A DNA stretch of 64,000 bases from Candidatus Onthomonas avicola (GTDB taxonomy: Bacteria; Bacillota; Clostridia; Oscillospirales; Oscillospiraceae), in the NCBI GenBank assembly GCA_018710845.1, contig DVJB01000064.1, positions 1-64,000 of the forward strand. The letters are read 5' to 3'. The notes under the pieces were generated by a model that saw nothing but the letters and a program-made list of their open reading frames with translations, was not told the origin of the DNA and ran no database searches. Shown here one piece after another: positions 1-64,000 of this stretch (position 1 is the stretch's first letter; the number at the start of each line of letters is the position of its first letter). A program made the position numbers and the translations under genes.

Positions 1-15
1 AAGGAGGCTATTTTT

Positions 16-358
16 ATGGAAAGAAATACAGTAAAGCACAGCGCATATTCCACGTGTAGATGCCAGTATCCTATCGTGTTTGCACCGGGATTTCGAAGAA
101 GGGTGTTATACGGACAACTGAAGAAAAATATTGGAAGAATTCTACGGAAACTATGCGAGGAGAAAAAGGTGGAAATCATCAAAGCGGAGGGTCGTCACTT
201 TTGCTGCCGCGGCTCCTACGTGGATTACAGTAGGTAAGAACAAGCGGGCAATTGAGGAGTATATCCGCAATCAACTAGTAGAAGATGAAATGATGGATCA
301 GATGACGATGAAGGAGTATATGGACCCGTTTACGGGTAGCAAGAATAGGAAGGCATAA
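16..358 (+). pseudogene. IS200/IS605-family TnpA transposase, decayed
   Basis: Relic of a single-strand (Y1, HUH) transposase. The first frame gives a recognisable N-terminus (IVFAPGFRR, then LKKNIGRILRKLCEEKKVEII) and then jumps straight to the HFCCRG region. The central segment that normally carries the metal-binding HUH histidines is therefore missing by an in-frame deletion near position 190. A one-base insertion (an extra T near 225-226) then shifts the frame. The C-terminal part continues in the second frame with VGKNKRAIEEYIRNQ, which contains the expected catalytic tyrosine, and ends in DPFTGSKN. A good ribosome site (AAGGAGG) starts the window. No tnpB is visible. The product cannot be active. 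Family identification is by recall of TnpA sequences; the deletion and frameshift are read directly. Confidence 0.85.
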
Positions 359-385
359 AAACAGGCCGCTTTAGCAGCGGCCTGT
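355..385 (-). terminator. Terminator of the nagB-nagA operon
   Basis: Perfect 10-bp stem (ACAGGCCGCT, positions 361-370, with 376-385) and a 5-base loop. Read on the minus strand it is followed by a run of five T, the pattern of an intrinsic terminator, and it lies about 55 bases after the nagA stop. It may also act as the terminal hairpin of the IS200 relic. Confidence 0.75.
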
Positions 386-440
386 AAGTGTAATGCGGTG
401 CCAAACTTTCGATACCCCTTTAGGGGGGATGACTGTAATG

Positions 441-1586
441 TTACGACGGCAGCATCGCCCGGCCGCGGCAGTAGGTCTGGCGGATGCGGTAATCGTCCTC
501 CAGTACGACGAGGTCAGCGTCATAGCCGGTGCAGAGCTTGCCTTTGCGATTGTCCACGCCGAGACAGCGGGCGGGATTGACCGTGCAGGCGTTCAGCGCA
601 ATCTCAAAGGGAACCATCGCCTCCTCCACCGCGATGCGCAGCCCCTGATTGAGCCGCAGGGTGCTGCCGGCGATGGTGTCCGTGCCCTTCAGCCGGGCCA
701 GTCCGTCTGCCCCCACCTCAATATCATGACCGCCGAGCTGGTAGTGCCCGCCCGGTGGACAGGCCTTTACCCGCAGCGAGTCGCTGACGATGATGGAGAA
801 GTCCGGCCCCTTGGCGGTCAAAAACTGGTGCAGTACCGCCGGGTGGGAGTGGCGGCCGTCTGCGATGATCTCCCCATAGATGCCCCGCAGCCGTAAGGCG
901 GCGCCCACCAGGCCAGGTTTGCGGTGGTGCAGCGGCGTCATCCCGTTGTAAACGTGGGTCATGCTCCGCGCCCCGTCGGCGGCGGCGAGCACCGCCTCTT
1001 CAAAGGTGGCGGAGGAGTGGCCGATGCTCACCACCACACCGTGGGCAGCGCAGTAGCGGATGAGGGCATGCTCTTGGTCGTGCTCTGGGGCCAGGGTGAT
1101 ATAGCGGATGAGCCCCTCCGCCTTGGCCTGATAGCGGCAAAACTGCTCTACCGACGGGACGGCGATCGCCTCCGGCGGCTGCGCGCCCTTATACTCCATG
1201 TCCAGATACGGCCCTTCAAAGTGAATGCCGAGAATCTCCGCGCCCTCATAGCCCTCCCGGACCACCCGCGCGACGTTGGCCACGGCGGCCTCCAGCACGT
1301 CAGGCATCTGGGTGACTGTGGTGGGCAGGATGGCGGTGACGCCCTCCTCCGGGATATGGCGCATCCAGTGCCGCAGGCCCTCCGGCTCGGCGTCGTTCGT
1401 GTCAAAGCCGTAGCAGCCGTGGGTGTGCACGTCGATCAGACCGGGGATGAGGCGTAGATTGCCATAGTCCTGATCCGGAGTCCGGGCCCCGTAGGGGAGA
1501 ACGCGGGCGATCCGCCCGCCCTCAATTTCCAGCTGGAGAGGGACGAACAGCCCGCTCGTCCAGACCCGTTTGCTCTGTAAAATCAT
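441..1586 (-). CDS. nagA: N-acetylglucosamine-6-phosphate deacetylase
   Basis: Cytoplasmic enzyme that removes acetate from GlcNAc-6-phosphate to give glucosamine-6-phosphate, the first intracellular step of GlcNAc use. The 381-residue length is normal. Amidohydrolase features are in order: HTH metal motif at residues 54-56 (GLIDVHTHG), glutamate ligand in HFEGPY (about 124), histidine ligands in SIGHSS (190) and THVYNGM (211), and catalytic aspartate in VSDS (269). It lies 6 bases after the nagB stop with no strong ribosome site of its own, so it is probably translated by coupling from nagB. Confidence 0.96.
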   Translation of the reverse strand: MILQSKRVWTSGLFVPLQLEIEGGRIARVLPYGARTPDQDYGNLRLIPGLIDVHTHGCYGFDTNDAEPEGLRHWMRHIPEEGVTAILPTTVTQMPDVLEAAVANVARVVREGYEGAEILGIHFEGPYLDMEYKGAQPPEAIAVPSVEQFCRYQAKAEGLIRYITLAPEHDQEHALIRYCAAHGVVVSIGHSSATFEEAVLAAADGARSMTHVYNGMTPLHHRKPGLVGAALRLRGIYGEIIADGRHSHPAVLHQFLTAKGPDFSIIVSDSLRVKACPPGGHYQLGGHDIEVGADGLARLKGTDTIAGSTLRLNQGLRIAVEEAMVPFEIALNACTVNPARCLGVDNRKGKLCTGYDADLVVLEDDYRIRQTYCRGRAMLPS

Positions 1587-1592
1587 ATTCTG

Positions 1593-2318
1593 TCACATCC
1601 GGGAGAGCGCGGCCGCGTCGGCGACGATGGTCACGTCTGGGTGGAACTGGAGGATGGAGCCGGGCATGGACGGCGTCACCGGTCCCTGGCAGACGGCGCG
1701 CAGCGCTTCTGCCTTGTCCTCGCCGCTGACGACGACAAGAATCTTCTTGGCACGCATGATGGTGCCGATGCCCATCGTGTACGCCTCGCGCGGCACGTCG
1801 TCGGGGCTGTCAAAGAAGCGCTGGTTGGCCTCGATCGTACTGGCGGTAAGGCGGACGCAGTGGGTGCCGGAGGCAAAATGGCTGTCCGGCTCGTTAAAGC
1901 CGATGTGGCCGTTGCGCCCAAGTCCCAGCAACTGCAGATCCACGCCGCCCACGCCGCTGATGATGCGGTCATAGTCTGCGCAGGCCTTCGCGCTGTCCAT
2001 CTCGCTGCCATCGGGCAGGAAGGTGCGCGCCGGGTCCAGGTTCACATGGCGAAACAGATGATGGCGCATAAAGTAGAAATAGCTCTGCTCATGTTCGCGC
2101 GGCAGGCCCTTGTACTCGTCCAGATTGACGGTGGTGACGCGGGAGAAGTCCACGTCGCCCTTCTGATACCAGTCCACCAGATACTGATAGGTGCCCACCG
2201 GGCTGGACCCGGTGGCCAGGCCGAGTACGCTGTCTGGTTTCAAAATGACCTGCGCGGAGATGATATTGGCCGCCTTGCGGCTCAGGTTCTGATAGTCTTT
2301 CGTCCGTATGATGTTCAT
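1593..2318 (-). CDS. nagB: Glucosamine-6-phosphate deaminase
   Basis: Isomerises and deaminates glucosamine-6-phosphate to fructose-6-phosphate and ammonia, feeding amino sugars into glycolysis. Family motifs are present: GLATGSSPVGTY (phosphate binding), NLDEYKGL, and LGRNGHIGFNEP with the active-site histidine. The ATG at 2318 is preferred over the upstream in-frame GTG at 2327 because GAGGAG sits 8 bases before it. This gives 241 residues, the usual size. It is the first gene of a nagB-nagA unit separated from the upstream permease gene by a strong terminator. No NagR-type regulator is adjacent. Confidence 0.96.
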   Translation of the reverse strand: MNIIRTKDYQNLSRKAANIISAQVILKPDSVLGLATGSSPVGTYQYLVDWYQKGDVDFSRVTTVNLDEYKGLPREHEQSYFYFMRHHLFRHVNLDPARTFLPDGSEMDSAKACADYDRIISGVGGVDLQLLGLGRNGHIGFNEPDSHFASGTHCVRLTASTIEANQRFFDSPDDVPREAYTMGIGTIMRAKKILVVVSGEDKAEALRAVCQGPVTPSMPGSILQFHPDVTIVADAAALSRM

Positions 2319-2409
2319 ACCGTTCACTCCTCAGATTGGATGTCCCGACGGACTGCCGGTCTGCCTGGAGCGTTACAACCAGTTCGCCTGGTTTGTCACG
2401 CTGGGTCAA

Positions 2410-2479
2410 AGGGAAAAGAAAACGGCGGCCGGGAGAGGTCGGCCGCCGGAGGAGGGCGCAGAGGAAACCGCGCCCTCCT
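2410..2479 (-). terminator. Double hairpin terminator after the GlcNAc PTS gene
   Basis: Two consecutive perfect inverted repeats: 10-bp stem 2450-2459/2470-2479 and 7-bp stem 2424-2430/2441-2447. On the minus strand the second is followed by a T-rich tract (TTTTCTTTT). It ends the PTS transcript before nagB. Confidence 0.8.
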
Positions 2480-2497
2480 TTGGACGGGAAACTGCAG

Positions 2498-3997
2498 TTA
2501 CAGCATCTTTGCCATCTCGTCGGCGACAAACTGCACCTTTGTGCCGACGATGACCTGCACGGAGGTCTTACTGGGCCGGATGACGCCGGCCACACCGGCA
2601 GATTTGATTTTCTTCTCATCCACCTGCGTGTAATCCTTTACCTCCAGTCTCAGACGGGTGATGCAGTTGTCCAGGGAGACGATGTTCTCTCTGCCGCCCA
2701 GGCCCTCAAGCACGATGGAGGCCACCTGGGTGTAGTCGTTGTTGGCCAGAACGACCGACTTTTCCGCCTCGGTGTCGTCGTCCTCCTCCCGGCCGGGCGT
2801 CTTCAAGTCAAAGGTCTTGATGGCGAAATAGAATATCAGGAAGAACACGATGAACGCTGCCGCGCCGAGCGGAATGATCATCCAGGTGCTGTTCGCAGCC
2901 GGAAGCGGCGCCGAGAAGATCAGGTCGGTCAGGCCGGCGGAGAACTGGAAGCCGGCACGGAATCCGACGGCCACAGTGATAACGGTGAAGATGCCGTACA
3001 GCAACGCGTAGACCACATACAGCGGGAAGGCCAGGAACATAAAGGCGAACTCAAACGGCTCGGTGACGCCGCAGATGAGCGCGCTGAGCGCAGCGGAGCC
3101 GACCAGGCCGATGGCCGCTTTCCGCTTGGCGCTCTTGGCGGTCACGATCATCGCCAGCGCCGCGCCGGGAACGCCGAACATCATGCAGGGGAAGAAGCCG
3201 GACATGTACATGCCCACCGACCAGTCGATCACGGTGCCGTTGGCCATGGTGCCGCCCTCTGTCAGGGCGCTCCAGTAAGCCGTCAGGTCGCCCATGCCGA
3301 TCGTGTCAAACCAGAACACGTTGTTGAGCGCGTGGTGCAGGCCGAAGGGGATGAGCAGGCGGTTGAGGAAGGCGTAAATGCCGGCGCCCAGAGCGCCCAG
3401 CCCCTTAATGCCGTTGCCCACGGCCACCAGCGCACCGAAGATGACGGGCCAGGCGAACAGCAGCACGGCGGAGACCACGATGGAGACCACACCGGTCACG
3501 ATGGCGACCGAGCGCTTGCCGGAGAAGAAGGCCAGCACGTCGGGCAGCTTGGTACCCTTGAACTTGTTGTAACACAGCGCGCCGATGATGCCGGCCAGGA
3601 TGCCGATGAAGGGATTTTCGATCTTGCTGAAGGCCACAAAGTTGGCAGTGCCCTCCACGCACATCCAAGGGGCAATGACGTTCACCACGCTGGTGTTGAG
3701 CAGCTTGGTGATCATCAGCCAGGAGACCAGTCCGGCCAGTCCACCGGTGCCGTCGTTGCCGTCGGACAGACCGACGCCGACGCCGATGGCGAACAGAATG
3801 GCAATGTTATCAATCAGGGCGCCGCCAGCCTTGATCAGGAAGAAGCCGATGACATATGCCGCGCCGGAGGTCGGGCCTTCGGCGCCCATGGCTGCGGGGG
3901 CGAGCGCATAGCCGATGCCCATCAGAATGCCGCAGATCGGCAGGCAGGCCACCGGCAGCATCAGCGCTTTGCCCAGCTTTTGCAGGTGTTTCATCAT
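2498..3997 (-). CDS. nagE: PTS N-acetylglucosamine/glucose-family EIIBC permease
   Basis: Membrane sugar permease that phosphorylates its substrate during uptake. The N-terminal 370 or so residues form the EIIC domain with about ten membrane segments. A short linker rich in acidic residues follows, then an EIIB domain with the phosphorylated cysteine in NCITRLRLEV (about residue 445). There is no fused EIIA, so the partner is presumably the EIIA encoded just upstream. GlcNAc specificity is inferred from the neighbouring nagA and nagB, because glucose and GlcNAc EIIBC proteins are closely related. The start is supported by AAAGGAG ten bases upstream. Confidence 0.9.
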   Translation of the reverse strand: MMKHLQKLGKALMLPVACLPICGILMGIGYALAPAAMGAEGPTSGAAYVIGFFLIKAGGALIDNIAILFAIGVGVGLSDGNDGTGGLAGLVSWLMITKLLNTSVVNVIAPWMCVEGTANFVAFSKIENPFIGILAGIIGALCYNKFKGTKLPDVLAFFSGKRSVAIVTGVVSIVVSAVLLFAWPVIFGALVAVGNGIKGLGALGAGIYAFLNRLLIPFGLHHALNNVFWFDTIGMGDLTAYWSALTEGGTMANGTVIDWSVGMYMSGFFPCMMFGVPGAALAMIVTAKSAKRKAAIGLVGSAALSALICGVTEPFEFAFMFLAFPLYVVYALLYGIFTVITVAVGFRAGFQFSAGLTDLIFSAPLPAANSTWMIIPLGAAAFIVFFLIFYFAIKTFDLKTPGREEDDDTEAEKSVVLANNDYTQVASIVLEGLGGRENIVSLDNCITRLRLEVKDYTQVDEKKIKSAGVAGVIRPSKTSVQVIVGTKVQFVADEMAKML

Positions 3998-4249
3998 AGG
4001 GGTTATCTCCTTTCTTTTCCTGTCCCGCCTCTCCCTCGGGACAAATGCTTACAAAAGACAGAAATTGGACTGCCCAGCCATATGGCTGGGGTTTTCTTTT
4101 GGATGCCCCAAAAGAAAAATGTTCTGTGATCCGAAACGACGGGGCTTATTCCGCCGTGCCGAGCGGATTTGCCCTTGCAGTTCATCGGGGATTGCCGCGT
4201 CCAATCGCCTTGCCTGGCGAAAATTCCGTGAAGTATTCTCCAGAAAGGC
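3998..4249 (-). promoter_or_regulatory. Structured leader between EIIA and EIIBC genes
   Basis: About 250 bases without a credible gene. Two adjacent dyads are seen: an 18-bp perfect palindrome (4073-4090) and an 11-bp stem with a 5-base loop (4092-4102/4108-4118). Together they resemble an attenuator/antiterminator leader or a dispersed palindromic repeat. PTS genes are often controlled by RNA-binding antiterminators, but no such regulator is present here and the sequence does not match the RAT element I know. Confidence 0.4.
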
Positions 4250-4738
4250 CTACTTGAGCCGCAAAATCGTGTCTCCCGGCGCTACCGTCTGCCCGGTGAC
4301 AGGGCTGACTGACTGGAACTGATCCGCGTTGCAGATCAGGACCGGGGTGATGGGATTCAGCCCAGCGGCGGAGATGGCCTCCAGGTCGGCCTCAATCAGC
4401 AGGTCGCCCTGTTTGACTGTCTGCCCCTCGCTGGCCAGGATGGTGAAGGCAGCCCCCTTCAGCCCGACGGTATCCAGGCCGATGTGGATGAGCACCTCCA
4501 CCCCCTGACCGGTGGTGATAGCGACAGCGTGACCGGTGGGAAAGAGCGTTGTAATGGTTCCGGACGCGGGGGCGTAGATATGTCCGTCCGTTGGAATAAT
4601 GGCGGCTCCCGGCCCCAGAATTTCGTCGGCAAAGGTGGGGTCAGGCACCTCGCTGAGTGGGACGCACCGCCCGGCCAGCGGCGCGCCAATCTCTATGCCG
4701 CTCTGCTTTGTACCGAACAGCCGGTCAAAAAAACCCAT
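4250..4738 (-). CDS. crr: PTS glucose-type EIIA protein
   Basis: Soluble phosphocarrier that passes phosphate from HPr to an EIIB domain. The 162-residue protein has the classic EIIA-Glc layout: GHAVAI with the auxiliary histidine and LIHIGLDTVGL with the phosphorylated histidine. The ATG at 4738 is chosen because AGGAGG lies 8 bases upstream; a longer reading adds 43 residues unlike the family. It lies upstream of the EIIBC gene on the same strand and can complete that permease. EI and HPr are not in the window. Confidence 0.92.
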   Translation of the reverse strand: MGFFDRLFGTKQSGIEIGAPLAGRCVPLSEVPDPTFADEILGPGAAIIPTDGHIYAPASGTITTLFPTGHAVAITTGQGVEVLIHIGLDTVGLKGAAFTILASEGQTVKQGDLLIEADLEAISAAGLNPITPVLICNADQFQSVSPVTGQTVAPGDTILRLK

Positions 4739-4792
4739 GTGTGACCTCCTCTCTGATGATACGGGATGGAACACTGGAAGTACTGTTGCTTC

Positions 4793-4821
4793 ATTATGGC
4801 ACGCACAAAAACTTTTGTCAA
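4793..4821 (-). promoter_or_regulatory. Promoter of the EIIA gene
   Basis: Minus-strand TTGACA (4816-4821), 17-base spacer and CATAAT (4793-4798), about 55 bases before the EIIA start. Confidence 0.75.
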
Positions 4822-4932
4822 TGTATTTTGGCCATTTCAGAAAAGAATTTTTCCCCTTTCTCAGCATGTTTTCCAGTTTTTAACAGAAAACGGAGGAAGA
4901 GAGAGGGCGGAAGGAGCTTGGCTGCAAAACGA

Positions 4933-4975
4933 CAGGGACGGCTCTGCCGGACAAAAACCGGCTGAACCGTCCCTG
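4933..4975 (-). terminator. Terminator after gluQ
   Basis: Nine-bp outer stem (4933-4941/4967-4975) with an inner CCGG stem. On the minus strand it is followed after a few bases by TTTT. It lies just past the gluQ stop. Confidence 0.6.
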
Positions 4976-4998
4976 TAACAGTTTTTTCAGCGAGAGAA

Positions 4999-5949
4999 TC
5001 AAAAGCCGAGAGAGGTGTGCTCCAGCCGGATATCTGTCCGACGCACGCGCTGCCAGGAGAAGAGGGGAATCAGCTCCCGCGCGCGGACTGGTTCCGGCCG
5101 CTCGAGCAGCCCAGCCCAGCAGGCAAGCCGGCCGATGATCTCCTCCGAATGGACCCCGGCGGCCCGCAGCGCGCCGAGATCGAGGTCGCGCTCCCGCTTG
5201 GCCAGCCGACGTCCGTCCGGGGCGAGCAGGAGGGGGATGTGGTAGTAGTCTGGATGAGGCAGCCCCAGCCGGTCCTGCAGCCAGAGCTGCCGCGGCGTGG
5301 AGGAGAGCAGGTCGCGCCCGCGTACCACCTGGTTTACCCCCATCTCCGCGTCGTCCACCACGACGGCGAGCTGGTAGGCGTACACTCCGTCCGACCGGCG
5401 AAGGATAAAGTCCCCGCAGTCCCGGGCGAGGGACTCGCGGAAATCCCCCTGTAAGCCGTCGGAGAAGGAGAGCTCTATATCGGGTACGCGCACCCGGATG
5501 GCGGGGCGGCGTGTCCTGGCGCGCGCACGCCGCTCCTCGGAGGTGAGCGCACGGCAGGTGCCGGGGTAGATGGGGGTGCCGTCGGCGGCGTGGGGGGCGC
5601 CGGCGGCGTGCAGGGCATCCCGGCTGCAAAAGCAGGGGTAGAGCAGCCCCTGCCGCTCCAGCTCCGCCAGGGCGCTCGCATAGTGTTCCGAGCGGCTGGA
5701 CTGGAAATAGTCCTCTCCACCCGCGCTGCCGCCCCGGTCCCAGTCTAAGCCGAGCCAGCGAAGGTCATCCTCGAGCTGCAAGGCGTAGGCCCGGCGGCAG
5801 CGGCTGGGGTCCAGGTCCTCCTGCCGCAGCACGATCTCTCCGCCCGCGCTCCGGGCGGAGAGCCAGGCGAGCAGGCAGGAGAAGGCGTTGCCCAGATGCA
5901 TCCGTCCGCTGGGGCTGGGGGCGAAGCGCCCGACGACCGGCGCGGACAT
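4999..5949 (-). CDS. gluQ: Glutamyl-Q tRNA(Asp) synthetase
   Basis: Truncated glutamyl-tRNA synthetase paralogue that attaches glutamate to queuosine in the wobble position of tRNA-Asp. It has the class I HIGH signature as HLGN (residues 18-21, after GRFAPSPSGR), a Cys-x-Cys plus later Cys zinc site (CFCSRDAL ... GTCRAL) and a KMSKS variant LAKRERD. At 316 residues it lacks the anticodon-binding domain, as expected for GluQ-RS. It starts two bases after the murE stop and is the last gene of the esterase-dapF-murE-gluQ unit. A tRNA-Asp(GTC) substrate is encoded at 51.2 kb. Confidence 0.92.
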   Translation of the reverse strand: MSAPVVGRFAPSPSGRMHLGNAFSCLLAWLSARSAGGEIVLRQEDLDPSRCRRAYALQLEDDLRWLGLDWDRGGSAGGEDYFQSSRSEHYASALAELERQGLLYPCFCSRDALHAAGAPHAADGTPIYPGTCRALTSEERRARARTRRPAIRVRVPDIELSFSDGLQGDFRESLARDCGDFILRRSDGVYAYQLAVVVDDAEMGVNQVVRGRDLLSSTPRQLWLQDRLGLPHPDYYHIPLLLAPDGRRLAKRERDLDLGALRAAGVHSEEIIGRLACWAGLLERPEPVRARELIPLFSWQRVRRTDIRLEHTSLGF

Positions 5950-5951
5950 CC

Positions 5952-7415
5952 TCAGCGCCCCTCGATGATCTCCCGGATGAGCACGCGCTCATCCATCGGG
6001 TGCTTGACGCCGCGGATCTCCTGATAGTCCTCATGGCCCTTTCCGGCCAGCACGATCACGTCGCCCGCCTCGCCGATGGACATGCAGTAGCGGATGGCCT
6101 CCTTGCGGTCGGGGATGGTGACGTGTGCCCCGCCTGTCTTCTCCACACCGGTGAGGATGTCGGCGATGATGTCCATCGGCTCCTCAAAGCGCGGATTGTC
6201 CGAGGTGACGACGGTCAGGTCGGCCAGGCGTCCGCTCACCTCGCCCATCTCATAACGGCGGCTCTTGGCGCGGTTGCCGCCGCAGCCGAAGAGGCAGATG
6301 ATCCGTTTCGGCCCGTAGGCACGCAGGTTGACCAGCAGGGCTTCCAGGCTCATCGCGTTGTGCGCGTAGTCAATCATCAGGGTATACTCGCCCGGCGTCG
6401 GGACGATCTCCAGCCGTCCCTTGACCTGAATCGTGTCCAGTGCGCGGCAGATTGCCTCCCACGAGACGCCCAAATGGCGGCAGAGGGCGATGGCGGCCAG
6501 CGAATTATACACGGTAAAATCGCCGGGGATATCCACCTTCACATGCCCTTCCACGTTCCCCGCCAGGTCGTAGGCCACGCCCAGATAGCCCGGCTGGTGG
6601 ATGCGCTGGATGTTGACCGCGCGCAGCTGCGCCTCCGGGCCAAGGCCGTAGGTCTCCAGACGGCAGGTGTGCCCTTCGAGGACCTCGTCCAGGTAGTCCG
6701 CGTCCGCGTTGACCAGCCCGACGCGGCACTGGCGGAAGAGCTTGCCCTTGCAGGCGATATACTCCGCCATGTCCGCATGCTCGCCCGGGCCGATGTGGTC
6801 CTCCTCCAGGTTGGTGAAGATGCCGTAATCAAACGTGAAGCCGGAGACACGGTCGAGCTTCATCGCCTGGGAGGAGACCTCCATCACCACGCAGCGGCAG
6901 CCGGCGGCGGCCATGTCGGAAAAGTGCTTCTGTACCAGCCAGGACTCCGGCGTGGTGTTCACCGCGTGGGTGTGCTCCTGGCCGCAGATCACCTCGATCG
7001 TGCCGATCAGCCCGGTGGGAAGGCCGGCGGCCTCCAGCATGGAGCGGATCATATAGGTCGTGGTGGTCTTGCCCTTCGTGCCGGTGACGCCGATCGTAAT
7101 CAGCTTTTCCGCCGGGTGGCCGAACCACGCCGCCGAGAGCTCCGCGAGGGCCAGGCGCGGGTTTTCCACCTGCAGGACGGTGACCGCGTCGGGGATCTCC
7201 TCCACCTCCCGGCTGACGACGAGGGCCGCCGCGCCCTTGGCGAGCACGTCGGGGATATAGTCATGCCCATCCGTGACCGCCCCGGGCAGGCAGACAAAGA
7301 CGCAGCCCGGCTCCGCGCGGCGCGAGTCATAGACGACGGCGGTGATCTCCCGTTCCAGATCGCCCTGGCGGAGCAGATAGCTCATCCGGGCGACCAGATC
7401 GATCAGCTGTTTCAT
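5952..7415 (-). CDS. murE: UDP-N-acetylmuramoyl-tripeptide (meso-DAP) synthetase
   Basis: Cytoplasmic Mur ligase that adds the third stem-peptide residue to UDP-MurNAc-L-Ala-D-Glu during peptidoglycan synthesis. The ATP loop is GVTGTKGKTTTTY (about residues 110-120). The substrate-selecting loop reads SDNPRFEEP; the DNPR form is the known mark of meso-diaminopimelate-adding enzymes. The adjacent dapF, which makes meso-DAP, agrees. Length (487 residues) is normal. It is co-directional with dapF, 34 bases downstream. Confidence 0.96.
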   Translation of the reverse strand: MKQLIDLVARMSYLLRQGDLEREITAVVYDSRRAEPGCVFVCLPGAVTDGHDYIPDVLAKGAAALVVSREVEEIPDAVTVLQVENPRLALAELSAAWFGHPAEKLITIGVTGTKGKTTTTYMIRSMLEAAGLPTGLIGTIEVICGQEHTHAVNTTPESWLVQKHFSDMAAAGCRCVVMEVSSQAMKLDRVSGFTFDYGIFTNLEEDHIGPGEHADMAEYIACKGKLFRQCRVGLVNADADYLDEVLEGHTCRLETYGLGPEAQLRAVNIQRIHQPGYLGVAYDLAGNVEGHVKVDIPGDFTVYNSLAAIALCRHLGVSWEAICRALDTIQVKGRLEIVPTPGEYTLMIDYAHNAMSLEALLVNLRAYGPKRIICLFGCGGNRAKSRRYEMGEVSGRLADLTVVTSDNPRFEEPMDIIADILTGVEKTGGAHVTIPDRKEAIRYCMSIGEAGDVIVLAGKGHEDYQEIRGVKHPMDERVLIREIIEGR

Positions 7416-7449
7416 AGTGTTCCGTTCTTCCTTCCGTGATTAAGTTCCC

Positions 7450-8286
7450 TCAGTCCGGGGTGCAGCCTTCAAAGACGGTGACAGCCGGACCGGTCATCAG
7501 CATGGTGTTGGCCTGCTGGTCATAGGTGATCTCCAGGTCGCCGCCGCGCAGATGGACGGTGACGGCCGCGTCGCACAGGCCGCACAGCCAGGCGGCATAG
7601 GCCGCCGCACAGGCGCCGGTGCCGCAGGCGAGCGTCTCGCCCGAGCCGCGCTCCCAGACGCGCATCTCAAGATTGCGCCGGTCGATCACGTGGACAAACT
7701 CGGTGTTGACCCGGTCGGGGAAGCTGGCGTGGTGTTCAAACTGCGGGCCGATCTGCTCCAGGTGGAGGGATTGGACGTCGTCGGCCCAGACGACGGCGTG
7801 GGGATTGCCCATCGAGACGCAGGTCATCGTCCACGTCCGTCCGGCCACCTGAATGCTCTGGCCCACCACCTGCGCGCCCAGCCCCACGACGGGAATCCGG
7901 TCAGAGCGCAGACTCGGGGTGCCCATATCCACCCGCACGCGGGAGACCTCGCCGCCCTCCACGGTCAGGACAAGGTCCTTGACGCCGGAGCTGGTCTCAA
8001 TACGCAGATGTGTCTTGTCCGTCAGCCCCTTGTCGTAGACATATTTGGCCACGCAGCGGATGCCGTTGCCGCACATCGCGCCCAGAGAACCGTCGGCGTT
8101 GTACATCTCCATCCGGAAATCGGCCGCCGAGGAGGGGCAGATGGCGATCAGGCCGTCTCCGCCGATGCCAAAGCGCCGGTCACTGTAGCGGCGGGAGAGC
8201 TCAGACAGATTGCCCGGCATCTCCCGGGTGCAGTCCACATAGATATAGTCATTGCCGCAGCCGTGCATTTTGGTAAATTTCATCAC
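7450..8286 (-). CDS. dapF: Diaminopimelate epimerase
   Basis: Converts LL-diaminopimelate to the meso form for lysine and peptidoglycan. The two catalytic cysteines are visible in CGNGIRC and in the SGETLACGTGAC block; N-terminal MHGCGNDYIYVDC matches the family. The start may be GTG at 8286 (AAGGAG seven bases upstream) or the adjacent ATG at 8283. Thirteen bases separate it from the upstream esterase gene, and murE follows, so substrate supply and use are encoded together. Confidence 0.96.
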   Translation of the reverse strand: MMKFTKMHGCGNDYIYVDCTREMPGNLSELSRRYSDRRFGIGGDGLIAICPSSAADFRMEMYNADGSLGAMCGNGIRCVAKYVYDKGLTDKTHLRIETSSGVKDLVLTVEGGEVSRVRVDMGTPSLRSDRIPVVGLGAQVVGQSIQVAGRTWTMTCVSMGNPHAVVWADDVQSLHLEQIGPQFEHHASFPDRVNTEFVHVIDRRNLEMRVWERGSGETLACGTGACAAAYAAWLCGLCDAAVTVHLRGGDLEITYDQQANTMLMTGPAVTVFEGCTPD

Positions 8287-8299
8287 TCAACAGCTCCTT

Positions 8300-9226
8300 T
8301 CAGCGCAGAAACCGTCGGAAAAAGGCGGTCTCGTCGTCATTGGCCTCCTTGGCGATAGCGAGCGCCGGGTTGACGTGAAAGACGTGCCCCGCCATCGGGT
8401 CAGCGCGCTCGCCGTAGATCTTGTATGCCGTCTCGCAGCCGCGGCTGGCAAACAGCCGGGCGGTGGGGATGCATTCTCCGACCAGGAAATCGTTGGGGGC
8501 GCTGAGAAAATAGGCGGGGGGATAGTTCGGCCCGACATGGGAGAGGACATCCAGCTTGCCGCCGTAGACCGCCGGATTGGGGCCGAGGTAGTCGCGGATG
8601 ATCTGGTCGCGCTCCCGCGCCCGCCGCCTCAGGTCATACATGCCGCAGTTGAGCCCCACCGCCGCCAGGCGCAGGTCCGGCACGGAGAAGGGGAAGCGCC
8701 GGGCATAGGAGGGGTCTGACCAGATGGCGGCGTATTGGCTGGCAATCTGCGCCCCGGCGGAGTCGCCCACCAGGAACAGGTTATTCCGGTCCAGGCCGAA
8801 CTCCGCGCCGCGCTCACAGACCCAGCGAAGCACGGCGTTCAGGTCGGCCAGCGGGGCGGGGAAGCGGTATTCCGGTGCCAGGCGGTAGTTGAAGTTCACC
8901 ACGCCGAAGCCGCGCCGGGCCAGGTCCATGCAGTAGTACTGGTAAGTCTCCTTACAGCCGTAGAAATAGCCCCCGCCGTGGACGCTGACGATGACGGGCA
9001 GTGGCCGGGCCGTCTCCTTCGGCGTGTAGACATCCAGCAGATTCCACGCGCCGTTCGGGCCGTAGGAGAGATTGGTATACCGCCGCACCGTGGGCGGCGG
9101 GGTGAAACCGCGGTCCCGGCGGGCATCCCCCCGGGCCCACTGCCGGCGCATCAGCCGCACCCGGAGCGGGACGGGGTATTCGGACCGCCGCAGGGTCCAG
9201 CGAAAAACGCGGGAGGATGGACGCAT
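8300..9226 (-). CDS. Alpha/beta-hydrolase fold esterase/lipase (hormone-sensitive lipase-like)
   Basis: A 308-residue serine hydrolase. It shows the HGGG oxyanion motif (SVHGGGYFYG), the nucleophile elbow GDSAG, an aspartate in APNDFLVGE and a C-terminal histidine in AGHVFH. The ATG at 9226 is preferred because AAGGGGAG lies a few bases upstream; the 133 residues that could be added upstream look non-coding and run across an intergenic inverted repeat. It heads the transcription unit leading into dapF and murE. Substrate unknown; a cell-envelope or sugar ester is only a guess. Confidence 0.8.
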   Translation of the reverse strand: MRPSSRVFRWTLRRSEYPVPLRVRLMRRQWARGDARRDRGFTPPPTVRRYTNLSYGPNGAWNLLDVYTPKETARPLPVIVSVHGGGYFYGCKETYQYYCMDLARRGFGVVNFNYRLAPEYRFPAPLADLNAVLRWVCERGAEFGLDRNNLFLVGDSAGAQIASQYAAIWSDPSYARRFPFSVPDLRLAAVGLNCGMYDLRRRARERDQIIRDYLGPNPAVYGGKLDVLSHVGPNYPPAYFLSAPNDFLVGECIPTARLFASRGCETAYKIYGERADPMAGHVFHVNPALAIAKEANDDETAFFRRFLR

Positions 9227-9275
9227 GACAAAACTCCCCTTTCTGGCGCGGGCAAATGAAACACCGATTATCAGC

Positions 9276-9304
9276 ATGATAGCACAATCCTTCCGGGCTG
9301 GCAA
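9276..9304 (-). promoter_or_regulatory. Promoter of the esterase-dapF-murE-gluQ unit
   Basis: Minus-strand TTGCCA (9299-9304), 17-base spacer and TATCAT (9276-9281), 50 bases before the esterase start. Confidence 0.6.
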
Positions 9305-9330
9305 CGGACAATTTGACGGATACCGTGCAC

Positions 9331-9392
9331 AAAACTTTATGCGCATTCGGCGCACCGCGAACACATGCAAAAGCCGCCGCGCATAAAGTTTT
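9331..9392. repeat. Intergenic inverted repeat with 14-bp arms
   Basis: Perfect arms AAAACTTTATGCGC (9331-9344) and its complement (9379-9392) are separated by 34 bases. It lies between the terminator of the M55 gene and the esterase promoter. It has no obvious coding role and could be an operator pair, an RNA structure or a small mobile repeat. Confidence 0.6.
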
Positions 9393-9464
9393 TGCGCATC
9401 ATTTCCGGTTGGCCTGGAGGGGCGGGAGAATGGCATATATTGGAGTTTTGCCGTGCTTTTGCAG

Positions 9465-9503
9465 AAAAAACGGTCCCGGAAGCGGCACGTGCCTCCGGGA
9501 CCG
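9465..9503 (-). terminator. Terminator of the YhcH-M55 transcript
   Basis: Ten-bp perfect stem (9471-9480/9494-9503) followed on the minus strand by six T, nine bases past the M55 stop. Confidence 0.85.
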
Positions 9504-9512
9504 AAACAATCT

Positions 9513-10340
9513 TCAAAGTATGGCGTCCAGACTGGCTTTGCGTGCCAGGTATTCGGCCCAGCACTCCAGCACGCTCGCGCCGTGCAGGGTGAGACCTGGG
9601 AAAAGTGTCTGAAATTTCCCGCCATATTCCGTTGGGTAGAATGACATTTTCAGTTCAACCGGGGCGGGAAATACAAAGGGCGCGACCACCGGAGGGGACT
9701 CGGCCAGCTGACGCGCGGCCTGATAAATACGTCGGTGCACTTTCGGAACGGACAGGCACTCACCTCCCGTCCCGTCACAGGACTCCTTGACGCAGACGCA
9801 GAGACAGCCGGGAGCGATGGACTGTGCCTCCTCGGCCCCGGCGCTGTCGCCGGTAAACAGCAGCAGCGGCACCTGAAAACAGCCGGCAATCGCGGCTTCC
9901 ATGCCGATTTCTCCCACACTGTGCCCATTGATCTGGATATCGGAGATGTTCTTGTCGTAGGAATGGTGCAGCAGAGCTTCCCGCTCTGACACATGTGTGC
10001 CGGCCTTGGAATGAAAGCCGAGCAGGATGAGCCCGGTCGTCTCCCGGTCCAGGCCGCCGGCCCAGCTCCGCGTGTAGTCAGGTTTGCCACAGAAAAAGGA
10101 AATGTCGGCCCTGTAGGTGTCCGGAATCTGATCCAGAAGAATGTTGTGGCCATAACAGTGCTCATCATACACCTGGATGACGTCGGCTCCGCCGTCATCC
10201 AGCCCCTTCAGCAAAGCGAGCAGGTCGCTCATAAAGTAACGGCGGCCATCTTGATATTCTGCCTGCCACGGCTCTGCCTGTACATAGGAGACAATACCGC
10301 TGGCGCCCTCCAGGTCGCAGCGGACAACAAATTTTTTCAT
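9513..10340 (-). CDS. M55-family zinc D-aminopeptidase (DppA-like)
   Basis: A 275-residue member of peptidase family M55, whose characterised member DppA cleaves D-amino acids from D-Ala-type peptides in a decameric ring. Expected metal ligands can be read: DLEG near the start (Asp9, Glu11), DEHCYGHN, LGFHSKAG, HHSYDKNI and a glutamate in VGEIGMEAA. It is preceded by GAAAGGAAG and follows the YhcH gene by 43 bases on the same strand, ending at a strong terminator. Within the island it suggests that the substrate contains or releases D-amino acids. The actual substrate is unknown. Confidence 0.88.
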   Translation of the reverse strand: MKKFVVRCDLEGASGIVSYVQAEPWQAEYQDGRRYFMSDLLALLKGLDDGGADVIQVYDEHCYGHNILLDQIPDTYRADISFFCGKPDYTRSWAGGLDRETTGLILLGFHSKAGTHVSEREALLHHSYDKNISDIQINGHSVGEIGMEAAIAGCFQVPLLLFTGDSAGAEEAQSIAPGCLCVCVKESCDGTGGECLSVPKVHRRIYQAARQLAESPPVVAPFVFPAPVELKMSFYPTEYGGKFQTLFPGLTLHGASVLECWAEYLARKASLDAIL

Positions 10341-10383
10341 ATGCTTCCTTTCTACGTAAAAGAAATATAGATTATATTCTATG

Positions 10384-10860
10384 TTACGAAATGAACTGGC
10401 TGGAGGCTGCTACCTTGATAATCACTTTTTTCACGGCACAGGAGCTGCCGTCCTGCCAGTCACAGCGGGTTTTGTGGAGATCATCCGGAGAAAAGACGGC
10501 GATCTCTCCGGCGTGGAGAATCAACTGGCTGCAGGGCTCCGGCGGATCAGAAAAAAAGAGGATGTCTTCCCCGGGGTTGTATGGGACGAGAATGGGAGGG
10601 GAATTCTGGCTGGAAGTGACAAAAATACGCTCCTGACCGGAGAGAATACACTGTACATCCCAATATTTTTGATGTCCCTCCAGGTGACACTGGGAGACGG
10701 GGGCGGTGCGGTATTCCTGCACGACGGCAAAACAGCGCGGGCCATCAATCTCAATTCGACCGGGAGCGGTCGTCGTGAGGTCGTGGGTTTGCAGGTATTG
10801 AAAAGCGCGTTTCAGACCGGGTGGAGCAGAGGCTGGTGAGGAGAGAGTCTGCAGAATCAT
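10384..10860 (-). CDS. YhcH/YjgK/YiaL-family protein (DUF386)
   Basis: A 158-residue cupin-like protein of the family that includes E. coli YhcH, YiaL and the EbgC beta subunit, usually found in sugar-acid or sialic-acid operons. Recognisable blocks are HLEGHQKYWDVQCIL, a central PYNPGEDILFF and C-terminal FSPDDLHKTRC followed by KKVIIKV. The ATG at 10860 has AAAGGAG eight bases upstream; a longer reading would cross the divergent promoter region. First gene of the leftward arm. Family members are proposed to act on sugar anomers or as small epimerases, but the role here is inferred only. Confidence 0.85.
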   Translation of the reverse strand: MILQTLSSPASAPPGLKRAFQYLQTHDLTTTAPGRIEIDGPRCFAVVQEYRTAPVSQCHLEGHQKYWDVQCILSGQERIFVTSSQNSPPILVPYNPGEDILFFSDPPEPCSQLILHAGEIAVFSPDDLHKTRCDWQDGSSCAVKKVIIKVAASSQFIS

Positions 10861-10924
10861 TGTGGCTCCTTTCTGTTTGTCAAAATCAAAGATAGACAAT
10901 TGGGCACAAAAGAATTGGATAAAT

Positions 10925-10941
10925 ATTCCGTATAGCAGAAT
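10925..10941. promoter_or_regulatory. Putative IclR operator, leftward arm
   Basis: The 17-base site ATTCCGTATAGCAGAAT matches the perfect dyad at 11090-11106 in 14 of 17 positions. It sits 17 bases downstream of the leftward -10 box, where a bound repressor would block initiation. Confidence 0.6.
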
Positions 10942-10957
10942 TTGTAGGGACAACGCA

Positions 10958-10986
10958 ATTATATCAACTGAATTATAAAAAGTTAA
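10958..10986 (-). promoter_or_regulatory. Promoter of the YhcH-M55 arm
   Basis: Minus-strand TTAACT (10981-10986), 17-base spacer and a perfect TATAAT (10958-10963), within an AT-rich stretch. Confidence 0.65.
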
Positions 10987-11050
10987 TTGTAGAACTATAC
11001 AAAAATGAAATAGAAAAATTGTGAGTAATGTCGAAAGTGATTGCGCCATA

Positions 11051-11079
11051 TTGACAGAAGAGAGCGATCGGGATATAGT
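11051..11079 (+). promoter_or_regulatory. Promoter of the aldolase arm
   Basis: Perfect TTGACA (11051-11056), 17-base spacer and TATAGT (11074-11079). Confidence 0.8.
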
Positions 11080-11089
11080 GAGATCATGC

Positions 11090-11106
11090 ATTCCGTACAA
11101 CGGAAT
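11090..11106. promoter_or_regulatory. Putative IclR operator, rightward arm
   Basis: Perfect dyad ATTCCGT-ACA-ACGGAAT centred about 20 bases downstream of the rightward -10 box and overlapping the expected transcription start region. Size and symmetry fit a dimeric helix-turn-helix repressor; the IclR protein at 16613 is the obvious candidate. Confidence 0.65.
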
Positions 11107-11124
11107 AAAACGGAGGTGTGAGAA

Positions 11125-11922
11125 ATGGTACACATGATGGCAGAGACACCGATCAAACGGAAAATCCGGGATGGAAAGGTGGTGACAATGACATTCCTGG
11201 ATTCGACCTGTCCAAACACTGCGGAGACGATTGCGCTGGCTGGCTGCGATATTGTCTGCATTGACAATGAACACGGCTGTTGGAGCTCTGAGCAGATCGT
11301 CAATGCTGCGCGGGCAGTGACGGCGCTCGGAAAGGCGGCGGTGCTACGGACGACCTGCAACGACACCAACCAGATTGCACACTGGATGGACTGCGGCCTG
11401 ACCGGCATTTTTGCGACGATGATTCAGGACGCCGCGGCGGCGCAGCGGGTGATCGACGGGGTCAAGTTTGCCCCGATTGGAAAGCGCGGCGTCTGTTTTA
11501 ACAGCCGGGCGGCCAATTTTGGGATGCATGGGATGTCGGTAGAAGATTACATGAATTGGCAGAACGAGAACACGATCATTATGGTGGATGTGGAGTCGGT
11601 CAGCGCCATAGACGACCTGGACAATATTATTGCTCTTGACCAAATTGATGTTGTCCATACCGGAATGTGGGACCTGGCCAGCGCCTACGGCCATTATGGG
11701 AGAGCCTTTGATCCGGAAATTCAGAAGATCAACAATGACGCAATTGCCAAAATCATTGCACGCACCGGACGCTGCTGCGCCTATGCAGCGGAAGCGTCTG
11801 AGGTGCCCGCGGTCATCTCCAGAGGGTTCAAGATGGTGCAGTTTGGCGGAGAGTACGATATGATTGCCCGGCATATTCGGGCCTGCCAGGATATTGTAGA
11901 CGCGTATAACGAGTCGCACTGA
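11125..11922 (+). CDS. HpcH/HpaI-family aldolase
   Basis: A 265-residue class II aldolase-like TIM barrel related to 2-keto-3-deoxy sugar-acid and 4-hydroxy-2-oxo-acid aldolases. Family residues are present: IDNEHG (catalytic His), an arginine in VLRTTCND, PIGKRG, the metal-ligand glutamate in MVDVES and an aspartate in TGMWDLAS. This implies retro-aldol cleavage of an intermediate to pyruvate (or a related keto acid) plus an aldehyde. GGAGGTG precedes the ATG. It is the first gene of the rightward arm, 49 bases before the transporter gene. The true substrate is unknown. Confidence 0.85.
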   Translation: MVHMMAETPIKRKIRDGKVVTMTFLDSTCPNTAETIALAGCDIVCIDNEHGCWSSEQIVNAARAVTALGKAAVLRTTCNDTNQIAHWMDCGLTGIFATMIQDAAAAQRVIDGVKFAPIGKRGVCFNSRAANFGMHGMSVEDYMNWQNENTIIMVDVESVSAIDDLDNIIALDQIDVVHTGMWDLASAYGHYGRAFDPEIQKINNDAIAKIIARTGRCCAYAAEASEVPAVISRGFKMVQFGGEYDMIARHIRACQDIVDAYNESH

Positions 11923-11971
11923 CCTGGCTAGGGAGACGAAAAGACGAAAAACAGTTCTTGGGAGGTAATAT

Positions 11972-13324
11972 ATGGAACTATTTATTGGCATTGTGCTGCT
12001 GATTTCCTTTGTCGGCCTGGTGATCTATGCCGTCCGGGGCGGAAATATGGCCTTGGGGGTCATTATCATGGCCACCCTGTGGACGGTTTTGGCGGTGCTC
12101 GGCCACTTTACGTCCAGTGAGGCATTCTTGGCCGCCAACGAGGCTGCGGGCAGCCTGACGGTGATGGATGCCATCAATACGGTCTATCAGACCGCGTTTA
12201 CCGATAACGGCGCCAATACGGTGCTGTTCTTCTTTGGTGCGTTCTTTGGGCGCATCCTGCTGGATACTGGCATTGCCCCCGCGCTGATCCGCAAGACGGT
12301 GGAGCTGGGCGGTGATAAGCCGGTGGTCACTGCCGTGCTGCTCAACATTGTTGTGGCGGGTATCTTCACGTCCATGTTTGGCACGGGCGCGGTGATTGCC
12401 CTGGGCGTGATTGTGCTGCCGATTCTGCTGTCTCTGGGGATTGACAAACGTGTGGCCCTCACGTCGTTTATGCTGGCCATCGGCGCCGGCTTGTATCTCA
12501 ATGCGCTGCCCTTTGCCCAGTACCAGATCTACTACGCCGACGGCAGTGACTATCTGTTCAACGGTCAGTATCTCCGCTTTGGCATTACCGCGCTGGCGGT
12601 CCAGCTGATTGTAACGATCGGCTACACCATCATCGCCTCCCGGAAGCGCCGCCACTCCGTGGCCTGGGCGGCGAGCACGGCTGTGCCGGATCACGGCGGA
12701 AAGCCGGTGCCTGGAATCGCGCTCATCACGCCGTTCCTGCCGGTGGCGCTGGTGATCGCGTTCAACATGCCGATCTGCTTTGCTTTCCTGATTTCGGCGC
12801 TGTTTGCCCTGATTGTCTGCGGAAAACTGACCAGCTTTTCCGAAGCGGCGCGGATTATCACCAAGAATTTCAACGACGGCGTCGTAGACACCGCTCCGCT
12901 GCTGTGCTTCATGATGTTCATCCAGGCGTTCAACAAGGCGGCCAGCCTCTGTGTTCCCTATTTCAACGCAGTCCTGGGCGATGTGATTCCCAGAAGCGCG
13001 CTGCTGATCTGCATTATCTTTGCCGTGTTTGCGCCCGCAGGCCTGTTCCGCGGACCGCTGACGCTGGCGGGCTCCGGCGCGGCGATGCTTGGCATTCTCT
13101 CCGGCCTCGGCTTCAGCACGGTGCTGCTGTACCCCCTGTTTTACGCTCCGACCATCACGATGAATATCTCTTGCTGCATTACGCAGTCCTGGATTGTCTG
13201 GGGACTGAATTACACGAAGAATGACTCGAAAGAATACCTGACGCACAGTATCCCCTGCGGCTGGATTATCTGTATTATCCTGGCGGCCTTTACCTATTTT
13301 TACTTCGGTGCAATGGCCTTTTGA
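11972..13324 (+). CDS. Ion-transporter-superfamily carboxylate/sugar-acid permease (GntP/CitM-like)
   Basis: A 450-residue integral membrane protein with about 11-12 hydrophobic segments. Two Gly/Ala-rich half repeats and a central charged loop (SRKRRHSVAW) point to the ion transporter superfamily that includes gluconate (GntP) and citrate (CitMHS) symporters. A TSMFGTGAVIALG segment resembles the re-entrant loop region. The family assignment is by general character rather than a diagnostic motif. Placed between the aldolase and the hydantoinase-like gene, it is probably the uptake system for this island's organic-acid substrate. Ribosome site GGGAGG precedes the ATG. Confidence 0.65.
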   Translation: MELFIGIVLLISFVGLVIYAVRGGNMALGVIIMATLWTVLAVLGHFTSSEAFLAANEAAGSLTVMDAINTVYQTAFTDNGANTVLFFFGAFFGRILLDTGIAPALIRKTVELGGDKPVVTAVLLNIVVAGIFTSMFGTGAVIALGVIVLPILLSLGIDKRVALTSFMLAIGAGLYLNALPFAQYQIYYADGSDYLFNGQYLRFGITALAVQLIVTIGYTIIASRKRRHSVAWAASTAVPDHGGKPVPGIALITPFLPVALVIAFNMPICFAFLISALFALIVCGKLTSFSEAARIITKNFNDGVVDTAPLLCFMMFIQAFNKAASLCVPYFNAVLGDVIPRSALLICIIFAVFAPAGLFRGPLTLAGSGAAMLGILSGLGFSTVLLYPLFYAPTITMNISCCITQSWIVWGLNYTKNDSKEYLTHSIPCGWIICIILAAFTYFYFGAMAF

Positions 13325-13344
13325 TATCGCCGGCGCCGCTGCAG

Positions 13345-13368
13345 CTCCCCCGCCCGCGCGGGGGAGCG
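13345..13368. repeat. GC-rich hairpin between transporter and hydantoinase-like gene
   Basis: Nine-bp perfect stem (GCTCCCCCG with its complement) and a 6-base loop, 20 bases after the transporter stop. No T run follows, so it more likely stabilises or paces the upstream message than terminates it. Confidence 0.5.
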
Positions 13369-13467
13369 CGCAGATTGCCCTTAGAAACTAGAAAGTAATG
13401 CGGCCCTGATACCGGGGTCTGCTGACAAATAGAATATCAGAAGCTGATTGGAATAGGAGTGACGCAT

Positions 13468-15594
13468 ATGAGCAGACGGCAGGTCCGGATGGGAATTGAC
13501 GTAGGTGGAACTTATACAAAGGCGGTGGCCATTGACAATGATACCCATGAGATCATAGGCAAGTCTCAGATCAAGACCACGCATGGCGACCCGGCCGGCG
13601 TGGCGGCCGGTGTGGTGAAGACGTTCCGGAATTGCCTGCAGGAAAACGGGATTGACCCGGACGAGGTGATCTTTGTCGCCCACTCCACCACGCAGGCGAC
13701 AAATGCCCTTGTGGAGGGAGATGTGGCCAATGTCGGCATTGTCGGCGTGGCGAAGGGGGGCATAGAGGGCTTTCTGGCCAAGCGGCAGGTCCGTATCGAC
13801 GATATTCAGATTGCCGAGAACAAGAAGATTCGGGTGTTCAACTGTTTTGTCAAGCGCAAGGAGCTGACAGACGAACGGATCCGCACAGAGCTGTCCCGGC
13901 TTCAGGAGCAGGGGGCGGAGGTGATGGTGGCCTCCATGGCGTTCGGCGTAGACAGTATGGGAGAGGAGGAACGGATTCAAGAGATTGCGCAGTCCATGGG
14001 ACTGCCCACGACAATGGCGTCTGATATCACCAAGCTCTATGGTCTGACGCGCCGGACGCGGACCGCTGCCATCAATGCCAGCATTTTGCCCAAAATGCTC
14101 CACACGGCCAATTCCACCGAGGCAAGTGTCCGCGGCGCGGGCGTGACGGTCCCGCTGATGATCATGCGCGGCGACGGGGGCGTGATGGAGATCAACGAGG
14201 TGAAAAAGCGCCCCGTGCTCACGATGCTCTCCGGGCCGGCCGCGTCGGTGATGGGCTCTCTGATGTATCTGAGGGCATCCAACGGAGTTTACTTTGAGGT
14301 TGGCGGGACGACAACCAATATCGGTGTGATCAAAAATGGCCGTCCGGCGATTGACTACGCCGTAGTAGGAGGTCACCGCACCTATATCAATTCCCTGGAC
14401 GTGCGCGTGCTGGGCTGCGCTGGGGGGAGCATGATTCGCATCGGAAGCCAGGGCGTGACAGATGTCGGTCCCAGAAGCGCCCATATTGCCGGCCTGGAGT
14501 ATGCGGTCTATACACCGCTGGAGGAGATCGAGGACCCGCAGCTGGAGCTGATCTCCCCCCGCCCGGGGGATCCGGCAGACTATGTGGCCATCCGGCTCAA
14601 AAGCGGCAAGCGGATCACCATCACGAATTCCTGTGCGGCCAACGTGCTTGGACTGGTCAAGGAGGAGCATTTTTCCCACGGCAATGCCGCGGCGGCCCGC
14701 AAGGCGATGCAGCCGGTGGCCGACCACCTCGGCATCAGCGTAGAAGAGCTGGCCAAGCAGATTATGGAGCGGGCGTATGCCAAGATCTCTCCGATCGTGC
14801 TGGAGCTGGCGGAGAAATACCGCGTGGAGCGCGATCAGATTTCCCTGGTAGGCGTAGGCGGCGGGGCGGCGTCGTTGGTGATCTACTTTGCGCAGAAGAT
14901 GGGCGTCAAGTACAGCATTCCGGAAAATGCCGAGGTGATCAGCTCCATTGGCGTGGCGCTGGCCATGGTACGTGACGTGGTGGAACGCATCATCCCGAAT
15001 CCCACCTCGGACGATATCCGCTCCATCAAGCAGGAGGCGCTGACGAAGGCGGTGGAGAGCGGGGCGCAGCCGGAGAGCGTAGAGGTCCATATTGAGATTG
15101 ACCCGCAGACCTCAAAGGTGACCGCCATCGCGCTTGGCTCCACTGAGGTTAAGACGACTGATCTGCTGGCTGCCTGTACGGTGCAGGAGGCGCAGAAGCT
15201 GGCGGCAGAGGATCTCTCCCTTCCGGAGCAAGAGGTAGAGTTGTTGGCGCAGTCCAAGTATTTTTACGTCTTTGCCGGCCGGAAAGGACGGGAGCGTCCC
15301 ATCCGAATCCTGGACAAAAAAGGCTTTATCAAAGTGCAGCGCTCGAACGGGTGCAGTGTGGTGGTTCGGGCCAAGGACTACCAGAGAGAGGTGGCCAGGC
15401 TATACGAGGAGATGGCGACCTATAACGCCGACAGCATTCTGCGTCCGGATTATTATCTGGCAGTCGGCGGAAAAATTCTGGATGTGGCCGGTACAGGGGA
15501 CCTGCAGCAGAGCCTGATGCTGATGGATGTCGAGGTGTCGCTGTGCGATCCGGAAGAGGAAGTGATCGTGACGGCGGCGCAGAACAAGCTGTGA
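13468..15594 (+). CDS. Hydantoinase/oxoprolinase-family protein (HyuA-like)
   Basis: A 708-residue protein of the ATP-dependent hydantoinase A/oxoprolinase family, which open lactams or carboxylate ketones in complex with a HyuB subunit. The N-terminal ASKHA-type motif is GIDVGGTYTKAVAID (about residues 7-20); the second phosphate motif reads FEVGGTTTNIG where most relatives have DIGGTT or DMGGTT; SGPAASVMGS lies just before it and VGVGGGAAS follows further on. No HyuB partner is encoded nearby, so it may work alone or in a different reaction. Start ATG 13468 is preferred over GTG 13459 because AGGAG lies eight bases upstream. Confidence 0.8.
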   Translation: MSRRQVRMGIDVGGTYTKAVAIDNDTHEIIGKSQIKTTHGDPAGVAAGVVKTFRNCLQENGIDPDEVIFVAHSTTQATNALVEGDVANVGIVGVAKGGIEGFLAKRQVRIDDIQIAENKKIRVFNCFVKRKELTDERIRTELSRLQEQGAEVMVASMAFGVDSMGEEERIQEIAQSMGLPTTMASDITKLYGLTRRTRTAAINASILPKMLHTANSTEASVRGAGVTVPLMIMRGDGGVMEINEVKKRPVLTMLSGPAASVMGSLMYLRASNGVYFEVGGTTTNIGVIKNGRPAIDYAVVGGHRTYINSLDVRVLGCAGGSMIRIGSQGVTDVGPRSAHIAGLEYAVYTPLEEIEDPQLELISPRPGDPADYVAIRLKSGKRITITNSCAANVLGLVKEEHFSHGNAAAARKAMQPVADHLGISVEELAKQIMERAYAKISPIVLELAEKYRVERDQISLVGVGGGAASLVIYFAQKMGVKYSIPENAEVISSIGVALAMVRDVVERIIPNPTSDDIRSIKQEALTKAVESGAQPESVEVHIEIDPQTSKVTAIALGSTEVKTTDLLAACTVQEAQKLAAEDLSLPEQEVELLAQSKYFYVFAGRKGRERPIRILDKKGFIKVQRSNGCSVVVRAKDYQREVARLYEEMATYNADSILRPDYYLAVGGKILDVAGTGDLQQSLMLMDVEVSLCDPEEEVIVTAAQNKL

Positions 15595-15622
15595 CCGCTT
15601 TGCGTGAGGAGGTGCTGTGGAG

Positions 15623-16393
15623 ATGGCGGCGAAACTTCTTTCTCAGGTGGTGGATTTTTATCAAAAACGCTATCGGGAGATGAGCGGTGTCCCACAGGGC
15701 GATGGTACGCCTATTGAGCAGATGATCCCGGCGCTGATCGCCTTGCCGCCGGAGGTCTATGGCGCCTATGCCTTTCGGCGTGACCCGATTCAGGGCCGCT
15801 TTGACCGGCAGCAGCGCAAAGAGCTGATTGCCCGGGCATTGGCCTGCGGGCGCGAGCAGGCCGAGGAATACCGGCGGCGCTTTGGAGCGCTGCGGCCCAG
15901 TGAAATCGCGCGCCGGCTGGGGCTGAAATTGGACAGCCCATCCATCCCGGAGGGGGGAGGACGGGTGCTCTTTGCCCAGTTTACCGAGCCGGACCGGATT
16001 TCCGTCTATCAGGACTGCCTGGACCGGGCCGCGGAGACGATCCGACGGCACCATCTGTCCCCGCTTTTGGGACACGCGGAATTGCGGGAGGTGCTGATCG
16101 CCCATGAACTGTTTCATGAGCTGGAGTACCGCGAGGGAGAACGGCTCTTCACGCGGAGCTACCGGGTCAGGCTCTGGAAGCTGGGGCCGTTTGTCAACGA
16201 TTCGCGGCTGGGCTGCCTGAGTGAGATCGGCGCGATGGCGTTCGCGCAGACATTGGCGGGCATCTCCTTCCCCCCCAATGTGCTGGACGTGCTTCTGGTA
16301 TATGGCTATCAGCCGGAGGCAGCTTGCGCCCTTTATACGGAAATCTGCACCCTGTCCGCTAAGGAAGAGGAGAAAATAGAGGCCTCCTATTGA
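15623..16393 (+). CDS. Putative HExxH metallopeptidase, ImmA/IrrE-like
   Basis: A 256-residue protein without a close family that I recognise. It contains AHELFHELE (His161, Glu162, His165) and about 35 residues later CLSEIGAMAFAQTLAG, which fits the ExxAxxFA block that supplies the third zinc ligand in ImmA/IrrE-type gluzincins. No signal peptide or membrane segment is seen, so it is likely cytoplasmic. It directly follows the hydantoinase-like gene (28 bases) and ends just before the iclR promoter. ATG 15623 is used; GTG 15617 is an alternative only four bases from GGAGG. It could be a peptidase acting on the imported compound or a regulator-cleaving protease. Confidence 0.6.
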   Translation: MAAKLLSQVVDFYQKRYREMSGVPQGDGTPIEQMIPALIALPPEVYGAYAFRRDPIQGRFDRQQRKELIARALACGREQAEEYRRRFGALRPSEIARRLGLKLDSPSIPEGGGRVLFAQFTEPDRISVYQDCLDRAAETIRRHHLSPLLGHAELREVLIAHELFHELEYREGERLFTRSYRVRLWKLGPFVNDSRLGCLSEIGAMAFAQTLAGISFPPNVLDVLLVYGYQPEAACALYTEICTLSAKEEEKIEASY

Positions 16394-16418
16394 TTTGGGG
16401 CACAAAAACTGCTATAAT
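16390..16418 (+). promoter_or_regulatory. Promoter of the iclR gene
   Basis: TTGATT (16390-16395), 17-base spacer and perfect TATAAT (16413-16418). It overlaps the last codons of the preceding gene. The resulting leader is nearly 190 bases long. Confidence 0.65.
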
Positions 16419-16612
16419 AATGCCTGCTTAATATCCGGAACGGCAGTTTGTCTGCCTGGCGGGAGGAGGCTTTCCTGCGGGGCTGGCAAGCGGGCAGGTA
16501 AAGTGGTATTTTGTGACTGAAGATGAGGTGGAGACCCGGCGATTGACAGGGTGCCCGGGCTGTCAAATGGCAGACAGAGCATGGTCAGACGGCGGAGATG
16601 TGAGGGTAACGT

Positions 16613-17380
16613 ATGTCTGACACGAGTATTCAAGCGGTAGAGCGCAGCCTGGATATTGTAGAGTTTTTGTACCATTTTGGGCGGGAGGCCAGTGTCAGCG
16701 AGATCAGCGAGGGGACGGGGATGTTCGGCTCCACGGTCTTTCGTCAGCTCTCTACGCTGAAAAAACGGGGCTATGTCTATCAAAATGCAGAGAATCAGAA
16801 ATATTGGCTTGGATTGCGTTTTTGTGCCCTGGGCAACGCGGTAAAGCTCAATACGCCGATTATCCAGTGCGTGGACGCTGCGGCAACTGCCGTGGCGGAA
16901 AAGTACAGTCAGACCCTCACAGTCACAGTGCCGCAGTATTCCTCTGCTGCCTGCGCGCAGCAGACCGTCATCTACTGCAAGAGTTTTTCCGTTACCAGCG
17001 CGGATCTGGATGTGGTGGGAGAGGTGATTCCCTGTCACTGCTCTGCCACCGGACGGTGCCTGATGGCCTATTATTCCAAAGAGCAGATGGAGCAGTACAG
17101 CCGCCATCCGCTGACAAAGGTCACCAACAAGACGGTGGTAGACTGGATGGCCCTGAAGGCGGAGCTGGAATCTATCCGCTATCGCGGCTATACCTGTGTC
17201 TCCGAAGAGGAGAAGGAGGGTCAGACCTGTGTAGCGGTGCCGGTTTTGGGAGAAAACGGGGAACTGATCGCGGCGATTGGCCTGGCAGGCGATACGATGC
17301 GGATGTTTGACTATCCCATTAACTGTATGGTGGCGGATCTGGAACAGATCGCCGAACAGATTCGGAACCAGATGAAATGA
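16613..17380 (+). CDS. IclR-family transcriptional regulator
   Basis: A 255-residue regulator with an N-terminal winged helix-turn-helix (VERSLDIVEFL ... SVSEISEGTGMFGSTVFRQLSTL) and the C-terminal IclR ligand-binding domain (SATGRCLMAYY, GYTCVSEEE, VPVLGENGELIAAIGLAG). IclR proteins usually control adjacent catabolic genes and respond to a pathway metabolite. It is the last gene of the island and has its own promoter. Its likely operators are the two 17-bp dyads in the divergent region at 10.9-11.1 kb. Repression is inferred from the dyads lying downstream of the -10 boxes. Confidence 0.9.
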   Translation: MSDTSIQAVERSLDIVEFLYHFGREASVSEISEGTGMFGSTVFRQLSTLKKRGYVYQNAENQKYWLGLRFCALGNAVKLNTPIIQCVDAAATAVAEKYSQTLTVTVPQYSSAACAQQTVIYCKSFSVTSADLDVVGEVIPCHCSATGRCLMAYYSKEQMEQYSRHPLTKVTNKTVVDWMALKAELESIRYRGYTCVSEEEKEGQTCVAVPVLGENGELIAAIGLAGDTMRMFDYPINCMVADLEQIAEQIRNQMK

Positions 17381-17407
17381 CGGCAGAATGCATCATACAC
17401 TAAAAGC

Positions 17408-17439
17408 GGCCCGAGATGGAGCGAACTCCGTCTCGGGCC
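17408..17439. terminator. Probable bidirectional terminator after iclR
   Basis: Fourteen-bp stem with one G-T pair (17408-17421/17426-17439) and a 4-base loop. A T run (CTTTTA) follows on the minus strand only. Confidence 0.55.
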
Positions 17440-17555
17440 GTCTGCCTGCTGGAGGATCTGAATTCCGAGCGGTACTTTCTTGCCAGGCTGCGCGGTCTTG
17501 TGATATGATTTCTGACAGACAAAACCAGATATCGTCTCAGGGAGGAGGAGAGAGT

Positions 17556-17831
17556 GTGGAACGGCGTAGTTATCGTTTTTTCGGACGGGTACAGAGCGTG
17601 GGCTTTCGCTATACCGCGTTGCAGGCGGCGAGACGTCTGGAGTTGACCGGCTGGGTTTCCAACCGCACGGATGGCACTGTGGAGGCCCAGGTGCAGGGAG
17701 ATGCGGCAAATCTCAACCGCTTTCCGGGTACAATTGCGGCGCTCAACCGCTGGATTCGGCTGGACAAAACGGAGTGGAGCCGGATACCGGTGCAGGCGGA
17801 AGAGAAAACGTTTACGGTCAGGGGATATTGA
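17556..17831 (+). CDS. acyP: Acylphosphatase
   Basis: Small cytoplasmic enzyme that hydrolyses acyl phosphates such as 1,3-bisphosphoglycerate. The 91-residue length and the signature GRVQSVGFRYTA with the catalytic arginine, plus the asparagine in GWVSNRTDGTVEA, match the family closely. The start is a GTG at 17556 with GGAGGAGG upstream; upstream in-frame sequence is not similar to the family. It is convergent with the amidase gene, 28 bases away. Confidence 0.93.
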   Translation: MERRSYRFFGRVQSVGFRYTALQAARRLELTGWVSNRTDGTVEAQVQGDAANLNRFPGTIAALNRWIRLDKTEWSRIPVQAEEKTFTVRGY

Positions 17832-17859
17832 ACGCGCGGCGATGCCCGCGGATGGCAAA

Positions 17860-18366
17860 TCAGCGAAAGCCCAACAGATGCAGGCACCGGGCTTCCTGAT
17901 AGCGATAGGAGGAGAGCGGCCGTCGCCAGGCGTCGTCTGAGTGGGCGGCGAGCAGAATATGCTCCGGTGTGGGCGGTGTGTTCACGGCGACAACCACGGG
18001 TGAATGGCCAAAATGCTCCGAGCCGGGGAACCGAAGCTGAATCAGATCGCCCGGCAGGCAGGAGGACAGCGGCGCCAGGCGCGCAAATGGTCCGGTATCC
18101 TCTTTCGTTCGGGTGAGAAAACGCATCAAAAATTCCACCCCGGTCCAAGCTGGCGCTCTGTCGTTGAGAGAGCGATAGTACCAACCCAGGACCGGGGTGA
18201 AATTCATCCGGCCGTCACAGCCGGCCAGAATGCACTGGGAGGCAAAATTGGTACAGTCGCCGCCCAGGCGGGAAAAGTCGTAGTAGAGCGGATTGCGGTC
18301 CAACGCCCAGCGTTTTGCGTAGGCGACGGCCGCTGCGCGGTCATAGGGCAGAGGAGGCACGGGCAT
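17860..18366 (-). CDS. Amidase-domain protein (Amidase_6 type)
   Basis: A 168-residue protein with a papain/NlpC-like Cys-His arrangement: GGDCTNFASQC near residues 36-46 supplies the cysteine and HFGHSPVVVAV the histidine; the HSDDAWRRPLSSY block is typical of the Amidase_6 domain found in Gram-positive wall-associated proteins. No signal peptide is visible here. The ATG at 18366 is very close to GAAAGGAAG; GTG at 18360 gives better spacing. Function is probably peptide-amide hydrolysis; the exact substrate is unknown. Confidence 0.8.
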   Translation of the reverse strand: MPVPPLPYDRAAAVAYAKRWALDRNPLYYDFSRLGGDCTNFASQCILAGCDGRMNFTPVLGWYYRSLNDRAPAWTGVEFLMRFLTRTKEDTGPFARLAPLSSCLPGDLIQLRFPGSEHFGHSPVVVAVNTPPTPEHILLAAHSDDAWRRPLSSYRYQEARCLHLLGFR

Positions 18367-18451
18367 CTTCCTTTCACAGAAATACTGCCACAGTTTATGC
18401 TCCGGAAACGGTCCCTGTGTCCGGCGGATGCTGCCCGCTGCTTCGGATGCG

Positions 18452-19069
18452 TTATCGGGAGGCGGCCGGCATCACGCCGAGCTTGCGCAGTGTCTCGGCG
18501 TCCAGATCGGGAAAGGGAGTTACGGGCATGGGGTGGTCATCATGTGCGCCGATTATCTTTTCCATCCAGATCATATCATACCACCGACCGAATTTGTAGC
18601 CGCACCGTCGGAAATGGCCCACGGTGTGATATCCCATATGCGCATGAAACTGCGCGCTGTTTTGCGTCAGATATTCGTCCTCCACCTCCGGCCAGCCGAT
18701 GCAGGCGTAGAGGTTGAGGATATTTTGCTGCCTGGAGATCTTCTCCAGTGCGCGGTAGAGCGCACGGCCGAGCCCGAGGCCGCGCCGGTCACCGCGCAGG
18801 TAGATGGTGACCTCTGCGGCGTGGTCATAGGCGGTCCGGCCGACAAATGCGCCGGTATAGGCGTAGCCGCACAGCTCCCCGTCTCGCTCGGCAACCAGGT
18901 AGGGATAGCGCTGCAGTGTGCGCTCCATCCGCGCGCGAAACTCCGACGGGGAGGGCACGTCGTATTCAAAGGAGATGGCCGTCCGCTCCACATAGGGGGC
19001 GTAGATCTGCAGGAGCGCATCCGCGTCGGCGGAAGACGCGGCGCGAATGCGCACATCCGGTTTTATCAT
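18452..19069 (-). CDS. GNAT-family N-acetyltransferase (phosphinothricin acetyltransferase-like)
   Basis: A 205-residue acetyl-CoA-dependent transferase. The N-terminus (IRAASSADADALLQIYAPYV) and the acetyl-CoA loop RGLGLGRALYRALE match the PAT/MnaT branch, which acetylates small amines or amino acid analogues. The C-terminal GYHTVGHFRRCGYKFGRWYDMIWMEK block is characteristic of this branch; about 25 residues extend past it. It lies 17 bases after the regulator gene on the same strand, so the two may be co-transcribed. Substrate unknown. Confidence 0.85.
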   Translation of the reverse strand: MIKPDVRIRAASSADADALLQIYAPYVERTAISFEYDVPSPSEFRARMERTLQRYPYLVAERDGELCGYAYTGAFVGRTAYDHAAEVTIYLRGDRRGLGLGRALYRALEKISRQQNILNLYACIGWPEVEDEYLTQNSAQFHAHMGYHTVGHFRRCGYKFGRWYDMIWMEKIIGAHDDHPMPVTPFPDLDAETLRKLGVMPAASR

Positions 19070-19087
19070 GTCGGTTCCCTCGCGCTG

Positions 19088-19450
19088 TCAATCTTCCATC
19101 ACATGCTCAAAGGCTGTGGCGAAGAGACGTTGGATGTGTTCGTCATCGAGAGAGTAGTAGACGCTCTTGCCGCTGCGGCGGTTTTTCACGATGCGCGCCT
19201 GCTTGAGGATGCGCAGCTGATGCGAGATGGCCGACTGGCTCATGTTCAGCAGGCAGGACAGGTCGCATACGCACAGTTCAGAGATGGACAGGGCACAGAT
19301 GATCCTGGCGCGGGTGGAGTCCCCGAAGACCTTAAACAGCTCCGCCACCTCATAGATGGGGTCTTCCTCCGGCATTTTGCTGCGCACGAGCGCGACGGCG
19401 TCCTCGTGGATGACATTGCAGTCGCAGGCTTCGGAATATTCTGTGTGCAT
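19088..19450 (-). CDS. ArsR/SmtB-family metal sensor, CadC-like
   Basis: A 120-residue winged-helix repressor. The metal-site signature ELCVCDL (Cys60, Cys62) in helix 3, with N-terminal cysteines in ACDCNV (Cys9, Cys11), matches CadC-type Cd/Pb/Zn sensors. The recognition helix is NMSQSAISHQLRIL. The ATG at 19450 has AAGGAG upstream. CadC normally controls an adjacent P-type efflux ATPase, but none is in the window; the next gene downstream is a GNAT acetyltransferase. Either its target lies elsewhere or it controls this short unit. Confidence 0.9.
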   Translation of the reverse strand: MHTEYSEACDCNVIHEDAVALVRSKMPEEDPIYEVAELFKVFGDSTRARIICALSISELCVCDLSCLLNMSQSAISHQLRILKQARIVKNRRSGKSVYYSLDDEHIQRLFATAFEHVMED

Positions 19451-19478
19451 GGGCGGTACTCCTTCCGGTGAGAGAGCG

Positions 19479-19514
19479 CACGCGCCCCGGCGGAAGAGCC
19501 TGCCGGAGCGCGTG
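19479..19514 (-). terminator. Terminator after fba
   Basis: Thirteen-bp stem with one mismatch (19479-19491/19502-19514), about 30 bases after the fba stop. No clear T run. Confidence 0.5.
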
Positions 19515-19544
19515 ACTAATTGCAAAGGGAGAAAAGAAGATGAT

Positions 19545-20513
19545 TTAGGCCTTGCCGTCGGAGCCGAGGACGTTGAGAATCTTGTGACGGACCATGTCCT
19601 TGACCGCCTGACGGGCGGGCTTGAGATACTGGCGGGGATCAAAGTGATCGGGATGCTCGGCAAAATACTTGCGGATGGTCGCGGTCATCGCCAGACGGAT
19701 GTCGGAGTCGATGTTGATCTTGCACACGGCCAGCTTGGCGGCCTCGCGCAGCTGATCCTCGGGGATGCCAATCGCGTCGGGCATGTTGCCGCCGTACTGG
19801 TTCACGATGCGGACAAACTCCTGCGGGACGGAGGAGGAGCCGTGCAGCACGATGGGGAAGCCGGGCAGGCGCTTGATGCACTCTTCCAGCACGTCAAAGC
19901 GCAGGGGAGGGGGAACCAGCACGCCGTCGGCGTTGCGGGTGCACTGAGACGCCTTGAACTTGTAGGCGCCGTGAGAGGTGCCGATGGCGATGGCCAGAGA
20001 GTCGCAGCCGGTGCGGGAGACGAACTCCTCGACCTCTTCCGGACGCGTGTAGCTCTCCTTGCCGTGCTCGACGGCGACCTCGTCCTCCACGCCGGCCAGG
20101 GTGCCCAGTTCCGCCTCGACGACCACGCCGTGGTCATGGGCATACTCGACGACCTGCTTGGTCAGGGCGATGTTCTCCTCGAAGGACTTGGAGGAGGCGT
20201 CGATCATGACGGAGGTAAAGCCGCCGTCGATGCAGGATTTGCACAGCTCGAAGGTATCGCCGTGGTCCAGATGCAGGGCGATGGGAATCTGCGGGTTCTC
20301 GATCACGGCCGCTTCGACCAGCTTGACCAGATAGGTGTGGTTGGCATAGGCGCGCGCACCCTTGGAAACCTGCAGGATGACAGGGCTGTTGAGCTCACCG
20401 CAAGCCTCGGTGATGCCCTGAACGATCTCCATGTTGTTGACGTTGAAGGCACCGACCGCATAGCCGCCGCTGTAGGCCTTCTTAAACATTTCGGTAGTAG
20501 TTACCAGAGGCAT
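19545..20513 (-). CDS. fba: Class II fructose-bisphosphate aldolase
   Basis: Zinc-dependent glycolytic aldolase splitting fructose-1,6-bisphosphate into two triose phosphates. Metal and active-site blocks are clear: LHLDHGD, the EAELGTLAGVEDEV glutamate region, GTSHGAYKF and VLHGSSSVPQE. Length (322 residues) is typical of the class IIB short form. GGAGATGA precedes the ATG. It is transcribed divergently from pfp, the enzyme that makes its substrate, with back-to-back promoters between them. Codon use is strongly biased, as expected for a highly expressed gene. Confidence 0.96.
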   Translation of the reverse strand: MPLVTTTEMFKKAYSGGYAVGAFNVNNMEIVQGITEACGELNSPVILQVSKGARAYANHTYLVKLVEAAVIENPQIPIALHLDHGDTFELCKSCIDGGFTSVMIDASSKSFEENIALTKQVVEYAHDHGVVVEAELGTLAGVEDEVAVEHGKESYTRPEEVEEFVSRTGCDSLAIAIGTSHGAYKFKASQCTRNADGVLVPPPLRFDVLEECIKRLPGFPIVLHGSSSVPQEFVRIVNQYGGNMPDAIGIPEDQLREAAKLAVCKINIDSDIRLAMTATIRKYFAEHPDHFDPRQYLKPARQAVKDMVRHKILNVLGSDGKA

Positions 20514-20546
20514 AGAGAATCATCTCCTTTTAAAATTTGCAACAAT

Positions 20547-20575
20547 ATTTTAGCAGAGTCGATTGCAAAAAGCAA
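20547..20575 (-). promoter_or_regulatory. fba promoter
   Basis: Minus-strand TTGCTT (20570-20575), 17-base spacer and TAAAAT (20547-20552). Its -35 box abuts that of the pfp promoter. Confidence 0.7.
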
Positions 20576-20591
20576 GTAGCTGTGGTATGAT
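20563..20591 (+). promoter_or_regulatory. pfp promoter
   Basis: TTGCAA (20563-20568), 17-base spacer and TATGAT (20586-20591). Confidence 0.7.
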
Positions 20592-20672
20592 TTACCTGAA
20601 AATCCGAGTGATTTGGGAAAACGGGGCAGATGCCCCGGAAAAGACCATTTTACCGTCAAGGAGGACAAAATT

Positions 20673-21914
20673 ATGAGTGAACTGAAAGGCGCAATGATCA
20701 TCGGCCAGTCCGGCGGCCCCAGCTCCGTCATCAATGCCAGCTGCTACGGCGCCATCAAGGCCGGCCTGGATTCCGACTGCATCACCAAGGTCTATGGCGC
20801 GGCCAACGGGATCGTAGGCGTCCTGGAGGACAAGCTGTATATCATGGACGAGGAGGACCCCGAAGAGCTGGCGCTCATGAAGTACACTCCCTCCTCCGCG
20901 CTGGGTTCCTGCCGCTATAAGATCGCGGATCCTGACGTGGACGACACCGATTATAAGCGTATTCTGGAGATTTTCAAGAAGTATGACGTCCGCTACTTCT
21001 TCTACAACGGCGGCAATGACTCGATGGACACCTGCAACAAGATCTCCAAGTATATGAGCAAGGTGGGCTATGAGTGCCGCGTGATGGGCATTCCCAAGAC
21101 GATCGACAACGACCTGTTCGGCACCGACCACTGCCCCGGCTTTGCCTCTGCGGCGAAGTATATCGCCACCTCTCTGGTCGAGGTCTATCAGGACGCGCAC
21201 GTGTATGACAAGGGCCAGGTCACCATTGTGGAGATCATGGGCCGCCACGCCGGCTGGCTGGCCGGTGCCGCCTCCCTGGCCAAGGTCACCGGCTACGGCC
21301 CCGACCTGATCTACCTGCCTGAGGTGGACTTCAACATGGAGGAGTTCCTGGAGGACGTGGGCCGCATCTGGGATGAGAACAAGAACGTCCTGGTCGCCGT
21401 CTCTGAGGGCATCCACTATGCCGACGGCTCCTTCGTCTCCGAGGCGAAGACCTCCGCCACCGACGGCTTCGGCCATGCCCAGCTCGGCGGCCTGGCCGCC
21501 CGCCTGGCCGACGAGGTCAAGAATAAGATCCCCGGCGTCAAGGTCCGTCCCATCGAGCTGAGCCTGCTGCAGCGCTGCGCGGAGCACTGCGCCTCCCAGA
21601 CCGACTCCGACGAGGCCTATATGGCCGGTCAGACCGCTGTCAACGCCGCCGTCTCCGGCGTCACCGACAAGATGGTCGGCTTCAAGTGCACCCGCGATGA
21701 AAACGGCTACACCTGCGAGCCCGAGCTGCTCGACCTCTCCTCCGTCGCCAACTATGAGAAGAAGGTCCCGGTGGAGTGGATCAACGCCCGCGGCAACGAC
21801 GTGAGCGACGAGTTTATCAAGTATGCCCTCCCACTCATCCAGGGCGAGATCCAGATGAAGAAGGAGCACGGCCTGCCCCGCTTTGTCCACCTGAAGAAGG
21901 TCGTGGCGAAGTAA
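20673..21914 (+). CDS. pfp: Pyrophosphate-dependent 6-phosphofructokinase
   Basis: Reversibly phosphorylates fructose-6-phosphate using pyrophosphate. The 413-residue protein has the PFK fold motifs GQSGGPSSVINAS, YNGGNDSMDT and GIPKTIDNDLFGTDH. Where ATP-type enzymes have GGDGS and GTIDND, this one has GGNDS (aspartate instead of glycine) and PKTIDND (lysine). Both changes are the known marks of PPi specificity. ATG 20673 follows AAGGAGG by eight bases. The strongly biased codon use suggests high expression, consistent with a main glycolytic role. A terminator follows. Confidence 0.92.
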   Translation: MSELKGAMIIGQSGGPSSVINASCYGAIKAGLDSDCITKVYGAANGIVGVLEDKLYIMDEEDPEELALMKYTPSSALGSCRYKIADPDVDDTDYKRILEIFKKYDVRYFFYNGGNDSMDTCNKISKYMSKVGYECRVMGIPKTIDNDLFGTDHCPGFASAAKYIATSLVEVYQDAHVYDKGQVTIVEIMGRHAGWLAGAASLAKVTGYGPDLIYLPEVDFNMEEFLEDVGRIWDENKNVLVAVSEGIHYADGSFVSEAKTSATDGFGHAQLGGLAARLADEVKNKIPGVKVRPIELSLLQRCAEHCASQTDSDEAYMAGQTAVNAAVSGVTDKMVGFKCTRDENGYTCEPELLDLSSVANYEKKVPVEWINARGNDVSDEFIKYALPLIQGEIQMKKEHGLPRFVHLKKVVAK

Positions 21915-21942
21915 TTCCGCTGACATTCTCATCTTTCCTTTT

Positions 21943-21973
21943 GCCCCGCGCCGGTCTTACACCGGTGCGGGGC
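21943..21973 (+). terminator. Terminator of pfp
   Basis: Hairpin of GCCCCGC-CCGGT with its complement around a short loop, followed by ATTTCTT, about 28 bases after the pfp stop. Confidence 0.75.
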
Positions 21974-22010
21974 ATTTCTTATCCTGGATACAGCGAGCTA
22001 AAATCTATCG

Positions 22011-22039
22011 TTGACAGATATATCGAGATATGATATAGT
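22011..22039 (+). promoter_or_regulatory. padR promoter with operator-like dyad
   Basis: TTGACA (22011-22016), 17-base spacer and TATAGT (22034-22039). The spacer holds the perfect dyad ATATC-GA-GATAT (22020-22031), similar in layout to PadR-type operators, which suggests autoregulation. Confidence 0.7.
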
Positions 22040-22077
22040 GAAGGCAGAACAGGGGAGGACCCGGAGAGGAGGACGTG

Positions 22078-22389
22078 ATGGACGATCAACTCAGACGCAG
22101 CTATGTGCCGATGACGGAGACGGGGTTTTACATCCTGTTTTGCCTCCAGGAGGAGGCGCACGGCTACAGCATCGCACAGCGGGTGAAGGAGATGACGGGG
22201 GGAGAGGTGCTCATCGGCGCAGGCACGATGTACGGCACGCTCTCCCGGATGGAAAAGGACGGTCTGATCCGCTTTGTCCGCGAGGAGGGAAAGCGGAAGA
22301 CCTACCAGATCACGCCCGTGGGGCGCGAGGTGCTGCATCTGGAATGCCGGCGGATTGAGCGGCTCTATCGCAATATGAAAGGGGAGTGA
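22078..22389 (+). CDS. PadR-family transcriptional regulator
   Basis: A 103-residue winged-helix regulator. Typical PadR blocks are FYILFCLQEEAHGYSIAQRV, the GAGTMYGTLSRMEKDGLI recognition region and GKRKTYQITPVGREVL. These dimers usually repress their own operon and respond to small molecules or membrane stress. ATG 22078 follows AGAGGAGG by five bases. It overlaps functionally with the next gene, a DUF2812 protein four bases downstream; the pair is common in Firmicutes. Confidence 0.92.
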   Translation: MDDQLRRSYVPMTETGFYILFCLQEEAHGYSIAQRVKEMTGGEVLIGAGTMYGTLSRMEKDGLIRFVREEGKRKTYQITPVGREVLHLECRRIERLYRNMKGE

Positions 22390-22393
22390 CCCG

Positions 22394-22945
22394 ATGGAAC
22401 AGAAGACCATGTTTCGCTACTATACGCTGGCTGACTTTCGGGAGGAGGAGGAATTCCTCGCCGCCCAGCATCAGGCCGGATGGCGGTTGGTGTGCCTGCC
22501 CTTTGCCGGGGTGTATCGGTTTGAGCGGTGCGAACCGGCGGAGTATATCTATCAGCTGGATTTTAATGGTGGAGGCCGGGACGAGGGGGCCTATTTGCAG
22601 ATGTTTGCCGACTATGGCTGGGAGTACGTCCAAAAGTTCAACGGCTGGTACTACTTCCGCAAGGCGAAGGGGACGGGCGAGCTGGGAGAGGAGATCTTCA
22701 GCGACAGCACCTCCAGACTGGCGATGATTCGCCGGGTTTACCGCCGGCTGGCGCTCTGCTTTGGGATGCTGGCAATCTTGCCCATCATCTGGCTCTGGCA
22801 GATTCGCGGGACAGAGGCCGCGGCGGTGGTCGGCTGCTGGTATCTGGTCCTGGTGCTTGCCGGACTGCTCTGGCTCCTCTCCATCTTTCACAAGCTGCGG
22901 GGCCTGGAACGCGCGGCGGACTACCCGCTTCCCGACGGCAAGTAA
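22394..22945 (+). CDS. DUF2812-family membrane protein
   Basis: A 183-residue protein with an N-terminal soluble DUF2812 domain (FREEEEFLAAQHQAGWRLVCL; FADYGWEYVQKFNGWYYFRK) and two C-terminal membrane segments (about residues 118-138 and 145-165). Genes of this family nearly always follow a padR gene, as here, and are thought to work with it, perhaps as a membrane-located partner or target; the mechanism is unknown. AAAGGGGAG precedes the ATG. Confidence 0.85.
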   Translation: MEQKTMFRYYTLADFREEEEFLAAQHQAGWRLVCLPFAGVYRFERCEPAEYIYQLDFNGGGRDEGAYLQMFADYGWEYVQKFNGWYYFRKAKGTGELGEEIFSDSTSRLAMIRRVYRRLALCFGMLAILPIIWLWQIRGTEAAAVVGCWYLVLVLAGLLWLLSIFHKLRGLERAADYPLPDGK

Positions 22946-22962
22946 TTTTTCTGCGTGCAGCA

Positions 22963-23001
22963 AAGACGGCGCCTACCCCACTGCGGGGCAGGCGCCGTCT
23001 T
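22963..23001. terminator. Bidirectional terminator between DUF2812 and rodA genes
   Basis: Long stem: 12 bp AAGACGGCGCCT (22963-22974) with 22990-23001, enclosing a second short stem. The two flanking genes are convergent. Confidence 0.8.
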
Positions 23002-23019
23002 GTGTTGAAGGTTTACATT

Positions 23020-24198
23020 TCATGTCTCCGCGCTCCAGGCGTCCTCGGCCTGCTCCTTGAGCCAGCTGGGCAGGCTGCGCTGGTGGATGCCAGAGAGGAT
23101 TCCCATCGCGGCGTAGGCCGTGATCAGGGAGGAGCCGCCATAGCTCACGAAGGGGAGCGTCAGCCCGATCACCGGCAGGACAAAGAGACACATGCCGATG
23201 TTCAGCACGACCTGAAAGGCGAGCATCCCGGTGTATCCCATGGCGGTCAGACTGTAAAAGGGGCTGCTGGCGTGCAGGGAGATATAGAGGCAGCGGCAGA
23301 TGAGCGCAGTGAGCAGCAGCACCAGCGCGGCCGCGCCGATCAGTCCCAGCTCCTCGCAGACGGCGGAGAAGATAAAGTCAGTGTGCCGGGCGGGCAGAGC
23401 GCTCTCATAGCTGGCCTGTGTCAGGTTGCCGTTCAGATAGCCCATCCCGTGCAGCTTGCCCGACTGGATGGCCAGCAGGGAGCGCGTCTGCTGAAAGCCG
23501 CGGTAGGTGGGGTCCAGGTCATGGTCAAAACAGACGAGGATCCTCATCTTCCAGTAGTTATCCTCCGGCAGATAGAGCCAGAGGGCCGAGCCGGCCAGCA
23601 CCAGCACAGCAAAGCCAAGGGCAAACCAGCGCGCCTTCAGCCCGCCGGCCCAGATCATCACGACAAAGATAAACACGTATACCAGCGCCGAGCCGGCGTC
23701 GCGCGAGACGAGGTAGATCAACCCGACAAACAGGAGCAGATGTCCGCCCAGCTGTGCTACCGAGAGCGGGTGGCTCAGACCGCGCCGGTTCTGCAAGGAG
23801 ACGATCTGCTTGGCCAGCAGCATGGAAAAGGTGAGCTTTACCATCTCCGCCGGCTGGAGGGAGAAGAGCGGAAATCGAATCCAGCTCCGGTTGCCGCCCA
23901 CCTCATGTCCGATGCCGGGCACGGCGAGTAGGGCGATAAAGAGGAGGCTGGCTGCCAGTACCCATGGCCATTTGCTCATCAACACGTCAATGTCCAGCTG
24001 AGAGAGCAGGAAGAAGAGAACAATGCCGATGAGCATGGCGACCACCTGCTTGGGCGCGTCAGAGGACAGCGAGCTGTCATAACGGGTGGCGGAATAGATC
24101 ATGGCGATGCCGAACAGATTGATGGCGACGCACAGGGCCAGCAGAACGTGGTCTGCCTGCCGGACAGCGTCCCATAGAAAATCACGAAACGCGGACAA
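23020..24198 (-). CDS. rodA: Peptidoglycan polymerase of the SEDS family, RodA type
   Basis: Integral membrane glycosyltransferase (about ten membrane segments, 392 residues) that polymerises lipid II during cell elongation. SEDS hallmarks are visible: GGNRSWIRF, QPAEMVKLTF, the SYESALPARHTDFIFSAVCEELG block with the catalytic-loop aspartate, and GLTLPFVSYGGSSL near the C-terminus. RodA rather than FtsW is inferred from length and from the absence of division genes; no partner penicillin-binding protein is adjacent. It has its own promoter and no operon partner. Confidence 0.88.
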   Translation of the reverse strand: MSAFRDFLWDAVRQADHVLLALCVAINLFGIAMIYSATRYDSSLSSDAPKQVVAMLIGIVLFFLLSQLDIDVLMSKWPWVLAASLLFIALLAVPGIGHEVGGNRSWIRFPLFSLQPAEMVKLTFSMLLAKQIVSLQNRRGLSHPLSVAQLGGHLLLFVGLIYLVSRDAGSALVYVFIFVVMIWAGGLKARWFALGFAVLVLAGSALWLYLPEDNYWKMRILVCFDHDLDPTYRGFQQTRSLLAIQSGKLHGMGYLNGNLTQASYESALPARHTDFIFSAVCEELGLIGAAALVLLLTALICRCLYISLHASSPFYSLTAMGYTGMLAFQVVLNIGMCLFVLPVIGLTLPFVSYGGSSLITAYAAMGILSGIHQRSLPSWLKEQAEDAWSAET

Positions 24199-24279
24199 AG
24201 AATCACCTGCCTTTGGGAGAGACCGTCCTCATAGGTGCTCGATATGGCCGGCGCCACATGTGGCTGGCCAATCGTCATT

Positions 24280-24308
24280 ATTATAGCCCGCCAATCCGCA
24301 AAACGCAA
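24280..24308 (-). promoter_or_regulatory. rodA promoter
   Basis: Minus-strand TTGCGT (24303-24308), 17-base spacer and perfect TATAAT (24280-24285). Confidence 0.7.
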
Positions 24309-24348
24309 CTATATGCCGTGTATCACCCGGCCGGGAAGCGGGCAAGCT

Positions 24349-24376
24349 AAGGGGGAGATTCCATCCAATCTCCCCC

Positions 24377-24378
<2 letters not shown>
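24349..24378 (+). terminator. Terminator-like hairpin upstream of eno
   Basis: Twelve-bp perfect stem (24349-24360/24367-24378), 6-base loop, followed by GCTTTTTCT on the plus strand. No plus-strand gene precedes it, so it may insulate eno; its 3' arm overlaps the eno -35 box. Confidence 0.65.
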
Positions 24379-25774
<1,396 letters not shown>

Positions 25775-25802
25775 GATTTATCAGAGTCATTACAATTTGG
25801 CG

Positions 25803-25826
25803 GGGCCGGGAACAGATTCCCGGCCC
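25803..25826 (+). terminator. Probable terminator of eno
   Basis: Ten-bp perfect stem (25803-25812/25817-25826) with a 4-base loop, 28 bases after eno. The T run is poor. Confidence 0.6.
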
Positions 25827-25889
25827 GGTCAGTTTGCCAAAAAGCTCTTCCAACTGTTCCAATTTCCTATGTTATGGAAGATTCGCGAT

Positions 25890-26640
25890 TGGATCACACC
25901 ACAGTTCAAAATAAAGATAGGGCTTGAGGCGACCGGACATTGCAGCTACAACCATCTCGAGTCTCTTCCTGGCCACAGTCTGGCTCCCTATGCCCTGAAC
26001 CCCTTGCCTGCAAACCTCTATTGAAAGAACCTCAGTCACAGAAAGACCAAAATCGACCGGGTCTACGCGAACGATTACGTCTATGCTGTTATCTGATGCG
26101 GGCCTCAAGCCCTGCACAGATACAGCATACCACAACGAGGAGCGAAAGCCGCTGACCGGATAGCGTTTTGACCAGGTAAAAGAGCGGGCAAAATGGTCTG
26201 CAACTTATTCCCAGACCTTGAAAAGCTGGTGCCCTCACTTCACATGGCCTCTGTTTATGCCTTACTGGAGGAATTCCCTGGCGCAAAACAGGTTGCCGCA
26301 AGCCAATTTGACTAGGATGAAAGCACTTCTTAAAACTGACTCCAAAGACCGCTACAAGCGAGATATGGCTAGTGCGATTCGCGATGCCGCCAGAAAAACT
26401 CTATCGGTTCCCGGATGTCCGCCGTGATTTTGACTGAGATAGGCGATTTCGCTCGATTTGACTCCCCGGACAAGCTACTGTCTTATGCCGGTATGTCTTC
26501 CTATCCCATGCCGCCAAGAAGTTGATTCGACTGATGTTTGCCATGGAGAAATCCAGAACGCCATATTGTTTGACTACCGAACTTCTCATTGATAGCCAAC
26601 TGGGGCTTTCTCGGGACTCCGCTTTGCTATGCCTTTCTTG
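25890..26640 (+). pseudogene. IS110-family transposase, heavily decayed
   Basis: Successive frames translate into consecutive pieces of an IS110 recombinase: KIGLEATGHCSYN and YALNPLPANLY; then KTKIDRV after a stop; then DAGLKP, TDTAYHNEE and RFDQVKERAK; then LFPDLEKLVPSLHMASVYALLEEFPGAK; then LLKTDSKDRYKRDMASAIRDAARK; then ILTEIGDFARFDSPDKLLSYAGM; finally AAKKLIRLMFAMEKS and PYCLTTE. Several stops and frameshifts and at least two internal deletions are present, including loss of much of the C-terminal catalytic region before the final helix. It is inactive. IS110 elements carry their guide (bridge) RNA in the non-coding end; no intact end was recognised. Confidence 0.85.
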
Positions 26641-26763
26641 AACCATCTAACTTTTGTCTACCACCGAGCATTTTAGGGGGTTGACTTCTAATAGTTAATC
26701 TCTTAACGATTTTTGACAAGTCCGGTGTGTCCGAAACATTTTGGTTCCGGGCACTTTTAGCGC

Positions 26764-26801
26764 AAAAAAGGGACACAGCCTCTGCTGCGAGACTGTGTCC
26801 C
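26764..26801 (-). terminator. Terminator of the merR gene
   Basis: Nine-bp perfect stem (26770-26778/26793-26801) followed on the minus strand by six T. It lies 18 bases past the merR stop. Confidence 0.85.
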
Positions 26802-26818
26802 TCTCATATTTGCTTTGC

Positions 26819-27193
26819 TCAGGACCGTGGCTCCCTGCGCTCGGCGAGCAGGCGGTCGTGATAGTTGAGCTTCTCATCCAGGCGGTCGAGAGAGCGCTGC
26901 ATGTCTGCCATCCGGGCAGCGAGCTGGTCGCGCTGTCGGGCCAGCAGTTCCCGACGTGCCTCCAGCGTCTCATCTCCCTGACGCACCAGGGCGACATACT
27001 GTACCAGCGCCTCAATCTGTACGCCGGCAGCGCGCATACATTTCATCAGTTCAATCCAATTACAGGACTCCTCGTCGTAGTCGCGAATGCCGCTCTTTGT
27101 GCGCGGCACCGGCGGAATCAGGCCGATCCGCTCATAATAGCGCAGCGTATCCGGCGACAGGCCGTATTTTCGGCTCGTTTCGGCAATCGTCAT
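26819..27193 (-). CDS. MerR-family transcriptional regulator (AdhR-like)
   Basis: A 124-residue regulator: helix-turn-helix TIAETSRKYGLSPDTLRYYERIGLIPP at the N-terminus, a RDYDEESCNWIELMKCMRAAGV wing-to-linker region and a long C-terminal dimerisation coiled coil rich in Arg, Glu and Leu. It has none of the C-terminal cysteine motifs of metal-sensing MerR proteins. The start ATG 27193 is preferred because GGAGGGAG lies just upstream; a reading 15 residues longer lacks a ribosome site. The upstream promoter has the unusual 19-base spacer typical of MerR targets. No partner gene follows; the decayed IS110 lies there instead. Confidence 0.9.
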   Translation of the reverse strand: MTIAETSRKYGLSPDTLRYYERIGLIPPVPRTKSGIRDYDEESCNWIELMKCMRAAGVQIEALVQYVALVRQGDETLEARRELLARQRDQLAARMADMQRSLDRLDEKLNYHDRLLAERREPRS

Positions 27194-27244
27194 GGCAATC
27201 TCCCTCCGCATGTGGTATTCCGGATGTTCGCCGGTCACTGTAAC

Positions 27245-27275
27245 AGCTTACCACTTTGAGTGTACTCCATGTCAA
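27245..27275 (-). promoter_or_regulatory. MerR-type promoter with 19-bp spacer
   Basis: Minus-strand TTGACA (27270-27275), a 19-base spacer and TAAGCT (27245-27250). The spacer contains the near-palindrome GAGT-AC-ACTC. Long spacers with a central dyad are the hallmark of MerR-activated promoters. Confidence 0.75.
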
Positions 27276-27402
27276 GCGCTGCCTATCGAGGATTTACCCC
27301 GGACACCCCGCCTAAAAGAAGATGGAACGCGGGTGCAGCACCAAGAGTGGGGAGAAGCGTCAGGAGATATCAGTGCATACATTCACTGCTCTTCCAATTG
27401 CA

Positions 27403-27443
27403 ACAAAAAAATCGGAAATCAGCCATTAATAAGCCGATTTCCG
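27403..27443 (-). terminator. Terminator after tRNA-Lys
   Basis: Stem CGGAAATC (27413-27420) with 27436-27443, extended by GGC/GCT pairs, followed on the minus strand by ATTTTTTTG. Confidence 0.8.
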
Positions 27444-27454
27444 AACAAAAACAC

Positions 27455-27527
27455 TGACCCGTCGGGGATTCGAACCCCGGACACCCTGCTTAAAAGGCAG
27501 GTGCTCTGCCGACTGAGCTAACGGGTC
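27455..27527 (-). tRNA. tRNA-Lys(TTT)
   Basis: 73-base cloverleaf on the minus strand: acceptor GACCCGT/ACGGGTC, D arm GCTC/GAGC, anticodon loop CTTTTAA and T loop TTCGAAT in a CGGGG/CCCCG stem. Discriminator A; CCA not encoded. Last gene of the leftward tRNA cluster. Confidence 0.97.
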
Positions 27528-27532
27528 ATATC

Positions 27533-27604
27533 CTGGGATGGCGGGACTCGAACCCACGAATGCGGGAGTCAAAGTCCCGTGCCTTACCACTTGGCGACAT
27601 CCCA
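27533..27604 (-). tRNA. tRNA-Gln(TTG)
   Basis: Minus-strand cloverleaf with acceptor TGGGATG/CATCCCA, anticodon loop CTTTGAC (TTG) and T loop TTCGAGT. Only five bases separate it from tRNA-Lys, so both come from one precursor. Confidence 0.96.
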
Positions 27605-27626
27605 TCAAAATCCCGCCAAGGCGGAA

Positions 27627-27662
27627 GAAAAAAGGTCAGACCGGAGGGGCCCGCTCTGACCT
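27627..27662 (-). terminator. Terminator inside the tRNA cluster
   Basis: Eight-bp perfect stem (27633-27640/27655-27662), followed on the minus strand by a T run (TTTTTTCTT). It sits between tRNA-His and tRNA-Gln, and no good promoter was seen for the Gln-Lys pair. Confidence 0.75.
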
Positions 27663-27685
27663 GGCTCCCTGTTGAGGGGAAACAG

Positions 27686-27760
<75 letters not shown>

Positions 27761-27818
27761 ATATCCACTTGTCGGGCAACGCCGCGGCTCAGGGGACAGT
27801 CCCAAGGGCCGGACGCAC

Positions 27819-27892
<74 letters not shown>

Positions 27893-27898
27893 ATCTGG

Positions 27899-27969
27899 AG
27901 CGGGTGATGGGAATCGAACCCACGCGACCAGCTTGGAAGGCTGGGATTCTACCATTGAACTACACCCGC
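27899..27969 (-). tRNA. tRNA-Gly(TCC)
   Basis: 71-base minus-strand cloverleaf, acceptor GCGGGTG/CACCCGC, anticodon loop CTTCCAA, T loop TTCGATT. First gene of the leftward tRNA operon. Confidence 0.96.
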
Positions 27970-27989
27970 AAGCTGTTGCCAGCCGAAAT

Positions 27990-28018
27990 ATCATAGCACA
28001 GGCGATCAGACTTGTCAA
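27990..28018 (-). promoter_or_regulatory. Promoter of the leftward tRNA operon
   Basis: Perfect minus-strand TTGACA (28013-28018), 17-base spacer and TATGAT (27990-27995), 20 bases before tRNA-Gly. Order of genes: Gly, Arg, His, (terminator), Gln, Lys. Confidence 0.9.
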
Positions 28019-28075
28019 GTTGTTCCTCAGGATATTTTCTCCTTTTCGCGCGCAGGTCCGCCGTGCATCCGCCGG

Positions 28076-29143
28076 TCAGCGCAGCTCCTTGTCACAGTAG
28101 GCGCAGCACTGCCGACCGTTGACCACTTTGACCAGCGGCGGCAGATAGCTGCTCTCCGTCTGGGTGATGCAGGCGGGGTTGGAGCAGACCGGCTTGGTGC
28201 CGATCTCCACCGGGTCTGGCTTTCGATGCCCCTGGTTGGCCAGGTCCATCAGAAGTGCCATACGCGCGTACATACCAAAGCGTGCCTGCTCGAAGTAGGC
28301 CGCGCGCGGGTCATCGTCTACGTCCACCGCGATCTCGTCCACGCGGGGCAGGGGGTGGAGCACGATCATATCCGGCCGCGCGCGGTCGAGCTTGCGGCGG
28401 TTGAGAATATAGACGCCCTTGTTGCGCTCGTACTCCAGCGGGTCAAGAAAGCGCTCACGCTGGATGCGGGTCATATAGAGCACGTCGAGCATCGGGATGA
28501 CCGCTTCCAGGCCGGTGACCTCGGTATACCAGAGGTGATTTTCCTGCATAAACAGGCGCATATAGTCCGGAATAGCCAGCTCGCGCGGGCTGATAAGATA
28601 GAACTTAATATTGTCAAATTTGGCCAGCGCCTTGATGAGGGAGTGGACGGTGCGGCCGTTTTTCAGGTCGCCGCACAGGCCAATGGAGATGCCGTCCACG
28701 CCGCCGCGCAGGCGGGTGATGGTGGTGAGATCGGCCATCGTCTGGGTTGGGTGCATATGACCGCCGTCGCCGGCGTTGATGACCGGTACCTCGGAGTAGA
28801 GGCTGGCGGCCTTGGCCGCGCCCTCACGGGGATTGCGCATGACGATGACGTCGGCATAGGCGGAGACCATCTTAATGGTGTCCTTCAACGTCTCACCTTT
28901 GGCGGTAGAAGAGGATTTCGGGTCGGCAAAGCCGAATACGGTGCCGCCAAGACGGAGCATGGCGGTCTGAAAAGAGAAGTTGGTCCGGGTGGAGGGCTCA
29001 AAAAAAAGGCTGCCCTCCAGCTTGCCGCGGCAGGCATCCAAATACTTCTCCGGCGCGTCCATGATACGCTCGGCGCGCGCGTAGATCTCTTCCCATTCTT
29101 GGCGGCTCAGGTCGCCAAAGTCGATAAGGTGGCGGATACTCAT
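28076..29143 (-). CDS. pyrB: Aspartate carbamoyltransferase with a C-terminal PyrI-like zinc domain
   Basis: Catalyses the first committed step of pyrimidine synthesis: carbamoyl phosphate plus aspartate to carbamoyl aspartate. The catalytic chain is complete: FFEPSTRTNFSF, GDGGHMHPTQ, GDLKNGRTVHSL and LHPLPRVDEI. After about residue 305 it continues with a four-cysteine tail, CSNPAC ... CCAYCDKEL, equivalent to the zinc domain of the regulatory chain PyrI. The allosteric nucleotide-binding half of PyrI is absent. ATG 29143 follows AAGGGGAG by six bases. A stand-alone unit with its own promoter. Confidence 0.93.
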   Translation of the reverse strand: MSIRHLIDFGDLSRQEWEEIYARAERIMDAPEKYLDACRGKLEGSLFFEPSTRTNFSFQTAMLRLGGTVFGFADPKSSSTAKGETLKDTIKMVSAYADVIVMRNPREGAAKAASLYSEVPVINAGDGGHMHPTQTMADLTTITRLRGGVDGISIGLCGDLKNGRTVHSLIKALAKFDNIKFYLISPRELAIPDYMRLFMQENHLWYTEVTGLEAVIPMLDVLYMTRIQRERFLDPLEYERNKGVYILNRRKLDRARPDMIVLHPLPRVDEIAVDVDDDPRAAYFEQARFGMYARMALLMDLANQGHRKPDPVEIGTKPVCSNPACITQTESSYLPPLVKVVNGRQCCAYCDKELR

Positions 29144-29173
29144 CAAGATCTCCCCTTCTTGTCGATTTGATTT

Positions 29174-29202
29174 ATTGTATCACAGCCCGGCCCGACGCAC
29201 AA
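29174..29202 (-). promoter_or_regulatory. pyrB promoter
   Basis: Minus-strand TTGTGC (29197-29202), 17-base spacer and TACAAT (29174-29179). No PyrR-type attenuator was seen in the short leader. Confidence 0.55.
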
Positions 29203-29287
29203 GGGACAACCGCCCGCATGCCTGTCCAAAAATGGCAGTTGTACAAGGTATGATTCTGGCGGTTTTTCCCCATCCTAACAGACGGTG

Positions 29288-29914
29288 ATGTTACGGATGG
29301 AATGGATTTGGTACTTTTTTCTCTATTCGGCCGCCGGTTTTCTGATCGAGGTGGCCTATGCCCGGCTGATGGGCCTGAAAAAGCGGGACCGCAAGTGCCT
29401 GTTGCTGCTCCCGCTCTGCCCGGTCTACGGGGTGGGGGCGCTGGGGATTCTCCTGCTGCCCGAGCCGGTGCTGCGCGCGCCGCTGCTGTTGGTCCCGGCG
29501 GCGGCCGCGGTGGCGGTGGGCGCGGAATACCTGATGGCGCTGTTTTATGAAAAGGTATGGCGCGTCGCCTTCTGGGACTACCGCGCCATGCCCTTTCATC
29601 TCCAGGGGCGTGTCTGCCTGCCGTTTGCCGCCGCGTGGGGCCTGCTGGCCCTGCCGCTGGTCTACGGGGTGCAGCCGCTGGCCCGCCGGCTGGCGCCGTT
29701 GCTGCCGCCGGAGCTGCTGGCGGGGCTCACGGCGCTCTTTCTGGCTGACTGCGTGTGCACCGGCGCGCTTTTGCGCCGGCGGGGAGACACCGATGCGCTG
29801 CGGTGGTACCGCACCGTGCCGCTCTGGCTCAGAGCGCGCGCAGCGCGGAGACGATCGCCTCCAGACGCTCCGACGAGACGCCCTGCCGGCGGGCAAAGGT
29901 CAGAGTCTGCCTGA
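29288..29914 (+). CDS. Putative ABC-type permease of the CmpB family (membrane protein)
   Basis: A protein of about 208 residues with five hydrophobic segments. The N-terminus (WIWYFFLYSAAGFLIEVAYARL, KKRDRKCLLLLPLCPVYGVGAL) and central EYLMALFYEKVWRVAFWDYR match the CmpB-like putative ABC permease family (pfam ABC_trans_CmpB). Start choice among GTG 29285, ATG 29288 and ATG 29297 is unsure because no strong ribosome site is seen. The Arg/Pro-rich last 30 residues are encoded over the 3' end of an opposite-strand gene and may not be conserved. Function unknown. Confidence 0.65.
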   Translation: MLRMEWIWYFFLYSAAGFLIEVAYARLMGLKKRDRKCLLLLPLCPVYGVGALGILLLPEPVLRAPLLLVPAAAAVAVGAEYLMALFYEKVWRVAFWDYRAMPFHLQGRVCLPFAAAWGLLALPLVYGVQPLARRLAPLLPPELLAGLTALFLADCVCTGALLRRRGDTDALRWYRTVPLWLRARAARRRSPPDAPTRRPAGGQRSESA

Positions 29915-30023
29915 CCGTCCAGCCTCGGGCGAGCGCCGCGAGCGGGTGGTGCAGGATGCCGGGGGCGTACCGTTCGAGCACCTGTACCGCCCGCGCATCG
30001 CGCAGCAGCTCCCGCATGGTCAT
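29829..30023 (-). CDS. Small conserved-looking protein of unknown function
   Basis: A 64-residue protein beginning MTMRELLRDARAVQVLERYAPGI and ending in GVSSERLEAIVSALRAL. It looks like the small helical domain that I recall as an accessory C-terminal domain or stand-alone protein in Firmicutes, but I cannot name the family. Its ribosome site is distant (GAGAGGAG about 25 bases upstream); a GTG or CTG start 21-27 bases earlier would sit better. It overlaps the 3' end of the CmpB-like gene by 86 bases on the opposite strand. Confidence 0.5.
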   Translation of the reverse strand: MTMRELLRDARAVQVLERYAPGILHHPLAALARGWTVRQTLTFARRQGVSSERLEAIVSALRAL

Positions 30024-30063
30024 ATCGTCGCGCAATTGCAGAAAAATCACTCCTCTCCGGGCC

Positions 30064-30092
30064 TTGCTCCGCGGCAGGCCCTCCGTTATAAT
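30064..30092 (+). promoter_or_regulatory. Promoter of the gamma-carbonic anhydrase gene
   Basis: TTGCTC (30064-30069), 17-base spacer and perfect TATAAT (30087-30092). Confidence 0.65.
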
Positions 30093-30144
30093 GGGAGAGA
30101 AACACCCATCTGATTCTATGCAATCTGTTCTGGAGGCGATTCCC

Positions 30145-30666
30145 ATGCTGCTCAAACCGCTGGGCGGGGCACGGCCCCGGCTCCATCCCACCGCCCGCGC
30201 GGCGGAGACCGCTGCCGTCATCGGCGATGTGACGCTGGCGGCAAATGTCAATCTCTGGTACGGCGCCGTCCTGCGCGGGGATATGGCCCCCATCTCGGTG
30301 GGGGAGAACACCAATATCCAGGACAACGCCGTGCTGCACTGTGACTGCGGCGTGCCCTGCCGGGTGGGGCGGGACGTGAGCGTGGGCCATAACGCGGTGG
30401 TCCACTCCGCTATGGTGGGGGACGGCTGCCTGATCGGCATGGGAGCGGTGCTGCTGTCCGGCTGCTCCCTCGGGGAGGGATGCATCGTCGGCGGCGGCGC
30501 GGTGGTGCCGGGCAGTCTCCACGCCCCGGCGCACAGCCTGATTGTCGGCGTGCCTGGCCGGGTGGTGCGCACGCTCCGTCCGGAGGAGACAGAGCACCTG
30601 CGGGAAAATGTGGAGCACTACCTCGAATACGCCGCGCTGGAGCTGGAGCGCGCCGGGGAGGAATAA
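30145..30666 (+). CDS. Gamma-class carbonic anhydrase-like protein
   Basis: A 173-residue left-handed beta-helix protein made of hexapeptide repeats (IGDVTL, VNLWYG, VGENTN, IQDNAV, VGRDVS, IGMGAV, VGGGAV). The three zinc histidines fit LHCDCG, GHNAVVHS (first and last His). The catalytic-loop glutamate of true Cam enzymes is not evident, so it may be a CamH-type anhydrase or a related acyl-binding protein. The ATG at 30145 has GGAGG eight bases upstream. DUF1540 follows 53 bases later. Confidence 0.9.
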   Translation: MLLKPLGGARPRLHPTARAAETAAVIGDVTLAANVNLWYGAVLRGDMAPISVGENTNIQDNAVLHCDCGVPCRVGRDVSVGHNAVVHSAMVGDGCLIGMGAVLLSGCSLGEGCIVGGGAVVPGSLHAPAHSLIVGVPGRVVRTLRPEETEHLRENVEHYLEYAALELERAGEE

Positions 30667-30719
30667 GACCGGGCGCGCGGGGCATACTACCCTTGCCATC
30701 GGCAAAGGAGGTATGAACC

Positions 30720-30902
30720 ATGGATCAGATCAACCACAATATTCAATGCAGCGTCAACACCTGTGCCTACCACGCCGGCGCGCAGGACTACTGCACGCTC
30801 AGCGCCATCCGCGTCGGCTGCTGTGAGGCGCAGCCCAAGAGCTGCGACTGCACCGAGTGCGCCTCGTTCAAGATGCGCAAGGGCGGCGGCTGCGGCCGCT
30901 AA
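30720..30902 (+). CDS. DUF1540 cysteine-rich protein
   Basis: A 60-residue protein with eight cysteines in pairs (SVNTCAYHA, DYCTLSAI, GCCEAQPKSCDCTECASF), the pattern of the DUF1540 family common in Clostridia. The cysteine clusters imply metal or Fe-S binding, though the role is unknown. AAAGGAGG lies just before the ATG and a terminator follows. Confidence 0.93.
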   Translation: MDQINHNIQCSVNTCAYHAGAQDYCTLSAIRVGCCEAQPKSCDCTECASFKMRKGGGCGR

Positions 30903-30915
30903 ACGCCGAGACAAG

Positions 30916-30948
30916 GCCTGTGACCAGCTGACCGCTGGCCACAGGCCA
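30916..30948 (+). terminator. Terminator after the DUF1540 gene
   Basis: Fourteen-bp stem with one mismatch (GGCCTGTG-CCAGC), followed by ATTTTCC. Confidence 0.7.
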
Positions 30949-30963
30949 TTTTCCTGCGCTCCG

Positions 30964-31554
30964 TTATGCTTCCGCCTGGCCCTCGCCGTCAAAATAGGCG
31001 TTGATCGCCGCCTCGTCCACCTTCATCGCCTCCAGTGTGCGCTCGAGCAGCGTGCTCAGATCCCAGCCGAGCAGCTCGGCGCCCGACTCGATCACCTCAC
31101 GCGAGCAGCCGGCGGCAAACTTCTTGTCCTTAAACTTCTTCTTCAGGCTCTTGAGGTTCATGTCCTGAATGCTCTTGGACGGGCGCATCAGCCCGGCGGC
31201 AAAGATCAGGCCGGTCAGCTCGTCGGCGGCGTAGAGCACCTTCTCCATCTCGTGCTCCGGCCAGATGTCCACCGTCAGCCCCCAGCCGTGGCTGGCGGTC
31301 GCATGGATCAGCCGCTCGTCCAGGCCGCGCTCACGCATGATCTCCTGGCTTTTAACGCAGTGCTGGTCCGGATAGCGCTCAAAGTCAAGGTCATGCAGCA
31401 GGCCGACGATGCCCCAGAACTCCTCCTCTTCTCCATAGCCCAGCGTACGGGCAAAATAGCGCATCACGCCCTCCACCGTCAGCGCATGGCGAATATGAAA
31501 CGGCTCCTGGTTGTACTCCTTCAGCAGGGCCAGCGCTTCATCTCGTGTGATCAT
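30964..31554 (-). CDS. HD-domain phosphohydrolase-like protein
   Basis: A 196-residue cytoplasmic protein with HD-superfamily metal residues: IRHALTVEGV (first His), GLLHDLDFERYP (His-Asp), ATASHGWG and LYAADELTGLI (Asp). Such proteins hydrolyse phosphate esters or nucleotides. The lysine-rich SLKKKFKDKKFAAGCSRE block is typical of this uncharacterised clostridial subgroup. It starts 20 bases after mnmA on the same strand and is probably co-transcribed with it. Confidence 0.85.
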   Translation of the reverse strand: MITRDEALALLKEYNQEPFHIRHALTVEGVMRYFARTLGYGEEEEFWGIVGLLHDLDFERYPDQHCVKSQEIMRERGLDERLIHATASHGWGLTVDIWPEHEMEKVLYAADELTGLIFAAGLMRPSKSIQDMNLKSLKKKFKDKKFAAGCSREVIESGAELLGWDLSTLLERTLEAMKVDEAAINAYFDGEGQAEA

Positions 31555-31574
31555 ATTCGATTCCTCCTACTGTC

Positions 31575-32642
31575 TCAGATTTCTTCTGTCTGGCAGATCG
31601 TGCCGCCGCCGACCACTGTCTCGCCGTCGTAGAGGACGAGGGCCTGCCCCGGCGTGACGGCGCGCTGCGGCGTGTCGAACACGGCGGTCAGCTCGTCCTC
31701 TCCCGTCTGCCGTACGGTGACGGCGGCCTCTGTCTGGCTGTAACGCGTCTTGGCAGTGAGGCGGCATGGACTGTCCAGGCGGTCGCAGGCAATCCAGTTT
31801 AAGTGGTCCGCCACGGTGCGGCGGGCGTAGAGTGCATCTTCACCGCCGAGTGTGACGGTGTTGCGCGCCGGGTCCTTGCCCACCACATAGGTCCGCTGGC
31901 CGAGGGCGATGCGCAGGCCGCGCCGTTGGCCGAGGGTATAGCGCACATGCCCCTCGTGCCGCCCGATCACGTTCCCGTCCCCGTCAAGAAAGTCGCCGGG
32001 CGGGCAGTCCTCGCCGGTGTGCCGCGCGAGGAAGGCGGGGTAGTCCCCGTCGGGAAGAAAGCAGATGTCCTGACTGTCCCGCCGGTGGGCGGCCTCCAGG
32101 CCGCGGGCGGCGGCGATCCGGCGCACCTCGGCCTTGGTCAGGCCGCCGAGGGGGAAAAGGGTGCGTGCGAGTACCGATTGCGGCAGGGCGTAGAGGAAAT
32201 AGCTCTGGTCCTTGGAACGGTCTGCCCCGCGCTGCAGGAGAAAGCGCCCGCCCATCTCCCGCACGCGGGCGTAGTGCCCGGTGGCGAGATATCGCGCCCC
32301 CTCCCGGTCCGCCGCCTCAAGCAAGCCGGGGAATTTCACCGTCCGGTTGCAGCGCACGCAGGGGTTTGGGGTAAGGCCGGCCCGATAGCTGGCGGCAAAA
32401 TAGTCCAGTACCTCACGGGAGAAGCGCTCCTCGTCCGCCGCGACGCGGTGGGGGATGCCGAGCTGATCGCACGCTTGGGCAGCCCTCTGCACGGCATCCT
32501 CTCCGCCGCAGCCGCCGTCGTAGAGACGCAGGGTGACGCCGGTCACATCGTAACCCTCCTCCAGCAGCAGCCAGGCTGCCGCCGTGCTGTCTACGCCGCC
32601 GCTCATGCCGAGCACAACGCGCGGCCGCGCTCCACGGTCCAT
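31575..32642 (-). CDS. mnmA: tRNA-specific 2-thiouridylase
   Basis: ATP-dependent enzyme that puts sulphur on U34 of tRNA-Lys, -Glu and -Gln. PP-loop GMSGGVDST (residues 12-20), the catalytic cysteines in NPCVRCN and SQDICF, and YTLGQRRGL match MnmA. Length (355) is normal. GGGAGGTG precedes the ATG at 32642. Two of its substrates, tRNA-Lys(TTT) and tRNA-Gln(TTG), are encoded 4 kb away. Likely operon with the HD gene. Confidence 0.96.
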   Translation of the reverse strand: MDRGARPRVVLGMSGGVDSTAAAWLLLEEGYDVTGVTLRLYDGGCGGEDAVQRAAQACDQLGIPHRVAADEERFSREVLDYFAASYRAGLTPNPCVRCNRTVKFPGLLEAADREGARYLATGHYARVREMGGRFLLQRGADRSKDQSYFLYALPQSVLARTLFPLGGLTKAEVRRIAAARGLEAAHRRDSQDICFLPDGDYPAFLARHTGEDCPPGDFLDGDGNVIGRHEGHVRYTLGQRRGLRIALGQRTYVVGKDPARNTVTLGGEDALYARRTVADHLNWIACDRLDSPCRLTAKTRYSQTEAAVTVRQTGEDELTAVFDTPQRAVTPGQALVLYDGETVVGGGTICQTEEI

Positions 32643-32735
32643 TCGGACACCTCCCGTCGTACGATGACTTCTCCAGTATGATAGCGCGCTTTGCCGTGCA
32701 TTTCAACTTTTTTCTGGCAGCCAGTGCCGCGATGC

Positions 32736-32764
32736 TTGTCCTTGTCCGGCAAATATACTATAAT
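32736..32764 (+). promoter_or_regulatory. rpe promoter
   Basis: TTGTCC (32736-32741), 17-base spacer and TATAAT (32759-32764). Confidence 0.65.
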
Positions 32765-32826
32765 TACAGCATAGCAGATGTGAATGAACGTCCCTTTCCG
32801 GGGCGGACAAAGGAGAGATCACTACC

Positions 32827-33480
32827 ATGACAAAAGTCAGTCCCTCGGTCCTGTCGGCCGACTTCGCCTGCCTGGGCGAGAGCTGCCGCCGCGTGCTGGA
32901 CGCCGGCGCGGATATGATTCACTTCGACGTGATGGACGGCCACTTTGTGGACAATATCAGCTTCGGACTGCCGGTACTCGAGTCGCTCAAGCGGGTGCTG
33001 CCGGATGCGGTGTACGACGTGCACCTGATGATCACCCATCCGCTGGCCTACTGCCGCCAGTTTGCCGCGGCGGGCGCGGATTACATCACCTTCCACGTCG
33101 AGACGGTGGACGATATCCAGGCCACCATTGACGCCATCCGCGCCGCCGGATGCGGCGCCGGGCTGTGTGTCAAGCCTGGCACCCCAGTGGAGACGGTCTT
33201 TCCCTGGCTGGACCAGCTTGCCTTGGTGCTAGTGATGGGAGTGGAGCCGGGCCACGGCGGCCAGGCATTCCAGGAAAACGCGCTGGATAAGCTGCGTGCC
33301 CTGCGCGCGGAGTGCGCACGGCGGGGACTTTCCCCCTATCTCTCGGTGGACGGCGGCGTGAAAGCGGCGACCACCGGCCCACAGTGTGTGGCGGCGGGAG
33401 CCAATCTGCTCGTCGCGGGCAGCGCCGTCTTCTGCGCGGACGATGTGTCTCGGGCAGTGCGTGAGCTGCGGGAACTCTGA
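32827..33480 (+). CDS. rpe: Ribulose-phosphate 3-epimerase
   Basis: Interconverts ribulose-5-phosphate and xylulose-5-phosphate in the pentose phosphate pathway. The 217-residue TIM barrel has the usual metal and catalytic blocks: PSVLSADFACLG, HFDVMDGHFV (His, Asp), DVHLMITHP, VMGVEPGHGGQAF and SVDGGVKAATT (catalytic Asp). In many bacteria rpe follows the rsgA/GTPase genes; here it stands alone with its own promoter. GGAGAG precedes the ATG. Confidence 0.96.
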   Translation: MTKVSPSVLSADFACLGESCRRVLDAGADMIHFDVMDGHFVDNISFGLPVLESLKRVLPDAVYDVHLMITHPLAYCRQFAAAGADYITFHVETVDDIQATIDAIRAAGCGAGLCVKPGTPVETVFPWLDQLALVLVMGVEPGHGGQAFQENALDKLRALRAECARRGLSPYLSVDGGVKAATTGPQCVAAGANLLVAGSAVFCADDVSRAVRELREL

Positions 33481-33500
33481 GATAACCCAGCAAGGAGTGT

Positions 33501-33557
33501 CCGCACCGGCAGCATTCTTTCATGCGGCCAGTGCGGTCGCTCTTTTTTGCGCGAAAG
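33501..33557 (+). terminator. Probable terminator of rpe
   Basis: CCGCAC ... GTGCGG stem with an inner GCAT/ATGC pairing, followed by CGCTCTTTTTT. Confidence 0.55.
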
Positions 33558-33569
33558 AGAGTGTTTTCG

Positions 33570-33598
33570 TTGACAGCACTTCTTTTTCGTGCTACTCT
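33570..33598 (+). promoter_or_regulatory. Promoter of the FN3/SH3 surface protein
   Basis: Perfect TTGACA (33570-33575), 17-base spacer and TACTCT (33593-33598). Confidence 0.65.
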
Positions 33599-33651
33599 TT
33601 ACAAAAAGATATTTCTATCTAATTTGTCAGAAGAGAACAGGAGGGACCGTT

Positions 33652-36600
33652 ATGACCCGTTGCTGGACCAGACTGCTGTCGCTGTTTCTGGCGCTCTGTC
33701 TGCTCGGCGCGCTGATTCCCGTGAACTGGGCGATTGAGGTGGAGGAGCCGGTGAGCGGCGACCAGACAGAGGATGCCGGCCGACTGGAAGAGGATGATGC
33801 CGACCTGACCGAGACGGAAGAGGCGGAGGTGGACATCCAGGGCTCCGAGGAGCCGGACGATGCCGAGATACCGGAAGAAATTCCAGAGCAGGATACGCCG
33901 GGCGGAGAGGGCGAAATGGAGCCGGACGGCAGTGCGCCAACCGAACCAGAGGTTCCCAACATGCTCCCGGTTCAGCAGGAGCCCGCGGCGCTGGAGCTGC
34001 CCGCGCAGGTTCCCACTTCGCCGGCGGCAGATTATCATGCCCTGACATTGGAGGGCACATTGGATTATGGGGCGGCATTTGACGTGCTCGCTCAAATCAA
34101 TCGCCTCCGCTCTCAGAACCAGTGCGCGGCTCTGGTGATGGATGAGACTGCGCTGGAAGCCGCCATGCTGCGCGCGGCGGAAAACGCCGTATCCTTCGGT
34201 TCTACCCGCCCGAACGGGACGGATGCCCTGACTGTGCTGGGTGACCTGGGGCTGCTCTATACCTCGGCGGAGGAACTGCGCTCCGGGACGGCTGAAACAG
34301 CGCAGGAGGCGGTGGCAGCGTGGGCGGAGGAGTCCGGCCTGCTCTCAACTGACTACACCTGCGCGGGTGTGGGCTGCTTTTATCAGAAGGACGGGACGAA
34401 GTATTGGGTGCTTCTGCTCGCCCAGTCCAGCTGGCAGCCGGCGGAGCAAACGGAGAACGTGACCGGCCCCGTCAGCGTGGACTATCTGGACGGCCAGCTG
34501 GGCGCCTGCCGCCTGGAGGTGAGCTGCGGCTCGTCTCTGGATGTCCGGGAGAGCGCGCAGGTTGAGCTGTGGCTCACCAACGCGGGAAATGGGACCTCTG
34601 TCCGGCTCTCTCCAGAGACGGTACGCTATGCCAGCTCGGACGACGATGTGCTCCGGGTGGACGATGCTGGGATCATTACCGCCGTGGACAAGGGCACAGC
34701 GACGGTCACGGCCACCGTACAGACCGACGAGCGCCTGAGCGCGTCCGCGCGAATCACATGCGTGCTTGACCTGGCCACGCCAAAGCTGACGGATATCTAC
34801 AATATCGTCGGCGGCGTGCGCATCAAGTGGGAGCCGGTGACCAGCGCGGACGGCTACGGCATTTGGCGCAAGGGGTCACGCAGTGATTCCTGGCGCCTGA
34901 TCGGCCGGACAGAAGAGGCGTGCAATTATCTGGATCAAACGGCCCAATCGGGGAATTCCTATATTTATACGGTTCGCCCCTACTACTACCCGGCTGGTAA
35001 GACTGACTATACCTGGGGCCCAACCTATGACTACACTGGCCTGAGCATTCGGTATCTCTCTTCGCCGGTTTTGCGCTCGGCCGCCTCCTCCTCTGTCGGC
35101 ATCACTATTTCCTGGGAAAAGGTGGACGGGGCGCGCAGCTATTATATCTATCGCCGCACCGGCAATCAGAACTGGGTCAGAATCCAACAGGCATCGTATC
35201 GGCTGGACTCCTTCGTCGACTCCACTGCAGTGGCGGGGACCACCTATACCTACACGGTGCGGGCCTGCCACACCGGAACACTCTCCTCCTATGACAGCAA
35301 GGGGGTCACCGCCAAGGCGACGGTCAACGTCGGGACAGAGGCGGCGATCGCACGCACCACCGTGGTCTACCGTACCGGTGCGGGGACCAATTACCAGCGG
35401 GCCGGCTCCTATTCCGCCGGCAGCACGGTGCGGTACTTGGCCAACCAGTCGCGCACCGTCGGCGGCGTCACATGGTATATCGTCAACGTGAAGGGAGAGC
35501 TCTTCTACCTTTCTGCCAATGACCTGTTGCTCACGCCCGAGTTGAGCACGGCCTCTAACGTCTTTGGCGGCATTACAGTCCAATGGAAAAGGGTGGCCAA
35601 CGCCAAAGGATACCGTATCTACCGGAAGCCTCCCGGCGGAAGCTGGGTGCAGATCGGCACAGTTCGCTCAGGAGGGACGCTCTCTTACACCGACAAGACG
35701 GTCAGCTCTGGATCGAACTATGTTTACACTGTGCGGGCCTATTACGACTCGATCCTCTCCCGGTATGACAGTACAGGTTTAACGGTGCTTTGTCTGGAAA
35801 GTCCCGCACTTCTCTCTGCCGGTTCTGTCTCCGGCGGCATTCGGGTGACCTGGGAAAAAGTCAATGGAGCGCAAAAATATGCTGTTTACCGTCGGATTCC
35901 TGGCGGCGGCTGGAACCGGATCGCTACGCTGAGTGCCAGTTCCACCAGTTATACCGATGCTACCGTACAGGAGAGCACGCAGTATCAGTATACCGTCCGC
36001 GCCATCACCGGCAATACGATCTCCTATTACGTCACCGCTGGCATTGACGGACTCTATGTCCCGCCGAATAAGCTGGCGACCTACGTGGTGCGCGCTGGGG
36101 TGAAATATCGCACCGGGGCAGGCACGAGCTACTCCTCACCTGGGACCCTGAAGGCGGGAACGGCTATCCAGGTGGTTACGGGCTGGTCCAGGACAGCAAA
36201 CGGCTACACCTGGTACCGGTTCTTGTCCGGAAACCGTCTTTACTATGTCGCCAGCTCGTATTTGCTGGCTACACCTAAGTTGAAGTCAGTGGCCATCTCC
36301 GGGTCCGGTTTGCAGGTGCGTTGGGAGAAAGTGGCAAATGCCACCGGCTACTCGGTTCACCGGAAGGTGGCTGGGAGCGGCTGGACAACGATTGCCAAAC
36401 TGACTTCGGGTAATACGGTCACCTATACCGATACCTCCGCCGTGTCCGGGCAGGAGTATATCTACACAGTCCGCGCTACTTACGGTTCCGTCCAGTCAGA
36501 TTATGCGCGCACAGGCATTTCCGGCTGCTACCTCTCCACTCCGCGCCTGACTGGTGCCACCGCTTCTACCTCTGGGATTACGGTGAATTGGAGCCGGGTG

Positions 36601-37014
36601 ACCGGGGCAGATGGGTATTACGTCTACCGCAAGGTGTCCGGAGGAGGATGGAAGCGGATTGCCACAGTCAACTCGGGAAACACCATCTCTTATCGTGACA
36701 GCACAGATCTGATTCAGGGCACTACCTATATCTATACAGTGCGTGCCTACCATGGCTCGATTTCCTCTGACTATCAGAGTACGGGTGTCTCGGCTAGGGC
36801 GACGGCTACCGTCAATCCCGTTACAAAGACCTATGTCACGCAGGGCCAGGTCAACTACCGGACCGGACCGGGGACGAGTTACCCCATTGCCGGCACTTTG
36901 AAGAACAATACCCGCGTGACCGTCATCCCATCCGGCTCCAAATCCGGATGGCACATGGTCCGCATTGATGGTAAGTATTACTATATGTCCGCAAGTTACC
37001 TGCGCGCAGTATAG
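33652..37014 (+). CDS. Large secreted protein: CAP-like domain, Big2 domain, (FN3-FN3-SH3)x3
   Basis: A 1120-residue exported protein. Order: signal peptide (about 1-27, LLSLFLALCLLGALIP); an acidic low-complexity linker to about residue 125; a CAP/SCP-like domain (VLAQINRLRSQNQCAALVMDETALEAAMLRAA ... YTCAGVGCF) lacking most catalytic-pocket residues; a bacterial Ig-like Big2 domain (YASSDDDVLRVDDAGIITAVDKGTATVTATV); then three copies of a unit made of two fibronectin-III domains (WEKVxGAxxYxIYR ... YTYTVRA) and one SH3b domain (YRTGAGTxY). No sortase motif or transmembrane anchor is seen, so SH3b wall binding may hold it at the surface. ATG 33652 has GGAGGG upstream. Confidence 0.85.
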   Translation: MTRCWTRLLSLFLALCLLGALIPVNWAIEVEEPVSGDQTEDAGRLEEDDADLTETEEAEVDIQGSEEPDDAEIPEEIPEQDTPGGEGEMEPDGSAPTEPEVPNMLPVQQEPAALELPAQVPTSPAADYHALTLEGTLDYGAAFDVLAQINRLRSQNQCAALVMDETALEAAMLRAAENAVSFGSTRPNGTDALTVLGDLGLLYTSAEELRSGTAETAQEAVAAWAEESGLLSTDYTCAGVGCFYQKDGTKYWVLLLAQSSWQPAEQTENVTGPVSVDYLDGQLGACRLEVSCGSSLDVRESAQVELWLTNAGNGTSVRLSPETVRYASSDDDVLRVDDAGIITAVDKGTATVTATVQTDERLSASARITCVLDLATPKLTDIYNIVGGVRIKWEPVTSADGYGIWRKGSRSDSWRLIGRTEEACNYLDQTAQSGNSYIYTVRPYYYPAGKTDYTWGPTYDYTGLSIRYLSSPVLRSAASSSVGITISWEKVDGARSYYIYRRTGNQNWVRIQQASYRLDSFVDSTAVAGTTYTYTVRACHTGTLSSYDSKGVTAKATVNVGTEAAIARTTVVYRTGAGTNYQRAGSYSAGSTVRYLANQSRTVGGVTWYIVNVKGELFYLSANDLLLTPELSTASNVFGGITVQWKRVANAKGYRIYRKPPGGSWVQIGTVRSGGTLSYTDKTVSSGSNYVYTVRAYYDSILSRYDSTGLTVLCLESPALLSAGSVSGGIRVTWEKVNGAQKYAVYRRIPGGGWNRIATLSASSTSYTDATVQESTQYQYTVRAITGNTISYYVTAGIDGLYVPPNKLATYVVRAGVKYRTGAGTSYSSPGTLKAGTAIQVVTGWSRTANGYTWYRFLSGNRLYYVASSYLLATPKLKSVAISGSGLQVRWEKVANATGYSVHRKVAGSGWTTIAKLTSGNTVTYTDTSAVSGQEYIYTVRATYGSVQSDYARTGISGCYLSTPRLTGATASTSGITVNWSRVTGADGYYVYRKVSGGGWKRIATVNSGNTISYRDSTDLIQGTTYIYTVRAYHGSISSDYQSTGVSARATATVNPVTKTYVTQGQVNYRTGPGTSYPIAGTLKNNTRVTVIPSGSKSGWHMVRIDGKYYYMSASYLRAV

Positions 37015-37032
37015 AACAGTTGCTTTTGTCAG

Positions 37033-37064
37033 CGGGATCCCTTCGGGGATCCCGTTGCGCTGCT
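37033..37064 (+). terminator. Terminator of the surface protein gene
   Basis: Nine-bp perfect stem CGGGATCCC with a TTCG tetraloop (37033-37054), then TTGCGCTGCTTTTT. Confidence 0.75.
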
Positions 37065-37249
37065 TTTTGAACATTGACGGAAAACGGGGAGGAGAGCGCG
37101 GCGGCTTTCTCTATTCGGACGGTGCGCAAACCGGCTGTAGGGGTTGCTTTTTCTGCCCTATATGGGTATAATGTCATGGATATGGATTCCGCACTTGCTG
37201 CGCGGCGCAACAGGCTGCCATGAGAACGATAAGAAAGCGAGAGAAAGTA

Positions 37250-40200
37250 ATGCCTAAGATTTCCATTGTGATTCCGGTTTACAACGCTGCTGACTACCTT
37301 CCGCAGACTTTAGAGAGTGTTCTGGGACAATCCCTGAGGGATATCGAAGTGATCTGCGTGGACGACGGCTCGACCGATCGTTCTCTGGCCATCCTCCATG
37401 ACTTTGCCGCGCGGGATAAGCGGGTGCGCGTCCTCCAACAGGAGAACCGCCATGCCGGCATAGCCCGGAATACGGGTCTGGAGGCGTCATCGGGCGAGTA
37501 TGTCCATTTTCTGGATGCAGACGACTACGTGCTCGACTACGCCTATGAGGCGCTGTACAACAAGGCAGTGAAGTATAATCTCGACTGTCTGAAATTTGCC
37601 TCGGTGGCCTACGACGTGCCGCGCCAGACGGCGGTGGATCTGCCTTCCTTTACCCTCAGCCGCCTGCGCCCGGGGGATTTTAATCGTCTGCTCAGCCTGG
37701 AAGAGGGTAGTCCAATCTATAAGGTCAATGTCTCTCCGTGGAATGGGCTGTACCGCCGTGCCTTCCTGGAGGAGAAAAAGATTCGGTTTAACGACCTCTT
37801 CTGTGTCAATGACCGCTCCTTCTACAGCGCGGTTATCACGAATGCTGGGCGGATGATGATAGCCCGGGACCGGCTGGTGGTGCACCGAGTGGGTCTTGAT
37901 AACTCCCTGGTTGGCCTGCGCGCGCAGCATTTTGACTGTCATTTCCGCTCGATCGAGCTGGTAGAGGATCGGCTGATGCGGGATGAGGTGGAGCCAGATG
38001 TGATGGAGCGCATGATGCGCAAGGAGTTTGCTGATTTGGCCACCTGGTGCCGCGAGTTTTGCGACGGCTCGGAGATGGGCGAGCAGCTTCTGGCTCGGAC
38101 AGGGCAGTTTGTCCACGGATACCATGGACGCTTTGCGTTGATACTGCAGGAGATGTTCCGCAAACTGCGCCGCGAGTTGGCTGCCCCTCGCAAGGAAAAA
38201 GAGCCGCCGAAGGTGGTCACGCTGCACCGTGCGGCATGCCCGTCGCCGAAGGTATCGGTGGTCGTGCCCATCTTCAATGTCGAGGATTATCTGAACGAGG
38301 CATTGCACAGCCTCGCGGAGCAAGAGCTGGAGGAGATGGAGTTCCTCTGCGTCAACGACGGCTCCACCGACGGTTGCCTGACCATTCTGCGGGAATACGC
38401 CGCGCTGGACGGGCGGTTCCGAATTCTCGACGGCCCGAACGGAGGCTATGGCAAGGCGATGAACCGCGGTATCGACGCGGCCAAAGGCGAGTACCTCGGC
38501 ATTCTCGAACCGGACGATTTTGTACCGCCAGAGATGTTCCAGAAACTCTACCGGGTAGCCCACAGGAACCAGCTTGACTTTGTCAAGGCGGACTTCTACC
38601 GCTTTACCGTCAAGGCCAACGGGGATCTGAGCAAGCGGCTCAACCGCCTCAGCGATGACGCAGACTATTATGGGCGCGTGATCTGCCCGGGCGAGGAGAT
38701 CGAGACCTTTAAGTTCGTGATGAACACCTGGAGCGGCATCTACAACCTGGACTTCCTCAACCGGTGGCACATTCGCCACAACGAGACGCCGGGCGCGTCC
38801 TATCAGGATAATGGATTCTGGTTTCAGACGTTCTGCCGGGCGGAGCGTGCCTGGTTTGTGCGCAGGCCGTACTATATGAACCGCCGGGATAACCCCAACT
38901 CCTCCATGTTCAACCGGAAAAAGCTCTACTGCGTCACCGACGAGTACCGCTTTATCTACGACTGGCTGAGCCGGGATCCCGGGCTGCTGGAGAAATTCGG
39001 CCCAATTTTCTATGCCAAAAAGTTCAGCAACTTTATGGTCACATACCGCCGCCTGGCCCCGGAATATCAGCTGGAATACCTTCACCACATCTGTGATGAA
39101 TTCCGCCCGGCGCTGGAGGCGGGGCTGCTGGATGAGGAGCTGCTCGGCCCAGCCTACTGGAAGCAGCTCCATGAGATTCTCGCCGACCCGGATGCTTACT
39201 ACGAGAAGATCCGCGTGTCCGTCGTCATGCCGGTCTACAATGCGGAGGCATACCTGCGTCAGACGTTGGACTGCCTGCTGGTACGCAATGAGGTGCAGTT
39301 TGAGGTGATCTGCGTGGACGACGGCTCGACCGATCGTTCCCTGGAGATCCTGCGGGAATATGAGGCGAGGGATAGCCGCATGCGCGTGATTACGCAGCGT
39401 AACGCCGGCGCGGGCGCAGCGCGCAACAACGGAATGCGCTTGGCACGTGGGGAGTATCTCTCCTTCTTGGACGCGGATGACTTCTTTGAACCAGAGATGC
39501 TGCGCACTGCCTATGACCGTGCTCACACGCTGGAGACGGATATCACTGTCTTCCGCTGCGATCAGTATTTTCAGGATGCGGACATCTATGCTGACGCCCG
39601 GTATACCATCAATGACAGCCTGCTGCCGCTCCACCAGCCCTTCGCGGGCACGGAGATCGAATGCGATATCTTTAAGGCATTTGTCGGCTGGGCGTGGGAC
39701 AAGCTTTTCCGGACGGAGTTTGTCCGGTCAAACGGTTTGAAGTTCCAGGAGCAGCGTACGAGCAACGATATGCTCTTCGTCTTCTCCGCCATCGTCAAGG
39801 CGGAGCGGATCTCCACCATGAACGCGGTGCTCGCCCATCACCGCCGCGACGCCGGTTCTCTGTCGGTGACCCGGGAGAAGAGCTGGGAGTGTTTCTACCG
39901 CGCTCTGCTCGCCCTGCGCGAACAGCTGCGCGCCTGGGGACTCTATGAGCGGTTCGAACAGGACTTCATCAACTACAGCGTCCACTTCTCGCTCTGGAAT
40001 ATCACTTCGCTGCGCGGGCCGTCCTATCACAAGCTGCACGAGCGGCTGGTAAACGAGTGGGCGGATAACCTCGGTATCACCGTGCACGATGAGTACTACT
40101 TCTATGACCGGGGCGAGTACCGGAAGATGCAGGTGCTCCTCTCCTCCACATCGGAAGAGTTCCTCTTCTGGCAGCTGGACGACAGCCGAGCCGAGTCTGC

Positions 40201-40417
40201 CCGTCTGCGTACACAAAACAACAGACTGCAACGGGATGTGCGAAACCTTCGTGCGCGCCGAAACCGCCTAGAAGAGCGCCTGAAGAATACCCAGGAGAAA
40301 AATGCCGGCCTGCGCGCCAAAAACAAGGAGATCAAGCAGTCTGCCATCTGGAAGGTGGGACGTGTGGTAACTTGGGCACCTCGCAGGCTGAAAAAGCTGC
40401 TGAAGAAGGGGAAGTAA
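37250..40417 (+). CDS. Multidomain family-2 glycosyltransferase (three GT-A domains plus coiled coil)
   Basis: A 1055-residue protein with three tandem GT2 domains, each with an opening strand (ISIVIPVYNAADYL; VSVVVPIFNVEDYL; VSVVMPVYNAEAYL), a CVDDGSTD or CVNDGSTD nucleotide block and a DxD-type motif (LDADDYV; LEPDDFV; LDADDFF). They span roughly residues 1-330, 345-650 and 655-950. The second has EPDD instead of DADD. A basic coiled coil (RLRTQNNRLQRDVRNLRARRN ...) and an amphipathic basic end (WAPRRLKKLLKKGK) suggest membrane association. ATG 37250 is preferred to 37220 because it gives the standard GT2 start. Likely builds a cell-envelope glycan; ugd follows 6 bases later. Confidence 0.88.
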   Translation: MPKISIVIPVYNAADYLPQTLESVLGQSLRDIEVICVDDGSTDRSLAILHDFAARDKRVRVLQQENRHAGIARNTGLEASSGEYVHFLDADDYVLDYAYEALYNKAVKYNLDCLKFASVAYDVPRQTAVDLPSFTLSRLRPGDFNRLLSLEEGSPIYKVNVSPWNGLYRRAFLEEKKIRFNDLFCVNDRSFYSAVITNAGRMMIARDRLVVHRVGLDNSLVGLRAQHFDCHFRSIELVEDRLMRDEVEPDVMERMMRKEFADLATWCREFCDGSEMGEQLLARTGQFVHGYHGRFALILQEMFRKLRRELAAPRKEKEPPKVVTLHRAACPSPKVSVVVPIFNVEDYLNEALHSLAEQELEEMEFLCVNDGSTDGCLTILREYAALDGRFRILDGPNGGYGKAMNRGIDAAKGEYLGILEPDDFVPPEMFQKLYRVAHRNQLDFVKADFYRFTVKANGDLSKRLNRLSDDADYYGRVICPGEEIETFKFVMNTWSGIYNLDFLNRWHIRHNETPGASYQDNGFWFQTFCRAERAWFVRRPYYMNRRDNPNSSMFNRKKLYCVTDEYRFIYDWLSRDPGLLEKFGPIFYAKKFSNFMVTYRRLAPEYQLEYLHHICDEFRPALEAGLLDEELLGPAYWKQLHEILADPDAYYEKIRVSVVMPVYNAEAYLRQTLDCLLVRNEVQFEVICVDDGSTDRSLEILREYEARDSRMRVITQRNAGAGAARNNGMRLARGEYLSFLDADDFFEPEMLRTAYDRAHTLETDITVFRCDQYFQDADIYADARYTINDSLLPLHQPFAGTEIECDIFKAFVGWAWDKLFRTEFVRSNGLKFQEQRTSNDMLFVFSAIVKAERISTMNAVLAHHRRDAGSLSVTREKSWECFYRALLALREQLRAWGLYERFEQDFINYSVHFSLWNITSLRGPSYHKLHERLVNEWADNLGITVHDEYYFYDRGEYRKMQVLLSSTSEEFLFWQLDDSRAESARLRTQNNRLQRDVRNLRARRNRLEERLKNTQEKNAGLRAKNKEIKQSAIWKVGRVVTWAPRRLKKLLKKGK

Positions 40418-40423
40418 GGAGAC

Positions 40424-41728
40424 ATGAGCATGAAGATCGCAATTGCGGGCACCGGCTACGTCGGTTTGGTTACCGGCGTGGTACTGGCCCATCTGGGCCA
40501 CCAGGTCACCTGCGTAGACGTGGACGAAAAAAAGGTGGAGACCATGCGCCGAGGCATCTCGCCGATCTACGAGCCGGGGCTGGAGGAGCTGATGGCGGCC
40601 AATATGGAGCGCCTGACCTTTACGACGGACTACGCCGCTGCCTACCGTGACGCGGAGGTGATCTTTATCGGTGTGGGCACGCCGGAAAAGAAGGACGGCT
40701 CGGCCAACCTCTCCTATGTCAACCAGGTCATCCGACAGATCGCCGCCAGCCTGGAGCGCGATGCCGTTGTGGTGGTCAAGTCCACCGTGCCCATTGGCAC
40801 GAATGACAAGCTCGAGCAGCTTCTGCGCGCGAGCCTTGTCCATCCGGTGCAGGTGGAACTGGCATCTAACCCGGAGTTCCTCTCCCAGGGCACTGCCGTG
40901 CGCGACACGCTGCACGCGGCCCGCATCGTCATCGGAGTGGAGTCGGAGCACGCGGAGGCGGTTATGCGCACGGTCTATGCCGGGCTGGACCAGCCGATTG
41001 TCGTCACCAACCGCCGCAGCGCGGAGATGATCAAGTATGCCTCGAACGACTTTCTCGCTCTGAAGATCTCCTATATCAACGAGATTGCCAACCTCTGCGA
41101 GCTCTTGGGCGCCAACATCCAGGACGTCGCCCGCGGCATGGGGCTCGACCCGCGCATCGGAGACCGCTTCCTCAACGCCGGCATCGGCTATGGCGGCTCC
41201 TGCTTCCCGAAGGACACCAAGGCGCTGCACTGGGTTTCCAACTACTACGACCGTGAGCTCAAGACGATCAAGGCCGCCATTGAGGTCAACGACCGCCAGA
41301 AGCTCCTGCTGGTCAAGAAGGCCCGCAAGTACTATGACTCGCTGGAGGGGAAGAAGATCGCCGTGCTCGGCCTGACCTTTAAGCCGGAGACGGACGACCT
41401 GCGCGAGGCTCCCTCGCTGGTGAACATCCCTATCCTGCTCGACGATGGGGCGCAGGTCTATGCCTGGGACCCGGTGGGAGAGACCAACTACCGCAAGCTC
41501 TATCCGGAAGAGGTCACCTACTGCCCGAGCATCGAGCAGGCTTTGGAGGGAGCGGACCTCTGTCTGATCTTTACTGAATGGGCGGACGTCAAGGCGCTGA
41601 AGGCGGAGACCTTCCGGACGCTGATGAAAACGCCCATCGTGCTGGACGGGCGCAACTGCTTCCCGCTCAAGTGCTTTGAAGGAAGCGGCGTGACTTATGA
41701 CTCGGTCGGCCGGCCGACGGTACACTGA
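40424..41728 (+). CDS. ugd: UDP-glucose 6-dehydrogenase
   Basis: Oxidises UDP-glucose to UDP-glucuronate with two NAD, supplying an acidic sugar for envelope polysaccharide. Rossmann motif GTGYVGLVTG (residues 9-18), VGTP, the STVP block, NPEFLSQGTA, the NEIANLCE region and the catalytic cysteine in GIGYGGSCFPKD are all present; a second nucleotide-sugar domain follows (LGLTFKPETDDLREAPS). Length (434) is normal. It begins 6 bases after the glycosyltransferase gene, with AAGGAG upstream, and is clearly part of its operon. Confidence 0.95.
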   Translation: MSMKIAIAGTGYVGLVTGVVLAHLGHQVTCVDVDEKKVETMRRGISPIYEPGLEELMAANMERLTFTTDYAAAYRDAEVIFIGVGTPEKKDGSANLSYVNQVIRQIAASLERDAVVVVKSTVPIGTNDKLEQLLRASLVHPVQVELASNPEFLSQGTAVRDTLHAARIVIGVESEHAEAVMRTVYAGLDQPIVVTNRRSAEMIKYASNDFLALKISYINEIANLCELLGANIQDVARGMGLDPRIGDRFLNAGIGYGGSCFPKDTKALHWVSNYYDRELKTIKAAIEVNDRQKLLLVKKARKYYDSLEGKKIAVLGLTFKPETDDLREAPSLVNIPILLDDGAQVYAWDPVGETNYRKLYPEEVTYCPSIEQALEGADLCLIFTEWADVKALKAETFRTLMKTPIVLDGRNCFPLKCFEGSGVTYDSVGRPTVH

Positions 41729-41825
41729 CGAACTGATCTTGTTGCAGATGGGTGGATTTTCCTTCCGTGGGAGATCCACCTATCTGTTCATTCTAAAATA
41801 TGTCCTGGAAAAGGGGGAGCTTTTC

Positions 41826-42911
41826 ATGCAGCAAGCCACAGCACTTCCGACGGAGAAAAAACATATTGTCTACTTTGATTATTTGGAAAGTATTGCCGTT
41901 TTCTTTGTCGTCTCCCTGCACCAGGCTTCCCTAGCGAGCAGCTTGGTTGCCACTTTTATCTGGTACCTCTACCGCACCTGTATCCCGCTGTTTTTTATGG
42001 TGCATGGGGCGCTCCTGCTGGAGCGGAAACAGACACTGGCCCAGATCGGGCGGCGCATCCGCAATGTGCTGCTCCAGCTGTTTGCCTGGAACTTGGTTTA
42101 TTTGCTCCTCTCTCTGGCTGTCGGGCTGCTCCGGATGGAGGACATCACCCTTGGTCTGCTCTATCGGGTCTTTCTTGGCACAGAGGACTCTGGAGGCATT
42201 CCGAGCTATCACCTCTGGTTTTCCTACGCCCTGATTGCGGTCTATCTGTTTCTGCCGATCCTCCAGGTTTGCCGGAGACGAGCGCCGAAAATATTGGGCT
42301 ATATCACGGCCCTGAGTTTTCTTCTCGCCGTGGTACGGGTCTATCTGTCTACCTACGGGACGTTTTTGGGGGAAACGTTGTTCGGTGGGGCGGTGACACT
42401 GGATACTTTTTGTCAGCAGATCAACCCGTTTGGCCAGTATAGCATCTACTTTTTTTACTTTCCGTGGGGATGGTATCTTTACCGCTGGGCCAAGCGGCCG
42501 CATGACCGATGGCGCATGATCTTGCTCGCGTGCGGCGCTATGGTGATCGGCATGGGGCTGATGGTACCGGAGCAGCTGATGGCCCATGGGGGCAGCCTGA
42601 CTGCCTCCGGTGGGCTGGGCGCGGAATATCAGCGGATTGGCGTGGTGCTGATGTCCAGTGGGATCTTTTTGCTCTTTTCGCAGTTGCATTTGGAGCACTG
42701 TTTGCTCAATCGGGCAGCGAAGCTGGTGTCCAGTCACACATTGGACATCTATTATATCCACATGATTTTCGCCCAGCTGCTTTTGCCCTACGTGCCGGAA
42801 TACGCGACTATACCGGAGAATTGCCTTCGAGCCCTGATCGTACTGTTGCTGTCTCTCGGAGTCGGATTGGCTCTGCGGAGGGTCCCGCTGGCACGTAAGT
42901 TGCTGGCCTAG
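41826..42911 (+). CDS. Acyltransferase-3 family membrane protein
   Basis: A 361-residue membrane O-acyltransferase-like protein with about ten hydrophobic segments. The opening motif IVYFDYLESIAVFFVVSLHQ carries the His of the family, RTCIPLFFMVHGALLL contains the expected conserved arginine region, and YHLWFSYALIAVYLFLPIL follows. Family members move acyl groups (often acetyl or succinyl) onto exported sugars. ATG 41826 follows AAGGGGGAGC. It lies about 100 bases after ugd in the same direction, so it may decorate the glycan made by the preceding genes. Substrate unknown. Confidence 0.8.
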   Translation: MQQATALPTEKKHIVYFDYLESIAVFFVVSLHQASLASSLVATFIWYLYRTCIPLFFMVHGALLLERKQTLAQIGRRIRNVLLQLFAWNLVYLLLSLAVGLLRMEDITLGLLYRVFLGTEDSGGIPSYHLWFSYALIAVYLFLPILQVCRRRAPKILGYITALSFLLAVVRVYLSTYGTFLGETLFGGAVTLDTFCQQINPFGQYSIYFFYFPWGWYLYRWAKRPHDRWRMILLACGAMVIGMGLMVPEQLMAHGGSLTASGGLGAEYQRIGVVLMSSGIFLLFSQLHLEHCLLNRAAKLVSSHTLDIYYIHMIFAQLLLPYVPEYATIPENCLRALIVLLLSLGVGLALRRVPLARKLLA

Positions 42912-43044
42912 CGGTCTTACGTGTCTCCACCTTTTGATCAACCTTGGGAGAAAGAGAAAACTTTAGCCCCCTGGATGGTCGGTATGGAAATCCCTGCTTC
43001 TCTCAGGTGAACTGAACTGGAAAATTGGACAACAGATAAAATCA

Positions 43045-43083
43045 ATCCCCCTTTATGTATCGCGTAGCTGCATAAAGGGGGAT
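43045..43083 (+). terminator. Long hairpin after the acyltransferase gene
   Basis: Thirteen-bp perfect inverted repeat (43045-43057/43071-43083) around a 13-base loop. Weak T-rich sequence follows on both strands, so it may end the polysaccharide operon or be a small mobile repeat. The rest of 42912-43204 shows no gene. Confidence 0.55.
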
Positions 43084-43204
43084 ATATCTTGCCGAAAAGG
43101 AAATACACGAATTTGAGTGCTGTTACCCTAGATTCAGAAGATATTAGCAGAGGGGGTGTGTCAAAGTTTTTTGCACTAGTCTGCAAATTCCGGAGAAAAT
43201 GAAG

Positions 43205-43526
43205 TCAACCGGCAATCGGGAATAGGGATATCTTTAAGGGTAGCTGGCGGCGGAGAAACTGATGATATCTCTGCTGGCTTACCTGCAGCGCTTGGCACAT
43301 ATGGAAACGATACTGCGCTTTGCGGAGAAAGGAGAACCTGCTTACTTCTTCCGGCGTTTGGCGAGAAAAACGATGCCCTCCTGCAAAATCTTGACGTCCT
43401 CCTGGGATGGTTGGAGTGCTGACTTCAACTGCTTGACTTCCGCCAGCAGCTCCGCCTCGCTGTGGCCTCCTACTTTCTCTTCCGGCATGCGCGGCTGCTT
43501 TTTCTGCTTATGGTAGCAGTCCGGGA
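43205..43526 (-). pseudogene. IS3-family transposase remnant (OrfA tail and OrfB head)
   Basis: On the minus strand one frame gives the end of an OrfA protein: KQKKQPRMPEEKVG, EVKQLKSALQ and QEDVKILQEGIVFLAKRRKK then a stop (43342). In the next stretch another frame gives the start of an OrfB protein: FLRKAQYRFHMCQALQVS and YHQFLRRQLP, followed by a stop at 43205. The spacing and frames match the programmed-frameshift layout of IS3 elements, but the rest of both proteins, including the DDE domain, is gone. Identification is by pattern recall, hence moderate confidence. Confidence 0.7.
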
Positions 43527-43533
43527 CAAGTCA

Positions 43534-43562
43534 AGAAAAGCAGCCCCCAAGCAGGGGGCTGC
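43534..43562 (-). terminator. Terminator of the amino acid ABC operon
   Basis: Nine-bp perfect stem GCAGCCCCC (43540-43548/43554-43562) followed on the minus strand by TTTTCTT. It lies about 110 bases past the ATPase stop. Confidence 0.8.
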
Positions 43563-43672
43563 CCAATAAAAGTATGGTTGACAGACTTTTGGTGCCGCTT
43601 AGAGGGCGGACACAAGAGATCGGTCCTATATGTATATGGGCGACCAACCATCGGTCTAACCAGTGGTTTGAT

Positions 43673-44395
43673 TCAGAGTACCTTGGAGAGAAAGGAGATG
43701 GTCCGCTGCTCCTTCGGGTGCCCGAAGATCTCCTGCGGAGGCCCCTGCTCGAGGATTCGGCCGCCGTCCATGAACAGCACCCGGGTGGCCACCTCGCGGG
43801 CAAAGCCCATCTCATGCGTGACGACCACCATGGTCATGCCGTCGTCGGCCAGCTCCTTCATCACCTCGAGCACTTCGCCTACCATCTCGGGGTCGAGTGC
43901 GGAGGTGGGCTCGTCAAAGAGCATCACCTTCGGCTTCATCGCCAGGGCTCGGACGATAGCAATGCGCTGCTTCTGGCCGCCGGAGAGCTGGGAGGGATAG
44001 GCGTTCGCCTTGTCCGGCAGCCCGACGCGCTCGAGCAGCCGCATGGCCTCAGCCTCAGCCTCGGCCTTGCTCATCAGCTTGAGCCGGACGGGGGCGAGCG
44101 TCATGTTTTTCATCACGGTCAGGTTGTTGAAGAGATTGAAGTGCTGGAATACCATCCCCATCTTCTGACGCACCTTGTTGATGTCGGTGTGCGGGGCGGT
44201 AATATCCGTTCCCTCAAAGAGAATGGTGCCGCTGGTGGGCTCCTCCAGCAGATTCAGGCAGCGCAGGAAGGTGGACTTGCCCGAGCCGGAAGGGCCGATG
44301 ATGACGACTTTCTCCCCTGGCCGAATGTGTTCGTTGATGCCACTGAGGACGTGGTTGTCCCCGAAGCGTTTGTGCAGATCCTTAACGACGATCAC
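43673..44395 (-). CDS. glnQ: Polar amino acid ABC transporter, ATP-binding protein
   Basis: A 240-residue ATPase driving polar amino acid uptake. Walker [10 protein letters not shown] (about residues 36-44), signature LSGGQKQR, Walker [15 protein letters not shown] and the switch histidine in [10 protein letters not shown] are all present. The sequence matches the GlnQ/ArtP/HisP branch. It overlaps the permease gene by 14 bases, so translation is coupled. The symbol reflects the branch; the exact amino acid carried is not known. Confidence 0.93.
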
Positions 44396-45152
44396 TGGCG
44401 CGCAGCCTCCTTTCCAGTTTGCCCTGGAGCCAGGTGAGCACCATGACCAGAGCCAAATAAATCAAGGCAGTGCCGACCAGCGGGAACATAGCCTCATAAG
44501 TCCGGCCGTAGACACCTTGGGCGGCATAGAGCAACTCCTTGCCGCCGATATAAGTAATCAGGGAGGTATCCTTGAGCAGGATGATAAACTCATTGCTCAG
44601 GGCGGGCAGTACCGCCTTGAAGGCCTGGGGGATGACGATAAAGCGCATCGTGTCCAGATAGCCCAGACCCAGGGAGCGGCTGGCCTCCGCCTGGCCGGAG
44701 TCAAGCGACATTAGTCCTCCACGGATGATCTCGGAGACGTAGGCTCCCGAGTTAATGCCCAGAGTGAGCGCGCCGACTGCGGTGAAATTCCGGCTGCTAG
44801 CGAAGATGACCAGGCCCATAATGAGCAGCTGGACCATCATCGGCGTGCCCCGAATGACGGTGGTGTAGATGGTGCACAGAGTGTTCAGCACCCCCAGCAG
44901 GGGATTTGCGTGGCCAGGGCGCTGCTGGTCATGGGCGGTGCGGAGCATGGCTACCAGCACTCCCAGCACGATGCCGATGGCCAAGGCCATGGCGGTCACC
45001 ACCAGGGTGGTGCCTACGCCCTCCAGATACTGTTTCCACCGGTCAGCCTCAATAAAGGCCTGATAAAATTTGACATAGAATTCCTGCCAGAAGGCCAGAT
45101 CCTGGCCGCTGGTCATCATGGATTTCCATTGGGTGTAGTAGTCCAAGAACAA
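44382..45152 (-). CDS. Polar amino acid ABC transporter, permease
   Basis: A 256-residue membrane protein of the HisM/GlnP type. It has about five membrane segments and the EAA loop [27 protein letters not shown] that docks to the ATPase; [14 protein letters not shown] is a second family block. The best start is TTG at 45152, seven bases after GAGAGGAGG. A GTG at 45170 would place that ribosome site inside the gene. It lies between the binding-protein gene (77 bases upstream, with a hairpin between) and the ATPase gene. Confidence 0.92.
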
Positions 45153-45183
45153 GAAGACGCCTCCTCTCACAGGGAATAGGAAG

Positions 45184-45213
45184 AAAGAGGGCGGCGGAAC
45201 GCACGCCCTCTTT
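45184..45213 (-). terminator. Intercistronic hairpin after the binding-protein gene
   Basis: Ten-bp perfect stem AAAGAGGGCG (45184-45193/45204-45213) followed on the minus strand by CTTCC, without a full T run. In binding-protein operons such a stem usually allows partial read-through and protects the binding-protein message, giving excess binding protein. Confidence 0.65.
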
Positions 45214-45229
45214 CCGGTGTTGTGGATGA

Positions 45230-46138
45230 TTACTCCGCGGAGATGTACTTATCCAGGATGGACTGCACCGTGCCGTCCGCCTGGAGCTCAGCCAGCGCCT
45301 GGTTGATGGCATCCAGCAGAGCGGTGTTCCCCTTGGCCAGGCCGATGGCGTAGTCCTCGGTGACATACTCGGTGTCCAGAATGGTCAGGCCCGGATTGGC
45401 CGCCACGAACTCCTGGGCGGGGGCGTTGTCGATGACCACGCAGTCCACCTGGCCGTTCATCAGCGCCTGGACGGCGGTGATGCCGTTGTCATAGGCCACC
45501 ACATGGTCCTCGCCAAACTCATCGGTGCAGAAGATGTTACCGGTGGTGGCCCGCTGGGTGCCGATGACGTGCTCGCCCAGGTTGTCGATGGTCACGTCAG
45601 AGCCCTCGGGGACGATGACCACCTGCACGCCGGTGGCGTAGGAGTCGGTGAAGTCCATCACCAGCAGCCGGTCCTCGCTCACGGTGACGCCGGCCATGAC
45701 GATGTCGCTCTTGCCCTGCTGGACCGCCAGCAGCGCCGAGTCAAAGTCCATGTCGTCGATCTGCAGCTCCAGTCCCAGCTTTTCAGCAATCGCGCCGGCC
45801 AGCTCCACGTCGATGCCTTCGTAGCCGCCGTCATCGGTGGTCATCTCATAGGGAGGGAAGGCGGCGTTGGTGGACATGGTCAGCACGCCCTCGGTGACCG
45901 TGGTGAACTCGCCGTAGTCGCCCGCAGCAGTCTCCTCGGTCTCGGCGGCGGCGGTGTCCTCTTCGGCGGTCGCTTCCTCCGTGTCCCCGGCGGTGTCCTC
46001 AGCGGCGGTGTCGTCGCTGGTCTCCGAGGTGGCGGCGTCAGCGGTGTCCTCATCTGCAGCCGTGTCGTTGCCGCCGCAAGCGGTCAGCAGGCCGAGGCAG
46101 AGAGACAGCGCCAGCAAAATAGCAAGCAGTTTTTTCAT
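45230..46138 (-). CDS. Polar amino acid ABC transporter, substrate-binding lipoprotein
   Basis: A 302-residue exported protein. The signal peptide ends in the lipobox LLTAC (Cys21). An unusually long Asp/Glu/Thr/Ala-rich linker follows to about residue 72, then the family 3 solute-binding domain (LTMSTNAAFPPYE; GIDVELAGAIAEKLGLEL; DIVMAGVTVSEDR; DFTDSYATGVQVVIV). The ATG at 46138 is preceded by GGGAGTGAG. First gene of the three-gene operon with its own promoter. Confidence 0.93.
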   Translation of the reverse strand: MKKLLAILLALSLCLGLLTACGGNDTAADEDTADAATSETSDDTAAEDTAGDTEEATAEEDTAAAETEETAAGDYGEFTTVTEGVLTMSTNAAFPPYEMTTDDGGYEGIDVELAGAIAEKLGLELQIDDMDFDSALLAVQQGKSDIVMAGVTVSEDRLLVMDFTDSYATGVQVVIVPEGSDVTIDNLGEHVIGTQRATTGNIFCTDEFGEDHVVAYDNGITAVQALMNGQVDCVVIDNAPAQEFVAANPGLTILDTEYVTEDYAIGLAKGNTALLDAINQALAELQADGTVQSILDKYISAE

Positions 46139-46192
46139 ATTCTCTCACTCCCGTACATGAATTCATTCTCGACGGTTCTCGTCGATTGATTT

Positions 46193-46221
46193 ATTATACA
46201 GCCGAGAGGGCGGCTTTGCAA
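46193..46221 (-). promoter_or_regulatory. Promoter of the amino acid ABC operon
   Basis: Minus-strand TTGCAA (46216-46221), 17-base spacer and perfect TATAAT (46193-46198). Confidence 0.75.
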
Positions 46222-46318
46222 GGTTTTTACCTGCAGTTTCAAAAATATGAGCAGTTTTTGGATTATCTTGCAGTCCGGCCGCCTGTTTTCGGGCAGATAG
46301 ACGAAAGCGGCGCGCATT

Positions 46319-46347
46319 TTGCCAAATTCGGTCGAATGTGCTATACT
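46319..46347 (+). promoter_or_regulatory. Promoter of the amidase gene
   Basis: TTGCCA (46319-46324), 17-base spacer and TATACT (46342-46347), 33 bases before the ATG. Confidence 0.65.
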
Positions 46348-46380
46348 GGTTCCCGGAATTATCGCCGGAGGTGAGGTGCC

Positions 46381-47091
46381 ATGGCGCGTGTGCGCGACCG
46401 AAACGAGAGAGAGACCTGGCCGGAGGAGCTGGAGCGGACTTCGCGCCGCCGCCGGCACCGGCGAGTACATCCCTTGCTCCGACTGCTGCCGCTTCTGCTT
46501 GCCTTCTGCCTCGGGCTGGGCGTGGGTTGGCTGCTGCCGCGGGGGCAGGAGGGCGGAGCGGTCCTCTCCCTGGACGGCCTGTTTGGCGGCCCGACCGAGC
46601 CGCCGGAGATGCCGGACTGGGTGACGGTGGACCTGATTCCGGTCAACGAGTATTCCCGCCCGGGGATTGCCCTGGAGCGGGTCAACGGCATTGTCGTCCA
46701 CTATGTCGGCAACCCCGGCACCACTGCGGAGAACAACCGCAATTACTTCGCCGGCCTGGCCGAGACGGGGGAGGCCCACGTGAGCAGCCATTTTGTCATC
46801 GGCCTGGAGGGGGAGATCATCCAGTGCGTCCCACTCGACGAGATCGCCTACTGCTCGAATGACCGCAATTACGACACCATCTCCATTGAGTGCTGCCACC
46901 CGGACGAGACGGGCGAGTTTACCGAGGCGACCTATGGCGCACTGGTCCGGCTGACCGCCTTTCTCTCGGACTACTACGGCCTGGGCCGGGAAGAGGTGTT
47001 GCGCCATTATGACGTGACCGGAAAGCTTTGCCCGATGTACTTTGTCGAACATGAGGACGCCTGGCAGCAGTTTTTGGACGACGTCTTTTGA
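46381..47091 (+). CDS. Membrane-anchored N-acetylmuramoyl-L-alanine amidase (Amidase_2)
   Basis: A 236-residue protein. A basic cytoplasmic N-terminus (RRRRHRR) precedes one membrane segment at about 30-52 (LLRLLPLLLAFCLGLGVGWLL), followed by an Amidase_2 zinc domain outside the cell. The first zinc histidine lies in GIVVHYVGNP, the second in LRHYDVTGKLCP; SSHFVIGLEGEIIQCVP is also typical. It cleaves the amide between MurNAc and the stem peptide. GGAGGTG precedes the ATG. Single-gene unit ended by a terminator. Confidence 0.92.
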   Translation: MARVRDRNERETWPEELERTSRRRRHRRVHPLLRLLPLLLAFCLGLGVGWLLPRGQEGGAVLSLDGLFGGPTEPPEMPDWVTVDLIPVNEYSRPGIALERVNGIVVHYVGNPGTTAENNRNYFAGLAETGEAHVSSHFVIGLEGEIIQCVPLDEIAYCSNDRNYDTISIECCHPDETGEFTEATYGALVRLTAFLSDYYGLGREEVLRHYDVTGKLCPMYFVEHEDAWQQFLDDVF

Positions 47092-47101
47092 ACCGTCAGC
47101 T

Positions 47102-47145
47102 GTCTCTCGCCGCAGCGTGTGCGGCGGGAGACAAAAATTTTTGCG
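47102..47145 (+). terminator. Terminator of the amidase gene
   Basis: Thirteen-base arms with one mismatch (47102-47114/47120-47132), then AAAAATTTTT. Confidence 0.75.
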
Positions 47146-47162
47146 CTTTTCGGAAAAAGCAC

Positions 47163-47190
47163 TTTACAACCGGAGAAAATCTGCTATAAT
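47163..47190 (+). promoter_or_regulatory. tRNA-Ala promoter
   Basis: TTTACA (47163-47168), 16-base spacer and perfect TATAAT (47185-47190). Confidence 0.75.
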
Positions 47191-47241
47191 AATGCCGTTG
47201 CCGATTTCGGCCCTGCGCGTGGGGCCGGAAAAGGGATTGAT

Positions 47242-47315
47242 GGGCCCGTAGCTCAGCTGGGAGAGCGCACGGTTCGCATCCGTGAGGTTCGAGGGTTCGA
47301 TCCCCTTCGGGTCCA
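47242..47315 (+). tRNA. tRNA-Ala(CGC)
   Basis: Cloverleaf with acceptor GGGCCCG/CGGGTCC, D arm GCTC/GAGC, anticodon stem CACGG/CCGTG around loop TTCGCAT (anticodon CGC), T loop TTCGATC, discriminator A. A CGC-anticodon Ala tRNA reads GCG and fits a GC-rich genome. CCA is not encoded. Confidence 0.93.
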
Positions 47316-47323
47316 TAAAAGAA

Positions 47324-47367
47324 ACACCGCAACCTTGATGCAAAGCGTATCATGGTTGCGGTGTTTT
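47324..47367 (+). terminator. Terminator of tRNA-Ala
   Basis: Eleven-bp perfect stem ACACCGCAACC (47324-47334/47354-47364) followed by TTTTG. Confidence 0.75.
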
Positions 47368-47478
47368 GTGATGTAATGGCGCCACATATACGTTGTCAGG
47401 ATTCCGTGTTGCTTTTGAAGGTACGAGCAGGTATAATGGAAGCATACAGTAAATTCATGAGGCATCAGGGGTTTTACA

Positions 47479-48066
47479 TTGAAGTATTGGAATCATAATG
47501 CGGCTTACTACAAGTGGGTACAGGAATGGACGGCAGGCTGCAAGTCGGTGCTGGACGTGGGGTGCGGAGATGGCTCCCTGATCTCAAGCCTTGATGACGG
47601 GAGCAAAGAACTTGTCGGCATTGACATGGACGCGTCCTGTATCGCAAGAGCAAAGCAGTCAAACGGATCTGTGCATACTCATTTTTTGTGTGACGATTTT
47701 CTTCATTACAAAACGGAAGAGGTGTATGACGCGGTTGTTTTTGTGGCCTCTATCCACCACATGGACATGGCTGCCGCCCTTGAAAAATCCAAGGCAATGC
47801 TTTCTGCACATGGATGTATCCTCATTGTTGGTTTGGCCAAACCATCGAGCATGATAGATTATGTTGTAGAGGGCATGCGGGTTCTGCCGTGTAAAATACT
47901 GACCAAATTCAAGCGCGCTCAATCAAGCGAGGAACTGGATCTTCCCGTTTCGTATAATCTGCCTACATTAAAGGAAGTCAGAGAGCTGTCGGCCAGGCTC
48001 CTTCCGCATGCCGTCATGAGATATGGGCTGTACTATCGATACTTGCTCAGATGGATAAAACATTAG
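47479..48066 (+). CDS. Class I SAM-dependent methyltransferase (AT-rich, probably acquired)
   Basis: A 195-residue Rossmann-fold methyltransferase with motif I VLDVGCGDGSL, an acidic residue ending strand 2 (ELVGIDMDA) and FVASIHHMDM as the motif IV region. The C-terminal half (KILTKFKRAQSS ... YYRYLLRWIKH) matches small ubiE-like methyltransferases of unknown target. The only usable start is TTG at 47479 because a stop lies seven codons upstream; AGGGG is nearby. Base composition is clearly more AT-rich than the flanking genes, and it lies right after a tRNA, so recent transfer is likely. Confidence 0.82.
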   Translation: MKYWNHNAAYYKWVQEWTAGCKSVLDVGCGDGSLISSLDDGSKELVGIDMDASCIARAKQSNGSVHTHFLCDDFLHYKTEEVYDAVVFVASIHHMDMAAALEKSKAMLSAHGCILIVGLAKPSSMIDYVVEGMRVLPCKILTKFKRAQSSEELDLPVSYNLPTLKEVRELSARLLPHAVMRYGLYYRYLLRWIKH

Positions 48067-48223
48067 AAAATAAGCATTCCTCAAAGATAAAACTTCTGTG
48101 TGATTTCAAATGTATCTTGTCAAGCTGATCGGATACCAAGCTGTGAGCCGTCCTTGCACAAAACGAACCGCCTGACACCAAAGGGGGTTCATTTGCATCA
48201 CAATTAGGGCCGTTTACCAAAAG

Positions 48224-48263
48224 GCTGCTCTCTGACCGACATGGTTGGTGAGCAGATTTTTTC
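48224..48263 (+). terminator. Probable terminator of the methyltransferase gene
   Basis: CTGCTC ... GAGCAG stem with an inner ACC/GGT pair, followed by ATTTTTTC. Confidence 0.55.
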
Positions 48264-48284
48264 GCTTCCCGCGCTGTGCGGGCC

Positions 48285-48821
48285 TCAGACGGGCGGAGCG
48301 CCCGGCCCATTTTCCGGCAGCGGCGCGAGGCGGCGCCTGCCGTGTGCGCCCAAGAGCCAGATGCCGTCCTCCGCCAGACAGAGCGTCCCCCGGCGCGCCT
48401 GGTGGAGCAGGTCGCGGGGCAGCAGGGTCCGGACGTCGGCCGGCAGACCGTCTGGCCAGGTCCAGAGATCGGCAAACTGCCGCCTCTGGCCCTCCGCCTC
48501 CAGCGTCCACACCAGGGACAGCAGCCGCGCATCCTGATAGGCGGCCTCCCAGGTCACCAGCACGCATTCCGACGGCAGCGGGCGCGACGCCGCGAGCGCC
48601 TGCTGCGCCCGGCGGCAGCAGGCGTGGTAGCGGCGGGCGAGCCACCGGCGCAGCACCGCGTCCACACGGCGGTAGTAGCGATTGATCCGCCGGGCCCCCC
48701 GCCCCGGCGTGCATACCTCCGGCAGGGAGATGGAACAGGTGAGGACCGGCCACTCTTCCCAGGTGCCCGTTCTCTCCCACTGCCGGGACTGAAGCGTCAG
48801 CGGAATTTCGGAAATGGACAT
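48285..48821 (-). CDS. Hypothetical protein, possibly DUF3298-like
   Basis: A 178-residue protein that I cannot assign firmly. The run LTCSISLPEV, GARRINRYYRRVDAVL and ECVLVTWEAAYQDARLLSLVWTLE recalls the DUF4163/DUF3298 type of domain (as in RsiV and PdaC relatives). No signal peptide or membrane segment is seen with the ATG at 48821, which has GGAGG ten bases upstream. It is rich in arginine. It is divergent from the YerC-type regulator gene, with an operator-like dyad between them. Confidence 0.6.
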   Translation of the reverse strand: MSISEIPLTLQSRQWERTGTWEEWPVLTCSISLPEVCTPGRGARRINRYYRRVDAVLRRWLARRYHACCRRAQQALAASRPLPSECVLVTWEAAYQDARLLSLVWTLEAEGQRRQFADLWTWPDGLPADVRTLLPRDLLHQARRGTLCLAEDGIWLLGAHGRRRLAPLPENGPGAPPV

Positions 48822-48946
48822 GCTCTTGCGCCTCCTGCCATTGGGCCTTGCCTGGCGGGGGGCAAAAGATTCCCCGCGCCGGACAGATCGCCGATTCTTC
48901 CAACAGGACATAGAATCTGCCCCATCCTATGCCGGAGCGAAAAAAA

Positions 48947-48987
48947 TGTGAAATGGTGTTTACTTTCACACACTACAATGATAAAAT
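48947..48987 (+). promoter_or_regulatory. Promoter of the yerC-like gene with overlapping dyad
   Basis: TTTACT (48959-48964), 17-base spacer and TAAAAT (48982-48987). The dyad TGTGAAA ... TTTCACA (48947-48953/48964-48970) straddles the -35 box and is placed to act as an operator. Confidence 0.55.
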
Positions 48988-49041
48988 ATGAAATTGAGCG
49001 GCCGGAGAGCCGCATTGACGTTTGGAAGGAGGGACCACCGG

Positions 49042-49350
49042 GTGTCCAAAATCATGGGCAAGGAGCCGAGCATGGCTCTGTACGAGGCGATTTTGCAGTT
49101 GCGAGACCTGGATGAGTGCTACCGATTTTTTCAGGACCTGTGCACCGTGCCCGAGCTGCGCGCGATGGAGCAGCGCTTTGATGTGGCCGTTCTGCTGGAG
49201 CAGGGGATGATCTACAACGACATCCTGGAAAAGACCGGCGCCTCCAGCGCCACCATCAGCCGGGTAAACCGCTCGCTCCACTACGGGGTGGACGGCTACA
49301 AGGATGTCTTTGCCCGCCTGCCTCTGGGGGAGAGGGAAAAGCGTGAATGA
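49042..49350 (+). CDS. YerC/YecD-type TrpR-related DNA-binding protein
   Basis: A 102-residue helical protein of the TrpR-like family found in Firmicutes. ALYEAILQLRDLDECYRFFQDLCTVPELRAMEQRFDVAVLL is the dimerisation half; GMIYNDILEKTGASSATISRVNRSLHYGVDGY is the helix-turn-helix. Its target and ligand are unknown. The start is GTG 49042, eight bases after AAGGAGGG; ATG 49054 is less well placed. It overlaps the next gene, a methyltransferase, by eight bases. Confidence 0.88.
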   Translation: MSKIMGKEPSMALYEAILQLRDLDECYRFFQDLCTVPELRAMEQRFDVAVLLEQGMIYNDILEKTGASSATISRVNRSLHYGVDGYKDVFARLPLGEREKRE

Positions 49351-50098
49351 ATACACCGGACTGGCCGCGCGCTATGACGCGTTGACGCAGGACGTGGACT
49401 ACGCCGCCTGGCTGGACTGGTACCGGAGCCGGTTTGCCGCCTCCGGACAGCCGGTGGAGACAGTGCTTGACCTCGCCTGCGGGACGGGGACGCTGACCTG
49501 TCTGCTGGCACGGGCGGGCTATCGGGTGACCGGCGCGGACGCCTCTGCCGACATGCTGACCCAGGCGATGGACAAGGCGCAGGAGCTGGGCTTGGAACCG
49601 CCCCCACTGCTCATCTGCCAGCCGATGGAGGCGCTGGAGTTGCCGGAGCCGGTGGACGCCTGTGTCTGTTCGCTCGACAGCCTGAACTATATCACCGGAC
49701 GGGAGAACCTGGAGCGGGCGCTGCGCGCCGTCTCCCGGGCACTGCGGCCGGGGGGCCTCTTTCTGTTTGACGTGATTCCGCCGGAGGAGTTTGCCCGGCG
49801 GGACGGACAGATCTATGTAGACGAGGACGAGGAGACGCTCTGCCTCTGGCGGGCGGACTATGACGCGACCAGCAGGCGGATGACCTATGGCTTGGACCTC
49901 TTCTGCCGGCAGCCGGATGGGCGCTGGAGCCGGGAGCAGGAGGAGCACTGCGAGTGTGCCTGGCCGCTGGAGCTGCTGGGAGCACTGCTGGAGAAATGCG
50001 GCTTTACCGGGGTGCGCGTCTACGGCGCGGACCGCAGCGCTCCGCCGGCGGAGGCGGACGAGCGGGTTTTCTTTGTCTGCCGGCGCGCCCCGGCGTGA
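49343..50098 (+). CDS. Class I SAM-dependent methyltransferase
   Basis: A 251-residue methyltransferase with motif I VLDLACGTGTLTCLLA, GADASADML, the ICQPMEALELPEP region and CSLDSLNYIT, then LRPGGLFLFDVIPP. The sequence fits the YqeM/small-molecule methyltransferase group; the target is unknown. The GTG at 49343 lies inside the end of the preceding gene (8-base overlap), which indicates coupling. hslO follows 27 bases later, so regulator, methyltransferase and Hsp33 may form one operon. Confidence 0.88.
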   Translation: MNEYTGLAARYDALTQDVDYAAWLDWYRSRFAASGQPVETVLDLACGTGTLTCLLARAGYRVTGADASADMLTQAMDKAQELGLEPPPLLICQPMEALELPEPVDACVCSLDSLNYITGRENLERALRAVSRALRPGGLFLFDVIPPEEFARRDGQIYVDEDEETLCLWRADYDATSRRMTYGLDLFCRQPDGRWSREQEEHCECAWPLELLGALLEKCGFTGVRVYGADRSAPPAEADERVFFVCRRAPA

Positions 50099-50125
50099 GA
50101 TCATCATGGACAGGAGTAATAGACA

Positions 50126-51043
50126 ATGTCAGATACCGATAAAATTGTGCGGGCTATCACCTCGGACGGGGCCGTGATGGCCGCCGCGATCTCCGCGCGC
50201 GCCCTGGTGGAACAGGCGCGGCAGATCCACACCACCCTCCCCGTCGCCACGGCCGCGCTCGGGCGCAGCCTGATGGCGGCCTCGCTGATGGGCAATCAGC
50301 TCAAGAACGAGGAGGACAGCCTCACCCTGCAGATTCGCGGCGGCGGGCCGCTCGGCGGGATCACCTGCGTCTCGGATGCGCAGGGCAACGTGCGCGGATA
50401 TGTGGACAACCCCTTTGTCCATCTGCCGGAGAAATATCAGGGTAAGCTGGATGTCGGCGCCGCCGTGGGCCGGGACGGGACGCTCACCGTGGTCAAGGAC
50501 CTCGGCCTGCGGGAACCCTATGTCGGCTCTGTCCCGCTGGTGAGCGGGGAGATCGCGGAGGACGTGACGAGCTATTTCGCCGTCAGTGAGCAGTTTCCCA
50601 CCGCCTGCGCGCTCGGCGTGCTGGTAGAGCGCGACCAGTCCGTCGCGGCGGCGGGAGGCTACCTGATCCAGCTCCTGCCCGGCGCGGACGAGGAGACGAT
50701 TGACCGGGTCGAGGCGGGTGTGCGCGCCTTTGGCAGCGTCACGCCGCATCTGCAGGAGGGGCTCGGCCCGGAGGAGATGCTGCGCGCGGTGCTCTCCGGG
50801 TTCTCTGTGGAGATTCTGGATGAGACGCCGGTCGCCTATCGCTGTACCTGCAGCCGGGAGCGGTACCAGCGCGGCCTGCTCAGCCTCGGGCGCGCAGAGC
50901 TGGAGGAGCTGGCGGCCGATGCGGACGGCGCGGAGCTCAAATGCCAGTTCTGCGGGAAAACCTATCATTTTTCCAGCCGTGAACTGGGCAATTTGGCAGC
51001 AGAAGCGGCCGGAAGAGATGCGAAACAGGAAAATCAAAAATAA
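50126..51043 (+). CDS. hslO: Hsp33 redox-regulated chaperone
   Basis: Cytoplasmic chaperone activated by oxidation plus unfolding. The 305-residue protein has the N-terminal core (AVMAAAISARALVEQAR, SLTLQIRGGGPLGG, GYLIQLLPGADEE) and the C-terminal zinc switch with CTCSRERY (Cys-x-Cys) and CQFCGKTY (Cys-x-x-Cys). In this anaerobe it would respond to oxygen or disulphide stress. GACAGGAG lies upstream. A strong tRNA promoter begins 13 bases after its stop. Confidence 0.95.
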   Translation: MSDTDKIVRAITSDGAVMAAAISARALVEQARQIHTTLPVATAALGRSLMAASLMGNQLKNEEDSLTLQIRGGGPLGGITCVSDAQGNVRGYVDNPFVHLPEKYQGKLDVGAAVGRDGTLTVVKDLGLREPYVGSVPLVSGEIAEDVTSYFAVSEQFPTACALGVLVERDQSVAAAGGYLIQLLPGADEETIDRVEAGVRAFGSVTPHLQEGLGPEEMLRAVLSGFSVEILDETPVAYRCTCSRERYQRGLLSLGRAELEELAADADGAELKCQFCGKTYHFSSRELGNLAAEAAGRDAKQENQK

Positions 51044-51055
51044 TACAAAAAATGG

Positions 51056-51084
51056 TTGACAAGTGGGGTCCTCTTCGGTATAAT
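51056..51084 (+). promoter_or_regulatory. Promoter of the rightward tRNA operon
   Basis: Perfect TTGACA (51056-51061), 17-base spacer, perfect TATAAT (51079-51084). Both boxes are consensus, as expected for stable RNA. Confidence 0.95.
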
Positions 51085-51119
51085 AAATCTCGCGTTCGGC
51101 GGTCGGACACAACGGGGAC

Positions 51120-51196
51120 GGGAGCATAGCTCAGCTGGTTAGAGCACCTGCCTTACAAGCAGGGGGTCACAGGTTCGAGTCCTGTTGTTCCCACCA
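51120..51196 (+). tRNA. tRNA-Val(TAC)
   Basis: 77 bases including encoded CCA: acceptor GGGAGCA/TGTTCCC, D arm GCTC/GAGC, anticodon loop CTTACAA, T loop TTCGAGT, discriminator A. Confidence 0.97.
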
Positions 51197-51234
51197 CTGT
51201 CGTATCACAGTGCCCGTCATCGGGGATACTGCCT

Positions 51235-51308
51235 GGCCCGGTAGTTCAGTTGGTTAGAACGCTAGCCTGTCACGCTAGAGGTCGACGGTTCGAGCCCGTT
51301 CCGGGTCG
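51235..51308 (+). tRNA. tRNA-Asp(GTC)
   Basis: Acceptor GGCCCGG/CCGGGTC, anticodon loop CTGTCAC (GTC) in a CTAGC/GCTAG stem, T loop TTCGAGC, discriminator G; CCA not encoded. GTC is the anticodon type that carries queuosine and is modified by GluQ (gluQ at 5 kb). Its 3' end is duplicated 71 bases downstream. Confidence 0.97.
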
Positions 51309-51381
51309 CTCTCGCTCTTTCCCAAAGGCGAGTATTCGAAAGTCCGCTTTCGGATGAGGGAAAGGCCCGTTCCGGGTCGCT
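51294..51381. repeat. Duplicated tRNA-Asp 3' end (att-like direct repeat)
   Basis: The 17-base sequence from GCCCGTT through CCGGGTCGCT occurs at 51294-51310 (tRNA 3' end) and again at 51365-51381. The 54-base interval contains nested inverted repeats (CTTTCCC/GGGAAAG and CGAAAG/CTTTCG). Integrases that target tRNA genes leave exactly such a duplicated 3' end. Confidence 0.7.
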
Positions 51382-51410
51382 TTAAAAAGAGGTTCTTCGG
51401 AGCCATATAT

Positions 51411-51483
51411 GCCTCTGTAGCTCAGTTGGTAGAGCAGGGGACTGAAAATCCCCGTGTCATTGGTTCGATTCCGATCGGAGGCA
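51411..51483 (+). tRNA. tRNA-Phe(GAA)
   Basis: 73 bases: acceptor GCCTCTG/CGGAGGC, anticodon stem GGGGA/TCCCC with loop CTGAAAA, T loop TTCGATT, discriminator A. Confidence 0.97.
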
Positions 51484-51507
51484 TCCCGCCCGGCTGGCCG
51501 GGCATCT

Positions 51508-51583
51508 GCGGGAGTAGCTCATCTGGTAGAGCGCCACCTTGCCAAGGTGGAGGTAGCGAGTTCGAGCCTCGTCTTCCGCTCCA
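51508..51583 (+). tRNA. tRNA-Gly(GCC)
   Basis: Acceptor GCGGGAG/CTTCCGC, anticodon stem CCACC/GGTGG with loop TTGCCAA, T loop TTCGAGC, discriminator T and encoded CCA. Confidence 0.97.
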
Positions 51584-51622
51584 AATGAAAACAGGAGCTT
51601 TTGCGGCTCCTGTTTTCCATAT

Positions 51623-51694
51623 GGCAACATAGCCAAGTGGTAAGGCGTGGGTCTGCAAAACCCTGATTCCCCGGTTCGAATCCGGGTGTTGCCT
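51623..51694 (+). tRNA. tRNA-Cys(GCA)
   Basis: Acceptor GGCAACA/TGTTGCC, anticodon loop CTGCAAA in a TGGGT/ACCCT-like stem, T loop TTCGAAT, discriminator T. Last gene of the operon; a 10-bp hairpin lies between it and tRNA-Gly (51588-51613). Confidence 0.96.
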
Positions 51695-51700
51695 CTTTTG

Positions 51701-51737
51701 CCATCCTCTGTGTATAGCGGAGGATGGTTTTTCTTTT
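51701..51737 (+). terminator. Terminator of the rightward tRNA operon
   Basis: Eight-bp perfect stem CCATCCTC (51701-51708/51720-51727) followed by TTTTTCTTTT. Confidence 0.85.
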
Positions 51738-51781
51738 GCTCCGCCCAATTCTTACAGGTTATGACAGATGCGCGCAAGCCG

Positions 51782-51810
51782 TTGACATTCTGCCGTCGGA
51801 GGGATATAGT
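51782..51810 (+). promoter_or_regulatory. Promoter of the SH3-repeat protein
   Basis: Perfect TTGACA (51782-51787), 17-base spacer and TATAGT (51805-51810), 60 bases before the ATG. Confidence 0.75.
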
Positions 51811-51869
51811 ATCGATAAGGACATATAAAAACTATATTTTCAAAACGACGAGAAAGGAAGTGCTGCAAC

Positions 51870-53078
51870 ATGAAAAGAAGCAGAGTCATTGCCGGCGTGC
51901 TGGCAGCGCTGCTGCTGCTCGGCGCGGGCGGAGGCATCCCGGCTGCGCTGGCTGCGGAAGTTCCGGCTGCCGCCAGCCATTCCACCAGTACGAGCTATCG
52001 CGTGGAGGTGACGGCCAGCAGCCTGAACATCCGCAAAGGTGTGGGGACCGGCTACAGCGTGGTCGGCTCGCTCAAACGGGGGGATACCTGTGTTATTGTG
52101 GAGGAGCGTGCCGACAGCCGCGGCGTCTCCTGGGGCTACTTAGGCGACGGGCGCGGCTGGATCAGCCTGAGCTATTGCCGCAAGCTCAGCGGCGGGGAGA
52201 GCACTGAGGTCAATTACACAGTAGAGGTGACGGCGGGCAGCCTGAATATCCGCAAGAGCGCCAGCCGGACCGCTTCTATTACCGGTTGGCTCTCCAAGGG
52301 CGACAAGATGACCATCACCGCAGAGCAGGTGGACAGCCGTGGTGTGACCTGGGGCAAGCTGAAAAGCGGCGCGGGCTGGGTCAGCTTGGACTACTGCCGC
52401 AGGACGGACGGCAGTGACGACAGCACCTCAGTCAACTATACCGCCACCGTCACCGCATACAGCCTGAACATCCGCCAGAGCGCGAGCAAGAGCGCGGCCG
52501 TCACCGGAACGCTCTCCAAGGGAGATAAGGTCACCATTGTGGCCGAGCAGTCGGACAGCCGGGGTGTCATCTGGGGGAAGCTGAAAAGTGGCGGCTGGGT
52601 CAGCTTGGCCTACTGCAGTAAGTCGGACAGCGGCAGCGGAGAGAGCAGCACGGTCAATTACACTGTCCGTGTCACGGCGGGCAGCCTGAATATCCGCAAG
52701 AGCGCGAGTCGGACTGCGGCCGTCACCGGCTGGCTCTCCCGGGGAGATGTGGTCACCATTGTAGCCGAGCAGAAGGACAGCCGTGGCGTGACCTGGGGCA
52801 AGCTCAAGAGCGGCGCGGGCTGGGTCAGTCTGGAATATTGCTCCCGGACAGACAGCAGCGGCGGGAGCGGCAGCTCGAGTGAGTACACTGTCACCATCAC
52901 TGCCTTCAGCCTGAATATCCGCAAGAGCGCGAGCAATACCAGCACAGTCACCGGTTGGCTCTCTCGCGGGGAAAAAGTCACTATTGTAGACGAACAGAGG
53001 GACAGCCGTGGCGTGACCTGGGGCAAGCTCAAGAGCGGCGCGGGCTGGATCAATTTGGACTACAGCCGAAAGAGTTGA
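51870..53078 (+). CDS. Secreted protein with five bacterial SH3 (SH3b) repeats
   Basis: A 402-residue exported protein: signal peptide (about 1-29, VIAGVLAALLLLGAGGGIPAALA) and then five SH3b units of about 68 residues. Each has the SLNIRKxxxxxxxVxGxLxxGDxxxI core and ends SRGVxWGKLKSGxGWVSLxYC. Linkers are short and Ser/Gly/Thr-rich. There is no catalytic domain; SH3b repeats bind peptidoglycan, so this is probably a wall-bound scaffold or adhesin. Repeat DNA is highly similar, so copy number may vary. Own promoter and terminator. Confidence 0.9.
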   Translation: MKRSRVIAGVLAALLLLGAGGGIPAALAAEVPAAASHSTSTSYRVEVTASSLNIRKGVGTGYSVVGSLKRGDTCVIVEERADSRGVSWGYLGDGRGWISLSYCRKLSGGESTEVNYTVEVTAGSLNIRKSASRTASITGWLSKGDKMTITAEQVDSRGVTWGKLKSGAGWVSLDYCRRTDGSDDSTSVNYTATVTAYSLNIRQSASKSAAVTGTLSKGDKVTIVAEQSDSRGVIWGKLKSGGWVSLAYCSKSDSGSGESSTVNYTVRVTAGSLNIRKSASRTAAVTGWLSRGDVVTIVAEQKDSRGVTWGKLKSGAGWVSLEYCSRTDSSGGSGSSSEYTVTITAFSLNIRKSASNTSTVTGWLSRGEKVTIVDEQRDSRGVTWGKLKSGAGWINLDYSRKS

Positions 53079-53097
53079 CCTGTTTTTGATTTTGGAT

Positions 53098-53128
53098 GCC
53101 CCCGGCCACGAGGCCGGGGGCACTTTTC
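53098..53128 (+). terminator. Terminator of the SH3-repeat gene
   Basis: Ten-bp perfect stem GCCCCCGGCC (53098-53107/53112-53121), 4-base loop, then ACTTTTC. Confidence 0.8.
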
Positions 53129-53206
53129 CGCTGGACGGATGGCGGAAACGTCCGATGTGTGATATAATAGCGGGCGAAACAACAGACGATCAGGAGGAAT
53201 GACCCC

Positions 53207-53995
53207 ATGCTTCACGTTCAGCTCATCGCCCACACGCCCGAACCGGAGCGGGTAGTGGCCGCTGCGGCCAAGCTCTGCTATTCCGACACCGGGGTGGAGA
53301 CTCTGCTCGAGGGCCTGACGCCGGAGAAGAGCGCTAAATTCGTCAAGATGCTTGCCAGCTATGGACACGCCAGCCCGATTGAGCATGCATCCTTTACTTT
53401 TGGCATTGAGGGCGTCTCCCGCGCCCTGCTCGCACAGATCACCCGCCACCGCATTGCCTCCTTTTCCGTCCAAAGCCAGCGCTATGTCCGCCTGGATGAC
53501 TTCCGCTTTGTCATCCCGCCGGAGGTGGAGGCGGACCCCGCGTCCAAAGCCGCCTTTCTCGCGGCGATGAAAGAGGAGGGGCGGCAGTATCTCCAGCTTG
53601 CGCAGACGCTCCAGGCCAAACACAAGGCGGAGTTCCTCGCCCAGGGCCTTCCCGAGGGGGAGGCGGAGCGCAAGGCGGAGAAGCTGGCCAACGAGGACGC
53701 ACGCTTTGTCCTCCCCAACGCCTGCGAGACCAAGATGGTGGTCACGATGAACGCCCGTAGCCTGCAAAATTTCTTCCGCCTGCGCTGCTGCAACCGCGCC
53801 CAGTGGGAGATCCGCGCCCTGGCGGAGGAGATGTTCAAGCTGGTCTATCCCATCGCTCCCGCCCTCTTTGACCGCAGCGGACCGCCCTGCGTCGCCGGGG
53901 CCTGCACCGAGGGAAAGATGACCTGCGGCCGGGCGGAAGAGGTGCACGCGCGCTACACCCGCCTGCGCGCGGAGCTGGAGGGACGGCAGGCGTGA
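53207..53995 (+). CDS. thyX: Flavin-dependent thymidylate synthase
   Basis: Makes dTMP from dUMP using methylene-tetrahydrofolate, FAD and NADPH; replaces ThyA. The ThyX signature is RHRIASFSVQSQRY (about residues 85-98), and NACETKMVVTMNARSLQNFF with RCCNRAQWEIR are the other family blocks. Length is 262 residues. GGAGGAAT precedes the ATG. Its stop overlaps the start of thpR (GTGA), and arsC overlaps in turn, so the three form a tightly coupled operon. Confidence 0.95.
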   Translation: MLHVQLIAHTPEPERVVAAAAKLCYSDTGVETLLEGLTPEKSAKFVKMLASYGHASPIEHASFTFGIEGVSRALLAQITRHRIASFSVQSQRYVRLDDFRFVIPPEVEADPASKAAFLAAMKEEGRQYLQLAQTLQAKHKAEFLAQGLPEGEAERKAEKLANEDARFVLPNACETKMVVTMNARSLQNFFRLRCCNRAQWEIRALAEEMFKLVYPIAPALFDRSGPPCVAGACTEGKMTCGRAEEVHARYTRLRAELEGRQA

Positions 53996-54510
53996 GGCTC
54001 TTTTGCGCCATCGACCTGGACCGGACCTGTCGGCTGGCGCTGGCGCGGTACCAGGCCTGCCTGCGCGAGGCCGGGTTTGCCGGGCGGTGGACGAACCAGG
54101 AGAATCTGCACTTGACACTCGCCTTTCTCGGCGAGCAGCCGGATGCGCGGCGCGCGGCCGCGGCGATGGCGGAGACGGCGGGAGAGCCGTTCTCCCTCAC
54201 TTTTGGCGGCCTGGGACGGTTTTCCCAGCGGGGCGGAGACGTGCTCTATCTCGCCATCTCGCCGTCGCCCGCGCTGCTGGACCTGCAGCGCGGCCTGAAC
54301 GCCGCTCTCGACCGGCAGGGACTGAAGACGGAGGGACGGCCCTATCGGCCGCACATCACGCTCGCCCGCCGGGCAGGTGCCGGGCCGGAGCCGGCGGCCG
54401 AGCCGGAGTTCGCGGCAGAGATGCCGGTGCGCGGCTTCTGGCTGATGGAGTCCCGCCTGCGCCCGGAGGGCGCGCAGTACCGCCGCCTGATTTGGAGGGA
54501 ACTGGGATGA
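53992..54510 (+). CDS. thpR: RNA 2',3'-cyclic phosphodiesterase
   Basis: A 172-residue 2H-superfamily enzyme, also known as 2'-5' RNA ligase, that opens cyclic phosphate ends of RNA. The two HxT motifs are HLTLAFLGE (about residue 40) and PHITLARRAG (about 123). The start is GTG 53992, which shares bases with the thyX stop. It overlaps the next gene by four bases (ATGA). Confidence 0.93.
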   Translation: MRLFCAIDLDRTCRLALARYQACLREAGFAGRWTNQENLHLTLAFLGEQPDARRAAAAMAETAGEPFSLTFGGLGRFSQRGGDVLYLAISPSPALLDLQRGLNAALDRQGLKTEGRPYRPHITLARRAGAGPEPAAEPEFAAEMPVRGFWLMESRLRPEGAQYRRLIWRELG

Positions 54511-54839
54511 ATATCCAGATTTTTGGCAAGAACAAATGCTTTGACACGAAAAAGGCCCAGCGCTACTTCAAAGAGCGCCGGGTGAAATTTCAAAATATCG
54601 ACCTGCTGCGCTATGGCATGAGCCGGGGAGAGCTGACGTCGGTTGCCCGGGCGGTGGGGCTGGACGCGCTGATCGACCCGAAGCACCCGGACGCGGCGAT
54701 GCTGGGCTACCTCGCCCTGGAGAGCCAGAAGCTCGAGCACCTGCTGGAGGACCCCAGTCTGCTGCGCACGCCCATCGTGCGAAACGGCAGGCAGGCCACC
54801 GTGGGCTACTGCCCCGAGGTGTGGAAGAGCTGGGAGTGA
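54507..54839 (+). CDS. ArsC/Spx-family thioredoxin-fold protein
   Basis: A 110-residue protein of the arsenate reductase/Spx family. The N-terminal NIQIFGKNKCFDTKKAQRYFKERRVKFQNIDL block has a single cysteine followed by the family Lys residues. The C-terminus has LLRTPIVRNGRQATVGYCPEVWKSW. It lacks the second Spx cysteine and the full ArsC loop, so it may be a reductase of unknown substrate (YffB-like). Coupled to thpR by a 4-base overlap. A long hairpin follows. Confidence 0.85.
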   Translation: MNIQIFGKNKCFDTKKAQRYFKERRVKFQNIDLLRYGMSRGELTSVARAVGLDALIDPKHPDAAMLGYLALESQKLEHLLEDPSLLRTPIVRNGRQATVGYCPEVWKSWE

Positions 54840-54854
54840 GAGGCTGAAAAAGAC

Positions 54855-54893
54855 CGGCGTATCGGAACGGAATGGTTCCGATACGCCGATTTT
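54855..54893. terminator. Bidirectional terminator between arsC-like and HAD genes
   Basis: Fourteen-bp perfect stem (54855-54868/54875-54888) with ATTTTTG on the plus side and CTTTTTC on the minus side. The flanking genes converge. Confidence 0.85.
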
Positions 54894-54898
54894 TGATG

Positions 54899-55525
54899 TC
54901 ATTGCGCCTCCGGCAGTGTGAGCAGCTCGGAGAACTGGCGGATGGTGGGCAGCGGAGCCTCCACCTTCCCCAGCCCGTAAGCGGCAAAGATCATGGGGAT
55001 ACCAGCCGCCTGACAGGCTTCCCAGTCCCCCTGCGTGTCGCCGACATAGATGGGGCGGTCCATCCGGTGGCGCTCGATGAGCAGCCGCAGGTTCTCCCCC
55101 TTGGACAGGCCGGTGTCGTCAAAGCAGATCCAGCCGGAGAAGCAGTCCCGCAGCCCGCTGTGGCGGAGCACCAGCTCGATATACCCCGCCTGACAGTTGG
55201 AGGCGATGTAGAGCGGCTGACGCCGGGCGAGCTGGGAGATGGTCTCCAGCACGCCGGGATAAAATTTGCCCGGCGTGCGCTCCAGCGCCTCGTTCTCGGC
55301 GCGAAAGCACGCGCCCGCCAGCGCGTCGCGCTCCTCCGGCGGCAGGTCGGGGAAGAGGCGGCGGGCGATGTCGGTCATCGTCCGGCCGAACAGATGGCCG
55401 ACGCTCTCGCCCGTGTGCCCCGGGTGGTGTCCGGTCCGCGCCAGAACGACTTGGTTCCACGCGTCGGCCACCACCTGCCGGGAGTCCCAAAGCGTGCCGT
55501 CGATATCAAAAATAATCTCTCGCAT
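54899..55525 (-). CDS. HAD-family phosphatase
   Basis: A 208-residue haloacid-dehalogenase hydrolase. Motif I is IFDIDGTLWDS (nucleophile and acid/base aspartates), motif II YIASNCQAGY, motif III the lysine in GLSKGENL, and motif IV YVGDTQGDWEA. A helical cap lies between residues 20 and 85. It is likely a phosphoglycolate/beta-phosphoglucomutase-like phosphatase. It follows purL by 20 bases on the same strand. Confidence 0.9.
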   Translation of the reverse strand: MREIIFDIDGTLWDSRQVVADAWNQVVLARTGHHPGHTGESVGHLFGRTMTDIARRLFPDLPPEERDALAGACFRAENEALERTPGKFYPGVLETISQLARRQPLYIASNCQAGYIELVLRHSGLRDCFSGWICFDDTGLSKGENLRLLIERHRMDRPIYVGDTQGDWEACQAAGIPMIFAAYGLGKVEAPLPTIRQFSELLTLPEAQ

Positions 55526-55545
55526 GCTGTCTCCTCCGCTGCGGG

Positions 55546-58500
55546 TTATTTGAAATAGTAGGCGCCCGACTCAAAGAGCGGCATCCACTTCTCTCCGGGG
55601 ATATTCACCGCCACGCCGGGGTTCCAGCGCTCGCTGTGGCCCATCTTGCCGTAGACCCGTCCGTCGGGGGAGAAGATGCCCTCCACCGCATACATGGAGC
55701 CGTTCGGGTTGGCAGAGATATCCATCGACGGGAAGCCGCCGCCGTCGACATACTGCGTGGCGATCTGGCCGTTGGCTGCCAGCTGCGCCAGCACCGCCTG
55801 CGGGGCGACGAAACGCCCCTCGCCGTGGGAGACGGGCACGGTGTAGAGATCCCCAACGTGGCTTTTGAGCATCCAGGGAGACTGTACCGAGGACACGCGG
55901 ATATCGCAGTAGCGGCTCTGATGGCGGCCGATCAGGTTAAAGGTCAGCGTCGGGCAGCTCTCATCCAGGTCACGGATCTCCCCAAAGGGAACCAGACCCA
56001 GCTTGATGAGCGCCTGGAAGCCGTTGCAGATGCCGAGCATCAGCCCGTCACGCGCGCGCAGCAGCTCGTGCACCGCGTCGCGGATGCGCGGGTTGCGGAA
56101 GAAGGAGGCGATGAATTTGCCCGAGCCCTCCGGCTCGTCGCCCCCGGAGAAGCCGCCGGGGAGGATGACCATCTGCGCCGAGCGGATCGCCCGCTCCAGC
56201 TCGCGCTCCGAGTCGAGCAGCTGCTCGACGCTCAGATTGCGCACGACGTGGATCTCCGGCTCAATGCCGGCGCGCAGGCAGGCGTTGGCGGTGTCATACT
56301 CGCAGTTCGTGCCGGGAAAGACGGGGATGACCGCCTTCGGCCGGGCGACCGGCGCGCTGGAGCGCCGCGCGGTGCGCACCGTGTGCGAGAGCAGGGGAGC
56401 AGACCCCTCCGCGGCGGCGCGGGTGGGGTAGACGTCCTCCAGCGTGCCCTCCCAGAGGCGGCGCAGCTCCTCCAGGGCCAGGCGCTCGCCGCAGACGGAG
56501 AGCACCGGCTCGGCGGTGGTTCGGCCGATCCGCTCGCCCAGGCCCTCCGGGAGCTCCTCGCTCAGCTGGGCGACGATGGAGCCGTAGGACTTGGCAAACA
56601 GGTCCTCCGCGTGCAGGGAGGGTTCCGAGGCAAAGCCGATGCGGTTGCCGAGTGACATCTTCAGCAGACCCTCCGCCAGCCCGCCGGAGGAGAGTGCCCA
56701 GGCGGCGCGCACCTTGCCGTCGAGCACGAGCGCGCGGAAGCGCTTCCAGAGGGCGCGGGTGCCCTCATAGTCCCCGGCGGGCGCGCGGAAGAGGTAGACC
56801 GGGCAGTCCGGGTCTTTGAATTCAGGGGAGAGGATGTGCTCCGCCCGCTCCGGCGCGATGGCGAAGGAGACAAGGGTGGGCGGCACGTCCAGATCGAGGA
56901 AGGAACCGGACATGGAATCCTTGCCGCCGATGGCGGCGCAGCCGAGGGCAATCTGCGCCCGGTAGGCGCCCAGCAGGGCGGCAAACGGCTTGCCCCAGCG
57001 CTCGGGCACGTCGCGCAGGCGCTCAAAGTACTCCTGTAGGGTGAGGTAGGCCTTCTCCGGGTCCGCGCCGGCGGCGGCCAGCTTGGCCACGCTCTCCACC
57101 ACGGCGGACTGCGCGCCCACGAAGGGGTCGCGCTCCATCAGCTCGGGGTCGAAGCCCCAGGCCATCACGGAGCAGGTGCCCGTCGTGTGGCCCGGCCCCA
57201 CCGGCAGCAGGGCGGCCATCGCCTGCGCGGGGGTAAGCTGTTCCTTTCCGCCATAGGGGAAGAGGACGGAGGCCGCGCCGATAGAGGCGTCGAAACGCTC
57301 GCCCAGGCCGCGCTGGGAGGCGAGGTTGGGATTCTGTGCCAGCGCGCGGAAGGCCGCCCCCACGTCCGTCACGGCGGGCGCCGCCTCCCGGCCGGGCAGG
57401 ACGGGGACGTGGACGGCGGTGTATTTCGGCGCGCCGTTGGAGTTGAGGAAGTTGCGCGAGAGGTCGGCGATGGTCTGGCCGCGCCAGCGCATCACCATCC
57501 GGGCCTGTTCGGTGACCACGGCGACCGGATAGGCCTCCAGATTCTCTGCCGTGGCGAAGGCGATAAAGGCGTCCGCGTCCTCCGGGGCGACGACGACCGC
57601 CATGCGCTCTTGAGACTCTGAGATGGCCAGCTCCGTGCCGTCCAGCCCGTCGTATTTTTTGCGCACCGCGTCCAGGTCGATCTCCAGTCCGTCGGCCAGC
57701 TCGCCGATGGCGACGGAGACGCCGCCCGCGCCAAAGTCGTTGCAGCGCTTGATGAGGCGGGTGACCTCCGGGTTGCGGAAGAGGCGCTGGATTTTGCGCT
57801 CCTCCGGCGCGTTGCCCTTCTGCACCTCAGCGGCCATGGTGGTCAGGGAGGAGAGGTTGTGCGTCTTGGAAGAGCCGGTGGCCCCGCCGATGCCGTCGCG
57901 GCCAGTCCGCCCGCCGAGCAGGATGACCACATCTCCCGGCTCCGGGCGCACGCGCACCACCTGCCGGGCGGGCACTGCGCCCACTACCGCGCCCAGCTCC
58001 ATATGCTTGGCGACGTAACCGGGGTGATAGAACTCGCTGACCACGCCGGTGGCCAGGCCGATCTGGTTGCCGTAGGAGGAGTAGCCTGCCGCCGAGGTGG
58101 TGGCCAGCTTGCGCTGCGGCAGGCGGCCGGCCGGCGTGTCGCCGAGCGGGGTGCGCGGGTCGCCGCAGCCGGTCAGGCGCATCGCCTGATAGACGTAGGC
58201 GCGGCCGGCCAGCGGGTCGCGGATGGCCCCGCCGATGCAGGTGGCCGCCCCGCCGAAGGGCTCGATCTCGGTGGGGTGGTTGTGCGTCTCGTTTTTGAAC
58301 TGGAGCAGCCAGTCCTCCTCCACGCCGTCCACGTCCACTGGGATGTGGATGGAGCAGGCGTTGATCTCCTCGCTCTCGTCTAAGTTGGGCAGCGCCCCGC
58401 GCTTTTTGAGGACCTTGGTCCCGGCGGTGGCGATGTCCATCAGCGTCCGGGGCCGCGCGGCGGCCTTCTCCGGCCCGTAGACCTCCTCTCGCCCGGCGAG

Positions 58501-59262
58501 ATATTCCTCATAGGCCGCGCGCACGCCGCCGTCCTCAATCTCGGCCGTCTCAATCCGGGTGCCGAAGGTGGTGTGGCGGCAGTGGTCGGACCAATAGGTG
58601 TCCACCACGCGCAGCTCGGTCAGGGTGGGGTCACGGTGTTCCTGGTCGCGGAAATAGGCCTGCAAGAAGGCGAGGTCGTCCAGGTCCATCGCCAGGCTGT
58701 AGCGCTCCAGCGTTTCGGCCAGGCCGTCGCGGTCCTGGGCGATAAAGCCCTCCAGCGTGGGTACCGAGGTGGGCACGGCGTAGGTCTGCTCCAGCGTCTG
58801 GGGCTTGTCCATCCCGGCCCGGCGGCTCTCCACCGGGTTGATGAGGTAGCGCGCGACCCGCTCCACCTGCCCCTCGCCCAGCGCGCCGAGCAGGACGTAG
58901 ACGGTGGCGGCGCTCACCAGCGGCCGGTCGCAGCCGGCCAGCAGCTGGATGCACTGCGCGCACGAGTCCGCCCGCTGGTCAAACTGGCCGGGCAGGGCCT
59001 CCACGGCGAGGACGGTGTGCGCCCCCTCGATGGGCGGCATCTCCTCCTCGTAGTAGTCGTCGCACATCGGCTCGGAGAAGACAGTGCGCGCGGCCTGTTC
59101 AAAGACGGACCGGTCAATCCGGTCCACGTCGTAGCGGTACAGGATCCGCACGCCGGTCAGTTCCTCGATGCCGAGCTGCTCTCTCAGCTCCCGATAGACC
59201 TTTCCGGCCTCCACGTCAAAGCTGGGGCGCTTTTCGGCATAGCAGCGGTACACGTTGTTCAT
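55546..59262 (-). CDS. purL: Phosphoribosylformylglycinamidine synthase (fused, clostridial type)
   Basis: Converts FGAR, glutamine and ATP to FGAM in purine synthesis. One 1238-residue chain contains the N-terminal PurS-like part, the two ATP-binding halves and a C-terminal glutaminase. Key blocks: DTYWSDHCRHTTF, FKNETHNHPTEIEPFGGAATCIGG, GGRTGRDGIGGATGSS, FGAGGVSVAIGEL, GGKDSMSGSF, then glutaminase FPGTNCEYD, GGFSGGDEPEGSGKF, GICNGFQ (nucleophile Cys) and VSHGEGRF. The lone long form (no separate purQ/purS) is typical of Clostridia. The 508-residue lipoprotein gene lies 34 bases upstream. Confidence 0.96.
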   Translation of the reverse strand: MNNVYRCYAEKRPSFDVEAGKVYRELREQLGIEELTGVRILYRYDVDRIDRSVFEQAARTVFSEPMCDDYYEEEMPPIEGAHTVLAVEALPGQFDQRADSCAQCIQLLAGCDRPLVSAATVYVLLGALGEGQVERVARYLINPVESRRAGMDKPQTLEQTYAVPTSVPTLEGFIAQDRDGLAETLERYSLAMDLDDLAFLQAYFRDQEHRDPTLTELRVVDTYWSDHCRHTTFGTRIETAEIEDGGVRAAYEEYLAGREEVYGPEKAAARPRTLMDIATAGTKVLKKRGALPNLDESEEINACSIHIPVDVDGVEEDWLLQFKNETHNHPTEIEPFGGAATCIGGAIRDPLAGRAYVYQAMRLTGCGDPRTPLGDTPAGRLPQRKLATTSAAGYSSYGNQIGLATGVVSEFYHPGYVAKHMELGAVVGAVPARQVVRVRPEPGDVVILLGGRTGRDGIGGATGSSKTHNLSSLTTMAAEVQKGNAPEERKIQRLFRNPEVTRLIKRCNDFGAGGVSVAIGELADGLEIDLDAVRKKYDGLDGTELAISESQERMAVVVAPEDADAFIAFATAENLEAYPVAVVTEQARMVMRWRGQTIADLSRNFLNSNGAPKYTAVHVPVLPGREAAPAVTDVGAAFRALAQNPNLASQRGLGERFDASIGAASVLFPYGGKEQLTPAQAMAALLPVGPGHTTGTCSVMAWGFDPELMERDPFVGAQSAVVESVAKLAAAGADPEKAYLTLQEYFERLRDVPERWGKPFAALLGAYRAQIALGCAAIGGKDSMSGSFLDLDVPPTLVSFAIAPERAEHILSPEFKDPDCPVYLFRAPAGDYEGTRALWKRFRALVLDGKVRAAWALSSGGLAEGLLKMSLGNRIGFASEPSLHAEDLFAKSYGSIVAQLSEELPEGLGERIGRTTAEPVLSVCGERLALEELRRLWEGTLEDVYPTRAAAEGSAPLLSHTVRTARRSSAPVARPKAVIPVFPGTNCEYDTANACLRAGIEPEIHVVRNLSVEQLLDSERELERAIRSAQMVILPGGFSGGDEPEGSGKFIASFFRNPRIRDAVHELLRARDGLMLGICNGFQALIKLGLVPFGEIRDLDESCPTLTFNLIGRHQSRYCDIRVSSVQSPWMLKSHVGDLYTVPVSHGEGRFVAPQAVLAQLAANGQIATQYVDGGGFPSMDISANPNGSMYAVEGIFSPDGRVYGKMGHSERWNPGVAVNIPGEKWMPLFESGAYYFK

Positions 59263-59296
59263 GGCGCAGTTCTCCCTTCTGTGATTCTCTGTCGGA

Positions 59297-60823
59297 TCAG
59301 CCGCTCAGTGTCCAGTCCTGAATGTGGTAAAACAGGTTGGATTGGGTGGCGGTACAGTACGCTAAGCTGCCCCAGCTGCTGAGGATGGAGTGTTCCTCGA
59401 AGCAGAGGGGGAGGATGGGGGCCTCCTGGCAGACCGCCGCGGAGAGCGCGGCGGCGGCCTCGGCACGCGTGTCTGAGCTGGCGGCCCGATACGCATCGAG
59501 CGCGGCCGAGATGCCGTCGGAGCGGTAGCCGCTGAAATTCAGGCTTCCGTCCTCCGCCAGCAGGGCCGAGAGGTCAAAATTTGGCTCCAGACGGACCTCT
59601 CCGAGGTAGAGGTCGTACTCCCTCGCCTCCAGCGTCGTCTGATAGTCAGACCAGGCGAGCGTCTCCACCTCGGCCTCCAGTCCAGCGGCCTCCAGCGCGG
59701 CGGCGATGGATTCTGCCAACGTGATCTTAAAGGAGGAGTCGGCATTGACCAGAATGGTGACTGATTCCCCGGCGTACCCCTCCAACGCGGAGGAGTCCGG
59801 CTCAGAAAAGGCGTCGGCCAGCGCGGCGTCGTAGAGGGCGGAGTCCGGGTGGAAGGGGAGGGGACTGGCAGCCGCGTGCCCGGAGAGCAGGCTGGTCGCC
59901 ATCATCTCCCGGTCGAGCGCGTCCTGCAGGGCCAGGCGAAACGCCGTTTCGGCGCACGGCCCGTCCGCCGTATTGCAGCCGAGGTAGAGCAGGTAGCTGG
60001 TGGGGTAGTCCCACACCTCGTAATTGCCGGAGTAGCCCAGACTGTTCGAGCCGGTGAGATCGGAGGGAACCAGGATGATCTCCCCGCTCTCAAATCCGTA
60101 GATCAGCATGTCGCTATCGGTCACCGGATAGAGGGCGATCTCCTCCACCGGCAGCGACTCGGCCTGAGACCAGGCGCGGTGGACGGAGAGAGAGGCGAGC
60201 CCATCCTCCCCCGAGACCGGCTGATAGGGGCCGGTCCCCGTCGGGATGCTGTCCGCCGCTGTCCCGGCTTGGACGATGGGGATCTCCAGCAGGCTCTCCA
60301 GCTCGCCGAGCGGTTCAGACCAGGAGAAGGCGACGGCGTCCCCCTCCGCGGACAGCTCGGACATCGGCGCGAGACGGGCGGCATAGATGCTTTCCTCCGC
60401 GGCGGCCTGCTCGAGGGAATAGACCACATCCTGTGCGGTCAGCGCCTCCCCGTTCCAAAAGACGGCGTCCTCCGCCAGCGTGAGCGTCCAGCGCCCCCCG
60501 CCGTCCGAGCGGCAGGAGACGGCCAGCACCGGCTGCACGGAGAAGTCCGGTCCCACCTCAAACAGCGGCTCATAGAGCAGGCGGATGACGGCCTGATTGG
60601 TGCTGTTGGAGCAGGTGTAGGGATTCAGGCCGAGATCGGTGTAGCAGCCCAGGGTGAACGGCGCCCCGTCCTCCGTCTCCACCCCGGCGGGTTCGGAGGT
60701 GCTGTCATCCGCCTGTACCGGCGCCTGCGCGTCCGGCGCCTCCTCTTGCGCTGCCTGCCCAGTGCAGGCAGCCAGAGCAAACAGGAGGGCCAGCAGCAGG
60801 ACCAGCGGGGCGTTGTGTCTCAA
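59297..60823 (-). CDS. Orphan ABC peptide/nickel-type substrate-binding lipoprotein
   Basis: A 508-residue solute-binding protein of family 5 (dipeptide/oligopeptide/nickel). The signal peptide ends in the lipobox ALAAC (Cys20). FTLGCYTDLGLNPYTCSNSTNQAVIRLLYEPLFEV and DAVFWNGEALTAQDVVYSLEQA are the family signatures. No permease or ATPase gene is adjacent; it lies between pgeF and purL on the same strand, 34 bases before purL. Strongly acidic overall, unlike typical OppA; substrate unknown. Confidence 0.85.
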   Translation of the reverse strand: MRHNAPLVLLLALLFALAACTGQAAQEEAPDAQAPVQADDSTSEPAGVETEDGAPFTLGCYTDLGLNPYTCSNSTNQAVIRLLYEPLFEVGPDFSVQPVLAVSCRSDGGGRWTLTLAEDAVFWNGEALTAQDVVYSLEQAAAEESIYAARLAPMSELSAEGDAVAFSWSEPLGELESLLEIPIVQAGTAADSIPTGTGPYQPVSGEDGLASLSVHRAWSQAESLPVEEIALYPVTDSDMLIYGFESGEIILVPSDLTGSNSLGYSGNYEVWDYPTSYLLYLGCNTADGPCAETAFRLALQDALDREMMATSLLSGHAAASPLPFHPDSALYDAALADAFSEPDSSALEGYAGESVTILVNADSSFKITLAESIAAALEAAGLEAEVETLAWSDYQTTLEAREYDLYLGEVRLEPNFDLSALLAEDGSLNFSGYRSDGISAALDAYRAASSDTRAEAAAALSAAVCQEAPILPLCFEEHSILSSWGSLAYCTATQSNLFYHIQDWTLSG

Positions 60824-60844
60824 GAAATCACCTCACACAGGGAA

Positions 60845-60888
60845 GAAAACCGGCAAGGGGTCCAGGTCTCGTCCAGCCTCCTTGCCGG
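60845..60888 (-). terminator. Terminator of pgeF
   Basis: Nine-bp perfect stem CCGGCAAGG (60850-60858/60880-60888) followed on the minus strand by TTTTCTT. It begins right at the pgeF stop. Confidence 0.8.
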
Positions 60889-60889
60889 G

Positions 60890-61702
60890 TCAGGTCAATG
60901 TGATCAGTGCGGCCATCGAGCCGCGCGCGGGGCCGGTGCGGCGGTGGCTCCAGTAGCGCTCCGGGTGACAGTGGGTACACTCGTCGGAGCGGTCGATCTC
61001 GCGCACCCCTGCGCGGCGCAGCCAGTGCTCGTTGAGCGCCTTGAGGTCGACGCGCCAGCGGCCCAGCTTGCCCGGGACGGGGAAGATCATTTGCTCCGCC
61101 TCGGCCCCCAATGCGCGGCGCATCGCTCCGGGCACGTCGTCATCCGTCTCAAAACAGCAGCGGGAGATCCCCGGCCCGATCGCGGCGCGCAGGTGCTCCG
61201 GACGGCAGCCGTAGACGTCAGCCATCTGACGGACCGCCTTGGCGGCGATGCCGAGGGCGGTGCCGCGCCAACCGGCGTGGACGGCAGCCACCGCACGCCG
61301 GACGGGGTCATAGAGCAAGATCGGGATACAGTCGGCGGTAAAGACGGCCAGCGTCAGCCCCCGCTCGTCCGTCATCAGGCCGTCCGCCTCGAAGTCGCGC
61401 GGGCGGTCCAGCCCTTTGCCGGCGTCCGCGCCGGTGCAGACGCGCAGCGCGTCCCCGTGCACCTGCCGGGCGAGCACCAGGCGGCCCATCTCCGGCATAC
61501 CGGCGGCGGAGAGGAGGCGGCGGTAGTTCTCCCGGACCGCCTCCGGACAGTCGCCGCGCGTGTGGCCGAGGTTGAGCGAAGAGAAGACCCCCTCGCTCAC
61601 ACCACCCAGCCGGGTGGAGAAGGCGTGTGCCGCGCCGCCCGGCGCGGCAAGCAGCTCGCTGGACAGCCAGACCGGCCAGCCGGGGGCGCTGTGTTCCCGC
61701 AT
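60890..61702 (-). CDS. pgeF: Peptidoglycan editing factor / YfiH-type laccase-like protein
   Basis: A 270-residue cytoplasmic protein of the YfiH (DUF152) family; the E. coli member prevents misincorporation of L-Ser in place of L-Ala in peptidoglycan. The metal site is clear: RQVHGD (His), FTADCIPILLYD (Cys), and AAVHAGWRGTALGI (His). GPGISRCCFE is the other family block. ATG 61702 lies 6 bases after the secA stop; ribosome site weak, so translation is probably coupled to secA. Confidence 0.93.
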   Translation of the reverse strand: MREHSAPGWPVWLSSELLAAPGGAAHAFSTRLGGVSEGVFSSLNLGHTRGDCPEAVRENYRRLLSAAGMPEMGRLVLARQVHGDALRVCTGADAGKGLDRPRDFEADGLMTDERGLTLAVFTADCIPILLYDPVRRAVAAVHAGWRGTALGIAAKAVRQMADVYGCRPEHLRAAIGPGISRCCFETDDDVPGAMRRALGAEAEQMIFPVPGKLGRWRVDLKALNEHWLRRAGVREIDRSDECTHCHPERYWSHRRTGPARGSMAALITLT

Positions 61703-61707
61703 TTCGG

Positions 61708-64000
61708 TCAGTCCATCCCGCGGTTGCGGCCGCAGCACTTCTTATACTTCTTGCCTGAGCCGCAAGGGCAGGGGTCGTTCGGGCCGATCTTCTTGCCCTT
61801 GCGCACCGGGACGCGGCGGGGCTTCTCCTTTTCGCCGCCGCCGGCAGATTCGCCGGTGACCTTGGCCACCGCCTTGCGCTCAATCTTCTCCGTGCGCACC
61901 CGCGCCAGATAGATGCGGCGCACCGTCTCGTGCTGGATGGACTGGTTCATCTGCTCGAACATCTCATAGCCCTCGCGCTTGAAGGCGACGACGGGGTCTT
62001 GCTGGCCGTAGGCCTGCAGACGGATGCCCTGGCGCAGGTCATCCATCGCGTCGATGTGGTCCATCCAGTACTCGTCCACCACGCGCAGCAGCATCACCCG
62101 CTCGAGCTCGCGCATGACCGGCTCGGTCAGAATCTCTTCCTTCTTCTGATAGATATCGTGCGCGCGCTCCTTGACCTGATCGGCCACCTGCTGCGGGGTG
62201 AGCTTGGCGAGCTCCTCGTCAGAGTAGTTCAGCTCGTCCGGGGTGAGGAAGACGTTGCGGTAATCCTGGGTGGCGTCGCGCAGGTCCTCGGCGGACAGAT
62301 GCCGTTTCTCCCCGGCGATGCCGAGCACGGACTGGTCGATCATGTGGTCGATCATGCTGTGGATATACGGCTTGAGATTCTCTCCGTTGAGCACGCGGCG
62401 GCGCTCGCCGTAGATCACCTCGCGCTGGGTGTTCATCACGTCGTCGTAGTCCAGCACCGTCTTGCGGATCTGGAAGTTGCGCGACTCCACCTTCTTCTGC
62501 GCGCTCTCAATTGCGCCGGAGAGCATCTTGGCGTCAATCGGGGTGTCCTCGTCAATCTTGAGGGTGTCCATCAGGTGGGAGATGCGCTCCGAGCCGAACA
62601 GACGGAGGATATCGTCCTCCAGAGAGAGGTAGAAGCGGCTCTCGCCCGGGTCGCCCTGACGGCCGGAACGGCCGCGCAGCTGGTTGTCGATCCGCCGCGC
62701 CTCGTGCCGCTCGGTGCCGAGGATATACAGGCCGCCCGCCTGGCGGACCTGTTCCGCCTCGGCGGCGATGGCCTGCTTATACTCCTCCATCTTCTGGGCG
62801 AAGAGGGCGCGGGCCTCCAAAATCTCCTCGTTGTCGGTGTCGGCGTAGCCGGTTGCCTCGGCGATCACCTCGTCGTCATAGCCCTTGCGGCGCAGGTCCG
62901 CCTTGGCCAGATACTCCGCGTTGCCGCCGAGCATGATGTCGGTGCCGCGGCCGGCCATGTTGGTCGCCACGGTGACGGCGCCCAGCTTGCCCGCCTGGGC
63001 GATGATTTCCGCCTCACGCTCGTGATTCTTCGCGTTGAGGACATTGTGCGTGATGCCGCGCGCGCGCAGCATCCGGCTGAGCTTCTCCGACTTCTCGATG
63101 GATACGGTGCCCACCAGCACCGGCTGTCCCTTTTCGTGGCAGGCGATGATCTGGTTGACAATCGCGCGGTACTTGCCCGCCTCTGTCTTGTAGACGCAGT
63201 CCGGCTGGTCGATGCGGATGACCGGGCGGTTGGTGGGGATCTCCACGATATCCAGGTGATAGATGGAGCCGAACTCCGTCTCCTCCGTCATCGCGGTGCC
63301 CGTCATGCCGGAGAGCTTGTGGTACAGGCGGAAGAGGTTCTGGAAGGTGATGGTGGCCAGCGTCTTGGACTCGTTGGCGACCTGCAGGCCCTCCTTGGCC
63401 TCGATGGCCTGGTGCAGGCCCTCGTTGTAGCGGCGGCCGTACATCAGGCGGCCGGTGAACTCGTCGACGATGATGACCTGGTTGTCCTTCACGACATAGT
63501 CCACGTCCCGTTTCATGACGCCGTGGGCGCGGATGGCCTGGTTGATGTGGTGGTTGAGGGTGGTGTTCTCCTCGTCGGCCAGGTTTTCCAGGTTGAAGTA
63601 GGCCTCCGCCTTGGCGATGCCGCGGGCGGTGAGAGTGGCGGTCTTGCGCTTTTCCTCCACGACGTAGTCGTAGTTCTGGTTGATCTCCTCGTTGATCTCC
63701 TTGTCATCGCTCTCGGCGATGGTGTAGCGGCGCAGGGTGGAGACGAACTGGTCCGCCATCTGGTAGAGCTGCGTGGACTCCTCGCCCTTGCCGGAGATGA
63801 TGAGGGGGGTGCGCGCCTCGTCGATGAGGATGGAGTCCACCTCGTCTACGATGGCGAAGTTCTGGCCCCGCTGGACCAGGTCGCGGTCGTAGATGGCCAT
63901 GTTGTCGCGCAGGTAGTCAAAGCCGATCTCGTTGTTGGTGCCGTAGGTGATGTCAGCGGCGTAGGCCTTCCTGCGCTCGTTGCGGGTCAGGCCGTGGACG
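61708..64000 (-). CDS. secA: Preprotein translocase ATPase SecA (5' part beyond window)
   Basis: Motor that pushes exported proteins through SecYEG. The visible part runs from the helicase core to the C-terminus: [25 protein letters not shown], the DEVD box in [72 protein letters not shown], and the zinc-binding tail [14 protein letters not shown]. The reading frame is still open at the window edge, so the N-terminal nucleotide-binding start is missing. pgeF follows 5 bases downstream. Confidence 0.97.

Follow-up and report, generated by a model that had tools for sequence, protein, structure and literature searches.

What does a HyuA-like ATPase do in a locus that offers it no HyuB? HyuA-type ATPases are described with a HyuB-type partner, and the question is raised here by seven neighbouring genes in the window (the whole 64,000-nucleotide stretch of DNA that was analysed), which an earlier note had taken for a single catabolic island. 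Re-checking of the gene calls placed all seven genes where that note had them, and Pfam upheld its family names M55, YhcH, HpcH_HpaI, Hydantoinase_A and IclR. The genes and the sites around them are as follows.

9471..9503, minus strand: terminator-like hairpin 3′ of the M55 gene (13-pair stem and T run)
9513..10340, minus strand: M55 D-aminopeptidase-family gene (Pfam Peptidase_M55, E 1.1e-46)
10384..10860, minus strand: YhcH/YjgK/YiaL family gene, ATG at 10860 (TIGR00022, 99.7 bits vs. a cut-off of 45.5)
10883-10856, minus strand: second promoter-like site toward YhcH
10958..10986, minus strand: promoter-like site toward YhcH (10/12 consensus positions)
11051..11079, plus strand: promoter-like site toward the aldolase (TTGACA-17-TATAGT, 11/12 consensus positions)
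11090..11106: perfect palindrome (7-3-7), candidate operator, immediately 3′ of the aldolase promoter-like site
11125..11922, plus strand: HpcH/HpaI aldolase (Pfam HpcH_HpaI, 5.2e-20)
11972..13324, plus strand: PERM, permease, core gene 1 (75–79% to L014-L016)
13344..13367, plus strand: hairpin separating PERM and HYU (perfect 10-nt arms)
13459..15594, plus strand: HYU, HyuA-like ATPase, core gene 2 (Hydant_A_N and Hydantoinase_A; likelier start ATG 13468)
15617..16393, plus strand: HEXXH, metalloprotease-like protein, core gene 3 (start GTG 15617 or ATG 15623)
16613..17380, plus strand: IclR-family regulator (Pfam IclR_C and HTH_IclR)

The seven genes are two layers, an operon from the aldolase to IclR and an arm of M55 and YhcH, and not one conserved island. 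All three close relatives found, an Erysipelotrichaceae MAG and two species of Diplocloster, repeat the order aldolase–PERM–HYU–HEXXH–IclR, so the arrangement of the five plus-strand genes exceeds chance; at L014-L016 the IclR gene holds the same position and the aldolase counterparts match at 63–73%. The order proposed for all seven genes thus stood for these five but not for M55, which lies within six genes of 0/41 other HYU genes (BLAST with the window protein, 1e-6, six-gene radius); since M55 was seen at the window copy only, the seven-gene unit is ruled out as a conserved whole. M55 is apparently a local addition outside the conserved module, and it belongs to the broader M55 family but scores 104.1 bits as the DppA equivalog, vs. 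an NCBIfam cut-off of 430. YhcH genes are present close to the L014-L016 modules too. The window YhcH reaches 85 bits as the N-acetylneuraminate anomerase (NanQ/YhcH) equivalog, vs. a cut-off of 160, and possibly encodes a sugar anomerase.

Operon spacing is not continuous, as had been claimed: 134 nt with a 10-bp hairpin separate PERM from HYU, and the 219-nt gap 5′ of IclR contains a separate promoter-like site. The PERM/HYU gap of L015 and L016 also has a hairpin, but a different one. Degenerate copies of the palindrome lie at 10925, 10376, and 9626 (the last inside M55), giving 4 matches in 64 kb vs. 1.8 expected; 12 of 100 shuffles reach 4, and the palindrome is not preserved 5′ of the L014-L016 aldolase genes. 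The locus is probably what the earlier note took it for, a regulated operon for the breakdown of an organic acid, centred on PERM, HYU, and HEXXH.

The core of the conserved operon is the three-gene module PERM–HYU–HEXXH. In a phylum sample of 398 genomes, PERM is present in 23, HYU in 22 (spread over 12 taxonomic families), and HEXXH in at least 19, a lower bound because the HEXXH of G966 was missed genome-wide yet is present on stretch L092 at 5e-9. HYU is found in 19/19 HEXXH genomes and 21/23 PERM genomes of this sample. Its 28 PERM genes have HYU alongside on the same stretch in 26 cases and HEXXH in 21, with 4 cut by a contig end and 3 without HEXXH. PERM and HYU occur without HEXXH at L096 (G985), both on the stretch and in the genome search, and stretches L036, L085 and, with a distant PERM, L099 contain PERM but no HYU; G919 and G922 contain no HYU genome-wide at 1e-60. 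Three weak matches of a HEXXH family search, L010-L012 (E 3.9e-5 to 6.0e-5), lie in other contexts free of HYU, so that HYU is clustered in 7 of its 10 matches, and a HEXXH search of plasmids gave no match. Divergence of HEXXH follows that of HYU with PERM fixed (partial r 0.45) but scarcely that of PERM with HYU fixed (0.13), and the covariation of HYU and PERM (0.73) is tighter than that of HYU and HEXXH.

Within the genus of the window genome, HYU is present in the window genome only, of 21 genomes searched, so close kin are without the operon altogether. Flanking genes, judged by eye to be DapF-like and PFK-like, are present in 19 and 17 of the 20 other genus genomes, mostly on separate contigs; in G1071 they share one contig, 2 kb apart and facing each other, unlike in the window, and no empty-site junction was therefore drawn. 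The scatter without co-occurrence that the earlier note had named as speaking against its proposal was not found for five of the seven genes.

HYU has the HyuA N-terminal and ATPase domains (PF05378, 9e-20; PF01968, 5.2e-63) and is HyuA-like across residues 2–336 and about 384–500, with N-methylhydantoinase 7hk5 and CapA 6yra as its best solved relatives; its C-terminal 200 residues do not align to solved HyuA proteins. The phosphate-binding Asp residues of CapA are given as D11 and D295 in excerpts of PMC8453981. The first phosphate-motif Asp (D14) is invariant in 42/42 HYU sequences, and Glu (E280) replaces the equivalent of CapA D295 in the second motif of all 42, leaving one Asp of the two. 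A predicted HYU structure (pLDDT 46.7) was discarded. ASKHA reductive activases of the HgdC/BadF and RACo type use conserved Cys ligands for an Fe–S cluster; no column of the 42 HYU sequences has Cys in over 80%, which rules out an Fe–S activase.

HyuB (PF02538) is absent from the window genome, bearing out the observation of a HyuA without HyuB, and from 10/11 HYU carriers searched, window genome included; the carrier with HyuB, G025, has it on another contig. Absence in 11/12 genomes searched comprises these 10 carriers and G615, a genome outside the HYU search in which PERM is the one module gene observed. In a control, PF02538 was positive in 6 of 14 genomes.

In place of HyuB, the module supplies HEXXH. 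Residues H163, E164, H167, and the distal E203 are invariant in 37/37 HEXXH proteins and make up the M78 motif. The window HEXXH matches no Pfam family at E values to 10 and no NCBIfam model at E values to 0.01, M78 is absent among the 9 Pfam families matched by any of 18 HEXXH members at E 1, and the PF06114 matches in 12 carrier genomes do not include the module HEXXH proteins. HEXXH is thus not an M78 member by the Pfam model, and is retained as remote kin only. Alignment by hhalign of the 37 HEXXH proteins with 14 M78-type proteins gave a probability of 93.4 (E 2.5e-7); the 101 aligned columns take in the distal E..A..FA helix. The 20 column-shuffled alignments scored 0 to 0.3; another zincin gave 40.9 (two sequences, below that family's cut-off), so the zinc motif common to these proteins explains part of the match. 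Judged by this profile comparison, HEXXH is a remote relative of ImmA/IrrE (Peptidase_M78), in keeping with the ImmA/IrrE-like protein of the earlier note. The top two Foldseek matches of the predicted HEXXH structure (pLDDT 58) are PprI/IrrE, with non-significant E values of 0.75 and 0.79, a hint only.

The companion enzymes of the module elsewhere point to sugar-acid catabolism. Companions above NCBIfam cut-offs are 3-dehydro-L-gulonate 2-dehydrogenase (YiaK equivalog, Ldh_2 type) at L031, KduI and gluconate 5-dehydrogenase at L033, and eda and hexulose-phosphate synthase at L074, where HYU and HEXXH stand together with KdgK, HPS, SIS, and Eda. The module companions also include an FAD oxidoreductase and the DHDPS family. 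At L036, PERM is accompanied by such sugar-acid genes, HYU and HEXXH being absent from the stretch, and L085 is alike but has no labelled Eda; such gene sets would be predicted were the role of HYU and HEXXH confined to substrate preparation. For 8/42 HYU, no labelled companion lies within six genes, and no lactam-specific companion recurs near HYU. Since KduI, YiaK-type Ldh_2, and Eda, the firm companions, all act on sugar acids, nitrogen in the substrate is not supported, and neither, with M55 at the window copy only, is a pathway step that frees a D-amino acid, both of which had been proposed. A muramic-lactam or sialate substrate, prompted by YhcH, NanE-like and DHDPS-family companions, was dropped because the companions are inconsistent. 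The window PERM is likewise without a match in either database at the same limits (Pfam E 10, NCBIfam E 0.01); other members of its family match weakly to CitMHS (10/18), DcuC (8/18), and GntP (2/18).

Our tentative reading is that HYU and HEXXH, with PERM, open an organic acid at the expense of ATP, HEXXH replacing HyuB. The core of the locus would be a mobile three-gene catabolic module, in which PERM imports a carbohydrate-derived organic acid, HYU activates its carbonyl with ATP by way of an intermediate that is phosphorylated or carboxylated, the route proposed for caprolactamase, and HEXXH, binding zinc via HExxH and the distal Glu, finishes the hydrolysis. We infer that the two act as one enzyme, with flux toward breakdown. 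In the window type, the freed acid would yield a 2-oxo-acid intermediate that the HpcH/HpaI aldolase cuts to an aldehyde and either pyruvate or a similar 2-oxo acid, which keeps the earlier retro-aldol step as plausible; YhcH would determine the anomeric form, and IclR would act as regulator of the operon. In other genomes the same core is joined by other output enzymes (FAD oxidoreductase, Ldh_2, Eda, DHDPS family, KduI). Several observations count against a composite enzyme: the invariant Glu in place of D295, which CapA requires, could mean altered or lost ATP chemistry, HEXXH resembles a protease family and not an amidohydrolase, the HYU C-terminus is unaligned, HYU covaries more tightly with PERM than with HEXXH, L096 lacks HEXXH, and G025 has HyuB. 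The absence of a recurring lactam-specific companion and the 8 HYU genes without labelled companions are counted here as well.

The resemblance of HEXXH to M78 proteins, far above column shuffles and echoed by the Foldseek hint, could instead mean that HEXXH is an ImmA/IrrE-type protease with a regulatory or maturation role. It would respond to the imported compound or to the condition of HYU and cut HYU, PERM, or a local regulator, switching the pathway, with the ATP-dependent chemistry left to HYU alone. We consider this unlikely, given that the nearby regulators vary (IclR 8, GntR 5, ROK 10, and RpiR 5 near 42 HYU) while HEXXH stays with HYU, that the zincin control accounts for part of the match, and that PF06114 misses the module proteins. 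Less probable again is a division of labour in which HYU, as an ATPase resembling kinases or synthetases, would work on the sugar acid itself, and HEXXH would catalyse another step of that pathway as a metal-dependent esterase or amidase. Sugar kinases are among the ASKHA-fold families, and the changed second phosphate motif and the close covariation of HYU with PERM fit such a role; the extent of HyuA likeness along HYU does not, nor does the fact that HEXXH never occurs without HYU in the phylum sample. General family knowledge of HyuA and M55, and the divergent placement of M55 and YhcH beside the operon with a possible shared operator, would suit a pathway for lactams or D-amino-acid conjugates, with HyuA acting on the ring of a lactam or hydantoin, M55 releasing a D-amino acid, and the aldolase splitting a keto acid; the restriction of M55 to the window copy and the sugar-acid companions, from a search not aimed at aminotransferases and deaminases as such, make this improbable.

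A literature search found no published description of this gene set, in agreement with the earlier statement that no pathway with it is described. Because PERM and HEXXH are without a significant Pfam model, annotation would read “hydantoinase” and overlook a discrete HyuA family, spread over 12 taxonomic families of the 398-genome sample, whose partner is a different and unnamed protein that is almost always the same. If HEXXH replaces HyuB, a metalloprotease fold would have taken over the hydrolytic role in an ATP-dependent enzyme. It is a more doubtful proposition that PERM–HYU–HEXXH represents a new ATP-dependent hydrolase class, HyuB being swapped for an ImmA/IrrE-fold zinc protein and the module passing between distant bacteria as an exchangeable sugar-acid front end. 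The module makes an organic-acid route of anaerobes, Diplocloster among them, accessible to testing.

Among known systems, the E. coli yiaK-S operon serves 2,3-diketo-L-gulonate use and shares the YhcH/YiaL family and an IclR-type regulator with the window; the L031 module has a YiaK equivalog, whereas the window module is without an adjoining Ldh_2 gene, and we know of no counterpart of HYU and HEXXH in that operon. The window aldolase is in the same HpcH/HpaI family as HpaI, GarL, and RhmA, yet is none of these equivalogs (117, 107, and 107 bits vs. cut-offs of 369, 407, and 441). HEXXH shares HExxH, the distal Glu, and the profile match with ImmA/IrrE, but is missed by PF06114 and sited beside a HyuA-like ATPase and a permease. 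Acetone and acetophenone carboxylases (5l9w, 5svb, 5m45) are distant HyuA-type matches of HYU; their metal subunit is HyuB-like in excerpts of PMC8453981, whereas HyuB is mostly absent in HYU carriers. The HyuA of PMC12507026, as excerpts of that paper present it, is an amidohydrolase of a different family that shares only the name. Closest are CapAB and HyuA–HyuB (caprolactamase, hydantoinase, and 5-oxoprolinase), in which the HyuA-type ATPase is described with a HyuB-type partner in the same excerpts of PMC8453981. HYU shares with them Hydant_A_N, Hydantoinase_A, and the first phosphate Asp, and differs in its Glu for the second Asp, its unaligned C-terminus, and its partner, which is usually not HyuB but the unnamed HExxH protein.

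The most interesting part of the locus is one that the earlier note mentioned in passing: a HyuA-like ATPase without its usual partner HyuB, next to an unrecognised HExxH protein. This pair is a recurrent module and no local oddity. With the permease, its genes in the window are:

11972-13324, + strand, permease (PERM)
13459-15594, + strand, HyuA-like ATPase (HYU)
15617-16393, + strand, HExxH protein (HEXXH)

All seven open frames of the proposed island lie where they had been placed, with the YhcH start read from sequence at 10860; for HYU, a start at ATG 13468, where relatives of HYU start, is more likely than one at GTG 13459. Pfam and NCBIfam searches put five of the seven genes in the families named earlier: M55 (E 1.1e-46), YhcH/DUF386 (2.9e-37), HpcH_HpaI (5.2e-20), Hydantoinase_A with its N-terminal domain (5.2e-63 and 9e-20), and IclR. 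PERM (450 aa) and HEXXH (258 aa) matched no Pfam family up to E 10 and no NCBIfam model at 0.01. Elsewhere in the window, tRNA genes form two groups of five (27455-27969 and 51120-51694), and one more tRNA stands alone at 47242.

The window genome carries two HYU copies and is the only one of 21 genomes searched in its genus with HYU at E 1e-40. The second copy of the module, on contig C4 (L017:12008-18628), contains, besides a HYU 46% identical to that of the window over residues 7-706, the two other core genes (permease and HExxH protein). Its companions, which replace HpcH/HpaI and IclR, are a gene of the DHDPS family, one for an FAD oxidoreductase, and PfkB and GntR genes (both named by eye). 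Searching a class-level set of 391 genomes with the permease of the window retrieved 11 genes in 7 genomes, and HYU and HEXXH accompany 10 of these genes; this search and a HEXXH family search each used one window protein. A phylum-level sample of 398 genomes was searched with three profiles built from module members, and hence biased toward them (cut-offs E 1e-15 for PERM, 1e-60 for HYU, and 1e-4 for HEXXH, with at most two HYU candidates scored per genome). PERM was found in 23 genomes, HYU in 22, and HEXXH in 19; PERM and HYU co-occurred in 21, HYU was present in 19/19 HEXXH genomes, and 18 genomes from 10 taxonomic families contained all three (hypergeometric values 1e-31 to 1e-25, ignoring kinship). 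The HYU family is well set apart, with no listed match between 1e-60 and 2.9e-170. The 28 PERM genes of this sample (30 rows, two genes being split in two pieces each) shared their stretch with HYU in 26 cases and with HEXXH in 21; four stretches end too soon for HEXXH to be read, and three (L085, L096, and L099) are without it. Literature searches, mostly outside subscription papers, found no description of the module. Among 36 complete triples, HEXXH distances tracked HYU with PERM fixed (partial r 0.45) and hardly tracked PERM with HYU fixed (0.13), and the HYU–PERM value was 0.73; these distances favor HYU as the putative hub, which is no proof of contact.

A pattern scan with the window permease, which reaches only close relatives, confirmed three: an Erysipelotrichaceae MAG (L014), Diplocloster agilis (L015), and D. 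modestus (L016). All three have the order aldolase-permease-HYU-HExxH-IclR, with identities to the window of 63–73%, 75–79%, 74%, 37–44%, and 44–46%, respectively. The HYU of the window and of these three relatives group together on a single branch (support 100/99) spanning Erysipelotrichaceae, Lachnospiraceae, and the window genome; such a branch across unlike hosts suggests that the five-gene operon may have been transferred. YhcH genes lie near the operon in the relatives, arranged otherwise than in the window, and M55 was within six genes of 0/41 other HYU. The seven-gene island is thus drawn too wide, and its five + strand genes stand. A PPC-domain-like gene (by eye) lies beside two YhcH genes in each relative (L015:7408-7851, L016:15689-16138, and L014:5967-6404); that of L016 had no NCBIfam match at 1e-10.

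The YhcH–aldolase gap contains promoter-like sites in both directions and a perfect 7-3-7 palindrome just after the aldolase promoter. Degenerate copies, as a set, were no more than chance (equalled in 12/100 shuffles), and L014–L016 have other palindromes at the corresponding place. An IclR operator serving both arms is a possible candidate. A hairpin lies between permease and HYU (13344-13367), and the same gap in L015 and L016 also has one, of different sequence.

Companions were counted within six genes of 42 HYU by BLAST to one or few representatives, the window being added by hand and some neighbours being common to the two modules in L033. They were FAD oxidoreductase (20), ROK (10), NanE-like TIM protein (9), IclR (8), KdgK/PfkB (6), YhcH, GntR, and RpiR (5 each), HpcH/HpaI, Ldh_2, and Eda (4 each), PPC-like (3), KduI, SDR, GH78, and DUF4127 (2 each), and DapA, HPS, SIS, and M55 (1 each); 8/42 had no labelled companion. 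All of those above NCBIfam cut-offs belong to sugar-acid or sugar-phosphate metabolism: KduI, gluconate 5-dehydrogenase, 3-dehydro-L-gulonate 2-dehydrogenase, eda, and hexulose-phosphate synthase. The NanE-like family (225–238 aa; L037:8588-9280, relatives in L079–L083, L089, and L092) is TIM-barrel-like: four of eight members weakly matched NanE, the best PDB sequence match was E 1e-4, and the L037 member had no Pfam match at 0.001. DUF4127 proteins lie within the module at L089:10738-12243 and L092:13883-15382, and the literature searched yielded no mention of them.

As to the mechanism of the module, which we infer, the role of HYU and HEXXH seems to be to prepare a substrate for an otherwise complete route, since L074 has KdgK, Eda, HPS, and SIS with both proteins, and such genes also occur on stretches with neither: PERM of L036 (9111-10382) lies beside KdgK, Eda, HPS-like, SIS, and isomerase-like TIM genes, and that of L085 (9110-10390) beside a similar set minus a labelled Eda (HPS and SIS named by eye in both). 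Weak matches of permease family members to CitMHS, DcuC, and GntP carriers, none of which the window permease matches, would fit an organic anion as cargo.

The HEXXH profile had no match below E 0.29 among PDB sequences. An AlphaFold model from four sequences was weak (pLDDT 58), and its top two Foldseek hits, both PprI/IrrE, were not significant (E 0.75 and 0.79). Profile–profile comparison of HEXXH (37 proteins) with 14 M78-type proteins gave a probability of 93.4 over 101 columns including the distal Glu helix, vs. 40.9 for a control profile of another zincin family (two sequences, both below their own family's cut-off) and at most 0.3 for column-shuffled M78. By these profiles, the ImmA/IrrE likeness noted earlier holds as remote kinship, not as family membership. 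Directly after HEXXH, three related genomes have open frames of 2634–3351 aa (L040:10835-18757, L041:15-10070, and L043:2237-10141) that look secreted (by eye).

The reported lack of HyuB was borne out: among 12 genomes (11 HYU carriers and G615, in which PERM alone of the three genes was seen; completeness is 82–87% for three of them, and L014–L016 were left out), PF02538 was found only in G025, on a contig other than the module's, vs. 6/14 control genomes. HYU resembles HyuA over residues 2–336 and, weakly, about 384–500 of the profile. Its first phosphate Asp is invariant (42/42), and the second phosphate residue is Glu in 42/42 and Asp in 7hk5 and 6yra. In caprolactamase, alanine mutants of the two phosphate Asp gave 0.05 and 0.4% conversion, and the proposed mechanism has CapA activate the substrate, which then passes through a tunnel to the metal site of CapB (PMC8453981). 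In the module, the constant metal-site candidate is HEXXH, with H163, E164, H167, and E203 invariant (37/37).
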